The notes beneath the pieces are model-generated. The model saw nothing but the letters and a program-made list of their open reading frames with translations. It had not been told where the DNA came from and searched no databases. Below are positions 1 to 64,000 of a stretch of 64,000 bases of DNA, one piece after another (within the stretch, counting starts at the first letter, position 1; the number at the start of each line of letters is the position of its first letter). Both the position numbers and the translations under genes were made by a program. The stretch comes from Sulfurovum lithotrophicum (GTDB lineage: Bacteria > Campylobacterota > Campylobacteria > Campylobacterales > Sulfurovaceae): assembly GCF_000987835.1 (NCBI RefSeq), contig NZ_CP011308.1:1054001-1118000 (forward strand). The letters are read 5' to 3'.

Positions 1-76
1 GATTAATTGAAAGAATTATACTTAAATCTTTATTGAATGTATGTTAAACTCCTTATTATTAAAAGGGGGGAGAAGT

Positions 77-607
77 ATGCATAGAGAAACTGTAATGGCA
101 TTCTGTCTCTTCTCCCTTCTTCTTGGCGGATGCAGCTCCAAAGAGGAGAAGGCGCTCCTGCAGGTCTACAACAAAGAGAAAGTGTATTACAAAAAGCTGC
201 TACATACGGAAAAAGCTCAACTTTACGATGCTAATGAGACCAAGGTCCTGCTGACGGCTACCTACCTTTATTCGCAGACCGATGTGCCCAAAGAGAAGGA
301 CAAAAGAGATGAAGTTTTTATTATCGGACTTTATATGGAAGATGAAGAGGTAGCACGTTTTACTGCCGGAGACTTCAATCTGACACTGAATGGTGAAACG
401 CCCAAAAGCGTAAAAATACTCAAGAAAGCAGATAAACGTTTAAAAAATATCCCGTTCATTACAGACTGGGGTGATTACTTTGAAGTGGTCTTCCCTTACA
501 CTTTGAGCATGAAGTTCGACCTGGTATTCAACAGTGAGACCTATGGGGTGAAAAAACTTCACTTCGCCAAGAAGGCAAAGTATGTCTTTACCAAAGAAGC
601 TTTTTAG
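77..607 (+). CDS. Putative lipoprotein, unknown function
   Basis: A 176-residue protein with a short N-terminal hydrophobic stretch ending in a lipobox (LLLGGC), so it is probably exported and lipidated at the Cys. The mature part is charged and Lys-rich, with no domain I recognise. An upstream in-frame ATG exists at 41, but the ATG at 77 has a strong purine-rich Shine-Dalgarno (GGGGGGAGAAG) just before it and gives a proper lipoprotein signal, so I prefer 77. It converges on the slt gene with 6 bases between the stops. The function is unknown. Confidence 0.75.
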   Translation: MHRETVMAFCLFSLLLGGCSSKEEKALLQVYNKEKVYYKKLLHTEKAQLYDANETKVLLTATYLYSQTDVPKEKDKRDEVFIIGLYMEDEEVARFTAGDFNLTLNGETPKSVKILKKADKRLKNIPFITDWGDYFEVVFPYTLSMKFDLVFNSETYGVKKLHFAKKAKYVFTKEAF

Positions 608-613
608 AACGGA

Positions 614-1900
614 TCATCTAAATTTATCTGTTTTAGAGGGATCGGTCAATGATTTTATGTATGGCAGCAATCTGGTGGATTTCCCCAGCTTGTTCATATA
701 GATGACGTAGTTCGTCAGTACACGTTTTCCATATTCCCGTGCTTGCACATTGGTCATTTTCTCCATACTCAGGTAAGGCTCAAAAGGACCGTTCCTGAAA
801 TAATTCCGATTTTTGATCAGCTTCTTGGTAAACCCGATACCGCCGTTGTAGGCGTAGGCGACAAAGAGAGGATGGTAAAGGTATTTGTTAAGATAGTTCA
901 GATGATAGTCGGCAAAACGGATGGCGACGATGGGATCGAACATGTCGTCATAGTCCATGCGTATTCCCTTCTGCTTGGCGATGTGGTCAATGAGGAAAGG
1001 CATGAACTGCATCATTCCCAGCGCAAAGGATCTTGATACCGATGCGGGAACGAAACGGCTCTCCTGTCTGGCAATGGAATAAATAAGCGCCTGGCGCTCT
1101 ACAGGGTAGCCTTGCATAGCAGACCGGTAAGGCATGGGAAAATAGGATTTTCTGTAGTTGCATGCCTTGGCCTTGATATAAGTATTCATTCCGATGGTTG
1201 CCTGAGATTCGCAGTCTTCGGCAAGGGCTTCAAGATCGGCATTGGGTTTCTTTACCTTGATCTTAAGCTTTGCCCAGTGGATAGGGTTGGTCACATCGAT
1301 ATTGCTTACACTTTTTTTACTGACGCGGGGCGTAATGATACTTTTGGGGTATTGGCTGTGTGTGATGTCTGCTGCAAGCAGGGTGTACATATTGATGTGG
1401 GTACTGTTCCGTTTGATCTTATAAAGGTATTTCTTCTCCTTGGTCAGCAGATAGAGCCAGAAAAGTGACTTGTCCTTCTCCCAGCGTTTCAGGTAAACAT
1501 CGTGTGCTTTATGAAAATAGGTGATCGCTTTTTGAAGTTTTTTCCGCTGGACCTGTTTGATACCTGCATCGAAGAGCCTGTTCCCCTCTGCCTGGTGTTT
1601 CCAGTCCTCTACCTGCTGTTCTGTGACATAGGGTTTATGCGTGATGTTCGGTGGATTGGCACCGGTTTTCTTCTTGTAGGCGATACGCAGTTTTTTGTTG
1701 ATATTGTCTACATCTTTGATGATGGCACGCGCCTGTGAAGCAGTTGTGCTTCTCTGTTGGAGGAAACGCCAGATATAGTAGTCCTTTTCCACACTTCTTG
1801 GCATATTGTGTACCTGGGAATAGGAAAATGTCTTTGCTTCGATAGAAGTGGTTCCCAGTGCCAACAGGATAACAAGTATCGAAAGCAGTGTCTTGAACAT
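614..1900 (-). CDS. slt: Soluble lytic murein transglycosylase
   Basis: Periplasmic enzyme that cleaves the MurNAc-GlcNAc bond of peptidoglycan to give 1,6-anhydro ends. The 428-residue protein has a signal peptide (about residues 1-22), a helical middle region and a C-terminal SLT (lysozyme-like) domain around residues 270-385. That domain has the catalytic-Glu motif ARQESRF, the GMMQFMP block and AYNGG. It starts 5 bases after the yggT stop, so gltX2-yggT-slt is probably one operon. From memory, the same three genes stand together in H. pylori (HP0643-HP0645). Confidence 0.9.
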   Translation of the reverse strand: MFKTLLSILVILLALGTTSIEAKTFSYSQVHNMPRSVEKDYYIWRFLQQRSTTASQARAIIKDVDNINKKLRIAYKKKTGANPPNITHKPYVTEQQVEDWKHQAEGNRLFDAGIKQVQRKKLQKAITYFHKAHDVYLKRWEKDKSLFWLYLLTKEKKYLYKIKRNSTHINMYTLLAADITHSQYPKSIITPRVSKKSVSNIDVTNPIHWAKLKIKVKKPNADLEALAEDCESQATIGMNTYIKAKACNYRKSYFPMPYRSAMQGYPVERQALIYSIARQESRFVPASVSRSFALGMMQFMPFLIDHIAKQKGIRMDYDDMFDPIVAIRFADYHLNYLNKYLYHPLFVAYAYNGGIGFTKKLIKNRNYFRNGPFEPYLSMEKMTNVQAREYGKRVLTNYVIYMNKLGKSTRLLPYIKSLTDPSKTDKFR

Positions 1901-1905
1901 TTATT

Positions 1906-2181
1906 CTATCCCAGCAATGCGCGCATCATGAAGGTATCGATGAATTGCAGTCCGAGGATAATGACAAGAGGAGAGAGGTCAATCCCGCCAATGATCAAAA
2001 ACGGCATTTTCCTGCGAAGAACATCATAGACCGGTTCTGTCAGTCTGTAAAGGATCTGAACGATCGGATTTCTAGGGTCGGGCCGTACGAAACTCAGTAG
2101 TGCGGCGATAATGACGATCCAGATATAGAGATTGATCACCGTATGGATCAGTTGTACGATAGAATAGATAAGTGCATTCAT
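1906..2181 (-). CDS. yggT: YggT family inner-membrane protein
   Basis: A 91-residue membrane protein with two hydrophobic helices, one near residues 8-30 and one near 65-88, and the family-typical PDPRNPIVQILYRLTEPVYD segment between them. YggT proteins are conserved small membrane proteins, implicated in some bacteria in cell envelope or division functions; the exact role is not settled. Its ATG overlaps the TGA of gltX (ATGA), which indicates translational coupling, and slt follows 5 bases downstream. Confidence 0.88.
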   Translation of the reverse strand: MNALIYSIVQLIHTVINLYIWIVIIAALLSFVRPDPRNPIVQILYRLTEPVYDVLRRKMPFLIIGGIDLSPLVIILGLQFIDTFMMRALLG

Positions 2182-3464
2182 GATGCTACCTCCAGTAGAT
2201 AAGATTTGATGTATGGGTAAATGTCGCTCAGCTCAGGGCCCTGTTCGGCACCGGTCAGCAGTACTCTGAGCGGTTTGGAGAAGTGCTCGCCACTCAGGCC
2301 GCTCTCTTTCATGAGGTGGGATTCGAACGCCTCAAAAGTAGCGAACATCGGCGCCTCTGCGATGATCTTTTCGAGTATACGCATCTGCTCTCCCCACTTT
2401 CCGTCAAAGTCCTTTGGCGAGAAGATTGCTTTGATCCTGGCATCAAGTTCATTGATGGTGGCAGCCTCTTTCATGTAGAGTTTGGCCAGTTTCCCGATAT
2501 CTGCATCGGCGAACCCGAAGAGTGAGGAGAGTCTTTTATCGTCTATCCTTTCAAGGTGTTTACGGTTTAGAAGACGCAATTCTTCAATATCGAATTTTAC
2601 TGGCGATCCGGAGAGTTTGCTGATGTCGAACCACTTGATCGCCTCAGGCAGGGTAAAGATATCAGTAGGTGTGGTGTTGCCCGGCAAAATGAGGTAGTTG
2701 GCGATGGCATCGGGGATGTAACCTTCTTCAAAGAGCCATTTGACTGTAAAAGCATTGTCACTTTCGCTCATCTTTTGGCCCTCTTCGTTGAGAATGATGG
2801 GCAGGTGAGCGTAAGTCGTCTCTTCCTTGTAGCCAAGCTGCTTTTTGATATATTCCTGCTTTGGTGTCTCGTGGAGGTGCTCCTCGCTGCGGATGATGAA
2901 GTCGATACCCGAGAGCATATCGTCACAGGCCGAAGCGAAATTCTCGGTCGGTGTAGCGTCTGCTCTCAGAATGACAAAGGAGTCCACTTCATCTGCAGGA
3001 GTGATGCTCTCGCCTTTGTAGAGGTCATAGATGACAATATCATCTTCGGGCTTTTTTAGACGGATGACAAAAGGGAGCTTCTGCGATTTGAGCCTTTTAA
3101 GTTCCTCTTTGTCGACATCAAAACACTTTCCATTGTAACGGGATGGTGTCTTGTCTGATTCAAGCGCTTCGGGTGTACAGGTACAGACAAAGGCCTTTCC
3201 CTCTTCGAGCAATCTGATGGCAAGGGTCTGGTGGATGTTGAGATGTTCGCTCTGATGAAAGACCGAATCGTGTGTGATAGCGAACTTTTCCAATATCTGC
3301 AGGATCTCGGTATCTTTTCCTGTAATATTGCGCTCTTTGTCTGTATCTTCAATACGCACGATGAAGTTGGTTTCTTTCTGTTTGGCCACGATGTAGTTGA
3401 ATATCGCTATACGCAGCTGTTCTGTACGCATGTCACCCGTAGGTGACGGGGCAAATCTAAGCAT
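2178..3464 (-). CDS. gltX: Glutamyl-tRNA synthetase 2-like, degenerate signatures
   Basis: Class I aminoacyl-tRNA synthetase of the GluRS family, 428 residues, with an SD (GGAG) 8 bases before the ATG. The N-terminus FAPSPTGDM and the segment RIEDTDKERN match GluRS2 of Helicobacter, which charges tRNA-Gln with Glu for later amidation. Two catalytic signatures are abnormal. The HIGH position (about residues 13-16) reads RTEQ, and KMSKS (about 231-235) reads KMSES. The usual GEDH motif reads SEEH. The reading frame is intact and full length, so this is not a simple pseudogene; it may have lost charging activity or taken another role. A GlnRS gene lies directly upstream on the opposite strand. 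Confidence 0.85.
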   Translation of the reverse strand: MLRFAPSPTGDMRTEQLRIAIFNYIVAKQKETNFIVRIEDTDKERNITGKDTEILQILEKFAITHDSVFHQSEHLNIHQTLAIRLLEEGKAFVCTCTPEALESDKTPSRYNGKCFDVDKEELKRLKSQKLPFVIRLKKPEDDIVIYDLYKGESITPADEVDSFVILRADATPTENFASACDDMLSGIDFIIRSEEHLHETPKQEYIKKQLGYKEETTYAHLPIILNEEGQKMSESDNAFTVKWLFEEGYIPDAIANYLILPGNTTPTDIFTLPEAIKWFDISKLSGSPVKFDIEELRLLNRKHLERIDDKRLSSLFGFADADIGKLAKLYMKEAATINELDARIKAIFSPKDFDGKWGEQMRILEKIIAEAPMFATFEAFESHLMKESGLSGEHFSKPLRVLLTGAEQGPELSDIYPYIKSYLLEVAS

Positions 3465-3627
3465 TCATCTTACTCCAAAAGTCGTGACTTTATAGCACCT
3501 TTATTATGGCTGTTATTATAGTGAGTTTATTATTAGAAATGCCCTCCACTTCCAAAATATCCGTAGCTTACAAGATGCATAAGCTCTAATTCGATAAAAT
3601 ACAGCTTTTAAATAAAGGTTGGCAAGA

Positions 3628-5877
3628 ATGAATGAGAGCAAAGATTTTTTACGTACCATAGTGGAAGAGGACCTGGCATCAGGCAAGTTTCAAGAGGTTC
3701 ATACAAGATTTCCTCCCGAGCCCAATGGTTTCCCTCATATCGGACACGCTAAATCTATCGTTATAAACTTTGGTATTGCGCGTGACTATCATGGACGCTG
3801 CAACCTCAGAATGGATGATACCAATCCGATCACAGAAGATACCAGGTATGTTGAAGCTCTCAAGGATGCCGTACATTGGCTCGGCTTCGAGTGGGATGAC
3901 GGGATACGCCATACCTCCGACTATTTCCCCAGGTTGTATGACTATGCCGTTCAACTCATTAAAATGGGCAAGGCATATGTCGACAGCCTGAACGAAGAGG
4001 AGATACGTGAGTATCGGGGGACCGTAACAGAGCCTGGAAGACGCAGTAAATATGCCCAACGCAGTGTTGAAGAGAACCTTGACCTTTTTGAAAGAATGAA
4101 AAATGGTGAGTTCAAAGAGGGAGAGCATGTTCTTCGTGCAAAGATCGATATGGGTGCGGCCAATATGCAGCTGCGCGATCCACTCCTCTATCGTATCAGG
4201 CATGTACATCATCACAGGACAGGAGATACATGGTCTATCTATCCCATGTATGACTTTGCTCACTGTCTGTCTGACTATATTGAAGGTATCACGCACTCTT
4301 TTTGTACCCTGGAGTTTGAGAACAACCGTGCTATTTATGACTGGGTTCTGGATACGCTGGAGCTTGAACCGCCGCGTCCCTATCAGTATGAATTTGCAAG
4401 ACTTGCTATCACTTACACGGTGATGAGCAAAAGAAAACTTTTAGAACTGGTCAATGAAGGAAAGGTCAACGGTTGGGATGATCCCCGTATGCCAACCATC
4501 GCCGGATACAGAAGAAGAGGGTATACAAAGGAATCCATCCTGAATTTCTGCGACCAGATAGGTATCGCAAAAGCGAATTCGACGGTGGATGTCGCACAGC
4601 TTGAATTTGCCATCAGGGACGACCTCAATACAAAAGTGCCGCGTGTGATGTGTGTGCTTGACCCCCTGAAGGTCACCATTGAAAACTATGAAGGTTCCGA
4701 AGAGATCGATGCCTCCTACTATCCGCATGATGTACCCAAAGAGGCTTCAAGAAAACTGCCTTTTTCAAAAGAGATATATATTGAGCGTGATGACTTTGAC
4801 GAGAACCCGCCAAAAGGGTATTTCAGACTCACCCCGGAACAGCCGGTAAGACTGAAACATGCCTATATCATCACCTGTAAAGAGGTGGTGAAAGATGCCG
4901 ATGGCAATGTTGTAGAGATCAAAGCGGAGTACCATCCCGACTCCAAAAGCGGGCAGGACACCAGTGGCATCAAGGTCAAAAGTGCGATCCACTGGGTTGA
5001 TGCGAAGGGTGCAAAGAAAGCGGAAGTCAGACTCTACGACAGGCTCTTTAAAGAAGAAGCCCCCAAAGGGATGGAAGATCTCAACCCTGACTCTTTGAAG
5101 GTGATAGAGCATGCGCTTGTCGAACCGGCAGTCATCACTGAAAGACCCGATGAAAGGTTCCAGTTCGAAAGACAGGGCTATTTTTATGCCGACCCTGTCG
5201 ACTACAGTGATGAGCACCCAGTGTTCAACAAGATCGTCGCGCTTAAGGACTCCTGGAGCAAAAAGAGAAAAGCCCCTGAAAAAGCACCCAAGCCTCAACC
5301 CAAAAAAGTGCAGATAGACGGTGAAGTAGCTCCAATGAACGAAGCCGAGCAGGCACGCTTTGACAAGTACACAGATGAATTGAAACTGGGCACCGAAGTG
5401 GCCAATACACTGGCCCGTGACGAGAAACTCTCCCATTTCTATGAAGAAGCACTTTCTGTGCTTCAGAGTCCTGTATCACTTGCAAATATCGTGGCCAATG
5501 AGGTTGCCAGGGAGCTGAAGGAAAAAGAGATCGATGCGCTGAAATTTACACCAAAGCAGATTGCAGGGCTTGTGAAAATGGTTGAAGAAGGGACAATCTC
5601 AAGCAAAATCGCAAAACAGGTTTTTGAGGAGATGACAGTTTCCGGAAAGGATCCTGAAAAGATTGTCGAAGAAAAAGGCCTTGTGCAGATCAGTGATCCT
5701 GCTCAAATTCTGCCTATCATTGAAGAGGTCATGGCAAAAAATCCGGACAATGTCGCCAAATTCAAAGCCGGGAACACCAAGCTGTTAGGCTTTTTTGTGG
5801 GGCAGGTACTCAAAAGCACAGGGGGAAAAGCAAACCCTAAAGTGGTGAATGAGCTTGTAGCCAAAAAGCTGAAGTAA
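3628..5877 (+). CDS. glnS: Glutaminyl-tRNA synthetase with C-terminal YqeY domain
   Basis: Charges tRNA-Gln directly with glutamine in the cytoplasm. The 749-residue protein has a class I catalytic core (PPEPNGFPHIGHAKS with intact HIGH; VMSKRK as the KMSKS loop), then beta-barrel anticodon-binding domains to about residue 540. After a Lys/Pro-rich linker, a YqeY/GatB-tail-like domain runs from about 575 to the end (GKANPKVVNELVAKKL). This architecture is known from Deinococcus GlnRS. An upstream TTG at 3619 has no usable SD spacing; the ATG at 3628 has AAGG 10 bases upstream. Many Campylobacterota, including H. pylori and C. jejuni, lack GlnRS and use GatCAB, so its presence is notable. Confidence 0.93.
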   Translation: MNESKDFLRTIVEEDLASGKFQEVHTRFPPEPNGFPHIGHAKSIVINFGIARDYHGRCNLRMDDTNPITEDTRYVEALKDAVHWLGFEWDDGIRHTSDYFPRLYDYAVQLIKMGKAYVDSLNEEEIREYRGTVTEPGRRSKYAQRSVEENLDLFERMKNGEFKEGEHVLRAKIDMGAANMQLRDPLLYRIRHVHHHRTGDTWSIYPMYDFAHCLSDYIEGITHSFCTLEFENNRAIYDWVLDTLELEPPRPYQYEFARLAITYTVMSKRKLLELVNEGKVNGWDDPRMPTIAGYRRRGYTKESILNFCDQIGIAKANSTVDVAQLEFAIRDDLNTKVPRVMCVLDPLKVTIENYEGSEEIDASYYPHDVPKEASRKLPFSKEIYIERDDFDENPPKGYFRLTPEQPVRLKHAYIITCKEVVKDADGNVVEIKAEYHPDSKSGQDTSGIKVKSAIHWVDAKGAKKAEVRLYDRLFKEEAPKGMEDLNPDSLKVIEHALVEPAVITERPDERFQFERQGYFYADPVDYSDEHPVFNKIVALKDSWSKKRKAPEKAPKPQPKKVQIDGEVAPMNEAEQARFDKYTDELKLGTEVANTLARDEKLSHFYEEALSVLQSPVSLANIVANEVARELKEKEIDALKFTPKQIAGLVKMVEEGTISSKIAKQVFEEMTVSGKDPEKIVEEKGLVQISDPAQILPIIEEVMAKNPDNVAKFKAGNTKLLGFFVGQVLKSTGGKANPKVVNELVAKKLK

Positions 5878-6143
5878 GGGCACATCTAATAACCCCAGAT
5901 GCTCATAACATCTCTAGCTTTTGTCTAGGCTAGGCACTCTTTTGAAGGCCTAGCCGTAGCTAAGTCAAAAAAGAGTAACGACGCATAGGTGAAAGCTAGT
6001 GGTACCCGTAGGGTGGGCTTTGCAAACGCGATCTTTCACAAGATGCTTACTTCGTCTTAGCTTTGGCTAGGACTTGAAAGCCTCTTGCAAAATCTCACAT
6101 TTGCAAAACCCATTATGGGTATCTGGGGTTATTAGAGGTGCCC
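5878..6143. mobile_element. MITE-like element with 31-bp terminal inverted repeats
   Basis: A 266-bp non-coding element bounded by imperfect inverted repeats. The left end (5878-5908) and the reverse complement of the right end (6113-6143) agree at 28 of 31 positions, both beginning GGGCAC(A/C)TCTAATAACCCC. It starts at the base after the glnS stop codon. Inside are further inverted pieces: CTTTGCAAA near 6034 against TTTGCAAAACCC near 6100, and GGCTAGG-type repeats around 5925-5960 and 6066. It would therefore fold into a long branched hairpin. There is no transposase or ORF, and no clear target duplication. It could be a MITE or a structured intergenic repeat. Confidence 0.7.
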
Positions 6144-6181
6144 ATCAGAAAGATTATATTTAGGAAGGATTTTCTTGTGTT

Positions 6182-6200
6182 CCGTATCGAAAAGATACGG
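6182..6200. terminator. Weak hairpin downstream of the rhodanese gene
   Basis: Perfect 7-bp stem CCGTATC/GATACGG with a 5-nt loop, located about 20 bases past the stop of the minus-strand rhodanese gene. There is no U-tract on either side, so a role in termination is only suggested by position. A second small stem (GGATCA/TGATCC, 6214-6230) spans the stop codon. Confidence 0.3.
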
Positions 6201-6220
6201 AGACATGTTTGCCGGATCAG

Positions 6221-6616
6221 TTATTGATCCGCATGTGCATGATGCACTTCAATGAGATCCTCAATGTTGGTATCTAGGACATATACATTCTCGTAACCCA
6301 TCATTTCCAAATATCCCATCACACGGTTGGCGAACCATCCTTTTACACAGGCGATGACGATCGGGTTGGTATGCTCTGACGGCAGTTCATCAAGATAACT
6401 CGCAAATTCAGGGTAAGGTGTATAGTACGTATTGGCAATGTTTGCTTCCTGCGCATTCTCACCGTTTACTTTTGCCGGTGGGCGTACATCGAGCAGTATC
6501 GCTCCTGCATCCATCAAGAGTTCTCTGGTCTGATGAAGATTCACCATTCCAAGATTCTCTTTTCCTTTATTAAGTTCAATAATTACATCTATCTTTTCTT
6601 TTGTTTTGTCTGACAT
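6221..6616 (-). CDS. Rhodanese-like domain protein
   Basis: A 131-residue single-domain rhodanese homologue without a signal peptide, probably cytoplasmic. It has the LLDVRPP motif near residue 40 and an active-site loop VIACVKGWFANR with a candidate persulfide Cys near residue 89. Rhodaneses transfer sulfane sulfur or bind thiols; the substrate here is unknown. The 3' end is followed by a small hairpin and then the inverted-repeat element. Confidence 0.8.
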   Translation of the reverse strand: MSDKTKEKIDVIIELNKGKENLGMVNLHQTRELLMDAGAILLDVRPPAKVNGENAQEANIANTYYTPYPEFASYLDELPSEHTNPIVIACVKGWFANRVMGYLEMMGYENVYVLDTNIEDLIEVHHAHADQ

Positions 6617-6786
6617 TTCACTCTCCTGTATTTTTTATACTTATATTATATATAACTACAGTTAATGAAAATGTAACAAAAGTCGCATTTAGGAAGTTTT
6701 TGATGTTTATTATATTTTATGAAACGTTGATAGAGCGTAATAATAAAGAGGATATAATATCTTCACTTCAATTCAAAAGGACAAAC

Positions 6787-7701
6787 ATGGGAAAGATTTT
6801 AAAGGTCTTTATAGGTGCATTTTTAGTACTGGGAGCAAATATTTTTGCAGCAGAAAACCAGAATATTCAAATATTCAGTACAGACAACTCAAATGGCTCG
6901 ATCAACGCCAAGAGCATAGAAAAAGCTTTTAACGACAGTGGTGTTATTGTCGATGTCAATAACGACATGAATTCTATTTTTTCAAAAAGATATGGCAAGG
7001 TGTATCATAAAAACTACAACCTGGCGATCTTTACCAATCCAGCACGGGTTACAAAGCTGATGAAAAAATATCCAACAATCGGTTTGATAACACCTTTATC
7101 GATGTCAATTTATGAAGATGATAAGACTATCAATATCGCTACCTTGTCACTGGCAGGCATGTCCAGAATCACGAAGATCCCTATGACAGATCCTGATTTG
7201 ACAGCCTATGCCAAGTCGGTGGATGCAGCACTTCACAAAGCATTGCCAAAGGGCAAGTATTTACCGGTAAACCACACTCTCAAATCTTCAAAGCCGCTGG
7301 TTACCGTGTTTACAACAGAATTTGAAGTTGAAGACGGTGATACCATCACAGATGCCAAAGAGAGCTTTGAAGAGGAGTTTGAAAGTGAATTGGGACCGGT
7401 CGGATTCCTGATACCAAAGTCGTATAAACTGAAACATGACAATTATGACTTCTTCGATACCTATTCGATCATCAGATTCAATGCGATCTATCCCGTATAT
7501 AAAAATCATCCGGATGCCGGAGCATATGCGCCTTTTTCACTTGTTATTTACAAGAAAAAAGGTGATGATACCGTACATATAGCATACCCCTCTATCGATA
7601 ACTGGATTACTGATCTTGATATTACCGATAAAGAGACTGTGAAGGCTGTTAAAGAAACCCAGGAAAAGATTAAAAATATTCTTGAAGAACTTACGGAATA
7701 A
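6787..7701 (+). CDS. Secreted DUF302-like protein
   Basis: A 304-residue protein with an N-terminal signal peptide (cleavage near ANIFAAE). Residues about 40-130 resemble the DUF302 fold: a Gly-containing turn, then NLAIFTNPARVTKLMKKYP, GLITPLSMSIYEDD and a beta-rich end. The C-terminal half may hold a second diverged copy. DUF302 proteins are small domains of unknown function. An upstream in-frame ATG at 6601 is unlikely; the ATG at 6787 has AAAAGG 6 bases upstream and gives a clean signal peptide. Confidence 0.7.
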   Translation: MGKILKVFIGAFLVLGANIFAAENQNIQIFSTDNSNGSINAKSIEKAFNDSGVIVDVNNDMNSIFSKRYGKVYHKNYNLAIFTNPARVTKLMKKYPTIGLITPLSMSIYEDDKTINIATLSLAGMSRITKIPMTDPDLTAYAKSVDAALHKALPKGKYLPVNHTLKSSKPLVTVFTTEFEVEDGDTITDAKESFEEEFESELGPVGFLIPKSYKLKHDNYDFFDTYSIIRFNAIYPVYKNHPDAGAYAPFSLVIYKKKGDDTVHIAYPSIDNWITDLDITDKETVKAVKETQEKIKNILEELTE

Positions 7702-7784
7702 TTTTACCTGATGGTTCAGGGGTTGTATAAAAATGCACCCTTGCAATATTTCAAAAACAAGGATACTGTTTTTTTGGAAGAGAA

Positions 7785-9263
7785 CTACCCTCTGTTGTTT
7801 CCCTGACCGCCGTTGCGTCCGCTTCTTCCGTTGCGTCCGTGTTTGTTGCGGTCTCCGCCGCCGGACCTTCTTTTGTTGTTACCACGGTATCCGCTGCGTC
7901 CACGGTTACGGCCGCCACCACCGCCGCCTCTGTTCTGCATGGCTCTTTCAATGAGCAGTTCGATTTCTTCAAGGCCAAGCCCGATGTTGTCTTTTCCTTT
8001 GACGGAGATCTCCGACTGTACCATAGAGGCCAGCAGGTGTGCAATGGTTACGATATCGAGGTCATGCTGCAATGTTTTGACCAGTTCGATCGCCTTGTCG
8101 GTGATCTGAGTCTGGGCGATTTTGGCAATGAGCTCATCGTTACGGTTGTTCTGCACTTCTATACGGGTAGGGATGACTTGCGTGGTCATTTTTGTCCCTA
8201 CATCTTTCTCGATACGTTTGATGGTTCGAAGTTCGTTTGGGCTTACCAAAGTAATGGCCTCACCTGTTTTTCCGGCACGTCCTGTACGGCCGATACGGTG
8301 AACGTAAGACTCGGAATCGAACGGGATATGGTAGTTGAAAACGTGTGTGACATCGTTGACATCCAGACCGCGTGCCGCAACGTCAGTTGCCACGAAAATG
8401 TCTATGCCACCCTGTTTGAAAGCCCTGATAGTTACTTCTCTCTGTTTTTGTTCCATGTCACCGTGAAGGCCGCTTACCTTGAAACCCTGGGCTGTCAGGT
8501 GCGCGACGAGTCTGTCAACCTCTTTTTTCATACGGCAGAAGATGATACATTTTTCCGGGTTCTTGTAGTCGATGAGTCTGACAAGTGCATCGTCCCTTTC
8601 TCTCTCCTGAACCACATAGTAGTACTGTGTGATCTTTGAGTTGGTACTCTCACTTTTTGTGATGGAAACCGTTTTGGGATTGTTAAGGATCTGCTCTGCA
8701 AGTTTTCTGATGCCATTGGGCATGGTCGCTGAGAACATCAGTGTCTGACGCTCTTTTGGGAGGAAGGTGAAGATGTTCTTGATCTCGTCGAGGAAACCCA
8801 TGTCGAGCATTTCATCTGCTTCATCGAGAACGACGAAATGTGGGTTGAGCTTGATCTTGCCACTCATCAGAAGGTCCTGCAGTCTACCCGGGGTCGCAAC
8901 CACAATGGATGCCTGCTTGATACGCTCGATCTGCTTACCGTAAGCTGTACCGCCGTAAACGGTAGCCGTTTTGAGTCCCGAGAGTTTTCCGAAACGGAAA
9001 AGTTCGTCGCTCACCTGCATGGCAAGTTCACGTGTTGGGACGATGACGAGGCCTTCAACAGAACCGTCCGCTTTCATCATGCTCATGATAGGCAGGCCGA
9101 ATGCAGCGGTCTTTCCTGTACCTGTCTGTGCCTGTGCGATCATGTCATGCCCTTCGAGAACGAGAGGAATGGCGTCTTTCTGTACGGGGCTTGGTTCTTT
9201 GAATCCGGCTTCCGCTACGGCAGCCTGAATGGTGTCTTTGAGGTTAAAATCTGTAAATTTCAT
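7785..9263 (-). CDS. DEAD-box ATP-dependent RNA helicase
   Basis: Unwinds RNA duplexes in ribosome assembly or mRNA turnover. The 492-residue protein carries the full motif set: the Q motif near residues 20-28, motif I AQTGTGKT, PTRELA, TPGR, DEAD in VVLDEADEMLDMGF, SAT, and HRIGRTGRAGKTG. After about residue 445 it ends in a low-complexity Gly/Arg/Asn tail (RGGGGGGRNRGRSG type) likely to bind RNA. It is the common DeaD/RhlE-type single DEAD-box helicase of Campylobacterota. The long gap upstream suggests an extended 5' leader. Confidence 0.93.
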   Translation of the reverse strand: MKFTDFNLKDTIQAAVAEAGFKEPSPVQKDAIPLVLEGHDMIAQAQTGTGKTAAFGLPIMSMMKADGSVEGLVIVPTRELAMQVSDELFRFGKLSGLKTATVYGGTAYGKQIERIKQASIVVATPGRLQDLLMSGKIKLNPHFVVLDEADEMLDMGFLDEIKNIFTFLPKERQTLMFSATMPNGIRKLAEQILNNPKTVSITKSESTNSKITQYYYVVQERERDDALVRLIDYKNPEKCIIFCRMKKEVDRLVAHLTAQGFKVSGLHGDMEQKQREVTIRAFKQGGIDIFVATDVAARGLDVNDVTHVFNYHIPFDSESYVHRIGRTGRAGKTGEAITLVSPNELRTIKRIEKDVGTKMTTQVIPTRIEVQNNRNDELIAKIAQTQITDKAIELVKTLQHDLDIVTIAHLLASMVQSEISVKGKDNIGLGLEEIELLIERAMQNRGGGGGGRNRGRSGYRGNNKRRSGGGDRNKHGRNGRSGRNGGQGNNRG

Positions 9264-9476
9264 GTGTATGTCTTTGTGTTAAAATGGTCGGTGTTGTAGT
9301 TGTCTTGCGATGCATAGGAAGTTTGTTTCATATGGTACATAAGGCCTAAAACCCTGTTTCATGCAACCGATACCAAACTTTGTGTCACACGCTTTTGTTC
9401 GTGGAAAATAGAGGAGATATGTCGTATCTCGAATAAGGAGTTTGATACTCTCTTGCAGAAAAGTTCGCAATTATAG
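9264..9476 (-). promoter_or_regulatory. Probable promoter and ~200-nt leader of the helicase gene
   Basis: On the minus strand a perfect -10 hexamer TATAAT lies at 9471-9476, with no clear -35, as is common in this phylum. This would give a leader of about 200 nt before the helicase ATG. The leader contains a small hairpin (GAGATA/TATCTC, 9412-9428). Cold-shock DEAD-box mRNAs often carry long regulated leaders; whether this one is regulated is inference. The rest of 9477-9583 shows only the AT-rich promoter region of the divergent gene at 9584. Confidence 0.45.
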
Positions 9477-9583
9477 CAGGTTTATCAGTAAAAAGATAGG
9501 GAGAGAACGATTTTTCCCAAAATTGAAAAAAATATGATAAAAATTAGGTATTATTTAATAAGAGATTCCTTTAGGAGTATGTA

Positions 9584-10768
9584 ATGAATAAAGTGGCTAT
9601 CGTTGAGACCATCATGACAAGTTTTGCAAAGCGTACCTGTATCAGAGAAGGTGGCTGTGTGCCGAAGCGTTATCTATGGACCGATGCTTTTGCTGTCTGC
9701 AGTTTTTTGGAGCTTTACCGTCAGACAGGATTGGAACGCTACAGGGAAGATGCACTGCTGCTTGTCGATCAGGTGCATCATGTACTTGGCAGACATCGCA
9801 GTGACGACAGCCGAAGCGGCTGGATCAGCGGCCTTGATGACAGGGAAGCTGAGATGCATCCAACCATTGGTGGCCTGCGGATCGGTAAAGCTCTGAATGA
9901 GAGAAAAGAGAATGATCCTCAGGATGAACGTCTGGAGTGGGAGCAGGATGGACAGTACTTCCATTATCTGACCAAATGGATGCATGCATTGAATATTGTG
10001 ACCGAAGTGACAGAGGATCCGAAGTATAATCGTTGGGCTCTTGAACTTGCGAAAACAGCTTATGAAAAATTTACGTATCTGACGCCTTACGGAGCAAGAC
10101 GTATGTTCTGGAAAATGAGCATTGACCTGAGCTATCCTCTGGTATCTTCCATGGGACAGCATGATGCACTCGATGGGTACATCACTTATCTTGCATTGCA
10201 AAAGACAGCGGAACGCTATGGAAATTTTTCCGGTGAACTTGATATCTCTCCTCAAATAGAAGGACTGTACCAGATGGCCAGTTCGATGGGGATGGATACG
10301 ACAGATCCTCTCGGTCTGGGCGGATTGCTGAGTGATGCCTGCATTTTGGCGCAGCTGGATATTGTTGAAAACAGTGAATCAACATCCAATATGCTGTTTT
10401 CCATACTGGACCATGCCTGGCAGGGGATCGGATATTTCCTTGCTGAAGAAACAGTGAAGTACCCGGCACAATACCGTCTGGCATTTCGTGAACTTGGGTT
10501 GAGCATAGGACTACATGCGGTAAAGATCATCAAGCATCTGCTTGATGAACATAAACTGGCTGTTGCCAATGAGAAATTGTTGAGATCATTACTTGGAACA
10601 CTTGGAGAGTACAGTGCTCTGCAGGAGTACATCGAAGCATTCTGGCTGGACGATGAAAATCAAAAAAGCAATACCTGGATAGAACATCTCGATATCAATG
10701 CGGTAATGCTGGCTACAAGCCTGATGCCGGACGGCTACCTGCGTATAGAATGGGGAGAGGGGTCATGA
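9584..10768 (+). CDS. Uncharacterised helical (toroid-like) protein
   Basis: A 394-residue cytoplasmic protein with an SD (AGGAG) before the ATG. The sequence is almost wholly alpha-helical with regularly spaced aromatic and Gly-rich turns (SGWISGLDDREAEMHPT, KWMHALNIVTEVT, PLVSSMGQHDALDG). This recalls the (alpha/alpha) barrel of glycosidase/epimerase-like proteins, but I cannot assign a catalytic pair. Its TGA overlaps the polX ATG (ATGA), so the two are translationally coupled. The function is unknown. Confidence 0.75.
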   Translation: MNKVAIVETIMTSFAKRTCIREGGCVPKRYLWTDAFAVCSFLELYRQTGLERYREDALLLVDQVHHVLGRHRSDDSRSGWISGLDDREAEMHPTIGGLRIGKALNERKENDPQDERLEWEQDGQYFHYLTKWMHALNIVTEVTEDPKYNRWALELAKTAYEKFTYLTPYGARRMFWKMSIDLSYPLVSSMGQHDALDGYITYLALQKTAERYGNFSGELDISPQIEGLYQMASSMGMDTTDPLGLGGLLSDACILAQLDIVENSESTSNMLFSILDHAWQGIGYFLAEETVKYPAQYRLAFRELGLSIGLHAVKIIKHLLDEHKLAVANEKLLRSLLGTLGEYSALQEYIEAFWLDDENQKSNTWIEHLDINAVMLATSLMPDGYLRIEWGEGS

Positions 10769-12480
10769 CCGTCAGCAATGCAGAGATCGCTTCCATCTTT
10801 ACTCAGATGGCCGATCTACTGGAGATCAGAGGAGAGGATCCGTTCAGAACGAGGGCGTACAGGAATGCCGCACGTACCATTGAGAACCTGGGAAAAGACC
10901 TTTCAAAAATGGTCGAAGCCGGTGAGGATATCTCAAAGATCCCCACGATCGGAGAGCGCATAGCCAACAAGATCAGAGAGATCGTTCAGACCGGCAGACT
11001 TGCGAAGCTTGAATATCTCAAACATTCATTCCCTCCACATCTTCTTGATATTCTCAAGATAGAAGGTATCGGACCCAAAAGAGCTAAAATCCTTTACCAG
11101 GAATTACACATTGGCTCTCTGGATGCCTTGAGAAAAGCAGCCGAAGCACACAAGATCAGTCAGCTCAGAGGTTTCAGTGAGAAGATGGAGCAGAAGATAC
11201 TCAAGGGTACGATGCTGGCCAAGAAAGAGGGAAAACGTTTTCTCTACTCTGTGGCGGAACCTCATGCAGAGGCACTTGAGACATACCTGAAAAAATTCTC
11301 CGGAGCAGAACAGGTCACTGTTGCGGGGAGTTTTAGAAGGAGAAAAGAGACCGTTGGCGACCTGGACATTCTGGCAACTTCGAAAGATCCGGCAAAACTC
11401 ATAGACTATTTCGTTGACTACCCCGGGATCAAAGAGATCGTTTCACACGGTGATACACGCTCCACGGTCATTCTCAACAGCGACCTTCAGGTCGATCTCC
11501 GCTGTGTGCAAGCCGAGAGCTACGGAGCGGCACTGCACTACTTCACCGGTTCGAAATCGCACAATATCGCTGTACGGATCATGGCAAGGGATATGGGGAT
11601 GAAGGTCAACGAATACGGCCTTTTCAAAGACGGAAAAAGGATCGCTGGTGCCACAGAGGCAGAGATGTATGAGGGTGTGGGTCTTCGCTATATCGAGCCT
11701 GAGCTCAGAGAGAGCAGGGGGGAGCATACCGCTGCACGGGAGAACAGGCTTCCAAAGCTCGTAAAACAGACGCGGATAAGGGGCGACCTGCATATGCATA
11801 CCCATTACAGTGACGGGCATAACAGCATTGAAGAAATGGCGCTGGCAGCAAAAGAACACGGATACGAATATATCGCCATTACCGACCATTCCAAGCATAT
11901 GAGTATCGTACGCGGTATGGATGAGAAACGGGCGCGGGAACAGATGGCGGAGATTGACCGGATCAATGCAGAATTGAAGGGTATCAGCATACTTAAGAGT
12001 GTTGAATTGGACATTCTTGAAGATGGAAGTCTGGCACTGCCGGACAGCGTACTCAAAGAGATGGACCTTGTGGTCGCTGCGGTACACGACCACTTCGGGC
12101 TGACACAGAAGATGCAGACCAGACGGATTTTAAAGGCCCTGGAAAATCCCTATGTAAAAATACTAGTACACCCTACGGGTAGGCTTATCGGTGAAAGGGA
12201 ACCCTACAAGGTGAATATGAAACAATTGTTCAAAGGGGTAACGGACAATGGCTGTTTCCTTGAGATAAACGCACAGCCCAAACGGCTTGACCTGAACGAT
12301 ATCTACGCCAAGCGTGCCAAAGAGGCAGGTGTGCGTTTTGCCATTTCGACAGATTCACACAACGCGGCATCTTTGGACTACATGAAGTACGGGGTGTATC
12401 AGGCAAGAAGGGGGTGGCTGGAAGAGAAGGATGTCATCAACACCCTTTCCCTTTTAAAACTGAAAAAGCTTTTGGGTTAA
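10765..12480 (+). CDS. polX: DNA polymerase X family (PolX) with PHP domain
   Basis: Repair polymerase of the bacterial PolX type, 571 residues. Domains in order: an N-terminal helix-hairpin-helix/8-kDa-like region (to about 150), a Pol beta-like palm with GSFRRRKETVGDLDIL (two metal-binding Asp) and LQVDLRCV (third Asp), and a C-terminal PHP domain (about 335-571) starting DLHMHTHYSDGH with ITDHSKH, which in the family gives 3'-5' exonuclease activity. The ATG at 10765 overlaps the upstream stop and has GGGGAGAGGGG as SD; an in-frame ATG 15 bases earlier is less likely. Confidence 0.93.
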   Translation: MTVSNAEIASIFTQMADLLEIRGEDPFRTRAYRNAARTIENLGKDLSKMVEAGEDISKIPTIGERIANKIREIVQTGRLAKLEYLKHSFPPHLLDILKIEGIGPKRAKILYQELHIGSLDALRKAAEAHKISQLRGFSEKMEQKILKGTMLAKKEGKRFLYSVAEPHAEALETYLKKFSGAEQVTVAGSFRRRKETVGDLDILATSKDPAKLIDYFVDYPGIKEIVSHGDTRSTVILNSDLQVDLRCVQAESYGAALHYFTGSKSHNIAVRIMARDMGMKVNEYGLFKDGKRIAGATEAEMYEGVGLRYIEPELRESRGEHTAARENRLPKLVKQTRIRGDLHMHTHYSDGHNSIEEMALAAKEHGYEYIAITDHSKHMSIVRGMDEKRAREQMAEIDRINAELKGISILKSVELDILEDGSLALPDSVLKEMDLVVAAVHDHFGLTQKMQTRRILKALENPYVKILVHPTGRLIGEREPYKVNMKQLFKGVTDNGCFLEINAQPKRLDLNDIYAKRAKEAGVRFAISTDSHNAASLDYMKYGVYQARRGWLEEKDVINTLSLLKLKKLLG

Positions 12481-12980
12481 AGCATTCCCATTGCCAGTTT
12501 GGCCTCGTCGCTCATTTTGCTCTGGTCCCAGGGTGGATCGAAGACGATGTCGACATCCACATTCTCAAGATACTCGACACGCTTGCTGATGCTTTTGACC
12601 AGATCGACAATGACGTCGGACATGGAGCAGGTAGCAGAGGTCAGGGTCATAGTGATCTTGCACCATTTCATCAGGGAGACCTCGTTGGTCCAGCATTCTA
12701 CATTGTAGATGAGGCCAAGGTCGTAGATATTGACAGGTAGTTCCGGGTCATAGATTTTTCTGAGTTCCTCGATGACGATCTCTTTCATCTCCTCGTCACT
12801 CGGTGTCTTGTCAAGAAAGGCACGTTTGTTCTCATCCATCCGTTCTCTGATCTCTGTTTCGGAAGGTCTTTTGACTTCAGATTTTGGTGTTTCTTCTTTC
12901 TTTCCAAACTTCTCTTCGTAGGCTTTCATCTCTTCAGCCGTGGTAGGGATGTCGTCTATTTTTATATCTTCAGGATTCAT
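12477..12980 (-). CDS. sufT: SufT-like MIP18/DUF59 Fe-S assembly factor
   Basis: A 167-residue protein with a charged N-terminal extension (about 1-65) and a C-terminal DUF59 domain: EELRKIYDPELPVNIYDLGLIY, then TLTSATCSMSD with the conserved Cys, and FDPPWDQSKMSDEAK. SufT-type proteins help mature Fe-S clusters. The ATG at 12980 has AAAGGAGA 6 bases upstream; a 13-codon upstream extension is possible but lacks support. It overlaps the end of sufE by 11 bases and is the last gene of the suf operon; its stop overlaps the convergent polX stop. Confidence 0.88.
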   Translation of the reverse strand: MNPEDIKIDDIPTTAEEMKAYEEKFGKKEETPKSEVKRPSETEIRERMDENKRAFLDKTPSDEEMKEIVIEELRKIYDPELPVNIYDLGLIYNVECWTNEVSLMKWCKITMTLTSATCSMSDVIVDLVKSISKRVEYLENVDVDIVFDPPWDQSKMSDEAKLAMGML

Positions 12981-13404
12981 TTGAAATCTCCTTTTCTTTG
13001 CATCTTTTCGCATAGGCATACACCTTGTTCAAAAAGGCTTCCAGACTCTGCTGTCTCACAGGTGAGAGTAGTTCTATGACACCCATCCCATGCAGTTTTG
13101 CCGGATCGAAATTCAGGATCTCGTCAGGCGTACGGTTATTAAAAATGTCTAGCAGGAGCGTCAGCATCCCTTTGGCCATTTCTGAAGTACCTTCTCCACG
13201 CAGAACGAGTTTACCGTCTTTGCATTCACCGACAAGCCATGCGGCGGAGGCACATCCTTCTACAAAGGTCTCGTCGTTCTTCTCCTCTTGGGGAAGCGTG
13301 GTATGTTTCTTCCCCAGGTCGAAGATATATTCGAGTTTGTCGTTGGCCGTTGGGAAAAGATCGAAATCTTCTTTGTAACGGAAAATGGTCTCTTCCATGC
13401 TCAT
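12970..13404 (-). CDS. sufE: SufE sulfur-acceptor protein
   Basis: A 144-residue SufE homologue that accepts sulfane sulfur from a cysteine desulfurase on an active-site Cys and passes it to the SufBCD scaffold. The Cys is residue 51 in the motif FVEGCASAAW, and the C-terminal HGMGVIELLSPVRQQSLE is typical of the family. Its ATG overlaps the sufD stop by 4 bases. No sufS desulfurase is present in the operon. Confidence 0.92.
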   Translation of the reverse strand: MSMEETIFRYKEDFDLFPTANDKLEYIFDLGKKHTTLPQEEKNDETFVEGCASAAWLVGECKDGKLVLRGEGTSEMAKGMLTLLLDIFNNRTPDEILNFDPAKLHGMGVIELLSPVRQQSLEAFLNKVYAYAKRCKEKEISNES

Positions 13405-14594
13405 GATGCCTCCTTTTCGTGAAGGGTATAAAAAGCATTGTCAAATGCCTCTTTGATGCGCTCCTGCTGCCGGCTGTCCTTGACCTTCTCGATAAGTGTA
13501 TTGGCAAAGGCGATGACCAGCATCTTTCGGGCTTCAGTAGCGGAAATACCACGTGACTGGAGGTAGAAGAGCTGTTTTTTGTCCAGCTGCCCCGTTGTGG
13601 AACCGTGTGAGGCTTCCAGCTCGTCTATGTATATTTCCAACTGGGGCTTTGCCGCCATGTAAGCTCTTTCATCCAGGAGGATCGCTTTGGAGTTCTGGTG
13701 TGCTTTGGTATATTTGGCCGAATGCTCCACCTTGATCAACGCATCGAAGATCCCCCTGGCAGAGCCGTCCAGAATATTCTTGGCTTCCTGTGAGGAAGTG
13801 GAGTGCATCCCTTTATGCACGATCTGCGACACGGTACCTCTTCTGGCATCGCTGTTCAGGTAGAGCAGGTGTCCCGCCTGTCCATGGGCATGCTCATCCA
13901 GTTCCATTTTGAGAAGCTGCAGACCAAGGCCGCCGCCAAAATCGAATGATTTGAAAATGGCATTGGCATTTCTGCCGACCTGAATGCTGTGGGATGCGAC
14001 GATGGCATAGTCCTTGGGGTTCAGCGTCTGTGTTTTGAGCATTCTGAGCGTACTGTCTGGCGCAATGCGTATATCGTGGCCGTAAAGCACCAGCGATCCG
14101 GAGATATCTTCCTCTTCGAAAGTCTCATACACCGTAGCATGTCTGTTGCTCTGGTTCTCCAGCACGATACGGTAGTTGATCAGTGTATTGCTTTTCGTGA
14201 AACGGTGCACGATCTCCACATGGGCATCGCCGTCGATCTCTATCTTGATGACATGCGGTACGAGCAGATGACCGAGGTAGTAGAGCGGATCGAAGTGTGC
14301 CATATCGATCTCTTTGCAGGCTTCATAGAAGATGCGCATCCCCTTGGGGGCGGAAAGGACTGTTCCGTTCACAATGACTATGTCTTCGCTTTCTTTGATC
14401 TCTCTGGGTACATAGGTAAGGGTATCGTACTCTTTGGCAAAGAGTGATTCAATGTCAAAATAGCGGTAGGCTTCACCTTTTTTAGTGGGTATGCCAAGCG
14501 TATGAAGCCTTTCAAGGATAGCTGTATGCTCATCAGCCTGTAGTAGCTGACCCAACTCCCCCGCTGTTTTGTTTCTCAGTGTGTCGAGTATCAT
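13401..14594 (-). CDS. sufD: Fe-S assembly protein SufD
   Basis: A 397-residue SufD, the beta-helix partner of SufB in the SufBC2D scaffold. The C-terminal half shows the SufB/D core (HSIQVGRNANAIFKSFDFGGG, KVEHSAKYTKAHQNSKAILL, IDELEASHGSTTGQLDKKQLFYLQSRGIS; read as separate blocks). The N-terminal part is diverged, as usual for SufD. It overlaps sufC upstream and sufE downstream by 4 bases each, which gives tight coupling. Confidence 0.93.
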   Translation of the reverse strand: MILDTLRNKTAGELGQLLQADEHTAILERLHTLGIPTKKGEAYRYFDIESLFAKEYDTLTYVPREIKESEDIVIVNGTVLSAPKGMRIFYEACKEIDMAHFDPLYYLGHLLVPHVIKIEIDGDAHVEIVHRFTKSNTLINYRIVLENQSNRHATVYETFEEEDISGSLVLYGHDIRIAPDSTLRMLKTQTLNPKDYAIVASHSIQVGRNANAIFKSFDFGGGLGLQLLKMELDEHAHGQAGHLLYLNSDARRGTVSQIVHKGMHSTSSQEAKNILDGSARGIFDALIKVEHSAKYTKAHQNSKAILLDERAYMAAKPQLEIYIDELEASHGSTTGQLDKKQLFYLQSRGISATEARKMLVIAFANTLIEKVKDSRQQERIKEAFDNAFYTLHEKEAS

Positions 14595-15349
14595 GACTCT
14601 ATATCCTCGATGATGGATTCATACCCTTCCTCTTCCAGCTGAGCAACCAGCTCAGGACCTGCCGTTTTGATGATGCGCCCGTCCTTAAGAACATGGATAT
14701 AGTCAGGTTCGATGTAGTCCAGAATACGGCTGTAGTGGGTAATGACGAGAAAGGAACGCTTGCCGTCCTTCATCTTGTTGATACCCTCAGAGACCGCCCT
14801 GAGCGCATCGATGTCCAGCCCGGAGTCGATCTCGTCGAGGATGATCACTTCAGGTTCCAGGATGAGCATCTGCAGGATCTCGTTGCGTTTCTTCTCTCCG
14901 CCGGAGAAGCCTTCGTTGAGCGAACGGCTGATCATGTCCGATTTCATACCGAGCATTTCGAGATGGCTCTTCATCAGCCTGAGGAATTCGGCTGCATTGA
15001 GCTCCTCTTTTCCTTCATGTTTGCGTTTGGCATTGAGTGCAGTTCTGAGGAAATAGGCATTGTTCACACCGGGGATCTCCACAGGATGCTGAAAACTAAG
15101 GAAGATACCCTCGAGTGCTCTCTCCTCAGGCTCCATTTCTATGATGCTTTTGCCTTTGTAGCGGATGTCGCCTTCCGTCACTTCCACGTCATAGTGTCCC
15201 ACAATGGTTTTGGAGAGTGTCGATTTACCCGCACCGTTGGGCCCCATGATGGCATGGACCTTTCCGGGTTCCAATGCAAGGTTCAAGCCCTTGAGTATCT
15301 CTTTCTCTCCGATCTTTGCATGTATGTTCTCTATCTCTAATGTTGTCAT
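14591..15349 (-). CDS. sufC: Fe-S assembly ATPase SufC
   Basis: A 252-residue ABC-type ATPase of the SUF scaffold complex, cytoplasmic. Walker A is GPNGAGKST (about residues 36-44), the signature is [11 protein letters not shown], and Walker B is [14 protein letters not shown], followed by the H-loop region VITHYSR. Its start overlaps the sufB stop by 4 bases. The length and motifs are standard. Confidence 0.95.
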
Positions 15350-16785
15350 CCTACGCTTCCTTCCAATGTTAATTCCAATAATGCTTTTGCTTCTACCGCG
15401 TACTCCATAGGGAGTTGTGAAAATACCTCTTTGCAGAACCCGTGAACGATCATCGAGACGGCATCCTCTTCATTGATCCCTCTCTGTCTGAGGTAGAAGA
15501 GCTGTTCATCGCTGATCTTCGAAGTGGTGGCTTCATGTTCTATCTGCCCCTGCGTATCTTTTGATTCGAGGTAGGGGAAAGTGTGTGCCCCGCACCTGTC
15601 GCCGATGAGCAGGGAGTCACATTCCGAGTAGTTTCTTGAACCTTCGGCATCCGAACCTATTTTCACCAGGCCCCGGTAAGTGTTCTGCCCCTTCATCGCC
15701 GAGATACCTTTGGAGATGATGGTCGAAGAGGTGTTCTTCCCGAGGTGGATCATCTTGGTACCCGTATCAGCCTGCTGGGCGAGGGTGGTCACGGCGACCG
15801 AGTAGAATTCGCCTACTGAGTTGTCACCTTTGAGGATGCAGCTTGGGTATTTCCATGTAATGGCAGAACCTGTTTCCACCTGCGTCCAGGAGATCTTTGA
15901 GTTGTCCCCCTTGCAGAGTCCGCGCTTGGTCACGAAGTTGTAGATACCGCCTTTGCCGTTCTCGTCTCCGGGGTACCAGTTCTGGATGGTGGAGTACTTG
16001 ATCTCGGCATCTTTCATGGTCACAAGTTCTACCACGGCGGCATGAAGCTGGTTCTCATCGCGTGTCGGTGCAGAGCATCCTTCATTGTAACTGACATAAG
16101 CGTCTTCATCGGCTACGATAAGTGTCCGTTCGAACTGCCCCGTATTGAGCGCGTTGATACGGAAATAGGTGCTAAGCTCCATCGGACAGCGTACTCCTTT
16201 GGGAATATATACAAAAGTTCCGTCAGTGAAGACAGCCGAGTTGAGTGCCGCAAAATAATTGTCCGCCATGGGAACGACAGAAAACATATATTTCTTAATA
16301 AGCTCCGGATAGTCACGTATTGCATCGGAGATGGAGCAGAAGATCACGCCGTGCTTCTGAAGCTCTTCGGAGTAGGTGGTCTTGACTGAGACCGAGTCCA
16401 CGACCGCATCGACAGCTACTTTGACGCCGGCAAGCTGCTTCTGTTCCTCCAGGGGGATCCCCAGTTTCTCATAGGCGGCAAGAATCTTGGGGTCGACTTC
16501 GTCGAGACTTTCGATCCCCTGCTTTGGAGCAGCGTAGTAGGAGATGGACTGATAGTCGATAGGCTCATATTCAAGATGTGCCCAATGGGGCTCTTCCATC
16601 GTCAGCCATTTTCTGAGGGCTTTGAGTCTGAGCTCAAGCATCCATTCCGGCTCTTCTTTCTTTTTTGAAATGAAGCGTATCGTATCTTCATTAAGTCCTG
16701 GAGGTACGACATCGGTCTCGATATCGATCTCGAAACCAAGGTTGTATTCACCCGAGACAGCTTTGTCGAGTTCTTCGTTTGCCAT
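15346..16785 (-). CDS. sufB: Fe-S assembly protein SufB
   Basis: A 479-residue scaffold subunit on which SUF builds Fe-S clusters. It shows the conserved blocks [37 protein letters not shown], and the C-terminal [20 protein letters not shown] with [20 protein letters not shown]. Two in-frame ATGs stand at 16791 and 16785. AAGGAG lies 1 base before the first and 7 before the second, so I choose the second. It is the first gene of sufBCDET. Confidence 0.94.
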
Positions 16786-16823
16786 CGGCATACTCCTTTA
16801 GGAGGAAATTTGTCTTATTTATA

Positions 16824-16829
16824 TTTATA
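16824..16829 (-). promoter_or_regulatory. Possible -10 box of the suf operon
   Basis: On the minus strand a TATAAA hexamer lies about 38 bases upstream of the sufB ATG in an AT-rich stretch. No clear -35 is visible. I saw no clear IscR-type or Fur-type operator here. Confidence 0.35.
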
Positions 16830-16855
16830 GCACAGATAGATTAATAAGAGGTTAG

Positions 16856-18316
16856 CTACGGTCTGTAAACCCTCACATTCTCTCTGTTCTCCGAGTCACG
16901 CAGATACTGGGCGTGTAGCTGGCTCATGATCCCTTTGTCACAGTAGAGAAGGTACTCCCTGTCCTGCGGAAGCTTCTTGAACTCGGTCTTGAGTTTGTGA
17001 AAGGGGATCTGTATGCTTTTACATTCTGCCTCGATGCATGGAGCGTCGGTACGGATGTCGATGATGGTGTAGTCACCGCTGCCAAGGTCATTGATTACCT
17101 CTACCGGCGCACTCTGGCTGACATCATCCACGATATCACGGATATCGAGGCTGACGGCATCCTGAACAGCTTTGTCGAGCACTTCATAGTTGAAGCGTTT
17201 TGCCTCTTTCCCCATGCGTTTGTAGGAGCCGTGAATGATGGGGTTCTTGGAGATGACACCGCAGTATTCGGGCATATTCTCGGCGAAGTAGCGTGTGCCG
17301 ATCCTGGTGGCGATGTCGATGATCTCGGGTTTATTGAATGTGGCAAGCGGGCGGAGTACCAGTTTGTTGGTCACCTGGTCGATGAGTGCGAGGTTTCTCA
17401 GGGTCTGGCTGGAGACCTGTGCGACGCTCTCTCCCGTAACAAGAGCATCGATACCCATCTCGTTGGCGATCTTTTCTGCCGCCATCAGCATGAGGCGTTT
17501 AAGGGTCACACCCATGTAGGTCTCCGCTGTGGAACGGAAGATCTCTTCGATGACAGTGTCGAACGGTACGGTGACGAACTGCACAGGGTGTGAAGCTCCG
17601 TAACGGCTCCAGAGGTAAAGAGAGACCTGCTTTACGCCTATCTCATGTGCCGCGCCGCCGAGGTTAAAGAAGATGAAGTGGGTCTTGATACCCCGTTTCA
17701 TGGTCAGGTAGCTTGCCACGGTGGAGTCGAACCCACCGGACATCAACGAGAGTACGTCTCCCTGTGTGCCTATGGGAAAACCGCCAAGTCCCATGTGTTT
17801 GTCTGTAATGATGTTGAGCTGGTTGTTGATGAGCTCTATACGCACCGTCTCTTCAGGGTTATGCAGGTCCACACCTGCCGCGTTACTGTGTGCCAGGGTA
17901 TAGCCGCCGATGACACGCTCCATTTCCGAAGAGTTGAAAGGGTGGCTTCCTGTGCGTTTGGCACGCACGACGAAGCTTTTGCCCTCGATGGTTGGTGCGA
18001 CGGTCTCGCAGACCTTCTCTTTGATTTTATCGAGGCTGTCCATCTGGTCGAACTGCAGTGCTTCGAGTACCTGCTCGATGCCCGGTGTATGCAGGAGTGT
18101 GTTGCGTACCTCTTCCAAAGCGTCGAGAGGAGTGACCACCTCGATTTTATCGGAGAATTTTCTGATGGCTATCTGCTCATCTATTCTGCTGAGCAGGGTT
18201 TGGAGATTGCTGTAAAGCTGCTGGACCATCTGCTTTTTGGCCGAAGAGCCTTTGACCATGATCTCCGGGAAGAGTTTGAGGATGAATTTCTGTGTTTTGA
18301 CGTTAGTTTCTGTCAC
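16856..18316 (-). CDS. thiI: tRNA 4-thiouridine synthetase ThiI with rhodanese domain
   Basis: Thiolates U8 of tRNA and can feed sulfur into thiamine thiazole synthesis. The 486-residue protein has an N-terminal ferredoxin-like/THUMP region (about 1-170), a PP-loop ATPase with SLMSGGFDSTVA near residue 190, the conserved YCGVISKNP segment, and a C-terminal rhodanese domain (about 390-486) with a YLLYCDKGIMSQ loop that holds the persulfide Cys. This is the long, rhodanese-fused form. The gene is minus strand just upstream of the suf operon, so sulfur-transfer genes are clustered. Confidence 0.94.
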   Translation of the reverse strand: MTETNVKTQKFILKLFPEIMVKGSSAKKQMVQQLYSNLQTLLSRIDEQIAIRKFSDKIEVVTPLDALEEVRNTLLHTPGIEQVLEALQFDQMDSLDKIKEKVCETVAPTIEGKSFVVRAKRTGSHPFNSSEMERVIGGYTLAHSNAAGVDLHNPEETVRIELINNQLNIITDKHMGLGGFPIGTQGDVLSLMSGGFDSTVASYLTMKRGIKTHFIFFNLGGAAHEIGVKQVSLYLWSRYGASHPVQFVTVPFDTVIEEIFRSTAETYMGVTLKRLMLMAAEKIANEMGIDALVTGESVAQVSSQTLRNLALIDQVTNKLVLRPLATFNKPEIIDIATRIGTRYFAENMPEYCGVISKNPIIHGSYKRMGKEAKRFNYEVLDKAVQDAVSLDIRDIVDDVSQSAPVEVINDLGSGDYTIIDIRTDAPCIEAECKSIQIPFHKLKTEFKKLPQDREYLLYCDKGIMSQLHAQYLRDSENRENVRVYRP

Positions 18317-18346
18317 GACATTCTGCCTTGAAATAAAATGAATCGT

Positions 18347-18352
18347 ATTATA
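18347..18352 (-). promoter_or_regulatory. Probable -10 box of thiI
   Basis: A perfect TATAAT on the minus strand about 30 bases upstream of the thiI ATG, in the intergenic region between thiI and the divergent GGDEF-EAL gene. No convincing -35. Confidence 0.4.
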
Positions 18353-18473
18353 TCACAAGAACTTCTTCGAAGTATTTTTTAGTGAATTTAGACGGGAATA
18401 TATAAAATAAGAAAAATATATGTTAGAATATAAAACTGTCTTCACATTACTGAATGACGGAAGGAAAACCATC

Positions 18474-20915
18474 ATGAAACGTTTGAAATTCTTCATTCTT
18501 TTCGCAGTACTCCTGTTCGTTGTACTCTTTTACCGTACCTATGAACAATATCAGGAGATCAGCAAGGTACAAAAACTCATCGTTCTGCATGAGAGTAAAT
18601 CGCTTGCCGAATTCATCTCTTCCTTCCGCCAGACCTATCAGGATGTCTTTCTTCGTGAACATATAAAGATCACCGATTCTACGCTTAATCTACTCCCGGT
18701 CAAGACCATTACCGAGATCAGCGAACATTTCAGTTCAAAGATCAACGGGGAGATCGTCGTACGTACGGTCTCTGACCGTCCCAGGAACCCTCTCAACAAA
18801 GTGGACCGTTTTGAAGCACAGATGATAAACTATTTCAAATCCCATCCCAAAGAAAAATACAAATTCGTGGAAAATGAGGAGACCTACAGTTACATCAAAC
18901 CGCTTTATATCGAAAAGAGCTGTCTGCGTTGCCACGGAAAACGTGAAGAGGCTGTGCCCAGCATCCGAAAACGATATGACAAAGCCTATGACTATAAACT
19001 GGGTGAAATACGCGGTGTGATGCATATTAAGATCAAAGAACGCGATCTTTTTACCGGACTCTATGGCAACTTCCTGAGTTCTCTTCTGGCAGCAATACTG
19101 ATCTATGTGCTGCTTCTTGTGGTCATCTATCTTCTGATTAAACGCATACACCGGAAGGAAGAGGAGTATCTTGCAAGGCTGGAAGAGGATATTGCGAAAA
19201 AGACACGTGAAATCAGCAGGCAGAAAGAGACTTTTGAAACGTTGTTTGAGAAATCATCGGACGGTATTCTTATCGTGGATGGTCCAACCTTTATCGAATG
19301 TAATGAAAAAATGGTTGAGATACTTAAGTACGGTTCAAAAAAGGAACTGCTTAATATGCACTATAGCGATATGGTTCCCAAGTTTCAGCCCGATGGAAGG
19401 AACTCCTATGAAAAATCAAAAGAGATGGTAGATCTGGCCAGGAGATACAAAGGATACCAGTTTGAATGTGTCTACTTGAGAGCCAATGGAGAAAAGTTCC
19501 TGGCCGAAGTGACGTTGACCCCTATTCTGCTGGAGGAAAAACATGTCATCTATACAGTGGTAAGAGATATTTCAGAGAAGAAAAAAGCCCAGATGGAACT
19601 GCTCAGACAAAAAGATATACTGCATCATCAGGCACATCATGATGCCCTTACCGGGCTGCCAAACCGGATACTTTTTTCCGACCGGCTTGAACATGGGCTT
19701 AAACTGGCAGAAAGACAACTCAGTAAAGTGGCCCTCTTCTTTATTGATCTGGACAACTTCAAGCAGATCAACGATTCGCTCGGGCACCACATAGGTGATA
19801 AGGTGCTTAAAGTCGTTTCGGAACGACTGAAGGCAAAGATACGCAAAGAAGATACCCTTGCCAGGCTGGGTGGTGACGAATTCACTATTATCATGGAAAA
19901 TTTCAATGAAATTCAGGAAGTTTCCGGTCTGGCACAGAAAATACAGACAGTATTGACCCAGCCGATGCATATAGAGGGGCACACGCTCTATATCTCCTGC
20001 AGTATCGGAATCTCTTTTTATCCGCAGGATGCACAGGATGCCAATGACCTTCTAAAATATGCCGATGCAGCGATGTACAAAGCCAAAGAGGAGGGGCGTA
20101 ACAATTTCCAGTTTTACTCTTCGGAAATGACAACACTGGCCTATGAACGTGTAGTCATGGAAGCGAGCCTTCGCCAGGCGATCAAAAATGAAGAATTCCT
20201 TCTTTATTATCAGCCACAGGTCAATGCCCAAACCAGCAGGATGATCGGAATGGAAGCGCTGATACGCTGGAAACACCCGCATCTGGGCATGATTCTTCCT
20301 GACAAGTTCATTCCACTCGCCGAAGAGACTGGGTTGATTTTGGAGATAGACAGGTGGGTGATGCGCACGGCGATGAGACAGGTACGCCAATGGTATGCAC
20401 GCGGACTTGACCCCGGTGTGCTTTCACTGAATCTTTCCATGCGGCAGTTAAAAGATGGCCGTTTCATCGATGTACTGAAAGAGTGTCTTGATACGATGTC
20501 GTTTAAGTCCGTATGGCTGGAGCTGGAAGTGACCGAGGGACAGATGATGAAAAATCCTGATGAGGCAGTAGCAATACTTGACGAGATCAAAGCAATGGGT
20601 ATCAGTGTTGCTATTGACGATTTCGGTACGGGCTACTCTTCCCTAAGTTATCTGAAACGTCTACCCGTCAGTAGACTCAAGATAGACCAGAGTTTTATTC
20701 ACGGGATCCCGGAAGACAGAGAAAATGCCGCCATCGTCAAAGCAACCATTGCTCTGGCAAAAAGCCTTAATCTTCAGATCATTGCTGAAGGTGTTGAAAA
20801 TGAAGCACAAAAGGCGTTTCTCGTCTACAACGGGTGTATTTTTATGCAGGGATATTACTACGGCAGACCGATGACGGCAAAGCAGATAGAAATAAAGTGT
20901 TTTGATATCTGTTAA
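18474..20915 (+). CDS. Haem-sensor-like (DUF3365/Tll0287) PAS-GGDEF-EAL protein
   Basis: Membrane-bound c-di-GMP enzyme of 813 residues. Layout: TM helix (about 6-22), a periplasmic region (about 25-200) resembling the Tll0287/DUF3365 domain with a CLRCH motif at 150-154 that fits covalent c-type haem attachment, a second TM (about 203-223), a short coiled coil, PAS (about 255-370), GGDEF and EAL. The GGDEF motif is intact with an RxxD I-site (RKED) five residues upstream. EAL residues are all visible: EALIRW, LSLNLS, LELEVTE, AIDDFGTGYSSL, LKIDQSFI, AEGVEN. It may be bifunctional. The ATG at 18474 has GGAAGGA upstream; an earlier ATG at 18420 lacks one. Confidence 0.9.
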   Translation: MKRLKFFILFAVLLFVVLFYRTYEQYQEISKVQKLIVLHESKSLAEFISSFRQTYQDVFLREHIKITDSTLNLLPVKTITEISEHFSSKINGEIVVRTVSDRPRNPLNKVDRFEAQMINYFKSHPKEKYKFVENEETYSYIKPLYIEKSCLRCHGKREEAVPSIRKRYDKAYDYKLGEIRGVMHIKIKERDLFTGLYGNFLSSLLAAILIYVLLLVVIYLLIKRIHRKEEEYLARLEEDIAKKTREISRQKETFETLFEKSSDGILIVDGPTFIECNEKMVEILKYGSKKELLNMHYSDMVPKFQPDGRNSYEKSKEMVDLARRYKGYQFECVYLRANGEKFLAEVTLTPILLEEKHVIYTVVRDISEKKKAQMELLRQKDILHHQAHHDALTGLPNRILFSDRLEHGLKLAERQLSKVALFFIDLDNFKQINDSLGHHIGDKVLKVVSERLKAKIRKEDTLARLGGDEFTIIMENFNEIQEVSGLAQKIQTVLTQPMHIEGHTLYISCSIGISFYPQDAQDANDLLKYADAAMYKAKEEGRNNFQFYSSEMTTLAYERVVMEASLRQAIKNEEFLLYYQPQVNAQTSRMIGMEALIRWKHPHLGMILPDKFIPLAEETGLILEIDRWVMRTAMRQVRQWYARGLDPGVLSLNLSMRQLKDGRFIDVLKECLDTMSFKSVWLELEVTEGQMMKNPDEAVAILDEIKAMGISVAIDDFGTGYSSLSYLKRLPVSRLKIDQSFIHGIPEDRENAAIVKATIALAKSLNLQIIAEGVENEAQKAFLVYNGCIFMQGYYYGRPMTAKQIEIKCFDIC

Positions 20916-21009
20916 GAGAGAACTTAAACGGTGCAATGACCTATATCAAAGTTTTGGACCGATATTAACGTTAAAATAAAAGATAAACTACAGAATTTGG
21001 AGAATATAG

Positions 21010-21453
21010 ATGAAAAAAACAGTTTTCTTCTTGGCAAGCACACTTTTACTGAGTCAGATGCTATTGGCTGAGGAGCCTAAGATCATACAAAAAGAATTGC
21101 CGCTTACGCAGATGCAAAAGCAGAACAAGACCATTGTAAAAATGGCAGCTGAAGGGCTGAATGAGAACCTGCCTCAAAAAGTGGATGACTACACTACATT
21201 GACGCAGGTTGAAGCGAAAGATGAAACGTTAATATATGTTTTTGAGATCAACACCGGTGCGAAAAGTGATGAAGCTGTGCAGAAAGAGGATAGAACACGG
21301 ATGCAAAAAGCGGTGACTAATGGTATATGCCATAGTTCAAAACGCTTTTTGGATGCCCATATCAATATTGCCTATATCTACCGAAGTGCAAAAAGCAAAA
21401 AGGAATTGTTCCGTTTCGATATCAAGAGAGAAGATTGCGAATATTTTGACTAG
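21010..21453 (+). CDS. Secreted hypothetical protein
   Basis: A 147-residue protein with a clear signal peptide (about 1-20, ending in LLAEEP). The mature part is highly charged, with two Cys, one in NGICHS and one in KREDCEYF near the C-terminus, that could form a disulfide. No family is recognised with confidence. It lies alone between two GGDEF-EAL genes, with TTGGAGAA as SD. Confidence 0.7.
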   Translation: MKKTVFFLASTLLLSQMLLAEEPKIIQKELPLTQMQKQNKTIVKMAAEGLNENLPQKVDDYTTLTQVEAKDETLIYVFEINTGAKSDEAVQKEDRTRMQKAVTNGICHSSKRFLDAHINIAYIYRSAKSKKELFRFDIKREDCEYFD

Positions 21454-21522
21454 TCTTGTAACATTTTAGGCTGTAGTGACAAAAATAGTACCGGTTTATT
21501 GATTTCTGATGATAAAATTTAT

Positions 21523-21528
21523 TATAAT
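21523..21528 (+). promoter_or_regulatory. Probable -10 box of the second GGDEF-EAL gene
   Basis: TATAAT in a very AT-rich stretch. Transcription from here would begin near 21535, so the TTG at 21539 and the ATGs at 21551/21554 would be almost leaderless. This supports the downstream start near 21587. Confidence 0.4.
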
Positions 21529-21586
21529 ATAACTATTATTGATTATAAATATGATGGATGGGCAAAAATATAGATCAAAGAGAAAT

Positions 21587-23680
21587 ATGATGACTTCGGG
21601 AAAAATTGAAATGGATGAAAGACTAAAAGAGCGTTTTGAACTTGCGCTCTGTGGCAGTAAAACATCCATTCTAGATTGGGATATGGTGAATCATACACTC
21701 TATATTTCTCCAAGTTGGAAAGAGATGCTTGGCTATAGGGACAAGGAACTTCCCAATACTGAAGGTACATGGAAGAAACTGGCATATCCAGGGGACATAG
21801 TGACTGTTATGAAGTCACTCAAAGAGCATATAAGGGAACATCGTAAAGTATTTGAGAACAACCATCGTCTGCAACATAAGGACGGACACTGGATATGGGT
21901 GCTTGGAAGAGCACGTATCATCTATGATAAAGAGGGGGATGCGATCCGGATGGTGGGTACGCATACCGATATTACCGAAGAAAAAGAACTGCAGCTCAAG
22001 TACTTTCAGCAAGCACAGATATTGGAACAGATACATGATGCGGTGATATCGCTTGACATGAACGGGTTCATCAGAAGCTGGAACAAGGGCTCAGAGATAC
22101 TTTTTGAGTATCGAGCTGATGAGATAATCGGTAAAAACTTCTCCGTTCTGTTTCCGGACAATACCACAGACACGTATGAAAAAGGGATATCCGAGCTAAA
22201 GGAGAATGGGGAGTACAAAGCAGAGATGCTCTTGCAGAAAAAATCAGGAGAACCTCTCTATGCCGTACTTTCATTCTCGCTTTTAAAGGATGAGAATGAA
22301 GAGACAACGGGAATTGTTAGTTATGCCCATGATATCACAGAACAAAAAAAGGCTGAAGCGGTATTACTGGAACAAAAGAATATTTTGCGTTACCAGGCAC
22401 ACCACGATGCATTAACACGCCTTCCAAATCGCGTACTTTTTTTCGACAGGTTGGAACAAAGCATTCGAAAGACAGAGCGATCTAAAAAGGATTTTGCACT
22501 TTTCTTCATCGACCTGGACAAATTCAAGCATATCAATGATTCTTTGGGACACAGTATCGGTGACAGGGTTCTCAGGGCTACGGCAAAACGCATAGAAGAG
22601 ACCATCCGGCAGGAGGACACACTTGCGCGTTTGAGCGGTGACGAATTTACAGTGATCATGGAAGATCTGGGGTATCCTGAAAATGCTTCTGTTTTGGCTG
22701 AGAAAATCCTCTTAGTCCTGCAAAAGCCTATGTACATTGATGAATATACATTGTATATTTCAGGGAGTATCGGTATCAGTCTCTATCCACAGGATGCCAT
22801 GGATGCGGAAAGCCTGTTGAAATATGCTGATACGGCTATGTACAAGGCCAAGGAGAATGGCCGAAATACCTTCGAGTTCTATGCCTCTGAGATGACGGAG
22901 TATGCTCTGGAACGTATGGCAATGAAAACAAGTCTGAAAGAAGCGATAGGAAAAGAGGAACTCTGTATTCATTACCAGCCTCAGATTGATGCAAGAACAG
23001 AGAAGATAATCGGTCTTGAGGCACTTGTCAGATGGCAGCACCCCACAAGAGGCCTGCTCTATCCTGAAGTATTTATCGGCCTGGCAGAAGAGACAGGGTT
23101 GATCGTCGATATTGACAGGTGGGTGATGCGAACAGCTATGAAACAGGTTTCTGCCTGGCACGGGGAGGCATTACTCTCTGATATACTTGCTTTGAACATC
23201 TCCATCAAGCAGCTTGAAGGGCATCACTTCATGGAAGAGATAGAAAGGGCTCTTAATGACTTTGCTTTCAAGCCGGCATGGCTGGAGTTGGAGATCGCTG
23301 AAGGGCAGGTCATGAAGAATCATACCGAGATGATTACAAGACTCGAGAAACTCAGTGCCATGGGCATAGGTATATCGATAGATGATTTCGGTACAGGATA
23401 CTCCTCGCTTTCCCTTTTGAAACGTCTGCCTATCAACCGTTTGAAGATCGACAAGTCTTTTATAATGGATATACCAGGCGATGAAGAAGATATGGCTATT
23501 GTCAAAGCGATTATCGCACTGGCGGACAGCCTGAAACTCGATATTATTGCCGAAGGGGTTGAAACAGATGCCCAGAAAGATTTTTTGGTCAAGAACGGCT
23601 GTACCAAAATACAGGGGTTTTACTATAGTCGACCCATTACTTCAGAACAGGTGAGGTATTTTCTTCAAAAACACCAATAA
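21587..23680 (+). CDS. PAS-PAS-GGDEF-EAL c-di-GMP protein
   Basis: Soluble multidomain protein of about 697 residues with no TM segment. Two PAS domains lie at about 10-125 (PAC-type end RMVGTHTDITEEKEL) and 130-255 (ending SYAHDITEQKKAE), followed by GGDEF and EAL. The GGDEF signature reads SGDEF, a variant found in both active and inactive cyclases; the I-site (RQED) is kept. EAL looks complete: EALVRW, LALNIS, LELEIAEG, SIDDFGTGYSSL, LKIDKSFI, AEGVET. So phosphodiesterase activity is likely and cyclase activity uncertain. The start is ambiguous among ATGs at 21551, 21554, 21587 and 21590; AAAGAG precedes the last pair. Confidence 0.88.
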   Translation: MMTSGKIEMDERLKERFELALCGSKTSILDWDMVNHTLYISPSWKEMLGYRDKELPNTEGTWKKLAYPGDIVTVMKSLKEHIREHRKVFENNHRLQHKDGHWIWVLGRARIIYDKEGDAIRMVGTHTDITEEKELQLKYFQQAQILEQIHDAVISLDMNGFIRSWNKGSEILFEYRADEIIGKNFSVLFPDNTTDTYEKGISELKENGEYKAEMLLQKKSGEPLYAVLSFSLLKDENEETTGIVSYAHDITEQKKAEAVLLEQKNILRYQAHHDALTRLPNRVLFFDRLEQSIRKTERSKKDFALFFIDLDKFKHINDSLGHSIGDRVLRATAKRIEETIRQEDTLARLSGDEFTVIMEDLGYPENASVLAEKILLVLQKPMYIDEYTLYISGSIGISLYPQDAMDAESLLKYADTAMYKAKENGRNTFEFYASEMTEYALERMAMKTSLKEAIGKEELCIHYQPQIDARTEKIIGLEALVRWQHPTRGLLYPEVFIGLAEETGLIVDIDRWVMRTAMKQVSAWHGEALLSDILALNISIKQLEGHHFMEEIERALNDFAFKPAWLELEIAEGQVMKNHTEMITRLEKLSAMGIGISIDDFGTGYSSLSLLKRLPINRLKIDKSFIMDIPGDEEDMAIVKAIIALADSLKLDIIAEGVETDAQKDFLVKNGCTKIQGFYYSRPITSEQVRYFLQKHQ

Positions 23681-23760
23681 TGGTAAAAATGGCAATATGC
23701 CATATTTTTATATCTATCTTTTTTTTTGTGATATAGTGAATAAAAAAGTGAATAGTATAG

Positions 23761-25029
23761 ATGTTCCTGCATATAGATATCGACAGTTTTTTCGCTTCTG
23801 CCGAACGTACGGTAGATCCTTCCCTGAAAGGTATACCTATGGCGGTAGGAAACCGGAGCAATCTTGAGATTTTCAACCGGAAACGTACCAATATCAGACT
23901 GATGAATAATAACAGCGGTGCTTTTGTAACACCGGTCTTCTACAGTGACAGAAAAAAGATCTTTGACTCCTACTTCATAGACAAAATAGATGGAAAAAAT
24001 AAAATACGGGGCATCATTACTACGGCCAGCTATGAAGCGAGGAAGTACGGTGTCAAGACAGGCATGCCCATTGCCCAGGCTTTGCATCTTTGCCCTTTGA
24101 TGGTGGTGGTACCTTCCCATTATCCCCTTTATCACAGGCTTTCGCATAAGATACATACTTTGATGCTGCAGGAGATGCCACTGGTAGAACAGTTCAGCAT
24201 AGACGAGTTCTTTGCCGATGTCAGCGGATGGATAGCAGATGAGGATGTCTATGCATTTGCCATAGATCTTAAAATGAAGATGATTGAGCAGTTCGACATC
24301 CCAGTATCCATAGGTATTTCACAGGCTAAATGGATCGCAAAACTTGCTACGGAGTCGGCAAAACCTTTTGGGGTCTATGAAGTCAAAGATATTGATGCCT
24401 ACATTGAAAATATTCCCATTAAAGCGTTTCCTGGTATAGGCAAAGGTTTCCAGAAGCGTCTGGAGGAACGATACATTAAAACGCTGGGGGACGTAAAGCG
24501 GAACAAGCCGCTTTTCTACTCCTGGAAAAAGCCGGGCATACAACTCTACCACAGAGTGACAGGTACATGTAATGAAGGTATTGAAGGCAGGGGAGAGAGG
24601 AAGTCCATCGGGATCAGCAGAACTTTCGACCCGATCCATGAGAGTAATGAAATCAAAAGGCGTATCATGGTCATGGCTCGTCATATCAGCTATATGGTCA
24701 TGGCGATCGAAGTCAACCCGACGACTTACCATCTGAAAATTAACTACGAGTATGGCATCAGAGTAAAAAAGAGTGAGACGGTCAACAGGCTCTTCAGTGA
24801 ACAGCTCTTCAAAAGTGCACTTTCCAGAATGTATGAGGAGATGATGCTGCCGGGTAGGGGAGCGATAAAGCTGACGCTTAATGTATCAAACTTTACGATA
24901 CATCATGCCAGAACGCTTTCCCTGTTCGATTTGAACGATGATATCTCTGCCAATGTACTCTCCTGTCATATCCACTCTCTTAGAGAGAGGTTTGGACTTG
25001 ATATCGTCAAAACAGCAGATGAACTATAG
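23761..25029 (+). CDS. Y-family DNA polymerase (DinB/UmuC type)
   Basis: Translesion DNA polymerase of 422 residues. The catalytic palm has HIDIDSFFASAE (first Asp) and QFSIDEFFADV (Asp-Glu pair); ASYEARKYGVKTGMP is the typical finger motif and FPGIGKGFQKRLEE the helix-hairpin-helix thumb. The little-finger region runs to the C-terminus. No UmuD partner lies nearby. The family could be called Pol IV or UmuC-like. The last codons and the stop lie inside the 38-bp palindrome that follows. No strong SD is seen before the ATG. Confidence 0.88.
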   Translation: MFLHIDIDSFFASAERTVDPSLKGIPMAVGNRSNLEIFNRKRTNIRLMNNNSGAFVTPVFYSDRKKIFDSYFIDKIDGKNKIRGIITTASYEARKYGVKTGMPIAQALHLCPLMVVVPSHYPLYHRLSHKIHTLMLQEMPLVEQFSIDEFFADVSGWIADEDVYAFAIDLKMKMIEQFDIPVSIGISQAKWIAKLATESAKPFGVYEVKDIDAYIENIPIKAFPGIGKGFQKRLEERYIKTLGDVKRNKPLFYSWKKPGIQLYHRVTGTCNEGIEGRGERKSIGISRTFDPIHESNEIKRRIMVMARHISYMVMAIEVNPTTYHLKINYEYGIRVKKSETVNRLFSEQLFKSALSRMYEEMMLPGRGAIKLTLNVSNFTIHHARTLSLFDLNDDISANVLSCHIHSLRERFGLDIVKTADEL

Positions 25030-25060
25030 GACACCTCTAATATTAGAGGTGTCCTATAGT
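25023..25060. repeat. Perfect 38-bp palindrome related to the inverted-repeat element ends
   Basis: Each 19-base half is the exact reverse complement of the other (left half ACTATAGGACACCTCTAAT), with no loop. It includes the stop codon of the Y-family polymerase gene. The inner 10 bases of each half (CACCTCTAAT) match the outer end of the element at 5878-6143, as if two element ends were joined back to back without an interior. There is no U-tract, so it is not a standard terminator, though the hairpin could act on RNA. Confidence 0.85.
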
Positions 25061-25070
25061 ATAATACATC

Positions 25071-27365
25071 ATGAATTTTTTAAAAAAACTTTTATACTTT
25101 AAAACGTATCGGGAACTCAAACCGGAAGTACTTCAAAACCTTTTTTCGTCCATAGGAAGGACAGTAATTCCTCTTATCATGCTTGAAACGATCCTGCTTT
25201 TCATGCTTCTTCCCTCTATGGGAAAAATAATGTACTTGTGGTATGTCGCGATCTTTTCTCTTTCCATATCGCGGCTCTATGACGGCTACCAGTATAGGGG
25301 AAACCTAAAAAAACACTCTTTGGAATATTGGCATAAACAATTCATTATTAAAGCTTGGGGAACTGCTTTTTTATTGGGATGTCTGGCTCTGTTTACTATT
25401 CCGAACTTAAGTGAGTATTATCAGCTTTTCGTATTTATGATCCTTATAGGCATCAGTGGTGGGGCGGTCGTATCCCTCTCCTCGGACCACCGCATGGCCA
25501 TAGGCTATATCATGATACTGCTATTGCCTGTTGCGGTAGAAATGCTTCTGTTGCAGACATGGAATACGGTCATCATCGGACTATTACTGATACTCTATTT
25601 CATTACATTGACAAATATGGTGTTCCATGGCTATGATACCAATCTTCTGATGGATAGAAAGAATGAAGAGATCGCAAAGGTACAGTCTGAGCTCCAAACC
25701 AAGCAGGAGATGCTGGCACTCTTTTTCGAACAGGCTCCCATCGGGATATTCACATATAATACCGATCTTGTCATTACGGATTGCAATCAGGCTTTTCTTG
25801 ATCTTTTTGCTCTTCAAAAAGAAGAGATCATCGGAAGAAGTCTGAGTCAGCTTCCCGACAACAGCCCTGTTAGGCCTGCGAAAAAAGCACTCACAGAAGG
25901 GCCTCAAACCTATGTGGGACCTTATATGTCAATAAAAGGTTTCAATTACTGGATAGAAGCGAAGTCTGCTCCTCTTTACAGCAGGGAAAAAAAAGTAATC
26001 GGAGGTCTTATCCTGATAGAGGATAAGACAAAAGAGCATAATGCTATCAAAGAGTTGGAATATAATGCCATGCATGACTCTTTGACATCGCTGAATAACC
26101 GAAGAGGATTTATAGATTTCATGGAAAAGATGGTTTCCATGGCAGAGCATCAGAGATATTATTCCATCCTTTTCTATATGGATCTCAACCAGTTTAAATA
26201 CATCAATGACTCCCTGGGCCATTCTTTTGGAGACAAACTGCTTGTAGCAGTAGCGGAACGACTCAAGCAACTTGTAGATGCGCATAACAATCTCACAAGA
26301 ATGGGAGGAGACGAGTTCATTATAGTTGCTCCTTTCATAGATGAGTTGCCAGATAAAACAAAAAATAGAGCAGAAGAATACGTTAAAAAGATAGAGAAAA
26401 GCTTCAATGAACCTTTTATACTGGATGATGTCCTCCTGCATGTGAGAACAAGTATAGGAGTAGTTATCATCGAACCAGGTTTCAATGATATCGAAGAGAT
26501 CGTCAGACATGCGGATGTTTCCATGTACCAGGCGAAGAAACACGGCCATGATTTTATATCCTATTACAACAAAGCATTGGATGAAGAACGTAAAAAAGTT
26601 TTTAATCTACAGCATGAACTCATTTCTGCCCTGCATGACAATGCGTTGGAGCTTTACTACCAGCCTATAGTCAAAATCAAAGACGACTCATTGCATGCAG
26701 CAGAGGCACTCATTCGCTGGGAACACCCTGTACAGGGACTGGTCATGCCTGAAGATTTCATTCCTGTGGCGATTGAATCTGGCATCATTGTAGAGGTAGG
26801 CTGGTGGGTGCTTGAGACGGTGTGCCGGCAGATAAAAGAGTGGAAAGAGGTGGGCAGATGGAAAGTGAATTATATCTCCATCAATATCAATGCAAAGCAG
26901 CTGCTGAAAAACAATTTTGCCCAGACCTTCCTTGACAAACTTACAGAATACGGAGTCAATAGTTCCGATATCAAAATAGAGATCACGGAAACTTCTCTAA
27001 TCGATAATTTTGAAATGACCCAGGATGTCATAGTGGAATTACAGCAGAGTGGTATCAGGTGTGTTATTGATGATTTCGGTACGGGGTATTCGTCACTCTC
27101 CTATCTTAAAAAACTTTCTTTCTCCGTTTTGAAGATCGACAGGGAGTTCATGTCCGGTCTTGTCGATGATGAGGAGAGTATCGCCCTGATGCGTACCATG
27201 ATCAGTATAGGAAAACAGCTTCATTACAATGTGATTATAGAAGGGATAGAGAATGCCACACAAAGAGATATCCTCAGGGAGATAGACAATACTCTGAGTT
27301 ATCAGGGATATGTTATCAGTCCGCCTCTTCCAGAGGAGGAATTTACAGAGAAGTTCCTGGTTTAA
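25071..27365 (+). CDS. Membrane PAS-GGDEF-EAL c-di-GMP protein
   Basis: A 764-residue inner-membrane protein. The N-terminus (about 25-185) has five or six hydrophobic helices forming a membrane sensor, then a PAS domain (about 210-325), GGDEF (about 335-500) and EAL (about 510-760). GGDEF is intact (RMGGDEF) but the I-site RxxD is missing (DAHN in its place). EAL residues are present: AEALIRW, ISININ, IKIEITE, VIDDFGTGYSSL, LKIDREFM, IEGIEN. The ATG is only 6 bases past a TATAAT and 11 bases past the palindrome, with no SD at normal spacing, so expression may be leaderless or coupled to the upstream gene. Confidence 0.88.
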   Translation: MNFLKKLLYFKTYRELKPEVLQNLFSSIGRTVIPLIMLETILLFMLLPSMGKIMYLWYVAIFSLSISRLYDGYQYRGNLKKHSLEYWHKQFIIKAWGTAFLLGCLALFTIPNLSEYYQLFVFMILIGISGGAVVSLSSDHRMAIGYIMILLLPVAVEMLLLQTWNTVIIGLLLILYFITLTNMVFHGYDTNLLMDRKNEEIAKVQSELQTKQEMLALFFEQAPIGIFTYNTDLVITDCNQAFLDLFALQKEEIIGRSLSQLPDNSPVRPAKKALTEGPQTYVGPYMSIKGFNYWIEAKSAPLYSREKKVIGGLILIEDKTKEHNAIKELEYNAMHDSLTSLNNRRGFIDFMEKMVSMAEHQRYYSILFYMDLNQFKYINDSLGHSFGDKLLVAVAERLKQLVDAHNNLTRMGGDEFIIVAPFIDELPDKTKNRAEEYVKKIEKSFNEPFILDDVLLHVRTSIGVVIIEPGFNDIEEIVRHADVSMYQAKKHGHDFISYYNKALDEERKKVFNLQHELISALHDNALELYYQPIVKIKDDSLHAAEALIRWEHPVQGLVMPEDFIPVAIESGIIVEVGWWVLETVCRQIKEWKEVGRWKVNYISININAKQLLKNNFAQTFLDKLTEYGVNSSDIKIEITETSLIDNFEMTQDVIVELQQSGIRCVIDDFGTGYSSLSYLKKLSFSVLKIDREFMSGLVDDEESIALMRTMISIGKQLHYNVIIEGIENATQRDILREIDNTLSYQGYVISPPLPEEEFTEKFLV

Positions 27366-27946
27366 AAAACGATCTGTCCGTCGTTCTGCATACGCATCAT
27401 GATCTCTTTGGCCTTTTGATGGCCCTGGAAAGAGGCTTTTCTACACCATTCGATAGCTTTTTCCTTATCTTCCTCGCACCCCAGTCCCATGTCGTAGAGT
27501 GCACCAAGGTTGAATTGTGCCGAAGCATTGCCCGCCATGGCAGCTTTTTTAAAAAGAACATAGGCTTTATTGTAATCCTGTTCTACGCCACGTCCCTCTT
27601 TGAACATGGCTGCAAGGTTGTTGAAAGCATCGATGTTTCCTCTTTTGGCTGCCTCTTCGTACCAGAATGCAGCTTCTGAGAAATTCTGTTCGCATCCTTC
27701 ACCCTCTTCAAGCATCAGGGCTGCTTCGAACTGTGCAATGGGTACTTCCCTTGTTGCCGCTTCGAGGTAGTTCTCAAAGGCTTTTTTTGAATCCTGCTGG
27801 ACACCGAATCCCCTGAAATAAAGGAATCCCAGATAGTAGAACGAAGTAGGTTCTTTCTCTTCGGCCAGAGCAGAATAGAGTACAAAGGCCTTATCGTATT
27901 CTTTGGCATTCAGTGCATTGAATGCTTCCTGTAGCTGCGCAGTCAT
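27362..27946 (-). CDS. Sel1-repeat (TPR-like) protein
   Basis: A 194-residue protein with about five Sel1-like repeats of roughly 36 residues (AFENYLEAA, AAFWYEEAAKRGN, AYVLFKKAAMAGNASAQFNLG, AIEWCRKASFQGH). These form a helical solenoid for protein-protein contacts. There is no signal peptide, so it is probably cytoplasmic. The ATG lies 1 base after the valS stop, which indicates coupling; an in-frame upstream start inside valS is less likely. The partner is unknown. Confidence 0.85.
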   Translation of the reverse strand: MTAQLQEAFNALNAKEYDKAFVLYSALAEEKEPTSFYYLGFLYFRGFGVQQDSKKAFENYLEAATREVPIAQFEAALMLEEGEGCEQNFSEAAFWYEEAAKRGNIDAFNNLAAMFKEGRGVEQDYNKAYVLFKKAAMAGNASAQFNLGALYDMGLGCEEDKEKAIEWCRKASFQGHQKAKEIMMRMQNDGQIVF

Positions 27947-27947
27947 C

Positions 27948-30581
27948 TCAGGCACCGAACCCTTCAAGCTCCGCATTGACCTTTGTTATTTTGTTTTGAG
28001 CCTCTTCAAGGGCTTTTTTATTCTCCGCAATGACCTGCTCGGGTGCGTTGGCAACGAATTTTTCATTGTTCAGCATACCCGAAAGCTTTTGTATTTCCTT
28101 TTCAAGTTTCTCTTTCTGCTTGGAAAGCTTGCCGATGATCGCAGACATGTCGATATCTTCCGTGGAGATCATCGTCTCCAAGCTGTCAGAGACATCGGTA
28201 ACACAGTTTGGCAGCTTTTCATCTACAAAAGTGATCTCTTCCACTTTTCCGAGCTTCTCTATGAAGGGCTTGAGCAGGGCTCTATCAGCTTCTTTGTTGA
28301 ACTTGATAGCCGCCTTTTCGATCTTCTGATTCCCTTTCTCGATGAGTGTTTTGCAACGTCTGACTGAGACGATCGCCTCAATGGCAAGGTTGAACTGCTC
28401 GGCGATTTCTTCATCGATCTCGGTCACTTTCGGGTAAGGCATGACCATAATGGAAGTAGCGTCACTAAGTTCAGTTCCGGAAAGTCTCTGATAGAGGTTT
28501 TCAGTGATGAACGGCATAAAAGGGTGAAGCAGCTTCAGCGACTCTTTGAAGATGCTTCCCAGTTCTGCCACACTCTCTTTGCTTGCTTTGCTCAGCTCAA
28601 TGCCCCAGTCACAGAACTCACCCCACATGAAGCGGTAGAGTGTGGTTGCCGCATCGTTGAAGTGGTATTGGTCGATGTAGTCTCTGGTCTCTTTGACCGC
28701 AAGGTTGAAACGGGAGAGCATGTAGCGTCCCAGCGGTGTGTTGATATTCCTTTGGTCCAGGTCTGTAAAAGTATCCTGGTTGAGTTGCAGATAATTGGCC
28801 GCATTGAAAAGCTTGTTGGTGAAGTTACGGCTCTGCTCGAGCTTCTCTTCGCTCAGCTTGATGTCGCGTCCCTGTACGGCAAGTACGGCAAGCGTAAACC
28901 TGAGTGCGTCAGTAGAATACTTCTCTATCATAACAAGCGGGTCGATGACATTCCCTTTGGATTTAGACATCTTTTCGCCTTTTTCATCTTTGACCAGTGC
29001 ATGCAGATAAATGTCTTTGAAAGGGAGTTCTCCGGTAATGTTCTCGCCCATCATCAACATTCTGGCAACCCAGAAGAAGAGAATGTCAAATCCGGTAATA
29101 AGAAGCTGGTTGGGGTAGAACTCTTTCATATCCTCCTCGAACCACTTTTCGTTCTTAAAGGCTTCACCGTTACCCCAGCCAAGTGTTGAGAAAGGCCAGA
29201 GTCCGGAAGAGAACCAGGTATCGAGCACATCTTCATCCTGATGGATATTGGTCGATCCGCATTTGATACATTTTATAGGTGTTTCCCCGTCAAAGGCAAA
29301 CTCTGCACCGCAGTCGTCGCAGTACATGACCGGTATCTGGTGTCCCCACCAGAGCTGACGGGAGATACACCAGTCACGCAGTTCACTCATCCATGCATTG
29401 TAAGAGTTGATCCAGTGAGAAGGAAAGAACTCCGCTTCACCGTTGTTGACTTTTTCGATGGATGCTTTGGCAAACTCTTTTTTGACGAACCACTGTTTGG
29501 AGATATAGGGTTCCACAATGTTCTTGCAGCGGTAGCAGTGCCCGACCTGATGGGCATGCTCTTCCACTTTTTCCACGAAACCTTCTTCTTCGAGTTTTGC
29601 CATAATGGGTTCTCTTGCTTCGAGACGCTCCATACCCGCGAACTCTCCGCACTCTTCGTTGAGAATACCTTTCTCATCGAAGATAGTGATGAAGTCGAGG
29701 TTATGTCTTTTGCCTACTTCGTAGTCGTTTGGGTCATGTGCCGGTGTAACTTTTACGACTCCCGTACCGAACTCCATATCGACGTGTTCATCGGCGATGA
29801 TCTTCACTTCACGTCCGATAAGTGGAAGTGTGACGCTCTTTCCAATGAGGTGTTTGTAGCGTTCATCGTTGGGATTGACCATCACGGCAGTATCTCCAAA
29901 ATAGGTCTCCGGACGTGTGGTTGCCACGATAACAAAGCCTGAACCGTCCGTCAGCGGATATCTGAGATGGTAAAGATGCCCCATATGGTCTTCATGTTCC
30001 ACTTCAATGTCGGAGAGGGCACCGTCATGGGTACACCAGTTGATCATGTAGTTCCCGCGGACAATATCGCCGTTGTCGTACATCTGCTTGAAAGATTTTT
30101 TGACGGCATTGGCCAGTCCTTCATCCATCGTGAAACGCTCACGGCTCCAGGCAGGTGATACACCGAGTTTTCTGAGCTGTTTGGTAATGGCATTCCCTGA
30201 ACTGTCTTTTTGCTGCCACGCTCTTTTGAGAAAGGCTTCTCTGCCTATCTCCTCTTTGGTGGTTCCTTCTGCCAGAAGCTGTTTCTCAACGACATTCTGT
30301 GTCGCGATCCCTGCATGGTCCGTACCGGGCTGCCAGAGTGTTTTGAACCCGTCCATTCTCTTGTAACGCACGATGATGTCCTGAAGGGTAAATGTCAGTC
30401 CGTGGCCGATGTGAAGGTGCCCGGTAACATTGGGAGGAGGCATCATGATACAGAAGTTCTTTCCCTTTTCCTGTATCTCCCGGTTGCCACCTGTCTCAAA
30501 ATATCCGCGTTCTTCCCAGATTTTGTAGTAGTTCTCTTCGATCTCTTTTGGATTGTAGACGTTCTTTTTTGTTTCACTCAC
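27948..30581 (-). CDS. valS: Valyl-tRNA synthetase
   Basis: Class I synthetase charging tRNA-Val, 877 residues, normal length. PPPNVTGHLHIGHG carries HIGH, EKMSKSKGNVIDP carries KMSKS, the CP1 editing domain is at about 190-330 (TTRPETYFGDTA), and a C-terminal coiled coil (about 810-877, KQKEKLEKEIQKL) clamps the tRNA. The start is GTG with AAGGA 7 bases upstream. A 14-bp palindrome (GCTAAACGTTTAGC, 30606-30619) sits just upstream; its role is unknown. Confidence 0.97.
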   Translation of the reverse strand: MSETKKNVYNPKEIEENYYKIWEERGYFETGGNREIQEKGKNFCIMMPPPNVTGHLHIGHGLTFTLQDIIVRYKRMDGFKTLWQPGTDHAGIATQNVVEKQLLAEGTTKEEIGREAFLKRAWQQKDSSGNAITKQLRKLGVSPAWSRERFTMDEGLANAVKKSFKQMYDNGDIVRGNYMINWCTHDGALSDIEVEHEDHMGHLYHLRYPLTDGSGFVIVATTRPETYFGDTAVMVNPNDERYKHLIGKSVTLPLIGREVKIIADEHVDMEFGTGVVKVTPAHDPNDYEVGKRHNLDFITIFDEKGILNEECGEFAGMERLEAREPIMAKLEEEGFVEKVEEHAHQVGHCYRCKNIVEPYISKQWFVKKEFAKASIEKVNNGEAEFFPSHWINSYNAWMSELRDWCISRQLWWGHQIPVMYCDDCGAEFAFDGETPIKCIKCGSTNIHQDEDVLDTWFSSGLWPFSTLGWGNGEAFKNEKWFEEDMKEFYPNQLLITGFDILFFWVARMLMMGENITGELPFKDIYLHALVKDEKGEKMSKSKGNVIDPLVMIEKYSTDALRFTLAVLAVQGRDIKLSEEKLEQSRNFTNKLFNAANYLQLNQDTFTDLDQRNINTPLGRYMLSRFNLAVKETRDYIDQYHFNDAATTLYRFMWGEFCDWGIELSKASKESVAELGSIFKESLKLLHPFMPFITENLYQRLSGTELSDATSIMVMPYPKVTEIDEEIAEQFNLAIEAIVSVRRCKTLIEKGNQKIEKAAIKFNKEADRALLKPFIEKLGKVEEITFVDEKLPNCVTDVSDSLETMISTEDIDMSAIIGKLSKQKEKLEKEIQKLSGMLNNEKFVANAPEQVIAENKKALEEAQNKITKVNAELEGFGA

Positions 30582-30674
30582 TAACGATCCTTCTAAACAC
30601 TAAACGCTAAACGTTTAGCTCTATATTTGCCGCGATTATATCTAAATGGTGCTTTTTCTTTTATGGGCAGTCAT

Positions 30675-30872
30675 TCATATCTTTTGGTCTTTGCCAAAAA
30701 AGTAGTAAATGGCTGCGCCGAGAAAGTAGAGAAAAAAGACAAGGATAAACCAGATGATCTTTGTTGCAGAGTCTTTAAAGTCACTTTTAACTATATCTAT
30801 CAATGCCCACAGCCAGAAGATGAAAACTGCCAGGCCGATCAGCATTCCTATCATTGCACCTATTGCTTCCAT
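30675..30872 (-). CDS. Small membrane protein, PLD-nuclease N-terminal type
   Basis: A 65-residue protein with two hydrophobic helices (about 5-27 and 38-60) and the pattern FWLWALIDIVKSDF...KIIWFILVFFLYFLGAAIYYFFGK. This matches the PLDc_N domain that anchors cardiolipin synthases but is often found alone. GGAG stands 8 bases before the ATG. The function of the solo form is unknown. Confidence 0.75.
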   Translation of the reverse strand: MEAIGAMIGMLIGLAVFIFWLWALIDIVKSDFKDSATKIIWFILVFFLYFLGAAIYYFFGKDQKI

Positions 30873-30895
30873 GGTTTACTCCTGTATGTCACTGT

Positions 30896-31747
30896 CTAAA
30901 ACAGCGGTGTTTTGTTTTGTTTGTGCCATTTGAGGATGCTTTTCCATGCTTCCTCAGCTGTTTCTGCATAGGAAAAAATATCGAGGTCCTCTTTTGCGAT
31001 GACACCTTCTTCATATAAGAATTCAAAATCGATGATCCTCTCCCAATAGGAACGGCAAACCAGTACCACTGGGATGGGAGGGTTCTTTCCTGTTTGTATC
31101 AGGGTAAGCAGATCGAAGAGTTCGTCGAGAGTTCCAAAGCCTCCCGGAAATACTACAAGTGCCTTTGCACGCTGCATAAAATGCAGCTTTCGTATGGCAA
31201 AATAGCGGAAATGAAAGCTTAGTTCAGGTGTGATATAGGGATTTGGCTCCTGTTCATGAGGAAGTTCGATGTTCAGTCCGATAGATTTGGCACCGACTTC
31301 ATGCGCACCGCGGTTTGCTGCTTCCATAATGCCGGGCCCTCCGCCGGTCATCAATGTGACATAGGTGTCATCAGGACCTTTGCCTGCTTTGCCCACCAAT
31401 TTTCCAAAATGGCGTGCTTCTTCATAGTAATGGCTCTTCTCCACGATCCTTTCTGCCGAACGAAGCTGGGCAAGCAGTGCTTCTGAATTGGGTTTTGATT
31501 TGAATTTTTTCTTGATCTTCTCCAGTTTTTTGAGTGCTTCATCAAAAGGGATGACACGCGCACTTCCAAAAACGACAATGGTATGTTCTATGCCATCATT
31601 TTTGAGTTTTGTTTCCGCTTTGAGATAGTCAAGCTCCAGCCTTACCCCCCGGGCATCATTGGAATAGAGGAATGCTTCATCCTCTTTTGTATATCTATGT
31701 ATAATAGTATGATTATTCTTCAGTGTTTTTTTGTTATTTTTCTTCAT
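30896..31747 (-). CDS. LOG-family protein (TIGR00730, lysine decarboxylase-like)
   Basis: A 283-residue protein with the LOG signature MTGGGPGIMEAANRGA and PGGFGTLDELFD, plus an N-terminal extension of about 70 residues. LOG proteins are nucleoside 5'-monophosphate phosphoribohydrolases; many bacterial members were long misnamed lysine decarboxylases. The substrate here is unknown. It is divergent from pfkA; a minus-strand TATAAT at 31754-31759 lies close upstream of its ATG. Confidence 0.88.
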   Translation of the reverse strand: MKKNNKKTLKNNHTIIHRYTKEDEAFLYSNDARGVRLELDYLKAETKLKNDGIEHTIVVFGSARVIPFDEALKKLEKIKKKFKSKPNSEALLAQLRSAERIVEKSHYYEEARHFGKLVGKAGKGPDDTYVTLMTGGGPGIMEAANRGAHEVGAKSIGLNIELPHEQEPNPYITPELSFHFRYFAIRKLHFMQRAKALVVFPGGFGTLDELFDLLTLIQTGKNPPIPVVLVCRSYWERIIDFEFLYEEGVIAKEDLDIFSYAETAEEAWKSILKWHKQNKTPLF

Positions 31748-31772
31748 GCAAATATTATACAGTCAATCATGT

Positions 31773-31778
31773 TATAAT
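31773..31778 (+). promoter_or_regulatory. Probable -10 box of pfkA
   Basis: Perfect TATAAT about 59 bases upstream of the pfkA ATG. The transcript would carry the 12-bp tandem repeat at 31789-31812 in its leader. Confidence 0.4.
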
Positions 31779-31788
31779 TATCATAGAA

Positions 31789-31812
31789 GTAAGTGAAAAA
31801 GTAAGTGAAAAA
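31789..31812. repeat. Two perfect 12-bp tandem repeats in the pfkA leader
   Basis: GTAAGTGAAAAA occurs twice without a gap, between the -10 box and the start codon of pfkA. It could be a slipped-strand duplication; a regulatory role is not shown. Confidence 0.8.
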
Positions 31813-31836
31813 TAGATAATACAGTAAAGAGAAAAA

Positions 31837-32820
31837 ATGAAAAATATTGCGATACTTTGTTCAGGAGGGGATGTTTCCGGGATGAATGCGGCATTGAAAA
31901 GGTTTGTCGACTATGCTTTCGATCAGGGAATGAGACCTTTTTTTGTCGAGAATGGCTATGAAGGCTTGATCGACAACAAGATAAGTGCAGCTGCCTACAG
32001 TGATGTAGCCGGTATCATTTCCATTGGAGGCACTAAAATACGGACTTCAAGATCTGAACGTTTCAAGGAATCATCCTACAGGCAAATAGCACTGGAAAAT
32101 CTCCGTGAACACGGTATAACCGGCCTTGTAGTCCTGGGAGGTGACGGTTCTTTCAAAGGTATGCAGAAGCTTTCAGAAGAATGTAACGACATCGGTTTTA
32201 TAGGGATTCCTTCAACTATTGATAATGATATTGCCGGCACACAGTACTGTCTCGGAGTCGATACGGCACTGAATGCCATCAGGGTGGCGATCGATTCCAT
32301 CCGCGATACCGCCTCCTCATTCGGTCGGGCATTTGTCATTGAAGTAATGGGGAGGGAGTGCGGCTATCTGGCACTTGTCTCGGCCCTTACCTCAGGTGCA
32401 GAGATGTGCCTGATACCTGAGGTTCCCTATAATCTTGAAGTCTATAAAGAAGAGTTCCTCGAAGAGAAAGAGCAGGGCAGGTCCTACTTTATCGCTATCG
32501 TTTCCGAAGCATTGAAAAATACCGAACAGATCGTCCAATGGTTCGAAGAGGAGATCGCTATAGAGTCACGCATGACAGTGTTGGGACACATCCAGCGAGG
32601 AGGCATTCCGACCGTGCATGACCGCCTGATGGCTTTTCATTTTGTTACCACTGCCATTGATGCGCTGCGTGAGGGAATCAAAAGCACAGTGGTCTGTTAT
32701 GATGACGGTATGTTTCTCTGCAAAGACATAAAGGATGTCGCCTTCAAAAAGTACATGATAGATGAGGACCTGTTAGCGTTGGGAAAAGAATTTGAATCAC
32801 CACAGCATAAACAGGTATAA
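31837..32820 (+). CDS. pfkA: ATP-dependent 6-phosphofructokinase
   Basis: Phosphorylates fructose 6-phosphate to the 1,6-bisphosphate in glycolysis. The 327-residue protein has CSGGDVSGMNAA at the start, GGDGSFKG near residue 101 (Gly after GGD, as in ATP-users rather than the Asp of PPi-users), PSTIDNDIAGT with the catalytic Asp, MGRECGYLA and LGHIQRGG. The SD is AAAGAG. Several Campylobacterota, such as C. jejuni, lack this enzyme, so its presence suggests glycogen or sugar breakdown in an otherwise gluconeogenic or autotrophic lineage. Confidence 0.93.
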   Translation: MKNIAILCSGGDVSGMNAALKRFVDYAFDQGMRPFFVENGYEGLIDNKISAAAYSDVAGIISIGGTKIRTSRSERFKESSYRQIALENLREHGITGLVVLGGDGSFKGMQKLSEECNDIGFIGIPSTIDNDIAGTQYCLGVDTALNAIRVAIDSIRDTASSFGRAFVIEVMGRECGYLALVSALTSGAEMCLIPEVPYNLEVYKEEFLEEKEQGRSYFIAIVSEALKNTEQIVQWFEEEIAIESRMTVLGHIQRGGIPTVHDRLMAFHFVTTAIDALREGIKSTVVCYDDGMFLCKDIKDVAFKKYMIDEDLLALGKEFESPQHKQV

Positions 32821-32856
32821 TTCCAAATAAACCATTAAGAAAAAAGGATACATATA

Positions 32857-33051
32857 ATGAAAGAAAAAATTGATAAGGTAATAGAAAAAGTAGAAAAATC
32901 AGATAAGGTGACCCCAGAAGACAAACCTTTGATCATACAGAAGCTCAAAGAGTGGAGGGAAGAAGACAATGCCATTAACGATATTGCCGTTAGATTCGAG
33001 AACTGGTGGATGGAGGTCGAACCGATCTTCGCTGAGATGGGATTGGTGTAA
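32857..33051 (+). CDS. Small helical hypothetical protein
   Basis: A 64-residue, very charged protein (18 or so Lys/Glu in the first 45 residues) predicted to be helical, with a conserved-looking aromatic patch RFENWWMEVEPIF. AAAGGA is its SD, 8 bases before the ATG. The next small gene begins at the base after its stop. I do not recognise a family. Confidence 0.6.
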   Translation: MKEKIDKVIEKVEKSDKVTPEDKPLIIQKLKEWREEDNAINDIAVRFENWWMEVEPIFAEMGLV

Positions 33052-33240
33052 TTGACATTCTATACCCAGTACACCTATGAGAAAAAATGGGTGAGAACGA
33101 GTGAAAAAGATGCTTTAAAAATGATTACTGAAGAAATGCCGGAAACAGATCCTAAATCAACGCTTCAGTATATTCTCTCGGAGATCAAAAAAGGCAAGAC
33201 CGTCACACTGGGTACGTGCCGCTTTCGCCTGGAAGCTTAA
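33052..33240 (+). CDS. Small hypothetical protein with TTG start
   Basis: A 62-residue soluble protein starting with TTG directly after the preceding stop codon, so probably translated by re-initiation (GGGATTGG is a weak SD). It has an alternating polar pattern and ends GKTVTLGTCRFRLEA, with one Cys. No family recognised. A shorter version from an internal ATG at 33121 cannot be excluded. Confidence 0.5.
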   Translation: MTFYTQYTYEKKWVRTSEKDALKMITEEMPETDPKSTLQYILSEIKKGKTVTLGTCRFRLEA

Positions 33241-33343
33241 AAAGAACCTCTCTTAACAGGTAACTGCGGAAACTACCTGAATGCACACGCTTTACACAGT
33301 CAAATCCTATAATAATCCCAATGAAAAACCTTAGGGGAGCAGT

Positions 33344-33784
33344 ATGAAAGATTTCTTTGCTGAAGCGGCGGTATTGTTATCTTACCCGCAGAACCTGGTA
33401 CGTTTACTGGTCCGGCTGGTGCTGGCCTATGGCTTTGCCAAACCGGCACTGATGAAAATAAACAATTTGAAAGAGACGGTACAGTGGTTTGAGAGTATCT
33501 CCATACCCTTCCCGCTTTTGTCGGCTTATCTTGTCTCCGGCATAGAGCTCATGGGAATTGTCTTTCTCATACTGGGGCTTTATACCCGCATGGTTTCGGT
33601 ACTGCTGGCCTGTGTGATGCTGGGTGCCATTCTTTTCGTCCATCTGCAGTATGGGTTCTCTGTCGCCGACAACGGTTTTGAAATACCTCTCTATTATTTT
33701 ATTTTCCTGATTTTCCTTGCCTCCTACGGTGCAGGAAAATACAGTCTGGACAGAGTGATCTTCAAGGATGGTACAGATGAATAA
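33344..33784 (+). CDS. DoxX family membrane protein
   Basis: A 146-residue protein with four hydrophobic helices and the DoxX pattern LVRLVLAYGFAKPALMKI...ISIPFPLLSAYLVSGIELMG...LGLYTRMVSVLLA. DoxX-type proteins are small membrane proteins linked in some bacteria to quinone or thiosulfate oxidation and redox balance. The SD GGGGAG is 7 bases before the ATG. Its stop overlaps the start of the next gene by 8 bases. Confidence 0.85.
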   Translation: MKDFFAEAAVLLSYPQNLVRLLVRLVLAYGFAKPALMKINNLKETVQWFESISIPFPLLSAYLVSGIELMGIVFLILGLYTRMVSVLLACVMLGAILFVHLQYGFSVADNGFEIPLYYFIFLIFLASYGAGKYSLDRVIFKDGTDE

Positions 33785-35465
33785 AGAGCATCTGATGGAA
33801 CATTTCCCTCTTTTTGCATCTGACTGGAGCGTATTGATCAAGCTTTCCATTGTCACTATTCTTATTATATTTATCATGGTGGCCATTTATGACAGGTTCA
33901 TACAGAGAAAGAATCAGCTTCTCATCAACTACCCGCTTATCGGACGATTATGTTACTTCTTCTATATGCTGCGCGGCCCCATGCGTCAGTACTTCGGGGA
34001 TGAGACTTTTTATGATTCTTTCGAAAAGCTGCTTTGGATCAACAAGGTCGCAAAGAAAGAGAGCCCCTACCTCTCTTTTTCACCGACCAAACCCTATGCC
34101 AATCAGATGATACTGTTCAAACATGCCAATTTTGTCAAAGAGGTAGATGAAGTGCAGGAAGCTTTTTCCGTTACATTCGGAGAGAAGAGAAAAATTCCCT
34201 ATATCAGTCGAAGTATCATAGGACGTTCGGCCATGAGTGACGGTGCTATCTCGCCGGAGGGGACACGGGCTTTTTCCATCGGTGCCTATAAAGGACAATT
34301 TCCCATCAACACCGGAGAGGGCGGGCTCACGTCGAATTTTCTGGCCTCTTTGAACGTGGAGGATTGTAACTGTACCGACTACCTCGAGATCAGAAAAGGG
34401 ACGGTCTTTGCAAGGTCTGTCTATAGGCTTTTATGTTTTTTCAGCAACAAAGAGATAGCCCAGCGTGTCTACAGAAAGATGGTCGTAAGACAGAAAGACA
34501 GGGGTACTTTTATATTTGACAACAAAAAACTGCTCTATTTCCGTATAGACTGGACGCAGGATCTCTCCTATTTCCCAACAGAAGTACCGCATTCCGTACC
34601 GGATATCACCTTTCAGATGGGTTCCGGCCTGTACGGAGTACGTGATGAAAAAGGTGAATTCGATGCCGAACGCTACCGGAAAGTGATGCGATTCTGCCGT
34701 ATGACCGAGGTGAAACTCGCACAGGGGGCCAAGCAGACAGGCGGAAAACTTCTGGCAGTGAAAGTGAGTGATGATATTGCCTATTACAGGGGTATACCTG
34801 CGCACAAGGACCTCATAAGCCCCAACCGTTTTCCTTATGCCAAAGATATGGATACTTTTTTTGATTTCATCTCTGAACTGCAGGAACTCTCTGATAAACC
34901 GGTAGGTTTCAAGATAGTTATTTCGACCAGAGAAGACTTTGAACGCTATGCCGAGGTACTCAAAGAGAGAAAAGATGCCGGTAAAAGCATTGTCGATTTC
35001 CTTACCATAGACGGAGGTGATGGTGGCTCTGCAACTGCTCCGCTGGAGATGATGAGCAAGATCGGACTTCCCATACGTGCAGCCCTGCAGATCGTGATCG
35101 AGGTGTTGGAAACGTATGGTCTTCGGGATAATATCAGGGTTATCGCTGCGGAAAAAGTCCTTACTCCCGATGATGTGATTGAACTTTTGTGCTACGGGGC
35201 AGACTTTATCAATATTGCCAGAGGATTTATGATCTCTGCCGGGTGTATTCGTGCCAGAGAATGTTCCGGAGCGGGAGGGCGAAACTGTCCTGTCGGGCTT
35301 GCTACGATGGATGAAGGAAAGCGGAGCAAGTACCTGGTACTTCAAAAAGCCAAAAGTGTTGCCAATTATCATCATGAACTGCTATACGGCATACGTTCAC
35401 TCCTTGCGGTCATGGGTAAGAGCAGTGTCAATGAACTTTCCATGAATGATCTGAACCAGCGTTAA
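33777..35465 (+). CDS. FMN-binding glutamate synthase family protein
   Basis: A 562-residue membrane-anchored homologue of the central/FMN domain of glutamate synthase, lacking the glutaminase domain. A TM helix (about 17-38) precedes the barrel, which has FLTIDGGDGGSATAPLEM, GADFINIARGFM and a Cys cluster GCIRARECSGAGGRNCPVGLAT that fits the 3Fe-4S site. Such stand-alone proteins are widespread and their reaction is not established. The ATG at 33777 has AAGGA 8 bases upstream, better than the in-frame ATG at 33768. Confidence 0.88.
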   Translation: MNKEHLMEHFPLFASDWSVLIKLSIVTILIIFIMVAIYDRFIQRKNQLLINYPLIGRLCYFFYMLRGPMRQYFGDETFYDSFEKLLWINKVAKKESPYLSFSPTKPYANQMILFKHANFVKEVDEVQEAFSVTFGEKRKIPYISRSIIGRSAMSDGAISPEGTRAFSIGAYKGQFPINTGEGGLTSNFLASLNVEDCNCTDYLEIRKGTVFARSVYRLLCFFSNKEIAQRVYRKMVVRQKDRGTFIFDNKKLLYFRIDWTQDLSYFPTEVPHSVPDITFQMGSGLYGVRDEKGEFDAERYRKVMRFCRMTEVKLAQGAKQTGGKLLAVKVSDDIAYYRGIPAHKDLISPNRFPYAKDMDTFFDFISELQELSDKPVGFKIVISTREDFERYAEVLKERKDAGKSIVDFLTIDGGDGGSATAPLEMMSKIGLPIRAALQIVIEVLETYGLRDNIRVIAAEKVLTPDDVIELLCYGADFINIARGFMISAGCIRARECSGAGGRNCPVGLATMDEGKRSKYLVLQKAKSVANYHHELLYGIRSLLAVMGKSSVNELSMNDLNQR

Positions 35466-35487
35466 AAAACCGTTAAACTTTACTTTC

Positions 35488-35493
35488 TATAAT
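35488..35493 (+). promoter_or_regulatory. Probable -10 box of the exported Hsp20 gene
   Basis: TATAAT 28 bases before the ATG, in a short intergenic gap. It gives a leader of about 21 nt that ends with the SD AAGGAG. I see no HspR-type site here, unlike clpB. Confidence 0.45.
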
Positions 35494-35520
35494 GTGAAAA
35501 ACAGTTATAAGGAGCAATTC

Positions 35521-36264
35521 ATGTTAAAGAAAAAATTATTACTTTTGGCCTTACCGGTCGTAACTGCACTCTCCCTTCATGCAAGTGATCCGTTCAATGA
35601 TCCATTCTTCAATGATCCGTTCGGAGATGATATATTCAAAGAGATGATGCAGATGCAAAAAAATATGGACAAAATGTTCGAGAGAATGCAGCATCGCATG
35701 AATCAGCGTTCATCAGGCCTTGTAAGCCCACTGGGAACCTACAAAATGGCCGTACAGAACCAGCTTGTGGATAAAGGTGATCATTATGAACTTGTGACCA
35801 GTATCCCTGAAAGTAAAGAGAACCATATCGATATCAATACTGCCAATGGTATGATGAACATTACTGCGAAGATCGTGCAGAAGAAAGAAGAGAAGAATCA
35901 ATATGGTGTAAGCCAGTCTCGCTCGGTCAGAATGTACCAGCAAAGTACTTCCCTTCCTGTCGATGCTGATGAATCAGTGATTAGTACAGCCTATAAAAAT
36001 GGAAAATTGCTTATAAGTATAGGTAAGAAAAAATCAGCTGTAAAAACCAATAAAGTCGGTACGGTACCAACGTTAATGAAACGTGAGAAAACCAATGCGA
36101 AGGTAGTGGTGCCTAAACCAAACTATGAAAAGAAAGAGGTGAAAAAACAGGGAAGCTCAGAGATTACAGAAGAGAAAAAAGAGCAGAAAAACACACCTCA
36201 GAAAGAAGGTAATGTTACGATTAAACCTATGAAAATAAAAAGTGATATTCCTACAATGAGTTAA
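35521..36264 (+). CDS. Exported Hsp20/alpha-crystallin-like protein
   Basis: A 247-residue protein with an N-terminal signal peptide (about 1-21, cleavage near HASDP), so it is probably periplasmic. A DPF-repeat segment and a Met-rich helix follow (about 22-70). An alpha-crystallin-like domain spans about 80-175: YELVTSIPESKENHIDI, then STSLPVDADESVISTAY and KNGKLLISIGKK, the classic end of Hsp20 domains. The tail is Lys-rich and disordered. Hsp20 proteins hold unfolding clients without ATP, and export is unusual for the family. AAGGAG sits 6 bases before the ATG. Confidence 0.82.
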   Translation: MLKKKLLLLALPVVTALSLHASDPFNDPFFNDPFGDDIFKEMMQMQKNMDKMFERMQHRMNQRSSGLVSPLGTYKMAVQNQLVDKGDHYELVTSIPESKENHIDINTANGMMNITAKIVQKKEEKNQYGVSQSRSVRMYQQSTSLPVDADESVISTAYKNGKLLISIGKKKSAVKTNKVGTVPTLMKREKTNAKVVVPKPNYEKKEVKKQGSSEITEEKKEQKNTPQKEGNVTIKPMKIKSDIPTMS

Positions 36265-36268
36265 AGTG

Positions 36269-36290
36269 GAGCAGGCCATTCGGCTTGCTC
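36269..36290. terminator. Hairpin after the Hsp20 gene
   Basis: A 9-bp stem (GAGCAGGCC/GGCTTGCTC, one G-U pair on the plus-strand RNA) with an ATTC loop, 5 bases past the stop codon. No U-tract follows, so it may be a weak terminator or mRNA-end stabiliser, perhaps shared with the convergent small gene. Confidence 0.5.
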
Positions 36291-36312
36291 AACAGTTGAA
36301 ATAGCGTCAGGA

Positions 36313-36453
36313 TCACTTCTTTTTCTTTTTTTCGGCTCTCTCTTTTTTCTTGTAGTCTTTGATGTGTTTTTTTATCTCCTGTTTCAACTCTTTTCTATAT
36401 CTGTTTTCGAACTCTTTTTTGATGATCTTCTTGATCTTCTTCTTTTTTAGCAT
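36313..36453 (-). CDS. 46-residue Lys-rich small protein
   Basis: A short frame beginning MLKKKKIKKIIKKEF and ending KKKERAEKKKKK, about half Lys/Arg. AAGG is 8 bases before the ATG, and it fills an otherwise empty gap. The strong basic helical composition suggests a nucleic-acid or ribosome-binding small protein, or an anionic-membrane-binding peptide; this is inference. Low sequence complexity means the frame could also be fortuitous, but start, SD and stop are all in order. Confidence 0.55.
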   Translation of the reverse strand: MLKKKKIKKIIKKEFENRYRKELKQEIKKHIKDYKKKERAEKKKKK

Positions 36454-36558
36454 TTTAGATCCTTTGAAGTGTTTTGGGAAGATTATATGATTAATAATCT
36501 TTCCTTAAATTATATAATAGTGCAAAAAGACTTAAAGGTATGGGATAGCCTGAATTGT

Positions 36559-36819
36559 TTAAAGGCAGATTGCCTGTTTGATCTTCTCCTGATTGAGCTT
36601 TTTGATGAGCTTGGTGGAAAGATCAGCGTAGTGCTGCTCGTCAAGGTGGAGCTTTGCCTTTATCTCTTCAAGAGGGGTCTCTTCAGTCCAGGCTTTCAGT
36701 AGCTTAAGCTCTTTCTTCGTCAGTTTTGCTTTGAGTGCCAAAAGCAGTTCCTTTTCTTCTTTGAGTGGATGGACCAGTTTTTTTATATGTTTTTCTATCT
36801 CTTTTTTTAATATTGACAA
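36559..36819 (-). CDS. Small helical hypothetical protein
   Basis: An 86-residue, Lys/Glu/Leu-rich, fully helical protein with a TTG start (AGGA 6 bases upstream). The middle ELKLLKAWTEETPLEEIKAKL suggests a helix-turn arrangement, but no DNA-binding motif is clear. It lies downstream of plsC on the same strand with 44 bases between. Unknown function. Confidence 0.6.
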   Translation of the reverse strand: MSILKKEIEKHIKKLVHPLKEEKELLLALKAKLTKKELKLLKAWTEETPLEEIKAKLHLDEQHYADLSTKLIKKLNQEKIKQAICL

Positions 36820-36863
36820 TGTTTTTCCTGTTATTTTGTGGATTGGCCGTATCCTTTATGGTA

Positions 36864-37574
36864 TTAACGGCTGCGATGGTGCTTTGTGTATTCGTTGTCT
36901 ATCTCTTTTTGCATCTGATCGTGAATTTTGTCGAACCATTCTTTGTCCTCTTTTTCCACATCAACGGTCGGTAGGAATTTGTAGTGAATTGTACCACCGT
37001 GACCAGTTTTTTCATGTTCGTTCACGACCTGTTTGCTTCCGGTGATCACGACCGGCTGTACTTTCAGTTTAAGTTTCTCGGCGATCATTTTGGTTCCCTG
37101 CTTGAAGGGAAGGACTTTCTGGTCTTTGGCTCTGGTCCCTTCAGGGAAGATGGCAACGGCACGGTGTTTTTCCTCTATAGACTCTTTGACATCCTTCATC
37201 AGTTTGATCAGGCCGGCCTTGCTGCTTCTGTCAAGTGAGATCATGTCTCCAAAGCGCAACAGATATCCGTAGAGAGGCATGCTGAAGAGTTCTTTTTTGG
37301 CAACCCATCTGAGATGGTTGTTCTGCAAAGCTTCCATACCGATAATATCGACAATACCCTGATGGTTCATTACGATCATATCGGCTTCAGGGTCCATTTC
37401 GCCTTCCTGAACGGCTTGGGCACCCATCAAAAAGAGCGAAAGGCGGTTCAGGTGGTGCATAATGGGACCTTTATACTTTGGGAAGAGTATGATCGCAGGT
37501 ATCATGATCAGGCCGGTGTTTACGGCAATGACAAAGGCATTCCATCCAAATCTAATTTTCGCAAAGATCTTCAT
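36864..37574 (-). CDS. plsC: 1-acyl-sn-glycerol-3-phosphate acyltransferase
   Basis: Adds the second acyl chain to lysophosphatidic acid in phospholipid synthesis at the inner membrane. The 236-residue protein has an N-terminal hydrophobic helix (about 10-32), the catalytic HX4D motif in MNHQGIVDIIG near residue 70, and the FPEGTRAKD motif near residue 143. Its start overlaps the preceding gene by 23 bases, so it is the last or next-to-last gene of the ctpA-pur cluster. Confidence 0.93.
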   Translation of the reverse strand: MKIFAKIRFGWNAFVIAVNTGLIMIPAIILFPKYKGPIMHHLNRLSLFLMGAQAVQEGEMDPEADMIVMNHQGIVDIIGMEALQNNHLRWVAKKELFSMPLYGYLLRFGDMISLDRSSKAGLIKLMKDVKESIEEKHRAVAIFPEGTRAKDQKVLPFKQGTKMIAEKLKLKVQPVVITGSKQVVNEHEKTGHGGTIHYKFLPTVDVEKEDKEWFDKIHDQMQKEIDNEYTKHHRSR

Positions 37575-38595
37575 TTTTGACCCATCCTATAATTCCGTTT
37601 TTGTATTCTATTTTGAGAAATTCCCCGCGCTCTCCCAGCAGAGGTGTTTTCAGGTCTTCGTCTATTTTGGTACCTATGGAGCTGTTATATGTAGGCAGCA
37701 AATAGAGCGGAGCACCCTGTTTGACGCAGATCTTTCTGTGCGGTATGTAGAAAGTCAAAAGGGTAATGAGTGAGACGACCCCCAACACAAGAAAGAAAAA
37801 ATCCCTTTTAATGAGGAACATCAGAAAGAAAAATCCTACGAGAAATATGAAGGTATATTTCTTCAGTTTTTCATAACTGTCCTCTTTGGGGTTCAGATCG
37901 GACTGGGTGACGACGGTATCATCTGCAAGTTCTGCCGATGCTTCAAGAAAGACATACTGGTTCTTGATAGTGTTGAAGTAGGTGAACCTGATGCTTTTCT
38001 GTTCAAGCGGCACGACAACATAGAATTCTGCTTTTACTTTGGCAAAATCTCTTTGAAGATCTTCAATACCCGACTCTTCGGCACTTTTAAGATGCATATC
38101 TTCAAGGTTCGCTTCGAAAGCTTCTATAGAGAGTGTGACGAGGTGATTTTTTTCGTCATAGTTGGAAACCTGCGAACCCTTTATCTTCATATCTGCAGCA
38201 AGTACACCGCAAAAGTCCTCTCTGGGTTTGAGGTGTGCCATCGGAATGAACTGTGGCTCCAGAGAAGTATCTACACTAGGTGAAACAATGAAAAGCCTCG
38301 GTATCTTGATATCGACCGTGTCAGCCTTGAAATAGAAGGTGTAAAAGCTGTCGTTGCCGTTACGAACGACCAGGGGGTCTTTGAATATAGGCTGAATGGG
38401 ACTGGTGGGATCGAACTGGAACTGGGGGTTGTCATCTTTTTCACTTGCTACATCGATCACCGTGACAGGAAAAAGCTGGTGCTCATAGACTTTTTTGGGG
38501 ATATAGCTGTATTTGTATTCCGCCTGTGCGTTCAATAGGGTAGTGAAGGTAAATACTACCATAAGCATAAAGCCGAGTGAACGCAGCAACGGCAT
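37552..38595 (-). CDS. Membrane protein with BatD-like N-terminus and C-terminal SH3-like domain
   Basis: A 347-residue protein: signal peptide (about 1-24), a long periplasmic beta-rich region (25-240) recalling BatD/oxygen-tolerance-type domains, two adjacent TM helices (about 246-292), and a C-terminal region (about 295-347) like a bacterial SH3 fold (KQGAPLYLLPTYNSSIG...GEFLKIEYKNGIIGWV). The function is unknown. The family assignment of the N-terminus is tentative. It begins at the purQ stop and overlaps plsC. Confidence 0.7.
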   Translation of the reverse strand: MPLLRSLGFMLMVVFTFTTLLNAQAEYKYSYIPKKVYEHQLFPVTVIDVASEKDDNPQFQFDPTSPIQPIFKDPLVVRNGNDSFYTFYFKADTVDIKIPRLFIVSPSVDTSLEPQFIPMAHLKPREDFCGVLAADMKIKGSQVSNYDEKNHLVTLSIEAFEANLEDMHLKSAEESGIEDLQRDFAKVKAEFYVVVPLEQKSIRFTYFNTIKNQYVFLEASAELADDTVVTQSDLNPKEDSYEKLKKYTFIFLVGFFFLMFLIKRDFFFLVLGVVSLITLLTFYIPHRKICVKQGAPLYLLPTYNSSIGTKIDEDLKTPLLGERGEFLKIEYKNGIIGWVKNEDLCEN

Positions 38596-39266
38596 TAGGC
38601 TTCAAAACCTTTGAGCATACGGATACCGTCTTCGCTTCCAAGGATCGCTTCGAGGGCACGTTCCGGGTGGGGCATAAGTCCAAAGACATTCTTAGATGCG
38701 TTACAGACACCGGCAATGGAAGTAACAGAACCATTCACGACCACTCTGTTGCCCTCGGCGTCTGAGTATCTGAGGAGAACCTGTCCGTTGGCTTCAAGTT
38801 TTTCCAGTCTTTCATCATCGATATAGTAGTTCCCGTCTGCATGAGCGATAGGTATATTGAGCACTTCATCTTTTTCACACTGGTTTAAAAAAGCATTGTC
38901 ATTGTTAACCACACAGAGGTTCTGATATTTGGAAATGAAGTGAAGATTATTGTTTCGCTTCAGTGCTCCGGGCAGCATGCCCGCTTCGGTCAATATCTGG
39001 AAGCCGTTACAGATACCGAGCACTTTCCCGCCATTGTCTGCATAGGCCTTCACTGCTTTCATAACAGGAGAGAATCGTGCGATGGAACCGGAACGGAGGT
39101 AGTCTCCGTATGAGAATCCTCCAGGTACGACGACAAGGTCTGTCGCCTCAGGCAGAGTTTCATCTTCATGCCATACTAACGCTGTTTCGTGCCCCAGCTT
39201 TTCGAAAGCGTACTGGGTATCAAACTCGCAGTTCGTTCCCGGAAATCGTAATACTGCTACTTTCAT
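38595..39266 (-). CDS. purQ: Phosphoribosylformylglycinamidine synthase subunit PurQ
   Basis: Glutaminase subunit of FGAM synthase in purine synthesis; supplies ammonia to PurL. The 223-residue class I amidotransferase has the nucleophile Cys in LGICNGFQIL and the C-terminal His-Glu in MPHPERA. It follows purS by one base. purL itself is not in this window. Confidence 0.96.
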   Translation of the reverse strand: MKVAVLRFPGTNCEFDTQYAFEKLGHETALVWHEDETLPEATDLVVVPGGFSYGDYLRSGSIARFSPVMKAVKAYADNGGKVLGICNGFQILTEAGMLPGALKRNNNLHFISKYQNLCVVNNDNAFLNQCEKDEVLNIPIAHADGNYYIDDERLEKLEANGQVLLRYSDAEGNRVVVNGSVTSIAGVCNASKNVFGLMPHPERALEAILGSEDGIRMLKGFEA

Positions 39267-39267
39267 C

Positions 39268-39507
39268 TTACTTGATCTCTATCGTATAATCTTCGATGAC
39301 CGTGTTGGCCAGCAGGGTTTCGCACATCTCTTTTACTTCTGCTTCCGCTTTTTCCTTGTCTACATCGAGCTGCAGTACGATCTGCTTGCCGATACGTACA
39401 TCCTTAACGCCTTTGAATCCGAGTGAATCCAAGGCGTGGTGTGCCGCTTTTCCCTGCGGGTCGAGTACACCCTCTTTCAAAAATACATTTATGATTGCTG
39501 TTGTCAT
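39268..39507 (-). CDS. purS: Phosphoribosylformylglycinamidine synthase subunit PurS
   Basis: A 79-residue small subunit that bridges PurQ and PurL in the three-part FGAM synthase. The sequence LKEGVLDPQGKAAHHALDSLG and RIGKQIVLQLD is typical. It overlaps the purC stop by one base. Confidence 0.95.
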   Translation of the reverse strand: MTTAIINVFLKEGVLDPQGKAAHHALDSLGFKGVKDVRIGKQIVLQLDVDKEKAEAEVKEMCETLLANTVIEDYTIEIK

Positions 39508-40241
39508 TATTTCATCTCCCCTAAAATTCTGTTAAGTACTTCTTCGTACGCTACTTTGAGTCCGCCGAGACCCTGTCGGAAACGGTCTTTGTCCATGCTC
39601 TCTCCGCTCTCGGAATCCCAGAGCCTGAAGTTGTCCGGACTGAGCTCATCAATGAGAATGATATTACCGTCCATATCACGGCCGAACTCAAGCTTGAAGT
39701 CAACCAATGTCAAATTGCGCTGGGCATAGAATGCCTTGAGCAGGTCATTGATGCGTCTTGCCATATAGCGAATGTAGTCAAGTTCGGAAGTATCATTGAC
39801 GAGGTTCAGTATGAGGCAGTGCTGGTCATTGAGTTTCGGATCACCGAGTTCATCATTCTTGTAGTCGAATTCGACCAGAGTGAAAGGAAGTACTTTTCCG
39901 TCTTCGATGCCAAGATTTCTGCTGAGACTTCCTGTGGCGATGTTTCTTACGATCACTTCGATGAGGATGACGTCTGCTTTTTTATGAAGCATATGGTTGT
40001 CATCAAGCATTTCCACAAAGTGGGTAGGAATACCTTTTTTATTGAGGTATTTGAAAAGTTCTGTGGATATCTTGTTGTTCAGAGCCCCTTTACCCTCTTC
40101 ACTTGATTTTTTTTCACCGTTGAATGCAGTAAGATCATCTTTGAATTCCGAAATGTAAAGGTCCGGATATTCAGTCGACCAGATCTTTTTCGCTTTCCCT
40201 TCATAGACAAGTGCCTCTTTGACCATGGGATCAGATACCAT
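39507..40241 (-). CDS. purC: SAICAR synthase
   Basis: Joins CAIR and aspartate to give SAICAR in purine synthesis. The 244-residue protein has [12 protein letters not shown] at the start, [14 protein letters not shown], and the [24 protein letters not shown] blocks. The first ATG overlaps the ctpA stop and has GGAAAG upstream; a Met six codons later is the other option. Confidence 0.96.
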
Positions 40242-41608
40242 TATTTCTTTCCTTTTTTTGTAATTACCAGTGCTTTGAGAATATCCACACCGATCTTCAG
40301 CTGTGCATCTTTGTAGAGCATATCTTCAGAGATGATTGTTTTGTTGTCATCTGCCGATACTGTGGTATTGCCGTCAGTGGCATTGATGTCCACTCTGATC
40401 GATTTCTTCGTCGCATTCGCGTCGATCTTTGCAAGTTCGACTTCAAGGTGCTTTTTAAGGTTGGACTCTTTCAGGTAGAGAGAGTCCTGTTTTCTGGGGA
40501 TCTCACCGGAGTGTACTATAATGTCAGGTGTCACGCCTTTCGCCTGAATAGTACGGCCGCTTGGCAGGTAGTATCGGGCCACTGTCAACTTGAGCGCTTC
40601 ATTGGCTCCTACGGGCATGACCACCTGTACGGAACCTTTGCCGAAGGTTTTTTCTCCTACCACGATGGAACGGTTGAAATCCTGCAGTGCACCTGAGACG
40701 ATCTCACTGGCACTTGCCGAACCGCCGTTGACAAGCACGACCATCGGTGTTTGGGTATCGGTATTGGGTTTGGTCGCTTTGTATTCGACATTTTCTGTTT
40801 TGACACGACCTCTCTGGCTGACAATAACACCGTGGTCCACGAACATATCTACAAGCCCGACAGCCTGGTCAAGCAGTCCACCGGGATTGTTTCTCAGGTC
40901 GAGAATGATCCCTTCGGTATTTTTGTGTTCCTTGATGGCTTTCTTGGTGTTTTCTACGACCTTTTGATCGAATGATGTGACATACAGATAGAGAAGGTTC
41001 TTGTCTGTTTTGAATTTCTTGGCATAGACGGACTGTATCTTGATGATATCTCTTGTGATCTTGATGACAATCGGCTTGGGAGCATCTTTTCTGACCACGG
41101 TCAGTTCGATGTCCGTTCCCGGCTTACCTCTCATCAGCTTGACCGACTCATCGATGCTCATGCCGATGGTCGCTTTGTCATTGATCTTGAGGATGATATC
41201 TCCGGCTTTGACACCGGCTTTCATGGCGGGCGTACCCTCCAGTGGGGCAATAACAGTAAGTGCACCATCTTTCATACCCACAGAGATACCCAAGCCCCCA
41301 AATTCACCTTTGGTCTGCACGGTAAGGTCTTTGTACTCTTTGGTATTCATAAAGGAAGAGTGTGAGTCCAGGTTGCTCATCAGGCCTTTAAGCGCTTTGT
41401 CTATAAGGTCGGTCGTGTTTGTTTCATCGACGTACTCTTTTTCTATCACGTTGAGGATCTGGGTGAATTTGATGTACGCTTCAAGCTTTTCTTTTGCGGT
41501 AGATTCGGTCTTGATATTCTTTGCCTGGGCATAACCCCCGAAAAGATAGGCGGCTGTCAGAGTAGAAATGAGTCCAGCAGCAATGATTTTTTTACTTTTT
41601 TTGATCAT
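40241..41608 (-). CDS. ctpA: C-terminal processing protease (S41 family)
   Basis: Periplasmic serine protease with a PDZ domain, 455 residues. An N-terminal signal/anchor (about 8-26), PDZ near 100-185 ([25 protein letters not shown]), then the protease core with the catalytic Ser in [15 protein letters not shown] and Lys in [12 protein letters not shown]. It trims C-termini of envelope proteins or processes hydrolases. It is the first gene of a run ctpA-purC-purS-purQ and two more genes, all overlapping or nearly so. Confidence 0.95.
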
Positions 41609-41735
41609 GGATAATATGCTCCGTAAATTAGTGTGTTATTTTATAGAAATCTCTCTAAGAGGTTGCTGTCTAACACTATAAAGGAGCAGGGTAAACGGTA
41701 ATTAAACCGCTCTGCAGTGCAGGGTGGCATACCTT

Positions 41736-42320
41736 CTATTTTTTGTCGAAATGATAGATAGAATTTTTTTTATTGGGTTTTTGGTCTGTCCAGCCAAGAT
41801 AGGAGGATTTGAGATGATTACCATTGTTGGAAAACTCCAGGATGATCTTATGAATGTGGTCTTCGTTGGAGTTACAGAGTTTCGTCTTCATATCGCAGTT
41901 AAAAATAATTTTCTCTTTGTTGGAATGTTTCAAATCCATAATGAACTGCGGCTGATTCATTTTGGTGCAGTAGTGTGTTGCAAGGATCTGTGTACAGTCC
42001 ACATAGTCATCACAGTGATACATAGTGACCATCTGTTTTTTTGTATTGGGCAGCAAGTCTTCCTGCAGCGTTGAACCAAAACCGATGAACTTGTAGGCAA
42101 CGCCTGTCGCATCTGTACCTACCAGAGGAAGGACATATGGGTTCTTGTAGGCACCGGTCGTATCTGTCTGTTTGTCTGCCGGAGAGAGTTTCCATTCGCC
42201 CTTGAGCGCGCTTTTCATATATTCAAACATATCTATGGGCTCCATCTCTTTTGCTTGTTCTGCTTGCAGGAAAGTACCAAGCAGAGTGAAAATAACAGCG
42301 GTGCAGATCAATTTTTTCAT
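41736..42320 (-). CDS. Secreted Cys-containing hypothetical protein
   Basis: A 194-residue protein with a signal peptide (about 1-20, ending LQAEQ). The mature part carries several Cys (YHCDDYVDCTQILATHYC and NCDMKTKLC), which suggests disulfide bonds in the periplasm. I do not recognise a family. It is transcribed away from clpB. Confidence 0.7.
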   Translation of the reverse strand: MKKLICTAVIFTLLGTFLQAEQAKEMEPIDMFEYMKSALKGEWKLSPADKQTDTTGAYKNPYVLPLVGTDATGVAYKFIGFGSTLQEDLLPNTKKQMVTMYHCDDYVDCTQILATHYCTKMNQPQFIMDLKHSNKEKIIFNCDMKTKLCNSNEDHIHKIILEFSNNGNHLKSSYLGWTDQKPNKKNSIYHFDKK

Positions 42321-42409
42321 AATTGTTCATCCTTATTAGAGAGTTTTATTTTGGAAAAGTATAGCAAAATATATATGTTAGAAGAAATTAAATAATATTA
42401 GTAAATAAA

Positions 42410-42430
42410 CTTGACATAGAGTGACTAAAG
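42410..42430 (+). promoter_or_regulatory. HspR-type (HAIR-like) operator of clpB
   Basis: The bases read CTTGACA-N7-ACTAAAG, close to the HAIR consensus CTTGAGT-N7-ACTCAAG bound by HspR (5 of 7 and 6 of 7 matches, with exact spacing). The left half is also the -35 region of the clpB promoter, so a bound repressor would block RNA polymerase. HspR control of clpB is known in Helicobacter and Campylobacter; that this site is used is inference. Confidence 0.6.
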
Positions 42431-42439
42431 TTGTATAAT
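42411..42439 (+). promoter_or_regulatory. Consensus sigma-70 promoter of clpB
   Basis: TTGACA (42411-42416), a 17-base spacer, and TATAAT (42434-42439), both hexamers perfect. Transcription should begin near 42446, giving a leader of about 22 nt with CAGGAGAG as SD. Such a perfect promoter is rare in this AT-rich phylum and fits a strong gene held down by a repressor. Confidence 0.85.
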
Positions 42440-42467
42440 ACGTAAAATTAATTATCAGGAGAGTGTT

Positions 42468-45041
42468 ATGAGTATTTTAGAGAAATTAACCAACCAAATG
42501 CAGGGTACTATCGAATCGGGAGTATCACTCGCATTACACAATAAAAACCAGGAAGTGGAACCTATCCATCTTATATGGGCATTGTTGACCAACAGCAATT
42601 CCATTCTGAACCAGGCGCTGAATAAAATGAACGTCGAGAGGGCTGCAGTTGAACTGGAAGCCAAATCCGTGGCGAACAAACTGCCGACAGTCTCAACGGT
42701 GACCAAAGAGAACATCAAGCTGGGGCAGAACCTCGTGCGTTCACTACAGAACGCAGAGGGTGTCATGGCGGCCAACGGAGATCAGTACCTGGCAGTCGAT
42801 GCATGGCTGCTCGCCAATGCAGATGAGAGTTTCATCAGAGATATACTGGGCAAGTATGTCGATATCTCGGAATTCAAGAAAACACTGGAGTCCATCCGCG
42901 GTGGCAAGCAGATCGAGTCACAATCCGGTGACGAGACACTTGAAGCACTGGGACAGTACGGGATTGACCTGAACCAGAAAGCACTGGACGGCGAGCTTGA
43001 TCCGGTCATTGGAAGAGATGAAGAGGTACAGCGTGTCATGCAGATCCTCATCAGAAAGACCAAGAACAACCCTATCCTTATCGGAGAGCCGGGAACAGGT
43101 AAAACAGCCATCGTTGAAGGCTTGGCACAGCGTATCGTCAACAAAGAAGTGCCGTTGAGTCTGCAAAACATGCGTGTGATTTCACTCGACATGAGCCGTC
43201 TGATTGCCGGTGCGAAATACAGAGGTGAATTTGAGGACAGGCTCAAAGCGGTTGTTGACGAAGTCAAGGAAGCGGGTAATGTCATCCTTTTCATCGATGA
43301 GATCCATACTATTGTCGGTGCGGGTGCGAGTGAGGGAAGTATGGACGCTGCCAACATTCTCAAGCCTGCACTGGCACGTGGTGAACTGCATACCATCGGT
43401 GCGACGACCCTGAAAGAGTACAGAAAGTACTTTGAGAAAGATGCGGCGCTCCAGAGACGTTTCCAGCCGGTTAAAGTCGATGAGCCTAGCATCAACGAAG
43501 CATTACAGATCCTTAGAGGGATCAAAGACCGTCTCGAGACACATCACAATGTCGTTATTACCGACAGTGCGCTTGTTGCGGCTGCAAAACTCTCAGACCG
43601 TTACATCACTGACAGGTTCCTGCCTGACAAGGCGATTGACCTGATCGACGAAGCGGCGGCGGAACTGAAGATGCAGATCGAAAGTGAGCCGACAGAACTT
43701 GCAAAGATCAAACGTGAGATATCTACGCTTCAGGTAGAGAGAGAGGCTCTCAAGATGGAAGAGAGCGAAAAGAACACCGCACGTCTCGAAGAGATAGAAA
43801 AAGAGCTTGCAGATCTCGAAGAACGCCGTGTTTCACTGCAGAACAAGTTCGAGAACGAAAAAGAGGTCTTCAACCAGATCGCAGAAGTAAAAAGTGCCAT
43901 CGAGTCTCTCAGGGTGCAGGCGGAGCAGGTCAAGCGTGAAGGTGACTTCAACAAAGCTGCCGAGATCGAATATGGACAGATCCCTGCAAAACAGGAAGAG
44001 CTCAAAGCGCTTGAGGACAAGTGGACCCAAATGATGTCAGAGGGTACACTTCTCAAGAACTCAGTTGACGAAGAGATGATCGCCAGTATCATCAGCCGCT
44101 GGACAGGCATTCCGGTTAACAAGATGCTACAAAGCGAGAAGGACAAAATCCTGCACATCGAAGATGTCCTCAAAGAGGAGGTCGTCGGACAGGAAGAGGC
44201 GCTGAAAGCGGTTGCACGAGCCATCAAGCGTAACAAAGCGGGACTCAGCGATGTGAACAGACCTATCGGAAGTTTCATGTTTCTCGGGCCTACAGGGGTC
44301 GGTAAAACCCAGGTGGCCAAAACGCTTGCGAAGTTCCTCTTCGACTCTGAGAAGTCGCTCATCCGTATCGATATGAGTGAATATATGGAGAAACATGCCG
44401 CCAGCAGACTGGTCGGTGCACCTCCGGGATATGTCGGGTATGAAGAGGGCGGACAATTGACCGAAGCGGTGAGAAGAAAGCCTTACTCGGTCGTACTCTT
44501 CGACGAGATCGAAAAGGCGCATCCTGATGTGTTCAATACACTGCTTCAGGTACTTGACGACGGACGTCTGACAGACAACAAAGGGGTGACGGTGGACTTT
44601 AAGAATACCATCATCATCATGACCTCCAACATTGCGTCAAGCAAGATTATGGAGTTCAAGGATCCCGAGGACAGAAGAAAAGCGGTCAACGACGAGTTGA
44701 AACTCCATTTCAAGCCGGAGTTCCTCAACCGTCTCGATGACATCGTTATCTTCAATCCGCTCGATCTCGATGCGATCACCAATATTGTAGATATTCTCTT
44801 TAAGAGTATTCAGGCGAAGCTGGCAGAGCGTGACATTACCATCACGCTTACACCGGCTGCCAAAGCCTACATCGCAGAAGCAGGCTTCGATCCTGTTTAC
44901 GGTGCAAGACCACTCAAAAGAGCACTCTATGAAGTGGTCGAGGACAGACTGGCCGAACTCATCCTCGAAGACAAAGTCGTTGAAGGCAGCAATATCGAGT
45001 TCGATGTCCAAAATGGTGAGATCGAAGTCCACATATCCTAA
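42468..45041 (+). CDS. clpB: ATP-dependent disaggregase ClpB
   Basis: Hsp100 chaperone that pulls proteins out of aggregates together with DnaK. The 857-residue protein has the Clp N-domain, a first AAA module with GEPGTGKTA, a long coiled-coil middle domain (about 405-520), and a second AAA module with GPTGVGKT and LDDGRLTD. The C-terminus is standard. It has a perfect promoter with an HspR-like site upstream and a strong terminator downstream, so it is a single-gene unit. Confidence 0.97.
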
Positions 45042-45047
45042 ACCTTC

Positions 45048-45073
45048 AAGAGACCCTTTCGGGTCTCTTTTTT
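45048..45073 (+). terminator. Rho-independent terminator of clpB
   Basis: A 9-bp stem AAGAGACCC/GGGTCTCTT with a TTTC loop, 6 bases past the stop, followed at once by a run of six T. It is the clearest intrinsic terminator in the window. Confidence 0.92.
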
Positions 45074-45128
45074 ACTTAATCCCATACTACATTCCAAATA
45101 TTTCCATATCCGAGATAAATATCTTTAT

Positions 45129-45737
45129 CTATACTGCCTCTTCCAAACAGGCTTTTAAAATGCTATAAAGCGCCAACTCTGCTTCTTCCACTCTTCTGCC
45201 AAAGGTGATGATGCCTTCCTCATGGCCTTTCATGACAAATGCATTGTTTTCGAGGGGATCGTGCTCTTTGTAGAGTCCAGCGATCTCTTCGGCCATTTCT
45301 GCCGTGCCGTACTCTGCCGTAGTGGCGAGGTATTCTTTGCTTTTCATAAGGTTCCAGAGTGCCATAGAGTGTACGTGGATCACTGCTTTGATCCGCTTAT
45401 CTATCGCGTAGATCATCGCATGGCTGAGCGCTTCGCTGCTCGGTTCATGCCTGCCTTTGGAGTCGATCTTGAATGTGCCGAAATCGTAGGCATGGACAAA
45501 TGAGTAGTACTCGGGAGGAAGGACCGGCATCTTTCCTGTCTGTGTTGCCGTGATGAAGAATGTGTCCGTGTCGTCATAACGCATGGAGATATTTCCATAG
45601 CCTATACCGTCCTTCTCTCCTATGAGACCCAGAGCAAAGAGACGTCTGCGCAATGCTTCAAGTTCCCCATAGTCTGAAAAGAGAGGAGTGTCTGCGATCT
45701 CATGATCTATACTGTACTTGATGATACCGTCTATCAT
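45129..45737 (-). CDS. Class II aldolase, probable DHAP-shunt aldolase
   Basis: A 202-residue zinc-dependent class II aldolase/adducin-family protein: GNISMRY, HEPSSEALSH with the catalytic Glu, HVHS with two zinc His, and KGHEEGIITFG with the third. Next to mtnK and mtnA, the likely substrate is 5-methylthioribulose-1-phosphate and/or 5-deoxyribulose-1-phosphate, split to DHAP and an aldehyde (DHAP shunt). The alternative is MtnB dehydratase of the full methionine salvage path, but no mtnC or mtnD lies here. It overlaps mtnA by 4 bases. Confidence 0.8.
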   Translation of the reverse strand: MIDGIIKYSIDHEIADTPLFSDYGELEALRRRLFALGLIGEKDGIGYGNISMRYDDTDTFFITATQTGKMPVLPPEYYSFVHAYDFGTFKIDSKGRHEPSSEALSHAMIYAIDKRIKAVIHVHSMALWNLMKSKEYLATTAEYGTAEMAEEIAGLYKEHDPLENNAFVMKGHEEGIITFGRRVEEAELALYSILKACLEEAV

Positions 45738-46801
45738 AAGATGATCTCTCTGATCGCCGTTTCATTCGGCTCTATGATGCCCTCCTCGGTAATGAGTCCC
45801 GTGATGAGCCGGGCGGGGGTGACATCGAAACCGTAGTTGGCTCCTTTGCTTCCTATAGGAGTAATACGCAGTTCCTGTGCTTTGCCCTCTTTGTCTATCC
45901 CTCTCATGATGTGGATCTCGTCTTCGCTTCTCATCTCTATCTCGATCTCCTCCACACCGTTACAACTTTCCGGATCGAAAGTACTCAGGGGCAGGGCGAT
46001 ATAGAAGGGGATACCGTTATCATTGGCAGCCAGTGCTTTGAGGTATGTGCCTATCTTATTCGCGGCATCACCGCAGCGGGTGACCCTGTCTGCTCCGGTG
46101 ATGACCATGTCAACCATATCGTGCTGCATGAGATGTCCACCGGTGTTGTCGGCGATGATGGTGTGGTCTATGCCTGCATCGGAGAGTTCCCAGGAGGTCA
46201 GGTTCGCTCCCTGGTTCCGGGGACGGGTCTCATCGACCCAGACATGCATATCGATACCTCTTTTGTGGGCCTCGTAGATGGGTGCCAGCGCGGTCCCGCT
46301 GTCTATGATGGCAAGCCAGCCTGCATTGCAATGGGTGAGTATATTGATCTTTTCAAGCTTCTTCTCCTCCATGATCTTCTCGATGATGTTGCAGCCTATC
46401 TTACCGATTGCTTCGCTGCGCTTGACATCTTCATCACAGATGGCAATGGCTTCCGCTTTTGCGTCAGCAAGCACATCATCACTCTTTTCTATGACATTCA
46501 GCATCCTGTCCACCGCCCACATCAAGTTCACTGCCGTAGGCCGGGAGGCGCGCAGCTTCATGGCTTCTTCCCTGATACGCTTTTTGTCGTCTCCGAATTC
46601 ACGGGCAAGCAGGTAGACACCCATCGCCGCAACATTGCCGATGACCCCGGCACCCCGGACGGTCATGTCGCTGATGGCTTCTATCGCATCCGCACCGCTT
46701 TTGAGTACGCGTACTCTTTTTTCATGGGGAAGATACCGCTGGTCGAGTACTTCGAGAGCACTATTTTCATTGAGCCATAGTGGCCTGTATTGTCCCTGCA
46801 T
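45734..46801 (-). CDS. mtnA: S-methyl-5-thioribose-1-phosphate isomerase
   Basis: Converts the ribose-1-phosphate form of methylthioribose (or 5-deoxyribose) to the ribulose form. The 355-residue eIF2B-like protein has TVRGAGVIGNVAAMG, THCNAGWLA with the catalytic Cys, DETRPRNQG and ITGADRV with the catalytic Asp. It starts 1 base after the mtnK stop and overlaps the aldolase gene. Confidence 0.93.
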   Translation of the reverse strand: MQGQYRPLWLNENSALEVLDQRYLPHEKRVRVLKSGADAIEAISDMTVRGAGVIGNVAAMGVYLLAREFGDDKKRIREEAMKLRASRPTAVNLMWAVDRMLNVIEKSDDVLADAKAEAIAICDEDVKRSEAIGKIGCNIIEKIMEEKKLEKINILTHCNAGWLAIIDSGTALAPIYEAHKRGIDMHVWVDETRPRNQGANLTSWELSDAGIDHTIIADNTGGHLMQHDMVDMVITGADRVTRCGDAANKIGTYLKALAANDNGIPFYIALPLSTFDPESCNGVEEIEIEMRSEDEIHIMRGIDKEGKAQELRITPIGSKGANYGFDVTPARLITGLITEEGIIEPNETAIREIIL

Positions 46802-46802
46802 A

Positions 46803-48017
46803 TTACGCCTTTATCAATGTCATCGCATTGTTTATATTATTTAATATATTATGTTCTTTGATGAATCTTTCACCGATCTTGATGGCAAGACGATTCGCTG
46901 CTTCACGCTTTTGGGCATCTTCTATCCCTCTGATATCGTCAACGCCCGCAATGCCGAACTGCCTTCGTATGATCTTGCATCCTGCAAAACCGATGCTTTC
47001 CCGAAGTAGGGCAAGCATGTACTCTTCCTGATATGCTTTGCGTATCTGAGTGTCGGCAAACCCCTTGGCAAAGAGAGCGCTCTCTTTCGTTTCATCCCAG
47101 AGTTGCAGGAATTTCTTTTCAAACTTCTGCCACACCTCTTCAATGGTCCGGAGTATCCAGTCAGCATAGTCGGATGTTTCATCGAGTACGGTATGGGAGA
47201 CCCACGACATCGCCAGATTGGCAATGAGTGCTCCCACATCAAAGCCCATGGGACCGACAAAAGCAAATTCGGAGTCTATCACATAAGTTTCTTCTTCGTT
47301 GATCATAATGGAACCCGTATGCAGATCGCCGTGTATCAGGGCATCGCACCGGTTTATGAATTTGTGTTTGAGCTGCAGTATCTTTGTTTTCAGTTCAAGG
47401 TCTTTGGTGATGCGCTCCGCTTCATCCGAGAGTTCGGGGAGTTCGGCATTCGTCTCATGCTCCATAAACGGTGCTGTAAAGACGAAATCTTCCGTAAGCT
47501 TACAGAGTTCGCTATTGCCTATGAACTGTGCAGTCAGCTCTCTTTTCTCACTGCTTGAAAGATAGAGTGAAGAGGTCTTGAAAAGTGTTTCTGCCAGAAA
47601 AGAGCTGATGTGCTCTGCAAATTTCGGGTATTTGACCCCATCTATCATCCCTTTACGCATGATGATATGTTCTCCAAGGTACTCCATGATTATCATGCTC
47701 ATCTCTTCGTCAAAGTGGTAAATTTTGGGAATATGCGGGCTGAGTTCGCTGAAACGTTCCATGGACCGGATCTCATAGGTCATCCTCTCCTTTGAGAGAG
47801 GATAGCTTTCTCCCACACAGCGCAGGTATGGTACTGCCTGCTTGAGGATGAGCTGTTTGGAAGCATCATCGGCGGATGTCACCAGAAAAACGAAGTTCAG
47901 GTTCCCGTCGCCGATCTCATTGATGAGGAGTGCGTCGGTATTGAAAAAAGATTTTATCTGGGGTAGTGAAAAGAGATAGGCTTCGAGGTTCGAAGTATCG
48001 AGAATCGTATAGGCCAT
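46803..48017 (-). CDS. mtnK: 5-methylthioribose kinase
   Basis: Phosphorylates 5-methylthioribose at C1. The 404-residue protein kinase-like fold shows IGDGNLNFVFLV as the nucleotide loop, LIHGDLHTGSIMI as the catalytic loop, and YVIDSEFAFVGPMGFDVG as the metal-binding loop. The ATG at 48017 (MAYTIL) has GGAG 6 bases upstream; the ATG four codons earlier does not. First gene of mtnK-mtnA-aldolase. Confidence 0.92.
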   Translation of the reverse strand: MAYTILDTSNLEAYLFSLPQIKSFFNTDALLINEIGDGNLNFVFLVTSADDASKQLILKQAVPYLRCVGESYPLSKERMTYEIRSMERFSELSPHIPKIYHFDEEMSMIIMEYLGEHIIMRKGMIDGVKYPKFAEHISSFLAETLFKTSSLYLSSSEKRELTAQFIGNSELCKLTEDFVFTAPFMEHETNAELPELSDEAERITKDLELKTKILQLKHKFINRCDALIHGDLHTGSIMINEEETYVIDSEFAFVGPMGFDVGALIANLAMSWVSHTVLDETSDYADWILRTIEEVWQKFEKKFLQLWDETKESALFAKGFADTQIRKAYQEEYMLALLRESIGFAGCKIIRRQFGIAGVDDIRGIEDAQKREAANRLAIKIGERFIKEHNILNNINNAMTLIKA

Positions 48018-48044
48018 GGTCAGCTCCATTTATTGGTTGGGGTA

Positions 48045-48069
48045 ATTATAGCAAAGAGTTGGTTTGCTA
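48045..48069 (-). promoter_or_regulatory. mtnK promoter with palindromic operator-like site
   Basis: On the minus strand a TATAAT stands at 48045-48050. Directly upstream is a perfect inverted repeat TAGCAAA-N7-TTTGCTA (48049-48069), placed between the -10 and where a -35 would be. This is a typical place for a repressor. No -35 consensus is visible. From 48070 to 48367 I see only AT-rich sequence with no convincing gene. Confidence 0.45.
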
Positions 48070-48367
48070 AAAGAAACGGTTGTTCAACTGTGAGCTTGGT
48101 ACTTCTTTTTTATAAATATTGGCTTTACTTGTTTTCCCAGAGTAGGAGTAAAAAAAGATTCTGTGGTTTAAAGTGTGTGTGGTAGTAATCTTAGGAACCG
48201 GAGGTTTAGGAGGAGGTATGTGGTAATGGGTAGTTAGCACATTGACGTTTTTAAAAAAGGAGGAAGAATAAAAAATGTCTTTCCGATCCCTAAGATATGT
48301 GGAAGTATAACTAATTAAGATAAAATTTGTCTTAATTGAATGAATAATTTTTATCTTTTTTGAAAAA

Positions 48368-48709
48368 TTAGCATACCAGCCAGTTCTCAAGCTTGAAAAT
48401 GTCCGTTGTAGCGGGCATTCCCTTCCATCCGTTGCTTTCAAGATACATCATCTTGTTTCCAAAATACCCGACAACATATTTCTCTTTATAGAGGGGAAAG
48501 GTCCCGGAATGGAACATGGCAAAGATATCTTCATATGTTTTTGGTATTTCATACCAGGAAAAATCAAAACTGTGCAGAGCGATGATTGCAGAATGCAGCA
48601 TCTCGTTTTTGAACATGGAACTGCTCAGTATATAAAAGGAAGGATAGGACACAGCCGGATCTTCCAAAAGTTCTGTAATGTAAAGACGTTCTTTTTTCTT
48701 TTGATACAT
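48368..48709 (-). CDS. Hypothetical protein
   Basis: A 113-residue soluble protein rich in aromatic residues, starting with Lys-rich MYQKKKERLYITELL and ending DIFKLENWLVC. No SD precedes the ATG, so the start is uncertain. No family recognised. It sits between the mtn operon promoter region and the DUF2207 gene. Confidence 0.5.
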   Translation of the reverse strand: MYQKKKERLYITELLEDPAVSYPSFYILSSSMFKNEMLHSAIIALHSFDFSWYEIPKTYEDIFAMFHSGTFPLYKEKYVVGYFGNKMMYLESNGWKGMPATTDIFKLENWLVC

Positions 48710-48826
48710 AGGGGAATTGTAGTAAATATGGAACCAAAAGGGCAGTAATATGTCAAATTGTCATATTTTAACCCTTTTACAAATGTATCACAAGCTTGAT
48801 TGGTGCAGTAGGGAAACATCCGAAAA

Positions 48827-50710
48827 TTACCAGCTTCCGCCGCCACCGCCACCACCACCGCCGCCGGAGAACCCTCCTCCCCCTGAAAAACCGCCACCGC
48901 CGCTCATACCGCTGCTCATATCGCTGTTTGAAGGCGATGTGGATGTTGTTGTGACATTGGAAATGAAGTCATCTATATCATCGAGATCTCCGTGGTACCA
49001 GTTGGGTGAAGTAACCTCCAGCAGAGGGAAAAAAGAGAGCCAGTGTTTAGTCTCACCAAAGAGAACAGCATAGGGCAGGGTCTTTTCAAGATAGAGAGGG
49101 TCGAGTGCCAGTCGTCTTTTGAGCTCATCTTCTTTAACGCGTGCTATGAACTCCTTGAAGCCGAGAAGCTGCTTGTGGGCATAGGCACCTTTCTGGGTGT
49201 ATTTCCCTATTTTTTTATACGTATAGAACAGTGCAAGAAGCAAGACGATGAAAACGCCGAGTGGACCGGTCAGCAGTCCGCTCAGCGACGTATCCGATTG
49301 AAGCAGACTGAGCAGTGGCCCCGAACCCGCCACTGCAAAAATGAGTCCGTAAAGCTTATAGGACCAGCCTTTATTCGAGAACGCGATACTGAGCCCAGCA
49401 CCGATGAAGACAATGGGAAAGAGCAGCAGGAAGATAACGTCTATGCCATAAGTAAGATAAAAGGTATAGATCAGCAGAGCAAAAGCGGGAAGCAGCCAGA
49501 GAATACTCTTGACAAGAAAGCTGTTTCTCGTTTTTTGGGGGTTCTCTCCCATATATCCCTGCATGACAGACCATAGGTAGAGTTGTTCATTGATAGCATC
49601 AAAGCCTTTGCGAAGTTTTTTTGCCTTTGTTTCCGATTGTTTGGAGAGGACAAAACTGCTGGTACCGTTGAATAGTATTTTCTCAAGTAGGTATTTCTGG
49701 TCTGCAGTAAGTCCTTTGGTATCTTTTTCTATTCTTTTGAGCAGGGGGTCTGTCTTTTTTGATTCATGATATATTTCAAGATATCCGAGCTGTGCCAGTT
49801 CCAAAATTGCTGCAGCAAAATCTTTGTCATCGGCGAATTTATCAAGAATAAGCCCTGACTGCAAAAGACTGAGACCTTCTGGTGGTCCGTAGCGTACAGC
49901 AACGGAGCGGCGGTCCTCAAAGCCGGTATGCAGCTTGAGCGCCCGGTAAAAATAGAACAGATAGCCAACAAGCGCACCCCAGTGCCAGTGGGCAAGAAAC
50001 CATTCAGTAAAAGAGGCCTTGACATTGTCCCAGCCGTTCTGGCCCAGCGTATCGGCAGGATAGGCGAGTTCGACCGTGGCACCCTCGTAAGGCTGCAAAG
50101 AGGGTACCTTTACCTGAAGATGCTGCGGGTCGATCCATCTGCTCGTTGCGCCCGATGCGGTCTCTCCATACCGTCCTGTATAGGTCGAGACTGCGACCAT
50201 CTGCTGGTTCAGCGAAGGAGGGAGGTAAATATTGGCTGTCACATTCCGAATGGAAACGGCCCAGCCTGTTCCAATGATGTTCCAGCGTATGGCATCGTCA
50301 TATTCATTCTGTGCGGCTGGCAGGACCCCTTTCTTGACACGGTAGGAGATGGTGTAAAGGTGCTTGCCCGTAACAAAAGTGCCGGTATTACCGATCTTGA
50401 GACGTATGACCTTGCCGGCCTTTGCGGAGTCCATGACAGACTGCTGCCAGATCACCGGCTTTCCGTCCATTTGAACAGAAAAAGCGTGCAGACCGAGATC
50501 TTTGATGACGCCGCTGTACTTGATGGTAAAGGGAATATCACGGAAAATACCGTGTTTTGACGCATTTTCAAAGTCATAGTCAATGGATTCTTTGATGGCG
50601 AGTTCACCGCTCTGTTCAACCGTGATGTCGATGGTATAGGCGCTGATGCGCTCTGCCCAAAGCTGTGTCGCACACAGAAGAAGCAGAGTGAGAAAGGTTT
50701 TTTTCAGCAT
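48827..50710 (-). CDS. DUF2207 membrane protein with Gly-rich tail
   Basis: A 627-residue protein: signal peptide (about 1-18), a DUF2207 extracytoplasmic domain (about 20-225, with IDITVEQSGELAIKESIDYDF near the start), a TM near 240-255, a cytosolic-like stretch, two or three TM helices near 395-450 and 475-495, and a C-terminal Gly/Ser tail ending in repeated GGGGFSG and poly-Gly. This family usually accompanies LemA, as here (11 bases apart). The function is unknown. The tail is coded by a long GC-rich repeat at 48830-48915. Confidence 0.85.
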   Translation of the reverse strand: MLKKTFLTLLLLCATQLWAERISAYTIDITVEQSGELAIKESIDYDFENASKHGIFRDIPFTIKYSGVIKDLGLHAFSVQMDGKPVIWQQSVMDSAKAGKVIRLKIGNTGTFVTGKHLYTISYRVKKGVLPAAQNEYDDAIRWNIIGTGWAVSIRNVTANIYLPPSLNQQMVAVSTYTGRYGETASGATSRWIDPQHLQVKVPSLQPYEGATVELAYPADTLGQNGWDNVKASFTEWFLAHWHWGALVGYLFYFYRALKLHTGFEDRRSVAVRYGPPEGLSLLQSGLILDKFADDKDFAAAILELAQLGYLEIYHESKKTDPLLKRIEKDTKGLTADQKYLLEKILFNGTSSFVLSKQSETKAKKLRKGFDAINEQLYLWSVMQGYMGENPQKTRNSFLVKSILWLLPAFALLIYTFYLTYGIDVIFLLLFPIVFIGAGLSIAFSNKGWSYKLYGLIFAVAGSGPLLSLLQSDTSLSGLLTGPLGVFIVLLLALFYTYKKIGKYTQKGAYAHKQLLGFKEFIARVKEDELKRRLALDPLYLEKTLPYAVLFGETKHWLSFFPLLEVTSPNWYHGDLDDIDDFISNVTTTSTSPSNSDMSSGMSGGGGFSGGGGFSGGGGGGGGGGSW

Positions 50711-50721
50711 GAAAAAACTGC

Positions 50722-51285
50722 TTAAAGGTCGATCTTCGGCATTTTTTTTACCGCTTCGGCTTCGCTCTCGTCCAGCTGGAAGTACTCACGGGGTTTGAAG
50801 TTGAACTTCTGTGCGACAAAGAGGTCAGGGAAGGATTCCAGTTTCGCATTGTAGTCTCTGACGATAGCATTGTAGTAACGTCTTGCATTTTGAATGCTCT
50901 CTTCCAGACGGCTCAGTTCACCCTGAAGATGTAGAAAGTTCTCGTTGGCTTTCAGGTCAGGATAGGCTTCTGCCAGTGCGAAGAGTTTGCCCAAAGCACC
51001 TGAAAGCATATTGGCCGCAGCAGCTTTTTCATCTACAGATGCAGCTGTAAGGCCAACCTGGCGTGCCTTGATGACTTTCTCAAGTGTATCTGCCTCGTAT
51101 TCTTTGTACCCTTTGACCGTATCAACCAGTGCCGGTATGAGGTCGTAACGTCGTTTAAGCTGTATATCGATATCGGACCATGCGGCATCGATACCCGCTC
51201 TCAGTGAAACGAACTTGTTGTATATCGCAACCAGGTAAGCCCCGATACCCACGATGATAAGCAGCAGTATATTTCCAAAACTCAT
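50722..51285 (-). CDS. lemA: LemA family protein
   Basis: A 187-residue protein with an N-terminal TM (about 4-22) and the helical LemA domain: YNKFVSLRAGIDAAWSDID, LKRRYDLIPALVDTVKGY, NARRYYNAIVRDYN and FNFKPREYFQLDE. LemA proteins are widespread membrane proteins of unclear role. It is followed by the DUF2207 gene, a common pair. The SD GGGAGGA lies just before the ATG. Confidence 0.92.
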   Translation of the reverse strand: MSFGNILLLIIVGIGAYLVAIYNKFVSLRAGIDAAWSDIDIQLKRRYDLIPALVDTVKGYKEYEADTLEKVIKARQVGLTAASVDEKAAAANMLSGALGKLFALAEAYPDLKANENFLHLQGELSRLEESIQNARRYYNAIVRDYNAKLESFPDLFVAQKFNFKPREYFQLDESEAEAVKKMPKIDL

Positions 51286-51403
51286 ATTTTTCCTCCCAAT
51301 ATTGATTCAATCTAAATCATTATACCAAGTTTTTGTGTCAAAAATGTGTTACACATCAGTGAAAAATGGTCTATTTTAGTCGCTTCTTTGGAGTTTATTT
51401 ATT

Positions 51404-52243
51404 TTAAAATTTATACGCGATTCTAAAATATGAATAAGGATCATTGCTATTGTTGCCATAAGGATGGTCCCCGTCCAATAATGTCCCTATGTTCACAGAT
51501 ATTCCTTTAGGTAGTTGTATATCTACTTCACCTATAATATAATGTGGATTTTTATTTATTGTTAAAATCTTAACCAATTCTTGTTGTATGGGTTTAATAT
51601 GTTTAGCTCCAAGAGATAATTTAAAATCTATAAATCTATATGTTAAAAGTGTTCCTATTTCTGCAGAGGTAATATTGGAAGTGTCAGAGTATATTTTACT
51701 TTTTAAATCACTATATATATTAATATACTTATTTATATTGTAAAGGTAATTGATTTCTCCCTGTATTCCTATCACATTATGTTTGTCGTCGCTATATGGA
51801 ATTTCTACTTCATCTGAATCAGTGTGTTCATGAATAGTATTTTGAAGTTTTGCTCCACCGAAATCACCACTTAGTAATAGTTGTGTACCAATATTAATAT
51901 TACATCTATAGTTTTTCCCCTGAATGATTTTAACTTTCTTTGTAACTTCAAACTCCAATGTATCTATTCTTCTTTTGCTTGTCAGAATAGAGTCAAGTTC
52001 GGAATATTTCTGTGTGTATGCCGTCATATTTACTGAATAAGCATATGTATCGGTCGTATATTTTAATTTCAGAGTACCCGTATTGAAGTTATCTCCATAT
52101 GGATGAGAAGTTTGACCTTTTAAATTTATATTGTTACTTGTTTCAATGTAGATAGAATTTTCTTCTTCTGCCGAACATAATACTGTTGCAAGAACCACAG
52201 CTATAAATACTCTGAAGTAAGCCTTTGTAATAAAAAAGTTCAT
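51404..52243 (-). CDS. Putative outer-membrane beta-barrel protein, AT-rich gene
   Basis: A 279-residue protein with a signal peptide (about 1-25, ending LCSAEEE). The rest is an alternating beta-strand pattern with many Tyr/Asn and ends in YFRIAYKF, a C-terminal Phe typical of outer-membrane barrels. No family recognised. The gene is clearly more AT-rich than its neighbours and its codons favour A/T endings, which suggests transfer. A GTG at 52267 is an alternative start; the ATG at 52243 gives the better signal peptide. Confidence 0.65.
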   Translation of the reverse strand: MNFFITKAYFRVFIAVVLATVLCSAEEENSIYIETSNNINLKGQTSHPYGDNFNTGTLKLKYTTDTYAYSVNMTAYTQKYSELDSILTSKRRIDTLEFEVTKKVKIIQGKNYRCNINIGTQLLLSGDFGGAKLQNTIHEHTDSDEVEIPYSDDKHNVIGIQGEINYLYNINKYINIYSDLKSKIYSDTSNITSAEIGTLLTYRFIDFKLSLGAKHIKPIQQELVKILTINKNPHYIIGEVDIQLPKGISVNIGTLLDGDHPYGNNSNDPYSYFRIAYKF

Positions 52244-52435
52244 TAAAGTTATACCCCCACTGATCACGTACAGTAATAAAACTTTACTTTTTTACTACGA
52301 TACTTTATTGGTATATATAATATAAAATATAAGCTAAAAAACAACTGTTTATGTTTAAATTTAAGTGATCATTAAATCGAAGGAGAAAAATATTTATGTT
52401 AAAAATGTGCTATACTTCATCAAAAAAGAGTAAAT

Positions 52436-53326
52436 ATGGCCTACGATCTTCAGGATAAACTCGTCATTGCAATCTCCTCCCGTGCACTGTTCGACCTGGA
52501 GGAGGAGAATGCCATTTTCGACAGGGAAGGACTGGAGAGCTATTACAGGCATCAGCTCGAACATCTTGATGCTCCTCTGGCTAAAGGATCAGCTTTCAGG
52601 TTTGTGCAGAACCTGCTTGCCATCAACAAAAAGTTCGATAACAAACTCATTGAAGTGATTATCCTCTCACGAAACAATGCAGCCACAGGCCTTCGTATAG
52701 GCCGATCCATAGAACACTACGCTCTGGATATCGAACGTACTGGCTGGACGGCCGGTACGCCTGTTGCGCGTTATCTCAATGCTTTTAAAGTCGATCTCTT
52801 TCTGTCTGTCTATACACCGGATGTGGAAGAGGCAGTCAGTTCTGGTGTGGCTGCGGCCACCATACTGCCGCATACACCTGTTTCTTCCCAGGAGAGTGAT
52901 ATCGTCAAGATCGCCTTCGATGGCGATGCGGTCATTTTTGGGGATGAGAGTGAACGCATCTATCAGGAAAAGGGGCTGGAAGCTTTCATCAAATATGAAC
53001 GCCGTAATGCCAAAAACCCGCTCAGTAAAGGACCATTCTTCAAGTTCCTTAAAACTATTTCAGAAATACAGGACAAGTTCCCTATGGAGGCTTCACCTAT
53101 ACGTACGGCACTGGTCACGGCACGAAACTTCTCCACGCATGAACGGGTACTGGGTACACTTGAAGGCTGGGGTGTTCGTGTGGATGAAGCTTTTTTTCAG
53201 GGTGGCGTTCAGAAATTTGAGGTTGTAAAAGCCTTTGGCGCAGATATTTTCTTCGATGACCAGGATACACATTTGGAGCATACTGCCAAAGAGACACCTT
53301 CTGCCAAAGTCCCATACAAGCATTGA
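52436..53326 (+). CDS. 5'-nucleotidase (NT5C1-like)
   Basis: A 296-residue protein of the cytosolic 5'-nucleotidase family that dephosphorylates nucleoside monophosphates. It has the family start LVIAISSRALFDLEEEN, EVIILSRNNAATGLRI, the segment VKIAFDGDAVIFGDESE with HAD-type Asp residues, and EAFFQGGVQK near the end. It could help recycle nucleotides. Located alone between an AT-rich barrel gene and a transglycosylase. Confidence 0.88.
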   Translation: MAYDLQDKLVIAISSRALFDLEEENAIFDREGLESYYRHQLEHLDAPLAKGSAFRFVQNLLAINKKFDNKLIEVIILSRNNAATGLRIGRSIEHYALDIERTGWTAGTPVARYLNAFKVDLFLSVYTPDVEEAVSSGVAAATILPHTPVSSQESDIVKIAFDGDAVIFGDESERIYQEKGLEAFIKYERRNAKNPLSKGPFFKFLKTISEIQDKFPMEASPIRTALVTARNFSTHERVLGTLEGWGVRVDEAFFQGGVQKFEVVKAFGADIFFDDQDTHLEHTAKETPSAKVPYKH

Positions 53327-53493
53327 TACTTTTTAATATTATAGTATGTATATTTGTACAGATTAAATTTAAATTAAGTATTTGTTATTTTTTGATTAAT
53401 TAATTTTATGTAATATTCCGATATCAAAAACGTTAGCGGGAGACCGGTTAACATTTTACATTCACTCTAAAAGGATCAACTATCGGAGTAACG

Positions 53494-54087
53494 ATGTACA
53501 CTATTAAACACAAACAGAACAAACCCTTTCTTTCAAAATTATCAAGCAAATTATTCAGCAACAGACTCTTGGTCATTCTCATGACACTCTTCATTGCGAC
53601 TACATCGTCCAATGCCTACTCTAAATTGGCAAAAACAGCTGGCATGAAACCGTCCACCTTGAAGAAGATCGTCAAAAAAGTGGTACAAGTGGAAAGCACT
53701 ACAGGCAGCTACACTGCAAGAAATAAAAAAAGCGGGGCTTACGGACGCTATCAGATCATGCCAAAGACGGCCAGAGCTTATGCTAAAAAACTGCATATTC
53801 CTTACACTAAATGGAAACAGCCCAGAAACCAGGACAGGATATTTGAAGCGATCATGGCAGACAATATCCGCAGTTTGAAGCATAACGGGCTGAAAGTGAA
53901 TGCTTTTTCCATTTATGGTACGCATCAGCAGGGCGCAGGCGGTTTCAATGCGATTATGAAAAGAAAAAAACTCAGCAAGAAGCTTGAAAGGAACCTCAGA
54001 CACAATCTGCCAAAAAGATTGAGCAGGGTCCATAGAAGCAAGCTGAGAGTAGTATGGGTGAACTACTGGAAGAAAAAATTCGCCTAA
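53494..54087 (+). CDS. Small exported lytic transglycosylase-like protein
   Basis: A 197-residue protein with an N-terminal basic region and hydrophobic segment (about 28-44, then SSNAYS) for export. The rest is a short lysozyme-like/SLT domain: VVQVESTTGSY with the likely catalytic Glu, KKSGAYGRYQIMPKTARAYAK, and YGTHQQGAGGFNAI. It is strongly basic. GGAG lies 5 bases before the ATG. It may cut peptidoglycan at a local site; the partner is unknown. Confidence 0.82.
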   Translation: MYTIKHKQNKPFLSKLSSKLFSNRLLVILMTLFIATTSSNAYSKLAKTAGMKPSTLKKIVKKVVQVESTTGSYTARNKKSGAYGRYQIMPKTARAYAKKLHIPYTKWKQPRNQDRIFEAIMADNIRSLKHNGLKVNAFSIYGTHQQGAGGFNAIMKRKKLSKKLERNLRHNLPKRLSRVHRSKLRVVWVNYWKKKFA

Positions 54088-54090
54088 GCT

Positions 54091-55233
<1,143 letters not shown>

Positions 55234-55266
55234 TTAATGGTGTGATTATACCCAAATAGGTCAAAA

Positions 55267-56703
55267 ATGAAGAATATCCTTATACTTGCCGACGGAAGTA
55301 TTGCCAAACATTTCCTGGAGTGGGTCGACAAGAAGAGGGTGGCAGAGAACCACTATTATGTCACCTATTATCACGAGGAAGTTCTTCCTGAAAAACTGGG
55401 AAAGAATATTACCCTGATCGAGGCAGATCCCACCAGCTTCTCCAAACTTGACAAGATCATGATGGAGGTGAGTTACACGCTTATTTTCATTGTCATGCAG
55501 GATATCGACGATGCGAAATATGCCCTGAACAATATACAGCTTCTTGACGATAAAGCCAGAATAGTACTGGTGAACCAGTGGGATAATGAAACTGTAGGAG
55601 AAGGACTGGAAAATGTGACACTTCTGCATGCCGATGATCTGGTAGCATCGCATCTGTATGACCATCTTCCCAATGTACCTGTCGTTGCACAGAATGTCGG
55701 TCTGGGGCAGGGAGAGATCATGGAAGTGCATGTACCTTTTGGCAGTACCTATGCTTTCAGGCATGTCGGCTCCATTCTGCAGAGAAAATGGAAGATCGCC
55801 GCGATCTACCGTAATGACAAACAGATCCTTCCGAACAATGCTACGATGATCCGTCCCAACGATACGCTCTTGATACTGGGGAAACCCATCGTGCTCAACG
55901 GTGTCTACAAAACCATCAACAAGCGTATCGGCCTTTTCCCGGAACCGTTTGGACGGGACCTCTTCCTGATACTGGATCTCCGCTTCGATCATGACAATGC
56001 CCTGATCTATCTTAAAGAAAGTATCTACCTTCTGGAGAAACTCGAAGATAAAAAACTCTATGTACGCATCCTTTACCCCAATGACTTCAAGCTTGTAGAA
56101 GAGCTTAAGGCTTACGAGACAGAACACATTATCATTGCTACCTGCTATGATGACAAAGATATCAAAATGCTCATTGAATACGATATACAGCAGTACGATA
56201 TTGGACTGGTACTCAACAGTATAGAACGTTTTGAATCTGAAGACCTAAAAGAGACACTGTATGAACTTAGAAAAATAGTTTACCTCTTTGGTGACGATCT
56301 GCTCTACAATATCAAGGAAGCCATTGTTTTGATGGAGAACGAACAGGAGAAGATGGAGTCGATCTCTTCGACGGCATTCGACATTTCCGAATCGCTTGAC
56401 CTGAAGCTATCACTCTGTGATTTTGATCCGGAAGGTGATTTTGACAGCAAGAAGATTATCATAGAGCATTATGAGACACTGACGCATATTTTTGGGATGG
56501 ATATTCATATAGAACAGAAGATCGCCAACCCGATAAGAGAGTTGGATCGAATGATTGATGTGATGCAGATCGTCGCTTTTGAAAAAGAATTGAATACGTA
56601 TCATTTCATGCGACTGATCTCAACCCGGGTAAGGGACTTCCTCCTCACGACAAGAAAACACCCAAAACTGCTGGTACCTTTCGCTCTAAGCGAGGGCCAA
56701 TAG
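55267..56703 (+). CDS. COG3400-type protein with TrkA-like nucleotide and RCK-C domains
   Basis: A 478-residue soluble protein conserved in Campylobacterota. The N-terminus (KNILILADGSIAKHFLEWV) looks like a TrkA-N nucleotide-binding fold, followed near 150-215 by a TrkA-C-like domain (IMEVHVPFGSTYAFRHVG...NDTLLILGKP). The C-terminal half has a second Rossmann-like part and a helical end. By analogy it may regulate K+ transport, but no channel gene is beside it. In H. pylori its homologue lies between tgt and aroB, as here (from memory). Confidence 0.75.
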   Translation: MKNILILADGSIAKHFLEWVDKKRVAENHYYVTYYHEEVLPEKLGKNITLIEADPTSFSKLDKIMMEVSYTLIFIVMQDIDDAKYALNNIQLLDDKARIVLVNQWDNETVGEGLENVTLLHADDLVASHLYDHLPNVPVVAQNVGLGQGEIMEVHVPFGSTYAFRHVGSILQRKWKIAAIYRNDKQILPNNATMIRPNDTLLILGKPIVLNGVYKTINKRIGLFPEPFGRDLFLILDLRFDHDNALIYLKESIYLLEKLEDKKLYVRILYPNDFKLVEELKAYETEHIIIATCYDDKDIKMLIEYDIQQYDIGLVLNSIERFESEDLKETLYELRKIVYLFGDDLLYNIKEAIVLMENEQEKMESISSTAFDISESLDLKLSLCDFDPEGDFDSKKIIIEHYETLTHIFGMDIHIEQKIANPIRELDRMIDVMQIVAFEKELNTYHFMRLISTRVRDFLLTTRKHPKLLVPFALSEGQ

Positions 56704-56765
56704 GGCATATTAAGGGCATATAAGATAAAATAAAGCAAATTATTAAAAGCCCGAGGTTACTCTAC

Positions 56766-57818
56766 ATGATCGTTCCTATTGAATTGTCCAATACAAAAAA
56801 TATTACCTATGATATCATTATCGATGCACTCCCACAACTGACCTTCAATACCAAGGTTGCGGTGATAACAAACCCTACTGTAGCTGGGTATCACCTTCAG
56901 ACACTCCTTGCCCATATCAAAGCACCGCAGCTTGAAGTAATTACTGTACCCGACGGAGAAGAATACAAGACACTTGAGACAGTAGAGACGATCCTTAACG
57001 AGCTTTTTGAACATAAATTCGACAGAAAATCACTTTTGATCGCATTTGGTGGTGGGGTCATCGGTGATATGACAGGATTTACCGCAAGTCTTTACCAGCG
57101 CGGGATCGATTTCATACAAATACCTACGACACTGCTTTCGCAGGTCGATGCCAGTGTCGGGGGTAAGACTGGAGTAAACAACCAATACGGCAAAAATCTC
57201 ATCGGTGCGTTCTACCAGCCTAAAGCGGTCTATATTGATCCATCATTTCTAAAAACACTGCCTGCAAGAGAGTTTGCTGCCGGTGTTGCAGAGATCGTAA
57301 AGATGGCGGTAATGTTCGACAAGGACTATTTTGAATTTCTTACGACTGCCGACCTGACAGAGGAAAAGGTACTCAAGGAGACCATACGAAGAAGCGTCGA
57401 ACTCAAAGCCTGGGTGGTCAATCAGGACGAGAAGGAAGCAGGGATACGTGCCGTGCTTAACTACGGGCATACCTTTGGCCATGTGGTCGAGAATGAGACC
57501 TGCTATACCACTTATCTGCACGGTGAAGCCGTTGCTATCGGCATGGTCATGGCGAATGCACTAGCTGTGGAACTTGGACTGTTGAGTGAATCGGAAGCAG
57601 AGCGTATTAAGGCTTTACTGGAAAAAGCGTCTTTGCCAACGCGTTACAAGATCAAAGATGTAGATGACTTCTATGAGCACTTCTTTCTGGACAAGAAGAG
57701 TGCGAACAACAGTATAAAATTTATTCTTCCCCAGGGGATAGGCGGACACAAAATCGTAAGTGATGTTGATGAGACGGTAGTGAAAAATGTTCTAAAAAAG
57801 TTTGGAGATGAGGCATGA
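56766..57818 (+). CDS. aroB: 3-dehydroquinate synthase
   Basis: Second step of the shikimate pathway, NAD- and metal-dependent. The 350-residue protein has LIAFGGGVIGDMTGF, IPTTLLSQVDASVGGKTGVN, and the metal ligands in REFAAGVAEIVK, LNYGHTFGHVVE and YLHGEAVAIGMV. Its stop overlaps the start of the mscS-like gene by 4 bases. Confidence 0.97.
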   Translation: MIVPIELSNTKNITYDIIIDALPQLTFNTKVAVITNPTVAGYHLQTLLAHIKAPQLEVITVPDGEEYKTLETVETILNELFEHKFDRKSLLIAFGGGVIGDMTGFTASLYQRGIDFIQIPTTLLSQVDASVGGKTGVNNQYGKNLIGAFYQPKAVYIDPSFLKTLPAREFAAGVAEIVKMAVMFDKDYFEFLTTADLTEEKVLKETIRRSVELKAWVVNQDEKEAGIRAVLNYGHTFGHVVENETCYTTYLHGEAVAIGMVMANALAVELGLLSESEAERIKALLEKASLPTRYKIKDVDDFYEHFFLDKKSANNSIKFILPQGIGGHKIVSDVDETVVKNVLKKFGDEA

Positions 57819-59503
57819 TGCATAAACGTCTCTCTGGATTACTGCTGCTGTGCGGTACACTTCTTTTTGCAGAGCCGGTTACGGCACCTGTCGTACCTCA
57901 TAAAGTTCAGGAGAACAACCAGAGCATTGTACAGAAACAGGCACTACTAAAAGAAGAACAGAGGAAGGCCAGCCGTATCAATGATCTGGTCCGGGAGAAG
58001 CAGGCGCTTGACAAAGAACTGCTTGAGAACAATATCTGGTCGAAGATATACAGCAACTATCATACCTATGTGGAATTGAAAAAACAAAAAGAGCATCTGG
58101 ATGAGCAGATAAGCATTCTTGATAACAAGTACAAACGAACGGAAGAGGAAGAGAAGGCTTTTGAAATACTCAAGAGCAAACGCTCCATTATCAACGGGAA
58201 GCTGCAGCTGCTGAAAGAGTATGAGAGCGACCCTTTCAAAAAATTCCTGCAACCGCCGGAGATCACCGATGTGCCAACCGTCGGAAATCCTTTGGCGATC
58301 ATCTCGGCCATTTCTTACATCAAGAAACTCAAAACGGATGAAACAGAGTACGAGAGCCGATACGAGTCTATTAAAAATGTCATGGAGAAACTCAAAGAGA
58401 GGGAGTTGATTCTCAAAAAGATACTCCAGTACGATACGAACAACACCAAATACAAAAAGGAACTTTTAGATACCCAGGACAAGATCAAAACATTCACGCC
58501 GGTCGTGGAGATATTCAAGACCACGCAGAATGTATATACCAAAAAGATCGATGAACTGACACTCAATCTTCGTGCAGATATCAAAAGAGAGATGGAGAAG
58601 GCCACCAGCATAGGTATGGTCATCCTCTTTTTCATTCTTTTTACCCTGCTGATCAAATATCTTGTACGCCGCTACATGTCGGACAATGACCGTTTTTATA
58701 CCATAAATAAAGCATTGAACCTCACTTTTGTAACCCTGATGCTGCTGACACTGCTTTTTGCCTATATCGAGAATGTGAACTATATCGTAACCATTCTGGG
58801 GTTTGCCTCTGCAGGTATCGCCATTGCCATGAAGGACTGGTTCATGTCCATTATGGGCTGGTTCGTCATTATCATCGGCGGTGCTATTCATGTTGGAGAC
58901 AGAGTGAAATTCGTACGTGAAGGTGTAGAATATGTGGGAGATGTCGTCGATATCTCTTTGCTACGTATGACCATTCAAGAAGACATTACCTTAACGACCT
59001 ATATGCACAACAGAAGAGCAGGTCGGATCATATTTGTACCCAATAATTTTATTTTTACCGATATGGTCGCCAACTATTCGCATGCAGGCCTGAAAACTGT
59101 ATGGGACGGCATCGATTTTATGATCACCTTCGATTCCAATGTTTCCAAAGCCTCTTCCATCGCAAAAGAGATCACCAAAAAATATGCCAAAGGATATACT
59201 GAGATCACCAGAAAACAGCTGAATAAGCTGAGAAGCCAGTACAGTATGAAAAATACCAATGTCGAGCCACGCATCTATACCTTCATAGAGCCGTACGGTA
59301 TCAAGATCTCCGCCTGGTACCATACCAATGCCTATGCAACACTGACACTGAGAAGTACGATCTCCATGGAGATCATAGAGCGACTGCAGGCGGAAGATGA
59401 CATTTTCCTCGCCTTCCCGACACAGTCTATCTATATTGACAAGGATGTACGTAAGCCTCTGCCTCCGGAAGAGATACAGAATGATGGGGATACACTGGCA
59501 TGA
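57815..59503 (+). CDS. MscS family mechanosensitive channel
   Basis: A 562-residue channel with a signal peptide (about 1-20), a long periplasmic coiled-coil region (about 30-260), TM helices near 267-287, 305-325 and the pore helix near 328-360 (TILGFASAGIAIAMKDW), then the cytosolic MscS beta domain (GDRVKFVREGVEYVGDVVDISLL) and a C-terminal cage part. It should gate under membrane tension. It overlaps aroB upstream and mtaB downstream by 4 bases each. Confidence 0.9.
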   Translation: MMHKRLSGLLLLCGTLLFAEPVTAPVVPHKVQENNQSIVQKQALLKEEQRKASRINDLVREKQALDKELLENNIWSKIYSNYHTYVELKKQKEHLDEQISILDNKYKRTEEEEKAFEILKSKRSIINGKLQLLKEYESDPFKKFLQPPEITDVPTVGNPLAIISAISYIKKLKTDETEYESRYESIKNVMEKLKERELILKKILQYDTNNTKYKKELLDTQDKIKTFTPVVEIFKTTQNVYTKKIDELTLNLRADIKREMEKATSIGMVILFFILFTLLIKYLVRRYMSDNDRFYTINKALNLTFVTLMLLTLLFAYIENVNYIVTILGFASAGIAIAMKDWFMSIMGWFVIIIGGAIHVGDRVKFVREGVEYVGDVVDISLLRMTIQEDITLTTYMHNRRAGRIIFVPNNFIFTDMVANYSHAGLKTVWDGIDFMITFDSNVSKASSIAKEITKKYAKGYTEITRKQLNKLRSQYSMKNTNVEPRIYTFIEPYGIKISAWYHTNAYATLTLRSTISMEIIERLQAEDDIFLAFPTQSIYIDKDVRKPLPPEEIQNDGDTLA

Positions 59504-60753
59504 GCAATAAAAAAGTCTTTTTCAAAACCTTCGGATGTCGTACCAACCAGTTCGATACCCAGGTCATGATGTCAAAACTCAAGGAGTTCGAACTTACCCA
59601 GGACGATACGCAAAGTGATATCATCGTAGTGAACTCCTGTACCGTTACGAATGGTGCGGACTCTTCCGTACGGAACTATATCTCCTCCATACAGCGGAAG
59701 AACCCTGATGCCAGGGTCATTCTGGCAGGCTGCGGTTCCCACTCAAAAGGGGAAGCACTTTTCGAGGATGAGAAGGTCTTTGGTGTCATGGGACACTCTG
59801 AGAAAGAGAATATCAACGAGATCCTCAAAAAAGAGAAACGTTTCTACGAGATCGGTGACCTGGAGCATATCGACTCTACCATTGTTGAAGAGTTCGTCGG
59901 AAAGAGCAGGGCGTTCATCAAGATACAGGAGGGGTGTGACTTCAGATGTTCTTACTGTATCATTCCTGCAGTGCGGGGAGATGCACGCTCCCACAGGGAA
60001 GAGACCATCCTTGAGCAGATCAGGAAGCTGGCTGCCAACGGTTTTGGAGAGTTCATACTCACAGGGACCAATGTCGGCTCCTACGGTCAGGACCACGACA
60101 CTTCCATGGCCAAACTCCTTAAAAAGATGAGCATGATACGCGGCGTACGACGCATCCGTATCGGAAGCCTTGAACCCATCCAGATCGATGAAGAGTTCAT
60201 GGAACTGCTCGATGAACCCTGGATGGCAAAGCATTTGCACATCGCCCTGCAGCATACCTCGGACAAAATGCTTGAGATCATGAACCGCCGTAACCGTTTT
60301 GCAACGGATTTGGAGCTTTTCCATAAGATCGCCCAGAAAGGCTACGCTTTGGGGACAGACTACATTGTGGGGCATCCCGGGGAAGATGAAAAGGAGTGGC
60401 AGGAGGCTATTGCACGTGTCAAAGAACTTCCTTTGACTCATGTGCATGCCTTCTCCTACTCCAAGCGGGACAATACGGCATCTGCAGTGATGAAACCTGA
60501 AATACGCGGCAACATTGCCAAAGAGCGTCACCGTGAGCTCACGGAGCTGGTCAAAGCAAAGAACTATCTGTTCAGACGTGAACATCAGACAAACCTCGAA
60601 GTGTTACTTGAGAGCGGCAGAAACGGCATATACAGCGGCTTTGATCAGTACTTCAATCGTGTGGAGGTGGAAAGTGCAGAGGACCTCAGTGCAAACTGGG
60701 TACTCTTGAACGAGGTGGAGGTAAGCAGTGAAAGCAACAAAGCGAAACTTTAA
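59500..60753 (+). CDS. mtaB: tRNA t6A37 methylthiotransferase MtaB
   Basis: Radical-SAM enzyme that adds a methylthio group to t6A37 of tRNA. The 417-residue protein has an N-terminal MTTase domain with Cys in KTFGCRTNQ, VNSCTVTNGAD and LAGCGSHSKG, the radical-SAM triad CDFRCSYC near residue 147, and a C-terminal TRAM-like end. The next gene starts inside its last codons (26-base overlap), with its SD (GGAGG) coded by mtaB. Confidence 0.93.
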   Translation: MSNKKVFFKTFGCRTNQFDTQVMMSKLKEFELTQDDTQSDIIVVNSCTVTNGADSSVRNYISSIQRKNPDARVILAGCGSHSKGEALFEDEKVFGVMGHSEKENINEILKKEKRFYEIGDLEHIDSTIVEEFVGKSRAFIKIQEGCDFRCSYCIIPAVRGDARSHREETILEQIRKLAANGFGEFILTGTNVGSYGQDHDTSMAKLLKKMSMIRGVRRIRIGSLEPIQIDEEFMELLDEPWMAKHLHIALQHTSDKMLEIMNRRNRFATDLELFHKIAQKGYALGTDYIVGHPGEDEKEWQEAIARVKELPLTHVHAFSYSKRDNTASAVMKPEIRGNIAKERHRELTELVKAKNYLFRREHQTNLEVLLESGRNGIYSGFDQYFNRVEVESAEDLSANWVLLNEVEVSSESNKAKL

Positions 60754-62401
60754 AGCCAGGTTTTTAGACAAAAAGAACCTGAAGATCATTCTTTCACTTA
60801 CAGGGGTGGTCATACTCCTGCTCGCCTATACCGCACTGCGCAATACCGACACACTGATCACCCACAAACAGGCAAATGCACTCTACAGCAAGGACAAGAT
60901 CAAAAGATTGGTGGTAGACGGTAAATACATCCGTCTTATCACCGATGAAGGAAGTTACAAGATCTATAAGGATGCCATCAATACCGCTGCATTTTTCAGT
61001 AAATATCCTGTAGAGGTGAAAGAGGACAAGGCTTATCTTTACGACCTTCTACTCATCCTCATACTCCTTGGTTCCATCGGCTATCTTTTCAGAATGATGA
61101 AAGTGAGCCGTTTGCAGCAGATCCAACAGATACGCGGAGCAAGAGAAGAGAATACGGAACTCTATGAGCCGGTGCAGGCACTCAAATCCAACGTGACCTT
61201 CAAGGATGTTGCAGGGATCAAGGATGTTAAAGAGGAGCTTGAAGAGATCATCGATTTCCTCCGTGAACCCATGAAATACCGTGACATGGATATACGTCTG
61301 CCCAAAGGTGTACTGCTTGTCGGACCTCCCGGGGTGGGTAAGACGCTCATTTCCAAGGCTGTCGCGGGTGAAGCGGGTGTGCCGTTCTTTTACCAGAGCG
61401 GTGCCTCTTTTGTCCATATCTATGTGGGAATGGGTGCGAAACGTGTCAGTGAACTTTTCAAAAAAGCCAAGCAGATGGCACCGAGTATCATCTTCATCGA
61501 TGAAATAGACGCCGTGGGAAAAAGCAGGGGAGAGTTCAGAAATGACGAACGTGAAGCGACGCTCAACCAGCTTTTGACTGAAATGGACGGCTTTGAGGAG
61601 AGTTCCGGTGTCATCGTCATCGGTGCAACTAACAAGATCGATGTGCTGGATGAAGCCTTGCTCCGGGCAGGGCGTTTTGACAGACGTATTCATATCTCGC
61701 TGCCGGACCTTGAAGAGAGAATGAGAACGCTTGAACTCTACCTTGCAAACAAGCCAAACAGTGTGGACATAGAGAATGTGGCACGTATGACTGTCGGTTT
61801 CAATTCGGCCGCGCTTGATACCCTGACGAATGAAGCAGCGATCTATGCCATGAGAGAGGGGCGAAAGGTCGTTGAGAACAGTGACTTCGAAGCGGTCAAG
61901 GAGAAAGTACTCTTGGGCAAACGCAAGATACTCAGTTTCACTGAAGAGGAGCGCAAGATACAGGCTGTCTATCAGGGGGCCAAAGCGGTCGTTGCCACCT
62001 GGCTGGATGTGGAGTTCGAGAAGATCGGGATCGTCACTACCAGGCTGACTGTTCAGGAACACGAGATACTTTCACGCTCCAAACTGATCAACCGTGTCAA
62101 AGTCTATCTTGCGGGCAGCATTGCGACAAAGCTTCACTACAAAGAACAGTTCAGCAATGCCGGCACTGACATAAGACTGGCCAAGGAGTTGCTCAACAAA
62201 GTGATCTATGAGTATTGGATGAGCGAAGACTTCATCGTCACTCCACGTCAGGAAGAAGAACTGATGAGGCAAACGGTTTCGGAAGTGACTGCTCTACTCG
62301 GTATGCTGGAGGAGCCTCTTTCCGATGTCTCGGCGTATCTTTTGAAGCATGAGAATATTACCCAGGAAGCGTGTCAGGAAATACTTCGGGGGATCTTTTA
62401 G
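60728..62401 (+). CDS. FtsH-like AAA protein lacking the zinc protease motif
   Basis: A 557-residue membrane AAA ATPase. TM helices are near residues 18-36 and 104-121 with a small periplasmic part between, as in FtsH. The AAA module is intact: Walker A GPPGVGKT (199-206), Walker B IIFIDEIDA, and ALLRAGRFDRR with the arginine fingers. Where FtsH has YHEAGHA, this protein reads YQGAKAV (from residue 415), so both zinc His and the catalytic Glu are gone; a later GTDIRLAKELL segment still resembles the third-ligand region. Probably a protease-dead remodeller. GTG start with GGAGG 6 bases upstream. H. pylori HP0286 occupies the same place (from memory). Confidence 0.9.
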   Translation: MKATKRNFKARFLDKKNLKIILSLTGVVILLLAYTALRNTDTLITHKQANALYSKDKIKRLVVDGKYIRLITDEGSYKIYKDAINTAAFFSKYPVEVKEDKAYLYDLLLILILLGSIGYLFRMMKVSRLQQIQQIRGAREENTELYEPVQALKSNVTFKDVAGIKDVKEELEEIIDFLREPMKYRDMDIRLPKGVLLVGPPGVGKTLISKAVAGEAGVPFFYQSGASFVHIYVGMGAKRVSELFKKAKQMAPSIIFIDEIDAVGKSRGEFRNDEREATLNQLLTEMDGFEESSGVIVIGATNKIDVLDEALLRAGRFDRRIHISLPDLEERMRTLELYLANKPNSVDIENVARMTVGFNSAALDTLTNEAAIYAMREGRKVVENSDFEAVKEKVLLGKRKILSFTEEERKIQAVYQGAKAVVATWLDVEFEKIGIVTTRLTVQEHEILSRSKLINRVKVYLAGSIATKLHYKEQFSNAGTDIRLAKELLNKVIYEYWMSEDFIVTPRQEEELMRQTVSEVTALLGMLEEPLSDVSAYLLKHENITQEACQEILRGIF

Positions 62402-62404
62402 CAT

Positions 62405-62917
62405 ATGCGCTATTTCAATGGTTTCTCTCTCAAAGGAGAAGAACACTTCTTCGATGACTGGCTTCCAGACAGCGACCTCTGTGTAGCCGGGTTCAGTTAC
62501 GGTGCACAACAGGCATTGGAGTATGTCTATACTGCTTCCAAAAGAGTGGACAGACTCATTCTTCTCTCTCCGGCATTCTTCCAGATGCAGAAGTCCAGTT
62601 TCATTCGTGCACAGTTACGCTACTTTGAAGCAGACAAAAGTGCATACACGACACAATTCCTTCAAAATGCTGCTTACCCTTCCGCTGTTGATCTTAACTC
62701 GTTTTTGCATACAGGAACCCAAGAGGAGCTTGAAGCACTACTGACGTACCGATGGGAGAAAGAGAAAATAGAGGAGATCCTCAAAAGAGGCACACAAATT
62801 GAGGTTTTTCTGGGCTCGGATGACAAAATCATCGATGCAGAGAAAGCATTTGCATTTTTTTCCGATATCACAACCTGTTACCGGCTGAAAGGTGCCGGGC
62901 ATCTGCTGTTGAAATAG
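62405..62917 (+). CDS. bioV: Alpha/beta hydrolase, probable pimeloyl-ACP methyl ester esterase BioV
   Basis: A 170-residue small hydrolase with the nucleophile elbow AGFSYGAQQA (Ser31), a candidate Asp in FLGSDDKIID and the His in GAGHLLLK at the very end (His166). The short length and the start MRYFNGFSLK resemble BioV, the Campylobacterota-specific esterase that frees pimeloyl-ACP for biotin synthesis. That family call is from memory. Other small esterases remain possible. The ATG is 3 bases after the FtsH-like stop, so it ends the operon. Confidence 0.6.
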   Translation: MRYFNGFSLKGEEHFFDDWLPDSDLCVAGFSYGAQQALEYVYTASKRVDRLILLSPAFFQMQKSSFIRAQLRYFEADKSAYTTQFLQNAAYPSAVDLNSFLHTGTQEELEALLTYRWEKEKIEEILKRGTQIEVFLGSDDKIIDAEKAFAFFSDITTCYRLKGAGHLLLK

Positions 62918-62963
62918 TTGACCGTAAACAATGCCATTTTTCATAATTTTTGTTTCCTTTCCT

Positions 62964-62990
62964 CGTTCCCATCCGTCCTCGGTGGGAACG
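62964..62990. repeat. REP-like hairpin
   Basis: An 8-bp perfect stem CGTTCCCA/TGGGAACG (62964-62971, 62983-62990) with an inner CCG/CGG pair and TCCT loop, preceded by CCT and followed by CATAC. The GTGGGAACGCATAC-type tail is a common form of REP repeat in many proteobacteria. The fragment of a REP-associated transposase lies about 730 bases away. The rest of 62918-63142 shows nothing coding. Confidence 0.6.
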
Positions 62991-63142
62991 CATACTGCAA
63001 TCTAAAAACATGACATGGAGTGAAACGGAATCCACACTTGCACATATGTCATATTTTCCCACTCTCTTGTTTATCTAAACTATCATACAGAAAAAAGATA
63101 AAACCATGGGCAAAAGCCGATACAAAACAGGGGTCATTCCAA

Positions 63143-63643
63143 CTATCTATCTCCAAAGTTTTTCTTCTCTCCTTTCGCCGTTGTATGGTTTTTTGAGTTA
63201 GCTGAATTAACATTGTTATGCAATATTTCTTGCATACAATCACTTAAACGGGAAGTACAAACAAATCCACCCTTGCCTGAATTTTGTTCTTGCCAATAAT
63301 TATATGCGTCTTCGAAGGTTTCTGGGTAAACGGCTCCCTTATCTAAAGGCTTTAATACACTAGAAGCTAAAGCAGATTGAGTGATTGCCATGTGCTTGAT
63401 CATATGCTCGACTTTCCATAGGGGATCATTGACACCTCTTGCCAAGACTTCAATGTGATAAATACCAGTTTCTTTCGCCTCTTTTAAATTGTGAATAACA
63501 ATCCATATGTTCTTTTTTGGGGTTCCTTTTATGGACCATATACCTTTTTTATGTTTCCGAAGATCAACATCGGAAGCGCAGAAAGCAGAATTAATAAATA
63601 ATAGAAATATTAATGGTATGAGATGTTTCATTCTTTGCATCAT
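63143..63643 (-). CDS. Secreted hypothetical protein
   Basis: A 166-residue protein with a signal peptide (about 1-20, ending FCASDV). The mature part has a patterned HNLKEAKETGIYHIEVLARG strand-like segment and a possible disulfide pair (FVCTSRLSDCMQE). The end is polar and disordered. It could belong to a DUF5086-type secreted family, but I am not sure. The ATG at 63643 has GAGGAG 8 bases upstream; an in-frame start at 63715 lacks one and would hide the signal peptide. It may be a passenger beside the transposase fragment. Confidence 0.65.
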   Translation of the reverse strand: MMQRMKHLIPLIFLLFINSAFCASDVDLRKHKKGIWSIKGTPKKNIWIVIHNLKEAKETGIYHIEVLARGVNDPLWKVEHMIKHMAITQSALASSVLKPLDKGAVYPETFEDAYNYWQEQNSGKGGFVCTSRLSDCMQEILHNNVNSANSKNHTTAKGEKKNFGDR

Positions 63644-63673
63644 AAGTTTCTCCTCGTAAGGGTGGGGTGACAG

Positions 63674-63701
63674 AAGTGTATGGGTCGAAGTGTAGGGGTC
63701 G
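63674..63701. repeat. Tandem 14-bp repeat
   Basis: AAGTGTATGGGTCG is followed directly by AAGTGTAGGGGTCG (13 of 14 identical), in the gap between the secreted protein and the transposase 3' end. It may be part of the flanking sequence of a REP/transposase unit. Confidence 0.8.
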
Positions 63702-63716
63702 TGTGACAACAACAAC

Positions 63717-64000
63717 TCATTTCCTGTTCCTCTTAATTATCCCATACACAGCCTGTTGTGATATACCCAATACTTTAGCGATCATATGCTGAGAATAGTC
63801 TTTGTCATATGCTTTTACGATTTGCCTGTTTCTCTCTTTTTTATCCTGTATCTCTGAAAATATTTTTGTAAGTTTATTGATATCAGGTTTCTTGTCTATA
63901 TTGGGAGCTTCCACCAAAGAAGATGCTGTTTTGAGCTCTTGCAGTACACTACTGTCTACTTTACTGTTCAACATCTCTTTAATGGCATCACTGTCCTTAC
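63717..64000 (-). CDS. Probable REP-associated (IS200-like Y1) transposase, C-terminal part
   Basis: The frame is open to the window edge, so the gene starts outside. The visible 94 residues lack the catalytic HUH/Tyr domain but match the C-terminal tail common in these transposases: KDSDAIKEMLNSK, then KKERNRQIVKAY and a helix-turn-helix MIAKVLGISQQAVYGIIKR. Such single-copy transposases are linked to REP hairpins; one REP-like hairpin is at 62964. The alternative is an unrelated HTH protein starting at the ATG at 63974. Confidence 0.6.
   Translation of the reverse strand, partial: KDSDAIKEMLNSKVDSSVLQELKTASSLVEAPNIDKKPDINKLTKIFSEIQDKKERNRQIVKAYDKDYSQHMIAKVLGISQQAVYGIIKRNRK

Follow-up and report, generated by a model that had tools for sequence, protein, structure and literature searches.

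The interior of a MITE is usually regarded as neutral filler between the ends that the transposase requires. In IS5-family MITEs, the terminal repeats and 4-bp target duplications are shared with complete IS, and the elements are non-coding, mostly intergenic and multi-copy. REPINs and BIMEs follow another plan, in which two inverted homologous hairpins form a unit that is moved by RAYT. According to a review of prokaryotic MITEs (PMC10969869), transcripts with stable folds, and processing by RNase III, have been reported for the Correia elements of Neisseria, and effects on mRNA for ERIC.

Here we describe a 266-bp repeat behind glnS in Sulfurovum lithotrophicum. It lies in a stretch of 64,000 nucleotides (contig NZ_CP011308.1, positions 1,054,001 to 1,118,000; hereafter the window, to whose first letter our coordinates refer). 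The repeat shares with IS5-family MITEs all the traits given above, whereas its glnS-type interior is not an IS deletion derivative and its conserved fold also occurs with other end types. With REPINs and BIMEs, on general knowledge, it has the paired inverted homologous hairpins in common; it differs in its much larger size (approximately 268 bp for elements with the module) and in that its ends and target duplications are those of elements with a DDE transposase. Like Correia, ERIC and QMITE, it is small and palindromic with folded transcripts, the fold being predicted in our case. Going by the descriptions in that review, it is set apart from these three by a two-arm RAGGC/AACG module with several ends, which is absent from PMC10969869. 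By analogy, the RNase III processing of Correia elements may be the closest functional precedent.

In its mobility, therefore, the element is an ordinary MITE of a known kind, and it carries a conserved fold that is combined with several transposon ends. The open-access literature, with subscription papers and ISfinder outside its scope, gave no description of the module in Campylobacterota. Searching the window against Rfam 15 gave no match at the gathering score, and the permissive matches look like chance; at 12 loci with related elements, Rfam recognized two nearby tRNAs only.

Position and shape of the element at glnS

The features of the locus are as follows.

3619..5877, + strand: glnS, the gene directly upstream of the element, with the stop codon TAA at 5875-5877
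5874..5877, + strand: left flank GTAA, which includes the glnS stop
5878..6143, + strand: the whole element, a non-coding MITE of 266 bp, one of about 11 near-full copies in the S. lithotrophicum genome
5878..5908, + strand: left terminal inverted repeat, 31 nt, complementary to the right one at 28 of 31 positions
5878..5894, + strand: transposase-recognised end GGGCACATCTAATAACC, with 1 mismatch to GGGCACCTCTAAWAACC, common to complete IS5-family elements
5912..6001, + strand: arm A, a long hairpin that folds better on the + strand
5924..5988, + strand: 65-nt core motif R1, built as RAGGC, 8 bp, apical CCTAGCCGTAGCTAAG, 8 bp, AACG
6004..6014, + strand: mini-hairpin between the arms, ACCC-GTA-GGGT
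6015..6111, - strand: arm B, a long hairpin and inverted homologue of arm A that folds better on the - strand
6036..6091, - strand: degenerate R1 motif in arm B (23.4 bits, E 3e-4)
6113..6143, + strand: right terminal inverted repeat, 31 nt
6127..6143, - strand: transposase-recognised end, matching GGGCACCTCTAATAACC exactly
6144-6147: right flank ATCA

A sequence-only reading had described this repeat as a MITE-like element with matching ends, a branched hairpin and no coding capacity, and our analysis bears out this outline. The terminal arms (5878-5908 and 6113-6143) are complementary at 28 of 31 positions (90%), the inner inverted repeats are located at 5914-5999, 5941-6079 and 6014-6112, and the longest stop-free stretch over six frames is 36 codons. 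The claimed ends also coincide exactly with those of the family: in the alignment, nearly every copy starts with GGG and ends with CCC, and the length is 265 or 266 bp in 107 of 112 copies. The predicted RNA fold of the element has an energy of -126.4 kcal/mol, as against -71.5 +/- 4.8 kcal/mol for shuffled sequences (z = -11.5), and none of 200 shuffles is equally stable. The R1 model scores 84.7 bits (E 8.5e-23) on the core of arm A at 5924..5988, a copy that belongs to the training set.

The element begins at 5878, the first base after the glnS TAA, as had been noticed. It had further been proposed to replace the 3′ end of the glnS mRNA. It does sit right after the stop, but it is inserted between the stop and the native downstream sequence, which resumes past the element and aligns with the sequence of a relative. 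On the other side of glnS, a glutamyl-tRNA synthetase-like ORF (2178-3464) adjoins the gene. The GlnRS ORF itself is long, at 752 aa, and seems to be extended at the C terminus.

Copies, target duplications and empty sites

The single-contig S. lithotrophicum genome (2.22 Mb) holds about 11 near-full copies with 82-100% identity, plus truncated ones. Further copies are present in many Sulfurovum genomes and in some other genera and families of the order. The repeat is thus dispersed from genus to order level; a single copy at the same place in all relatives, the pattern that had been named as refuting a mobile element, did not arise. The insertions are mostly intergenic and multi-copy.

Exact 4-bp duplications flank 65 of 112 clean copies, compared with a mean of 8.0 and a maximum of 16 in 2000 shuffles, and no other duplication length stands out comparably in these copies. 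The targets are AT-rich (TTTA, TAAA, ATAT, TTAA, ATAA). The glnS copy is without an intact duplication (GTAA/ATCA), which also applies to a good number of other copies. In the closest relative G024, whose glnS end is 90% identical, the site reads uninterrupted as AAAATAA|GGAAGGTTATATTTAAGAAGG. The site is vacant in 28 other relatives as well, and the proposed check for empty sites thus came out in favor of a MITE. A copy in G129, flanked by a TTAA duplication, has split the coding sequence of a reverse transcriptase, whose protein frame resumes beyond the copy. On the basis of its terminal repeats, duplications, copy number and empty site, the 266-bp repeat is a non-autonomous mobile MITE.

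A structured RNA fixed at this place, or a terminator for glnS, would explain the strong fold and the position directly after the stop codon. We consider it extremely improbable, because the copies are dispersed with target duplications and none of the 29 relatives shown has the element at glnS. Moreover, no more than one weak terminator-like match lies inside the element, where 0.5 are expected by chance.

Beyond cellular chromosomes, the plasmids searched gave one partial match only, in a Sulfurovum mangrovi plasmid, and the phages and IMG/VR gave no match to the element. In genome G016, we observed about 20 near-identical copies of 265-266 bp (L240-L259), most with perfect duplications; a search of this complete genome for a DDE_Tnp_1 transposase found none. 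From these sequences, the G016 copies may represent a recent burst whose transposase has since been lost.

The S. lithotrophicum genome also holds shorter pieces. Solo ends of approximately 20 bp (GGGCACCTCTAATAACCCTAA..), with no second end nearby, locate at G000:C1 904919, 1219542, 1266494, 1524341 and 2148763 (L062, L066, L077, L069 and L071 in this order), and may be what excision or the loss of an IS left behind. Mini-elements, about 30-50 bp long, consist of the two ends alone, at G000:C1:979323-979372 (L014), 1888811 (L088) and 143617-143648 (L085); L014 has ATTA on either side.

Ends shared with complete IS5-family elements

To the sequence-only reading, no matching known family came to mind. 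The ends do belong to one, the IS5 family (NCBIfam IS5_4), and the full-length elements with matching ends and a transposase that it had suggested looking for were found. The element ends (17-19 bp) are those of complete IS5-family elements of about 1.25 kb, which likewise make 4-bp duplications. In G057, a genome of the same genus, locus L124 contains an IS5-family transposase gene, behind which lies the exact 18-bp end of the element; the final 18 bp of the glnS copy are the same as this IS end. L124 is identical to L160 (record JALSUP010000211.1, Sulfurovum sp.). The G057 transposase scores 172.8 bits against NCBIfam NF033581, with a cut-off of 140. Its relatives belong to complete elements, mostly 1.2-1.35 kb long with GGGCACCTCTAAAAAC-type ends, in Campylobacterota and other phyla. 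An exact 4-bp duplication flanks 18 of 29 complete IS with such ends.

An internal-deletion derivative of an IS5 element was considered and rejected, since the full element matches the IS at the terminal 17-22 bp only. Comparing the interior with the fetched IS loci by blastn gave nothing above chance. The element is thus an IS5-family MITE by its ends and not by internal deletion.

The S. lithotrophicum genome was searched for a matching IS5_4-type transposase and none was found, so its copies look like relics of past activity. As for the three DDE_Tnp_1 transposases of this genome, matching ends are absent nearby, and we rejected them as partners. At L144 (G057:C206), we notice an IS1182-like transposase gene with the same GGGCACCTCTAAAAACC end about 160 bp further on, which may be either the own end of the IS1182-like element or a solo end.

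Conservation of the interior fold

The consensus structure of 73 aligned copies (alignment A1) is composed of the terminal stem, arm A, the mini-hairpin and arm B. In this alignment the structure pairs 97.9% of cells, and at 59 of 96 pairs both partners have changed. In slid controls, with the partner shifted by 1-3 columns, these values drop to 33-48% paired and 14-18 doubly changed pairs. For example, the stem ACTCTTTT/AAAAGAGT becomes ACACTTTT/AAAAGTGT, ACTCACTT/AAGTGAGT or CATCTTT/AAAGATG in other copies, and G129 has AGATAAG/CTTATCT in place of CTAGCTTT/AAAGCTAG. In a structure-free covariation analysis of the whole alignment, the top seven column pairs are all pairs of the structure. A tree-based null, under which six pairs alone pass E < 0.05, is conservative, and we therefore rely on the covariation rank and the slid controls.

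Inverted repeats are known to undergo correction between their arms. The paired changes could then be a by-product of template switching or gene conversion between the arms, without selection, as the inner terminal stem might suggest, having switched in blocks from CCCTAGATG to TAGGTGATA. Such correction would be expected to remove unpaired positions and wobble pairs, whereas the RAGGC/AACG internal loop and conserved U-G pairs are kept. It also predicts neither the opposite wobble polarity of the two arms nor the constant size and motif across different ends, both described below. We regard this explanation as improbable.

Selection, on the other hand, appears to have kept the fold, which retains its size and shape even where the transposon ends around it are quite different. 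The interior is a conserved structured module rather than neutral filler. That the repeat is a MITE and also carries such a module is, both taken jointly, highly probable.

Opposite strand polarity of the two arms

Comparing the fold energies on the two strands revealed that arm A is stabler as + strand RNA in 65 of 73 copies, and arm B as - strand RNA in all 73 (mean -48.5 vs -34.5 kcal/mol). The substitutions on the tree follow the same polarity. Changes from Watson-Crick to wobble pairs, set against changes to A-C, number 51:6 in arm A and 13:36 in arm B (Fisher p 2.5e-11), counts that lean partly on structures from RNA energies and come from events on a tree of mobile copies, which are not fully independent. 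With the pairs predicted on both strands alone, the polarity is weaker (p 2.5e-5). Arm A on the + strand and arm B on the - strand both carry the apical CCTAGCCRTAGCTAAG, and their local alignment scores 46, where shuffled sequences reach at most 38. The element thus consists of two homologous hairpins in inverted arrangement; reading inward from either end, one meets the hairpin next to that end in the polarity that it prefers.

The wider R1 family repeats this polarity, in 25 of 31 decided cases for arm A and 28 of 30 for arm B. The orientation of neighbor genes is unbiased, as expected for a symmetric device: among 49 contexts, 16 are ++, 12 --, 12 -+ and 9 +-. Whole copies are on average stabler on the minus strand, so that no single strand can be called 'the' RNA.

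Two other ideas about the arms were rejected. A single + strand RNA had been indicated by an initial wobble count of 109:56, which was biased by the + strand structure; the strand-symmetric repeat of the count gave the opposite polarity of the arms. A kissing interaction of the two apical loops was dropped as well, as their complementarity simply follows from the arms being inverted homologues.

The module with other transposon ends

Weak matches in other families proved to be elements of the same plan whose stems differ, as do the terminal repeats of some. Matches to R1, a covariance model of the 65-nt core of the arm, were found in 51 of 298 genomes of Campylobacterota, representing 20 of 58 genera and about ten listed families. 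Strong matches outside the training set include L447, L450, L451, L454, L460, L464 and L467 (E 1e-12 to 4e-19). The matches are mostly inward-facing pairs about 105 nt apart. Folding their surroundings gave the same plan in nearly all; these elements measure 262-280 bp, and 45-52 nt separate the core from the end. At three or four loci no element stood out clearly.

Over 65 distinct arm sequences, RAGGC ... AACG is nearly invariant. All 19 pairs are doubly changed, and 94.6% of cells are paired, as against 30-54% in slid controls; these pair counts lean towards the model structure, to which the Infernal alignment (A3) was fitted, whereas the invariant loop and the constant size are independent of it. 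The covariation score of the R1 arm is 0.75 vs at most 0.23 in slid controls.

Other end types on elements with the module include GGGCACCTCTAA, TAAGTCCTTAATCAAG, AAGTACCTAACC, ATTACCGCACCGAC, TAACTGACCTTA, TAGACTTCTTGCATAA, AGGGTGGCTCTCATT and ATACCATCGGTAACT. A further type, TAGACTTCTT[G/T]CATAACC, matches the ends of an IS that is 909 bp long and present in four copies in G274; its reading frames are HTH_Tnp_4 and DDE_Tnp_4, and its target duplications appear to be 3 bp long (AAT). Judged by its sequence, this IS is a putative second, different IS5-like partner for the module, the pairing with a transposase having been examined for two of the many end types.

The different ends bear on whether the fold acts at the level of DNA. 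Hairpins extruded by each end, from single-stranded or supercoiled DNA, might help the transposase or a host factor to assemble the ends, so that the fold would be selected for mobility. The arms are indeed symmetric to the two ends, with the motif facing inward from each, and their near-constant sizes and spacing are what a nucleoprotein assembly would predict. DNA too tolerates G-T pairs, and the opposite polarity of the arms also fits a scenario in which selection acts on hairpins of single-stranded DNA placed symmetrically to the ends. However, the autonomous IS share the terminal 17-22 bp only and have no arms, which argues that their transposase does not need them, and the same arms are found with the ends of another IS. 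We consider a role in transposition rather unlikely.

Two observations depart from the common plan. L522 (G292) and L525 (G139) are 166-bp elements with TAGACTTCTT[T/G]CATAACCC ends and one long hairpin with the apex CATAGCC..GCTAT, possibly a one-arm relative of the module. L479 (G240:C1:2011421-2011588) is exceptional in having both R1 cores on one strand, and its second arm is correspondingly without the opposite-strand preference.

A model for movement and for the role of the fold

We propose that an IS5-family transposase acting in trans would recognize the 17-19 bp ends and excise the element, which would then insert into AT-rich 4-bp targets and duplicate them. The ends, the duplications, the empty site and the interrupted gene support this model of movement. 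The interior fold, two inverted homologous hairpins around a mini-hairpin, is maintained by compensatory change and may act in RNA. A transcript entering from either side would first meet an arm in sense polarity, making the device neutral to direction. The fold may cap, process or insulate the read-through transcript, so that insertions beside genes, such as the one behind glnS, would do little harm, and this low harm would favor the survival of elements that keep the fold. For such a role in RNA, we put the chances at about even.

We suggest, more tentatively and with chances somewhat below even, that the double hairpin could be an independent structured module that persists in Campylobacterota by repeatedly gaining different IS ends, and a direction-neutral RNA device that makes insertions at the side of genes tolerable. 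If this is true, the fold would be the conserved entity and the transposon ends interchangeable, and the module would be new to Rfam. The geometry of the interior is conserved over about ten families of one phylum, though the stems and even the ends change. If confirmed, the module would represent a new class of structured nucleic acid that rides several transposases, and would offer a testable case of selection on the effect of a non-autonomous transposon on host transcripts.
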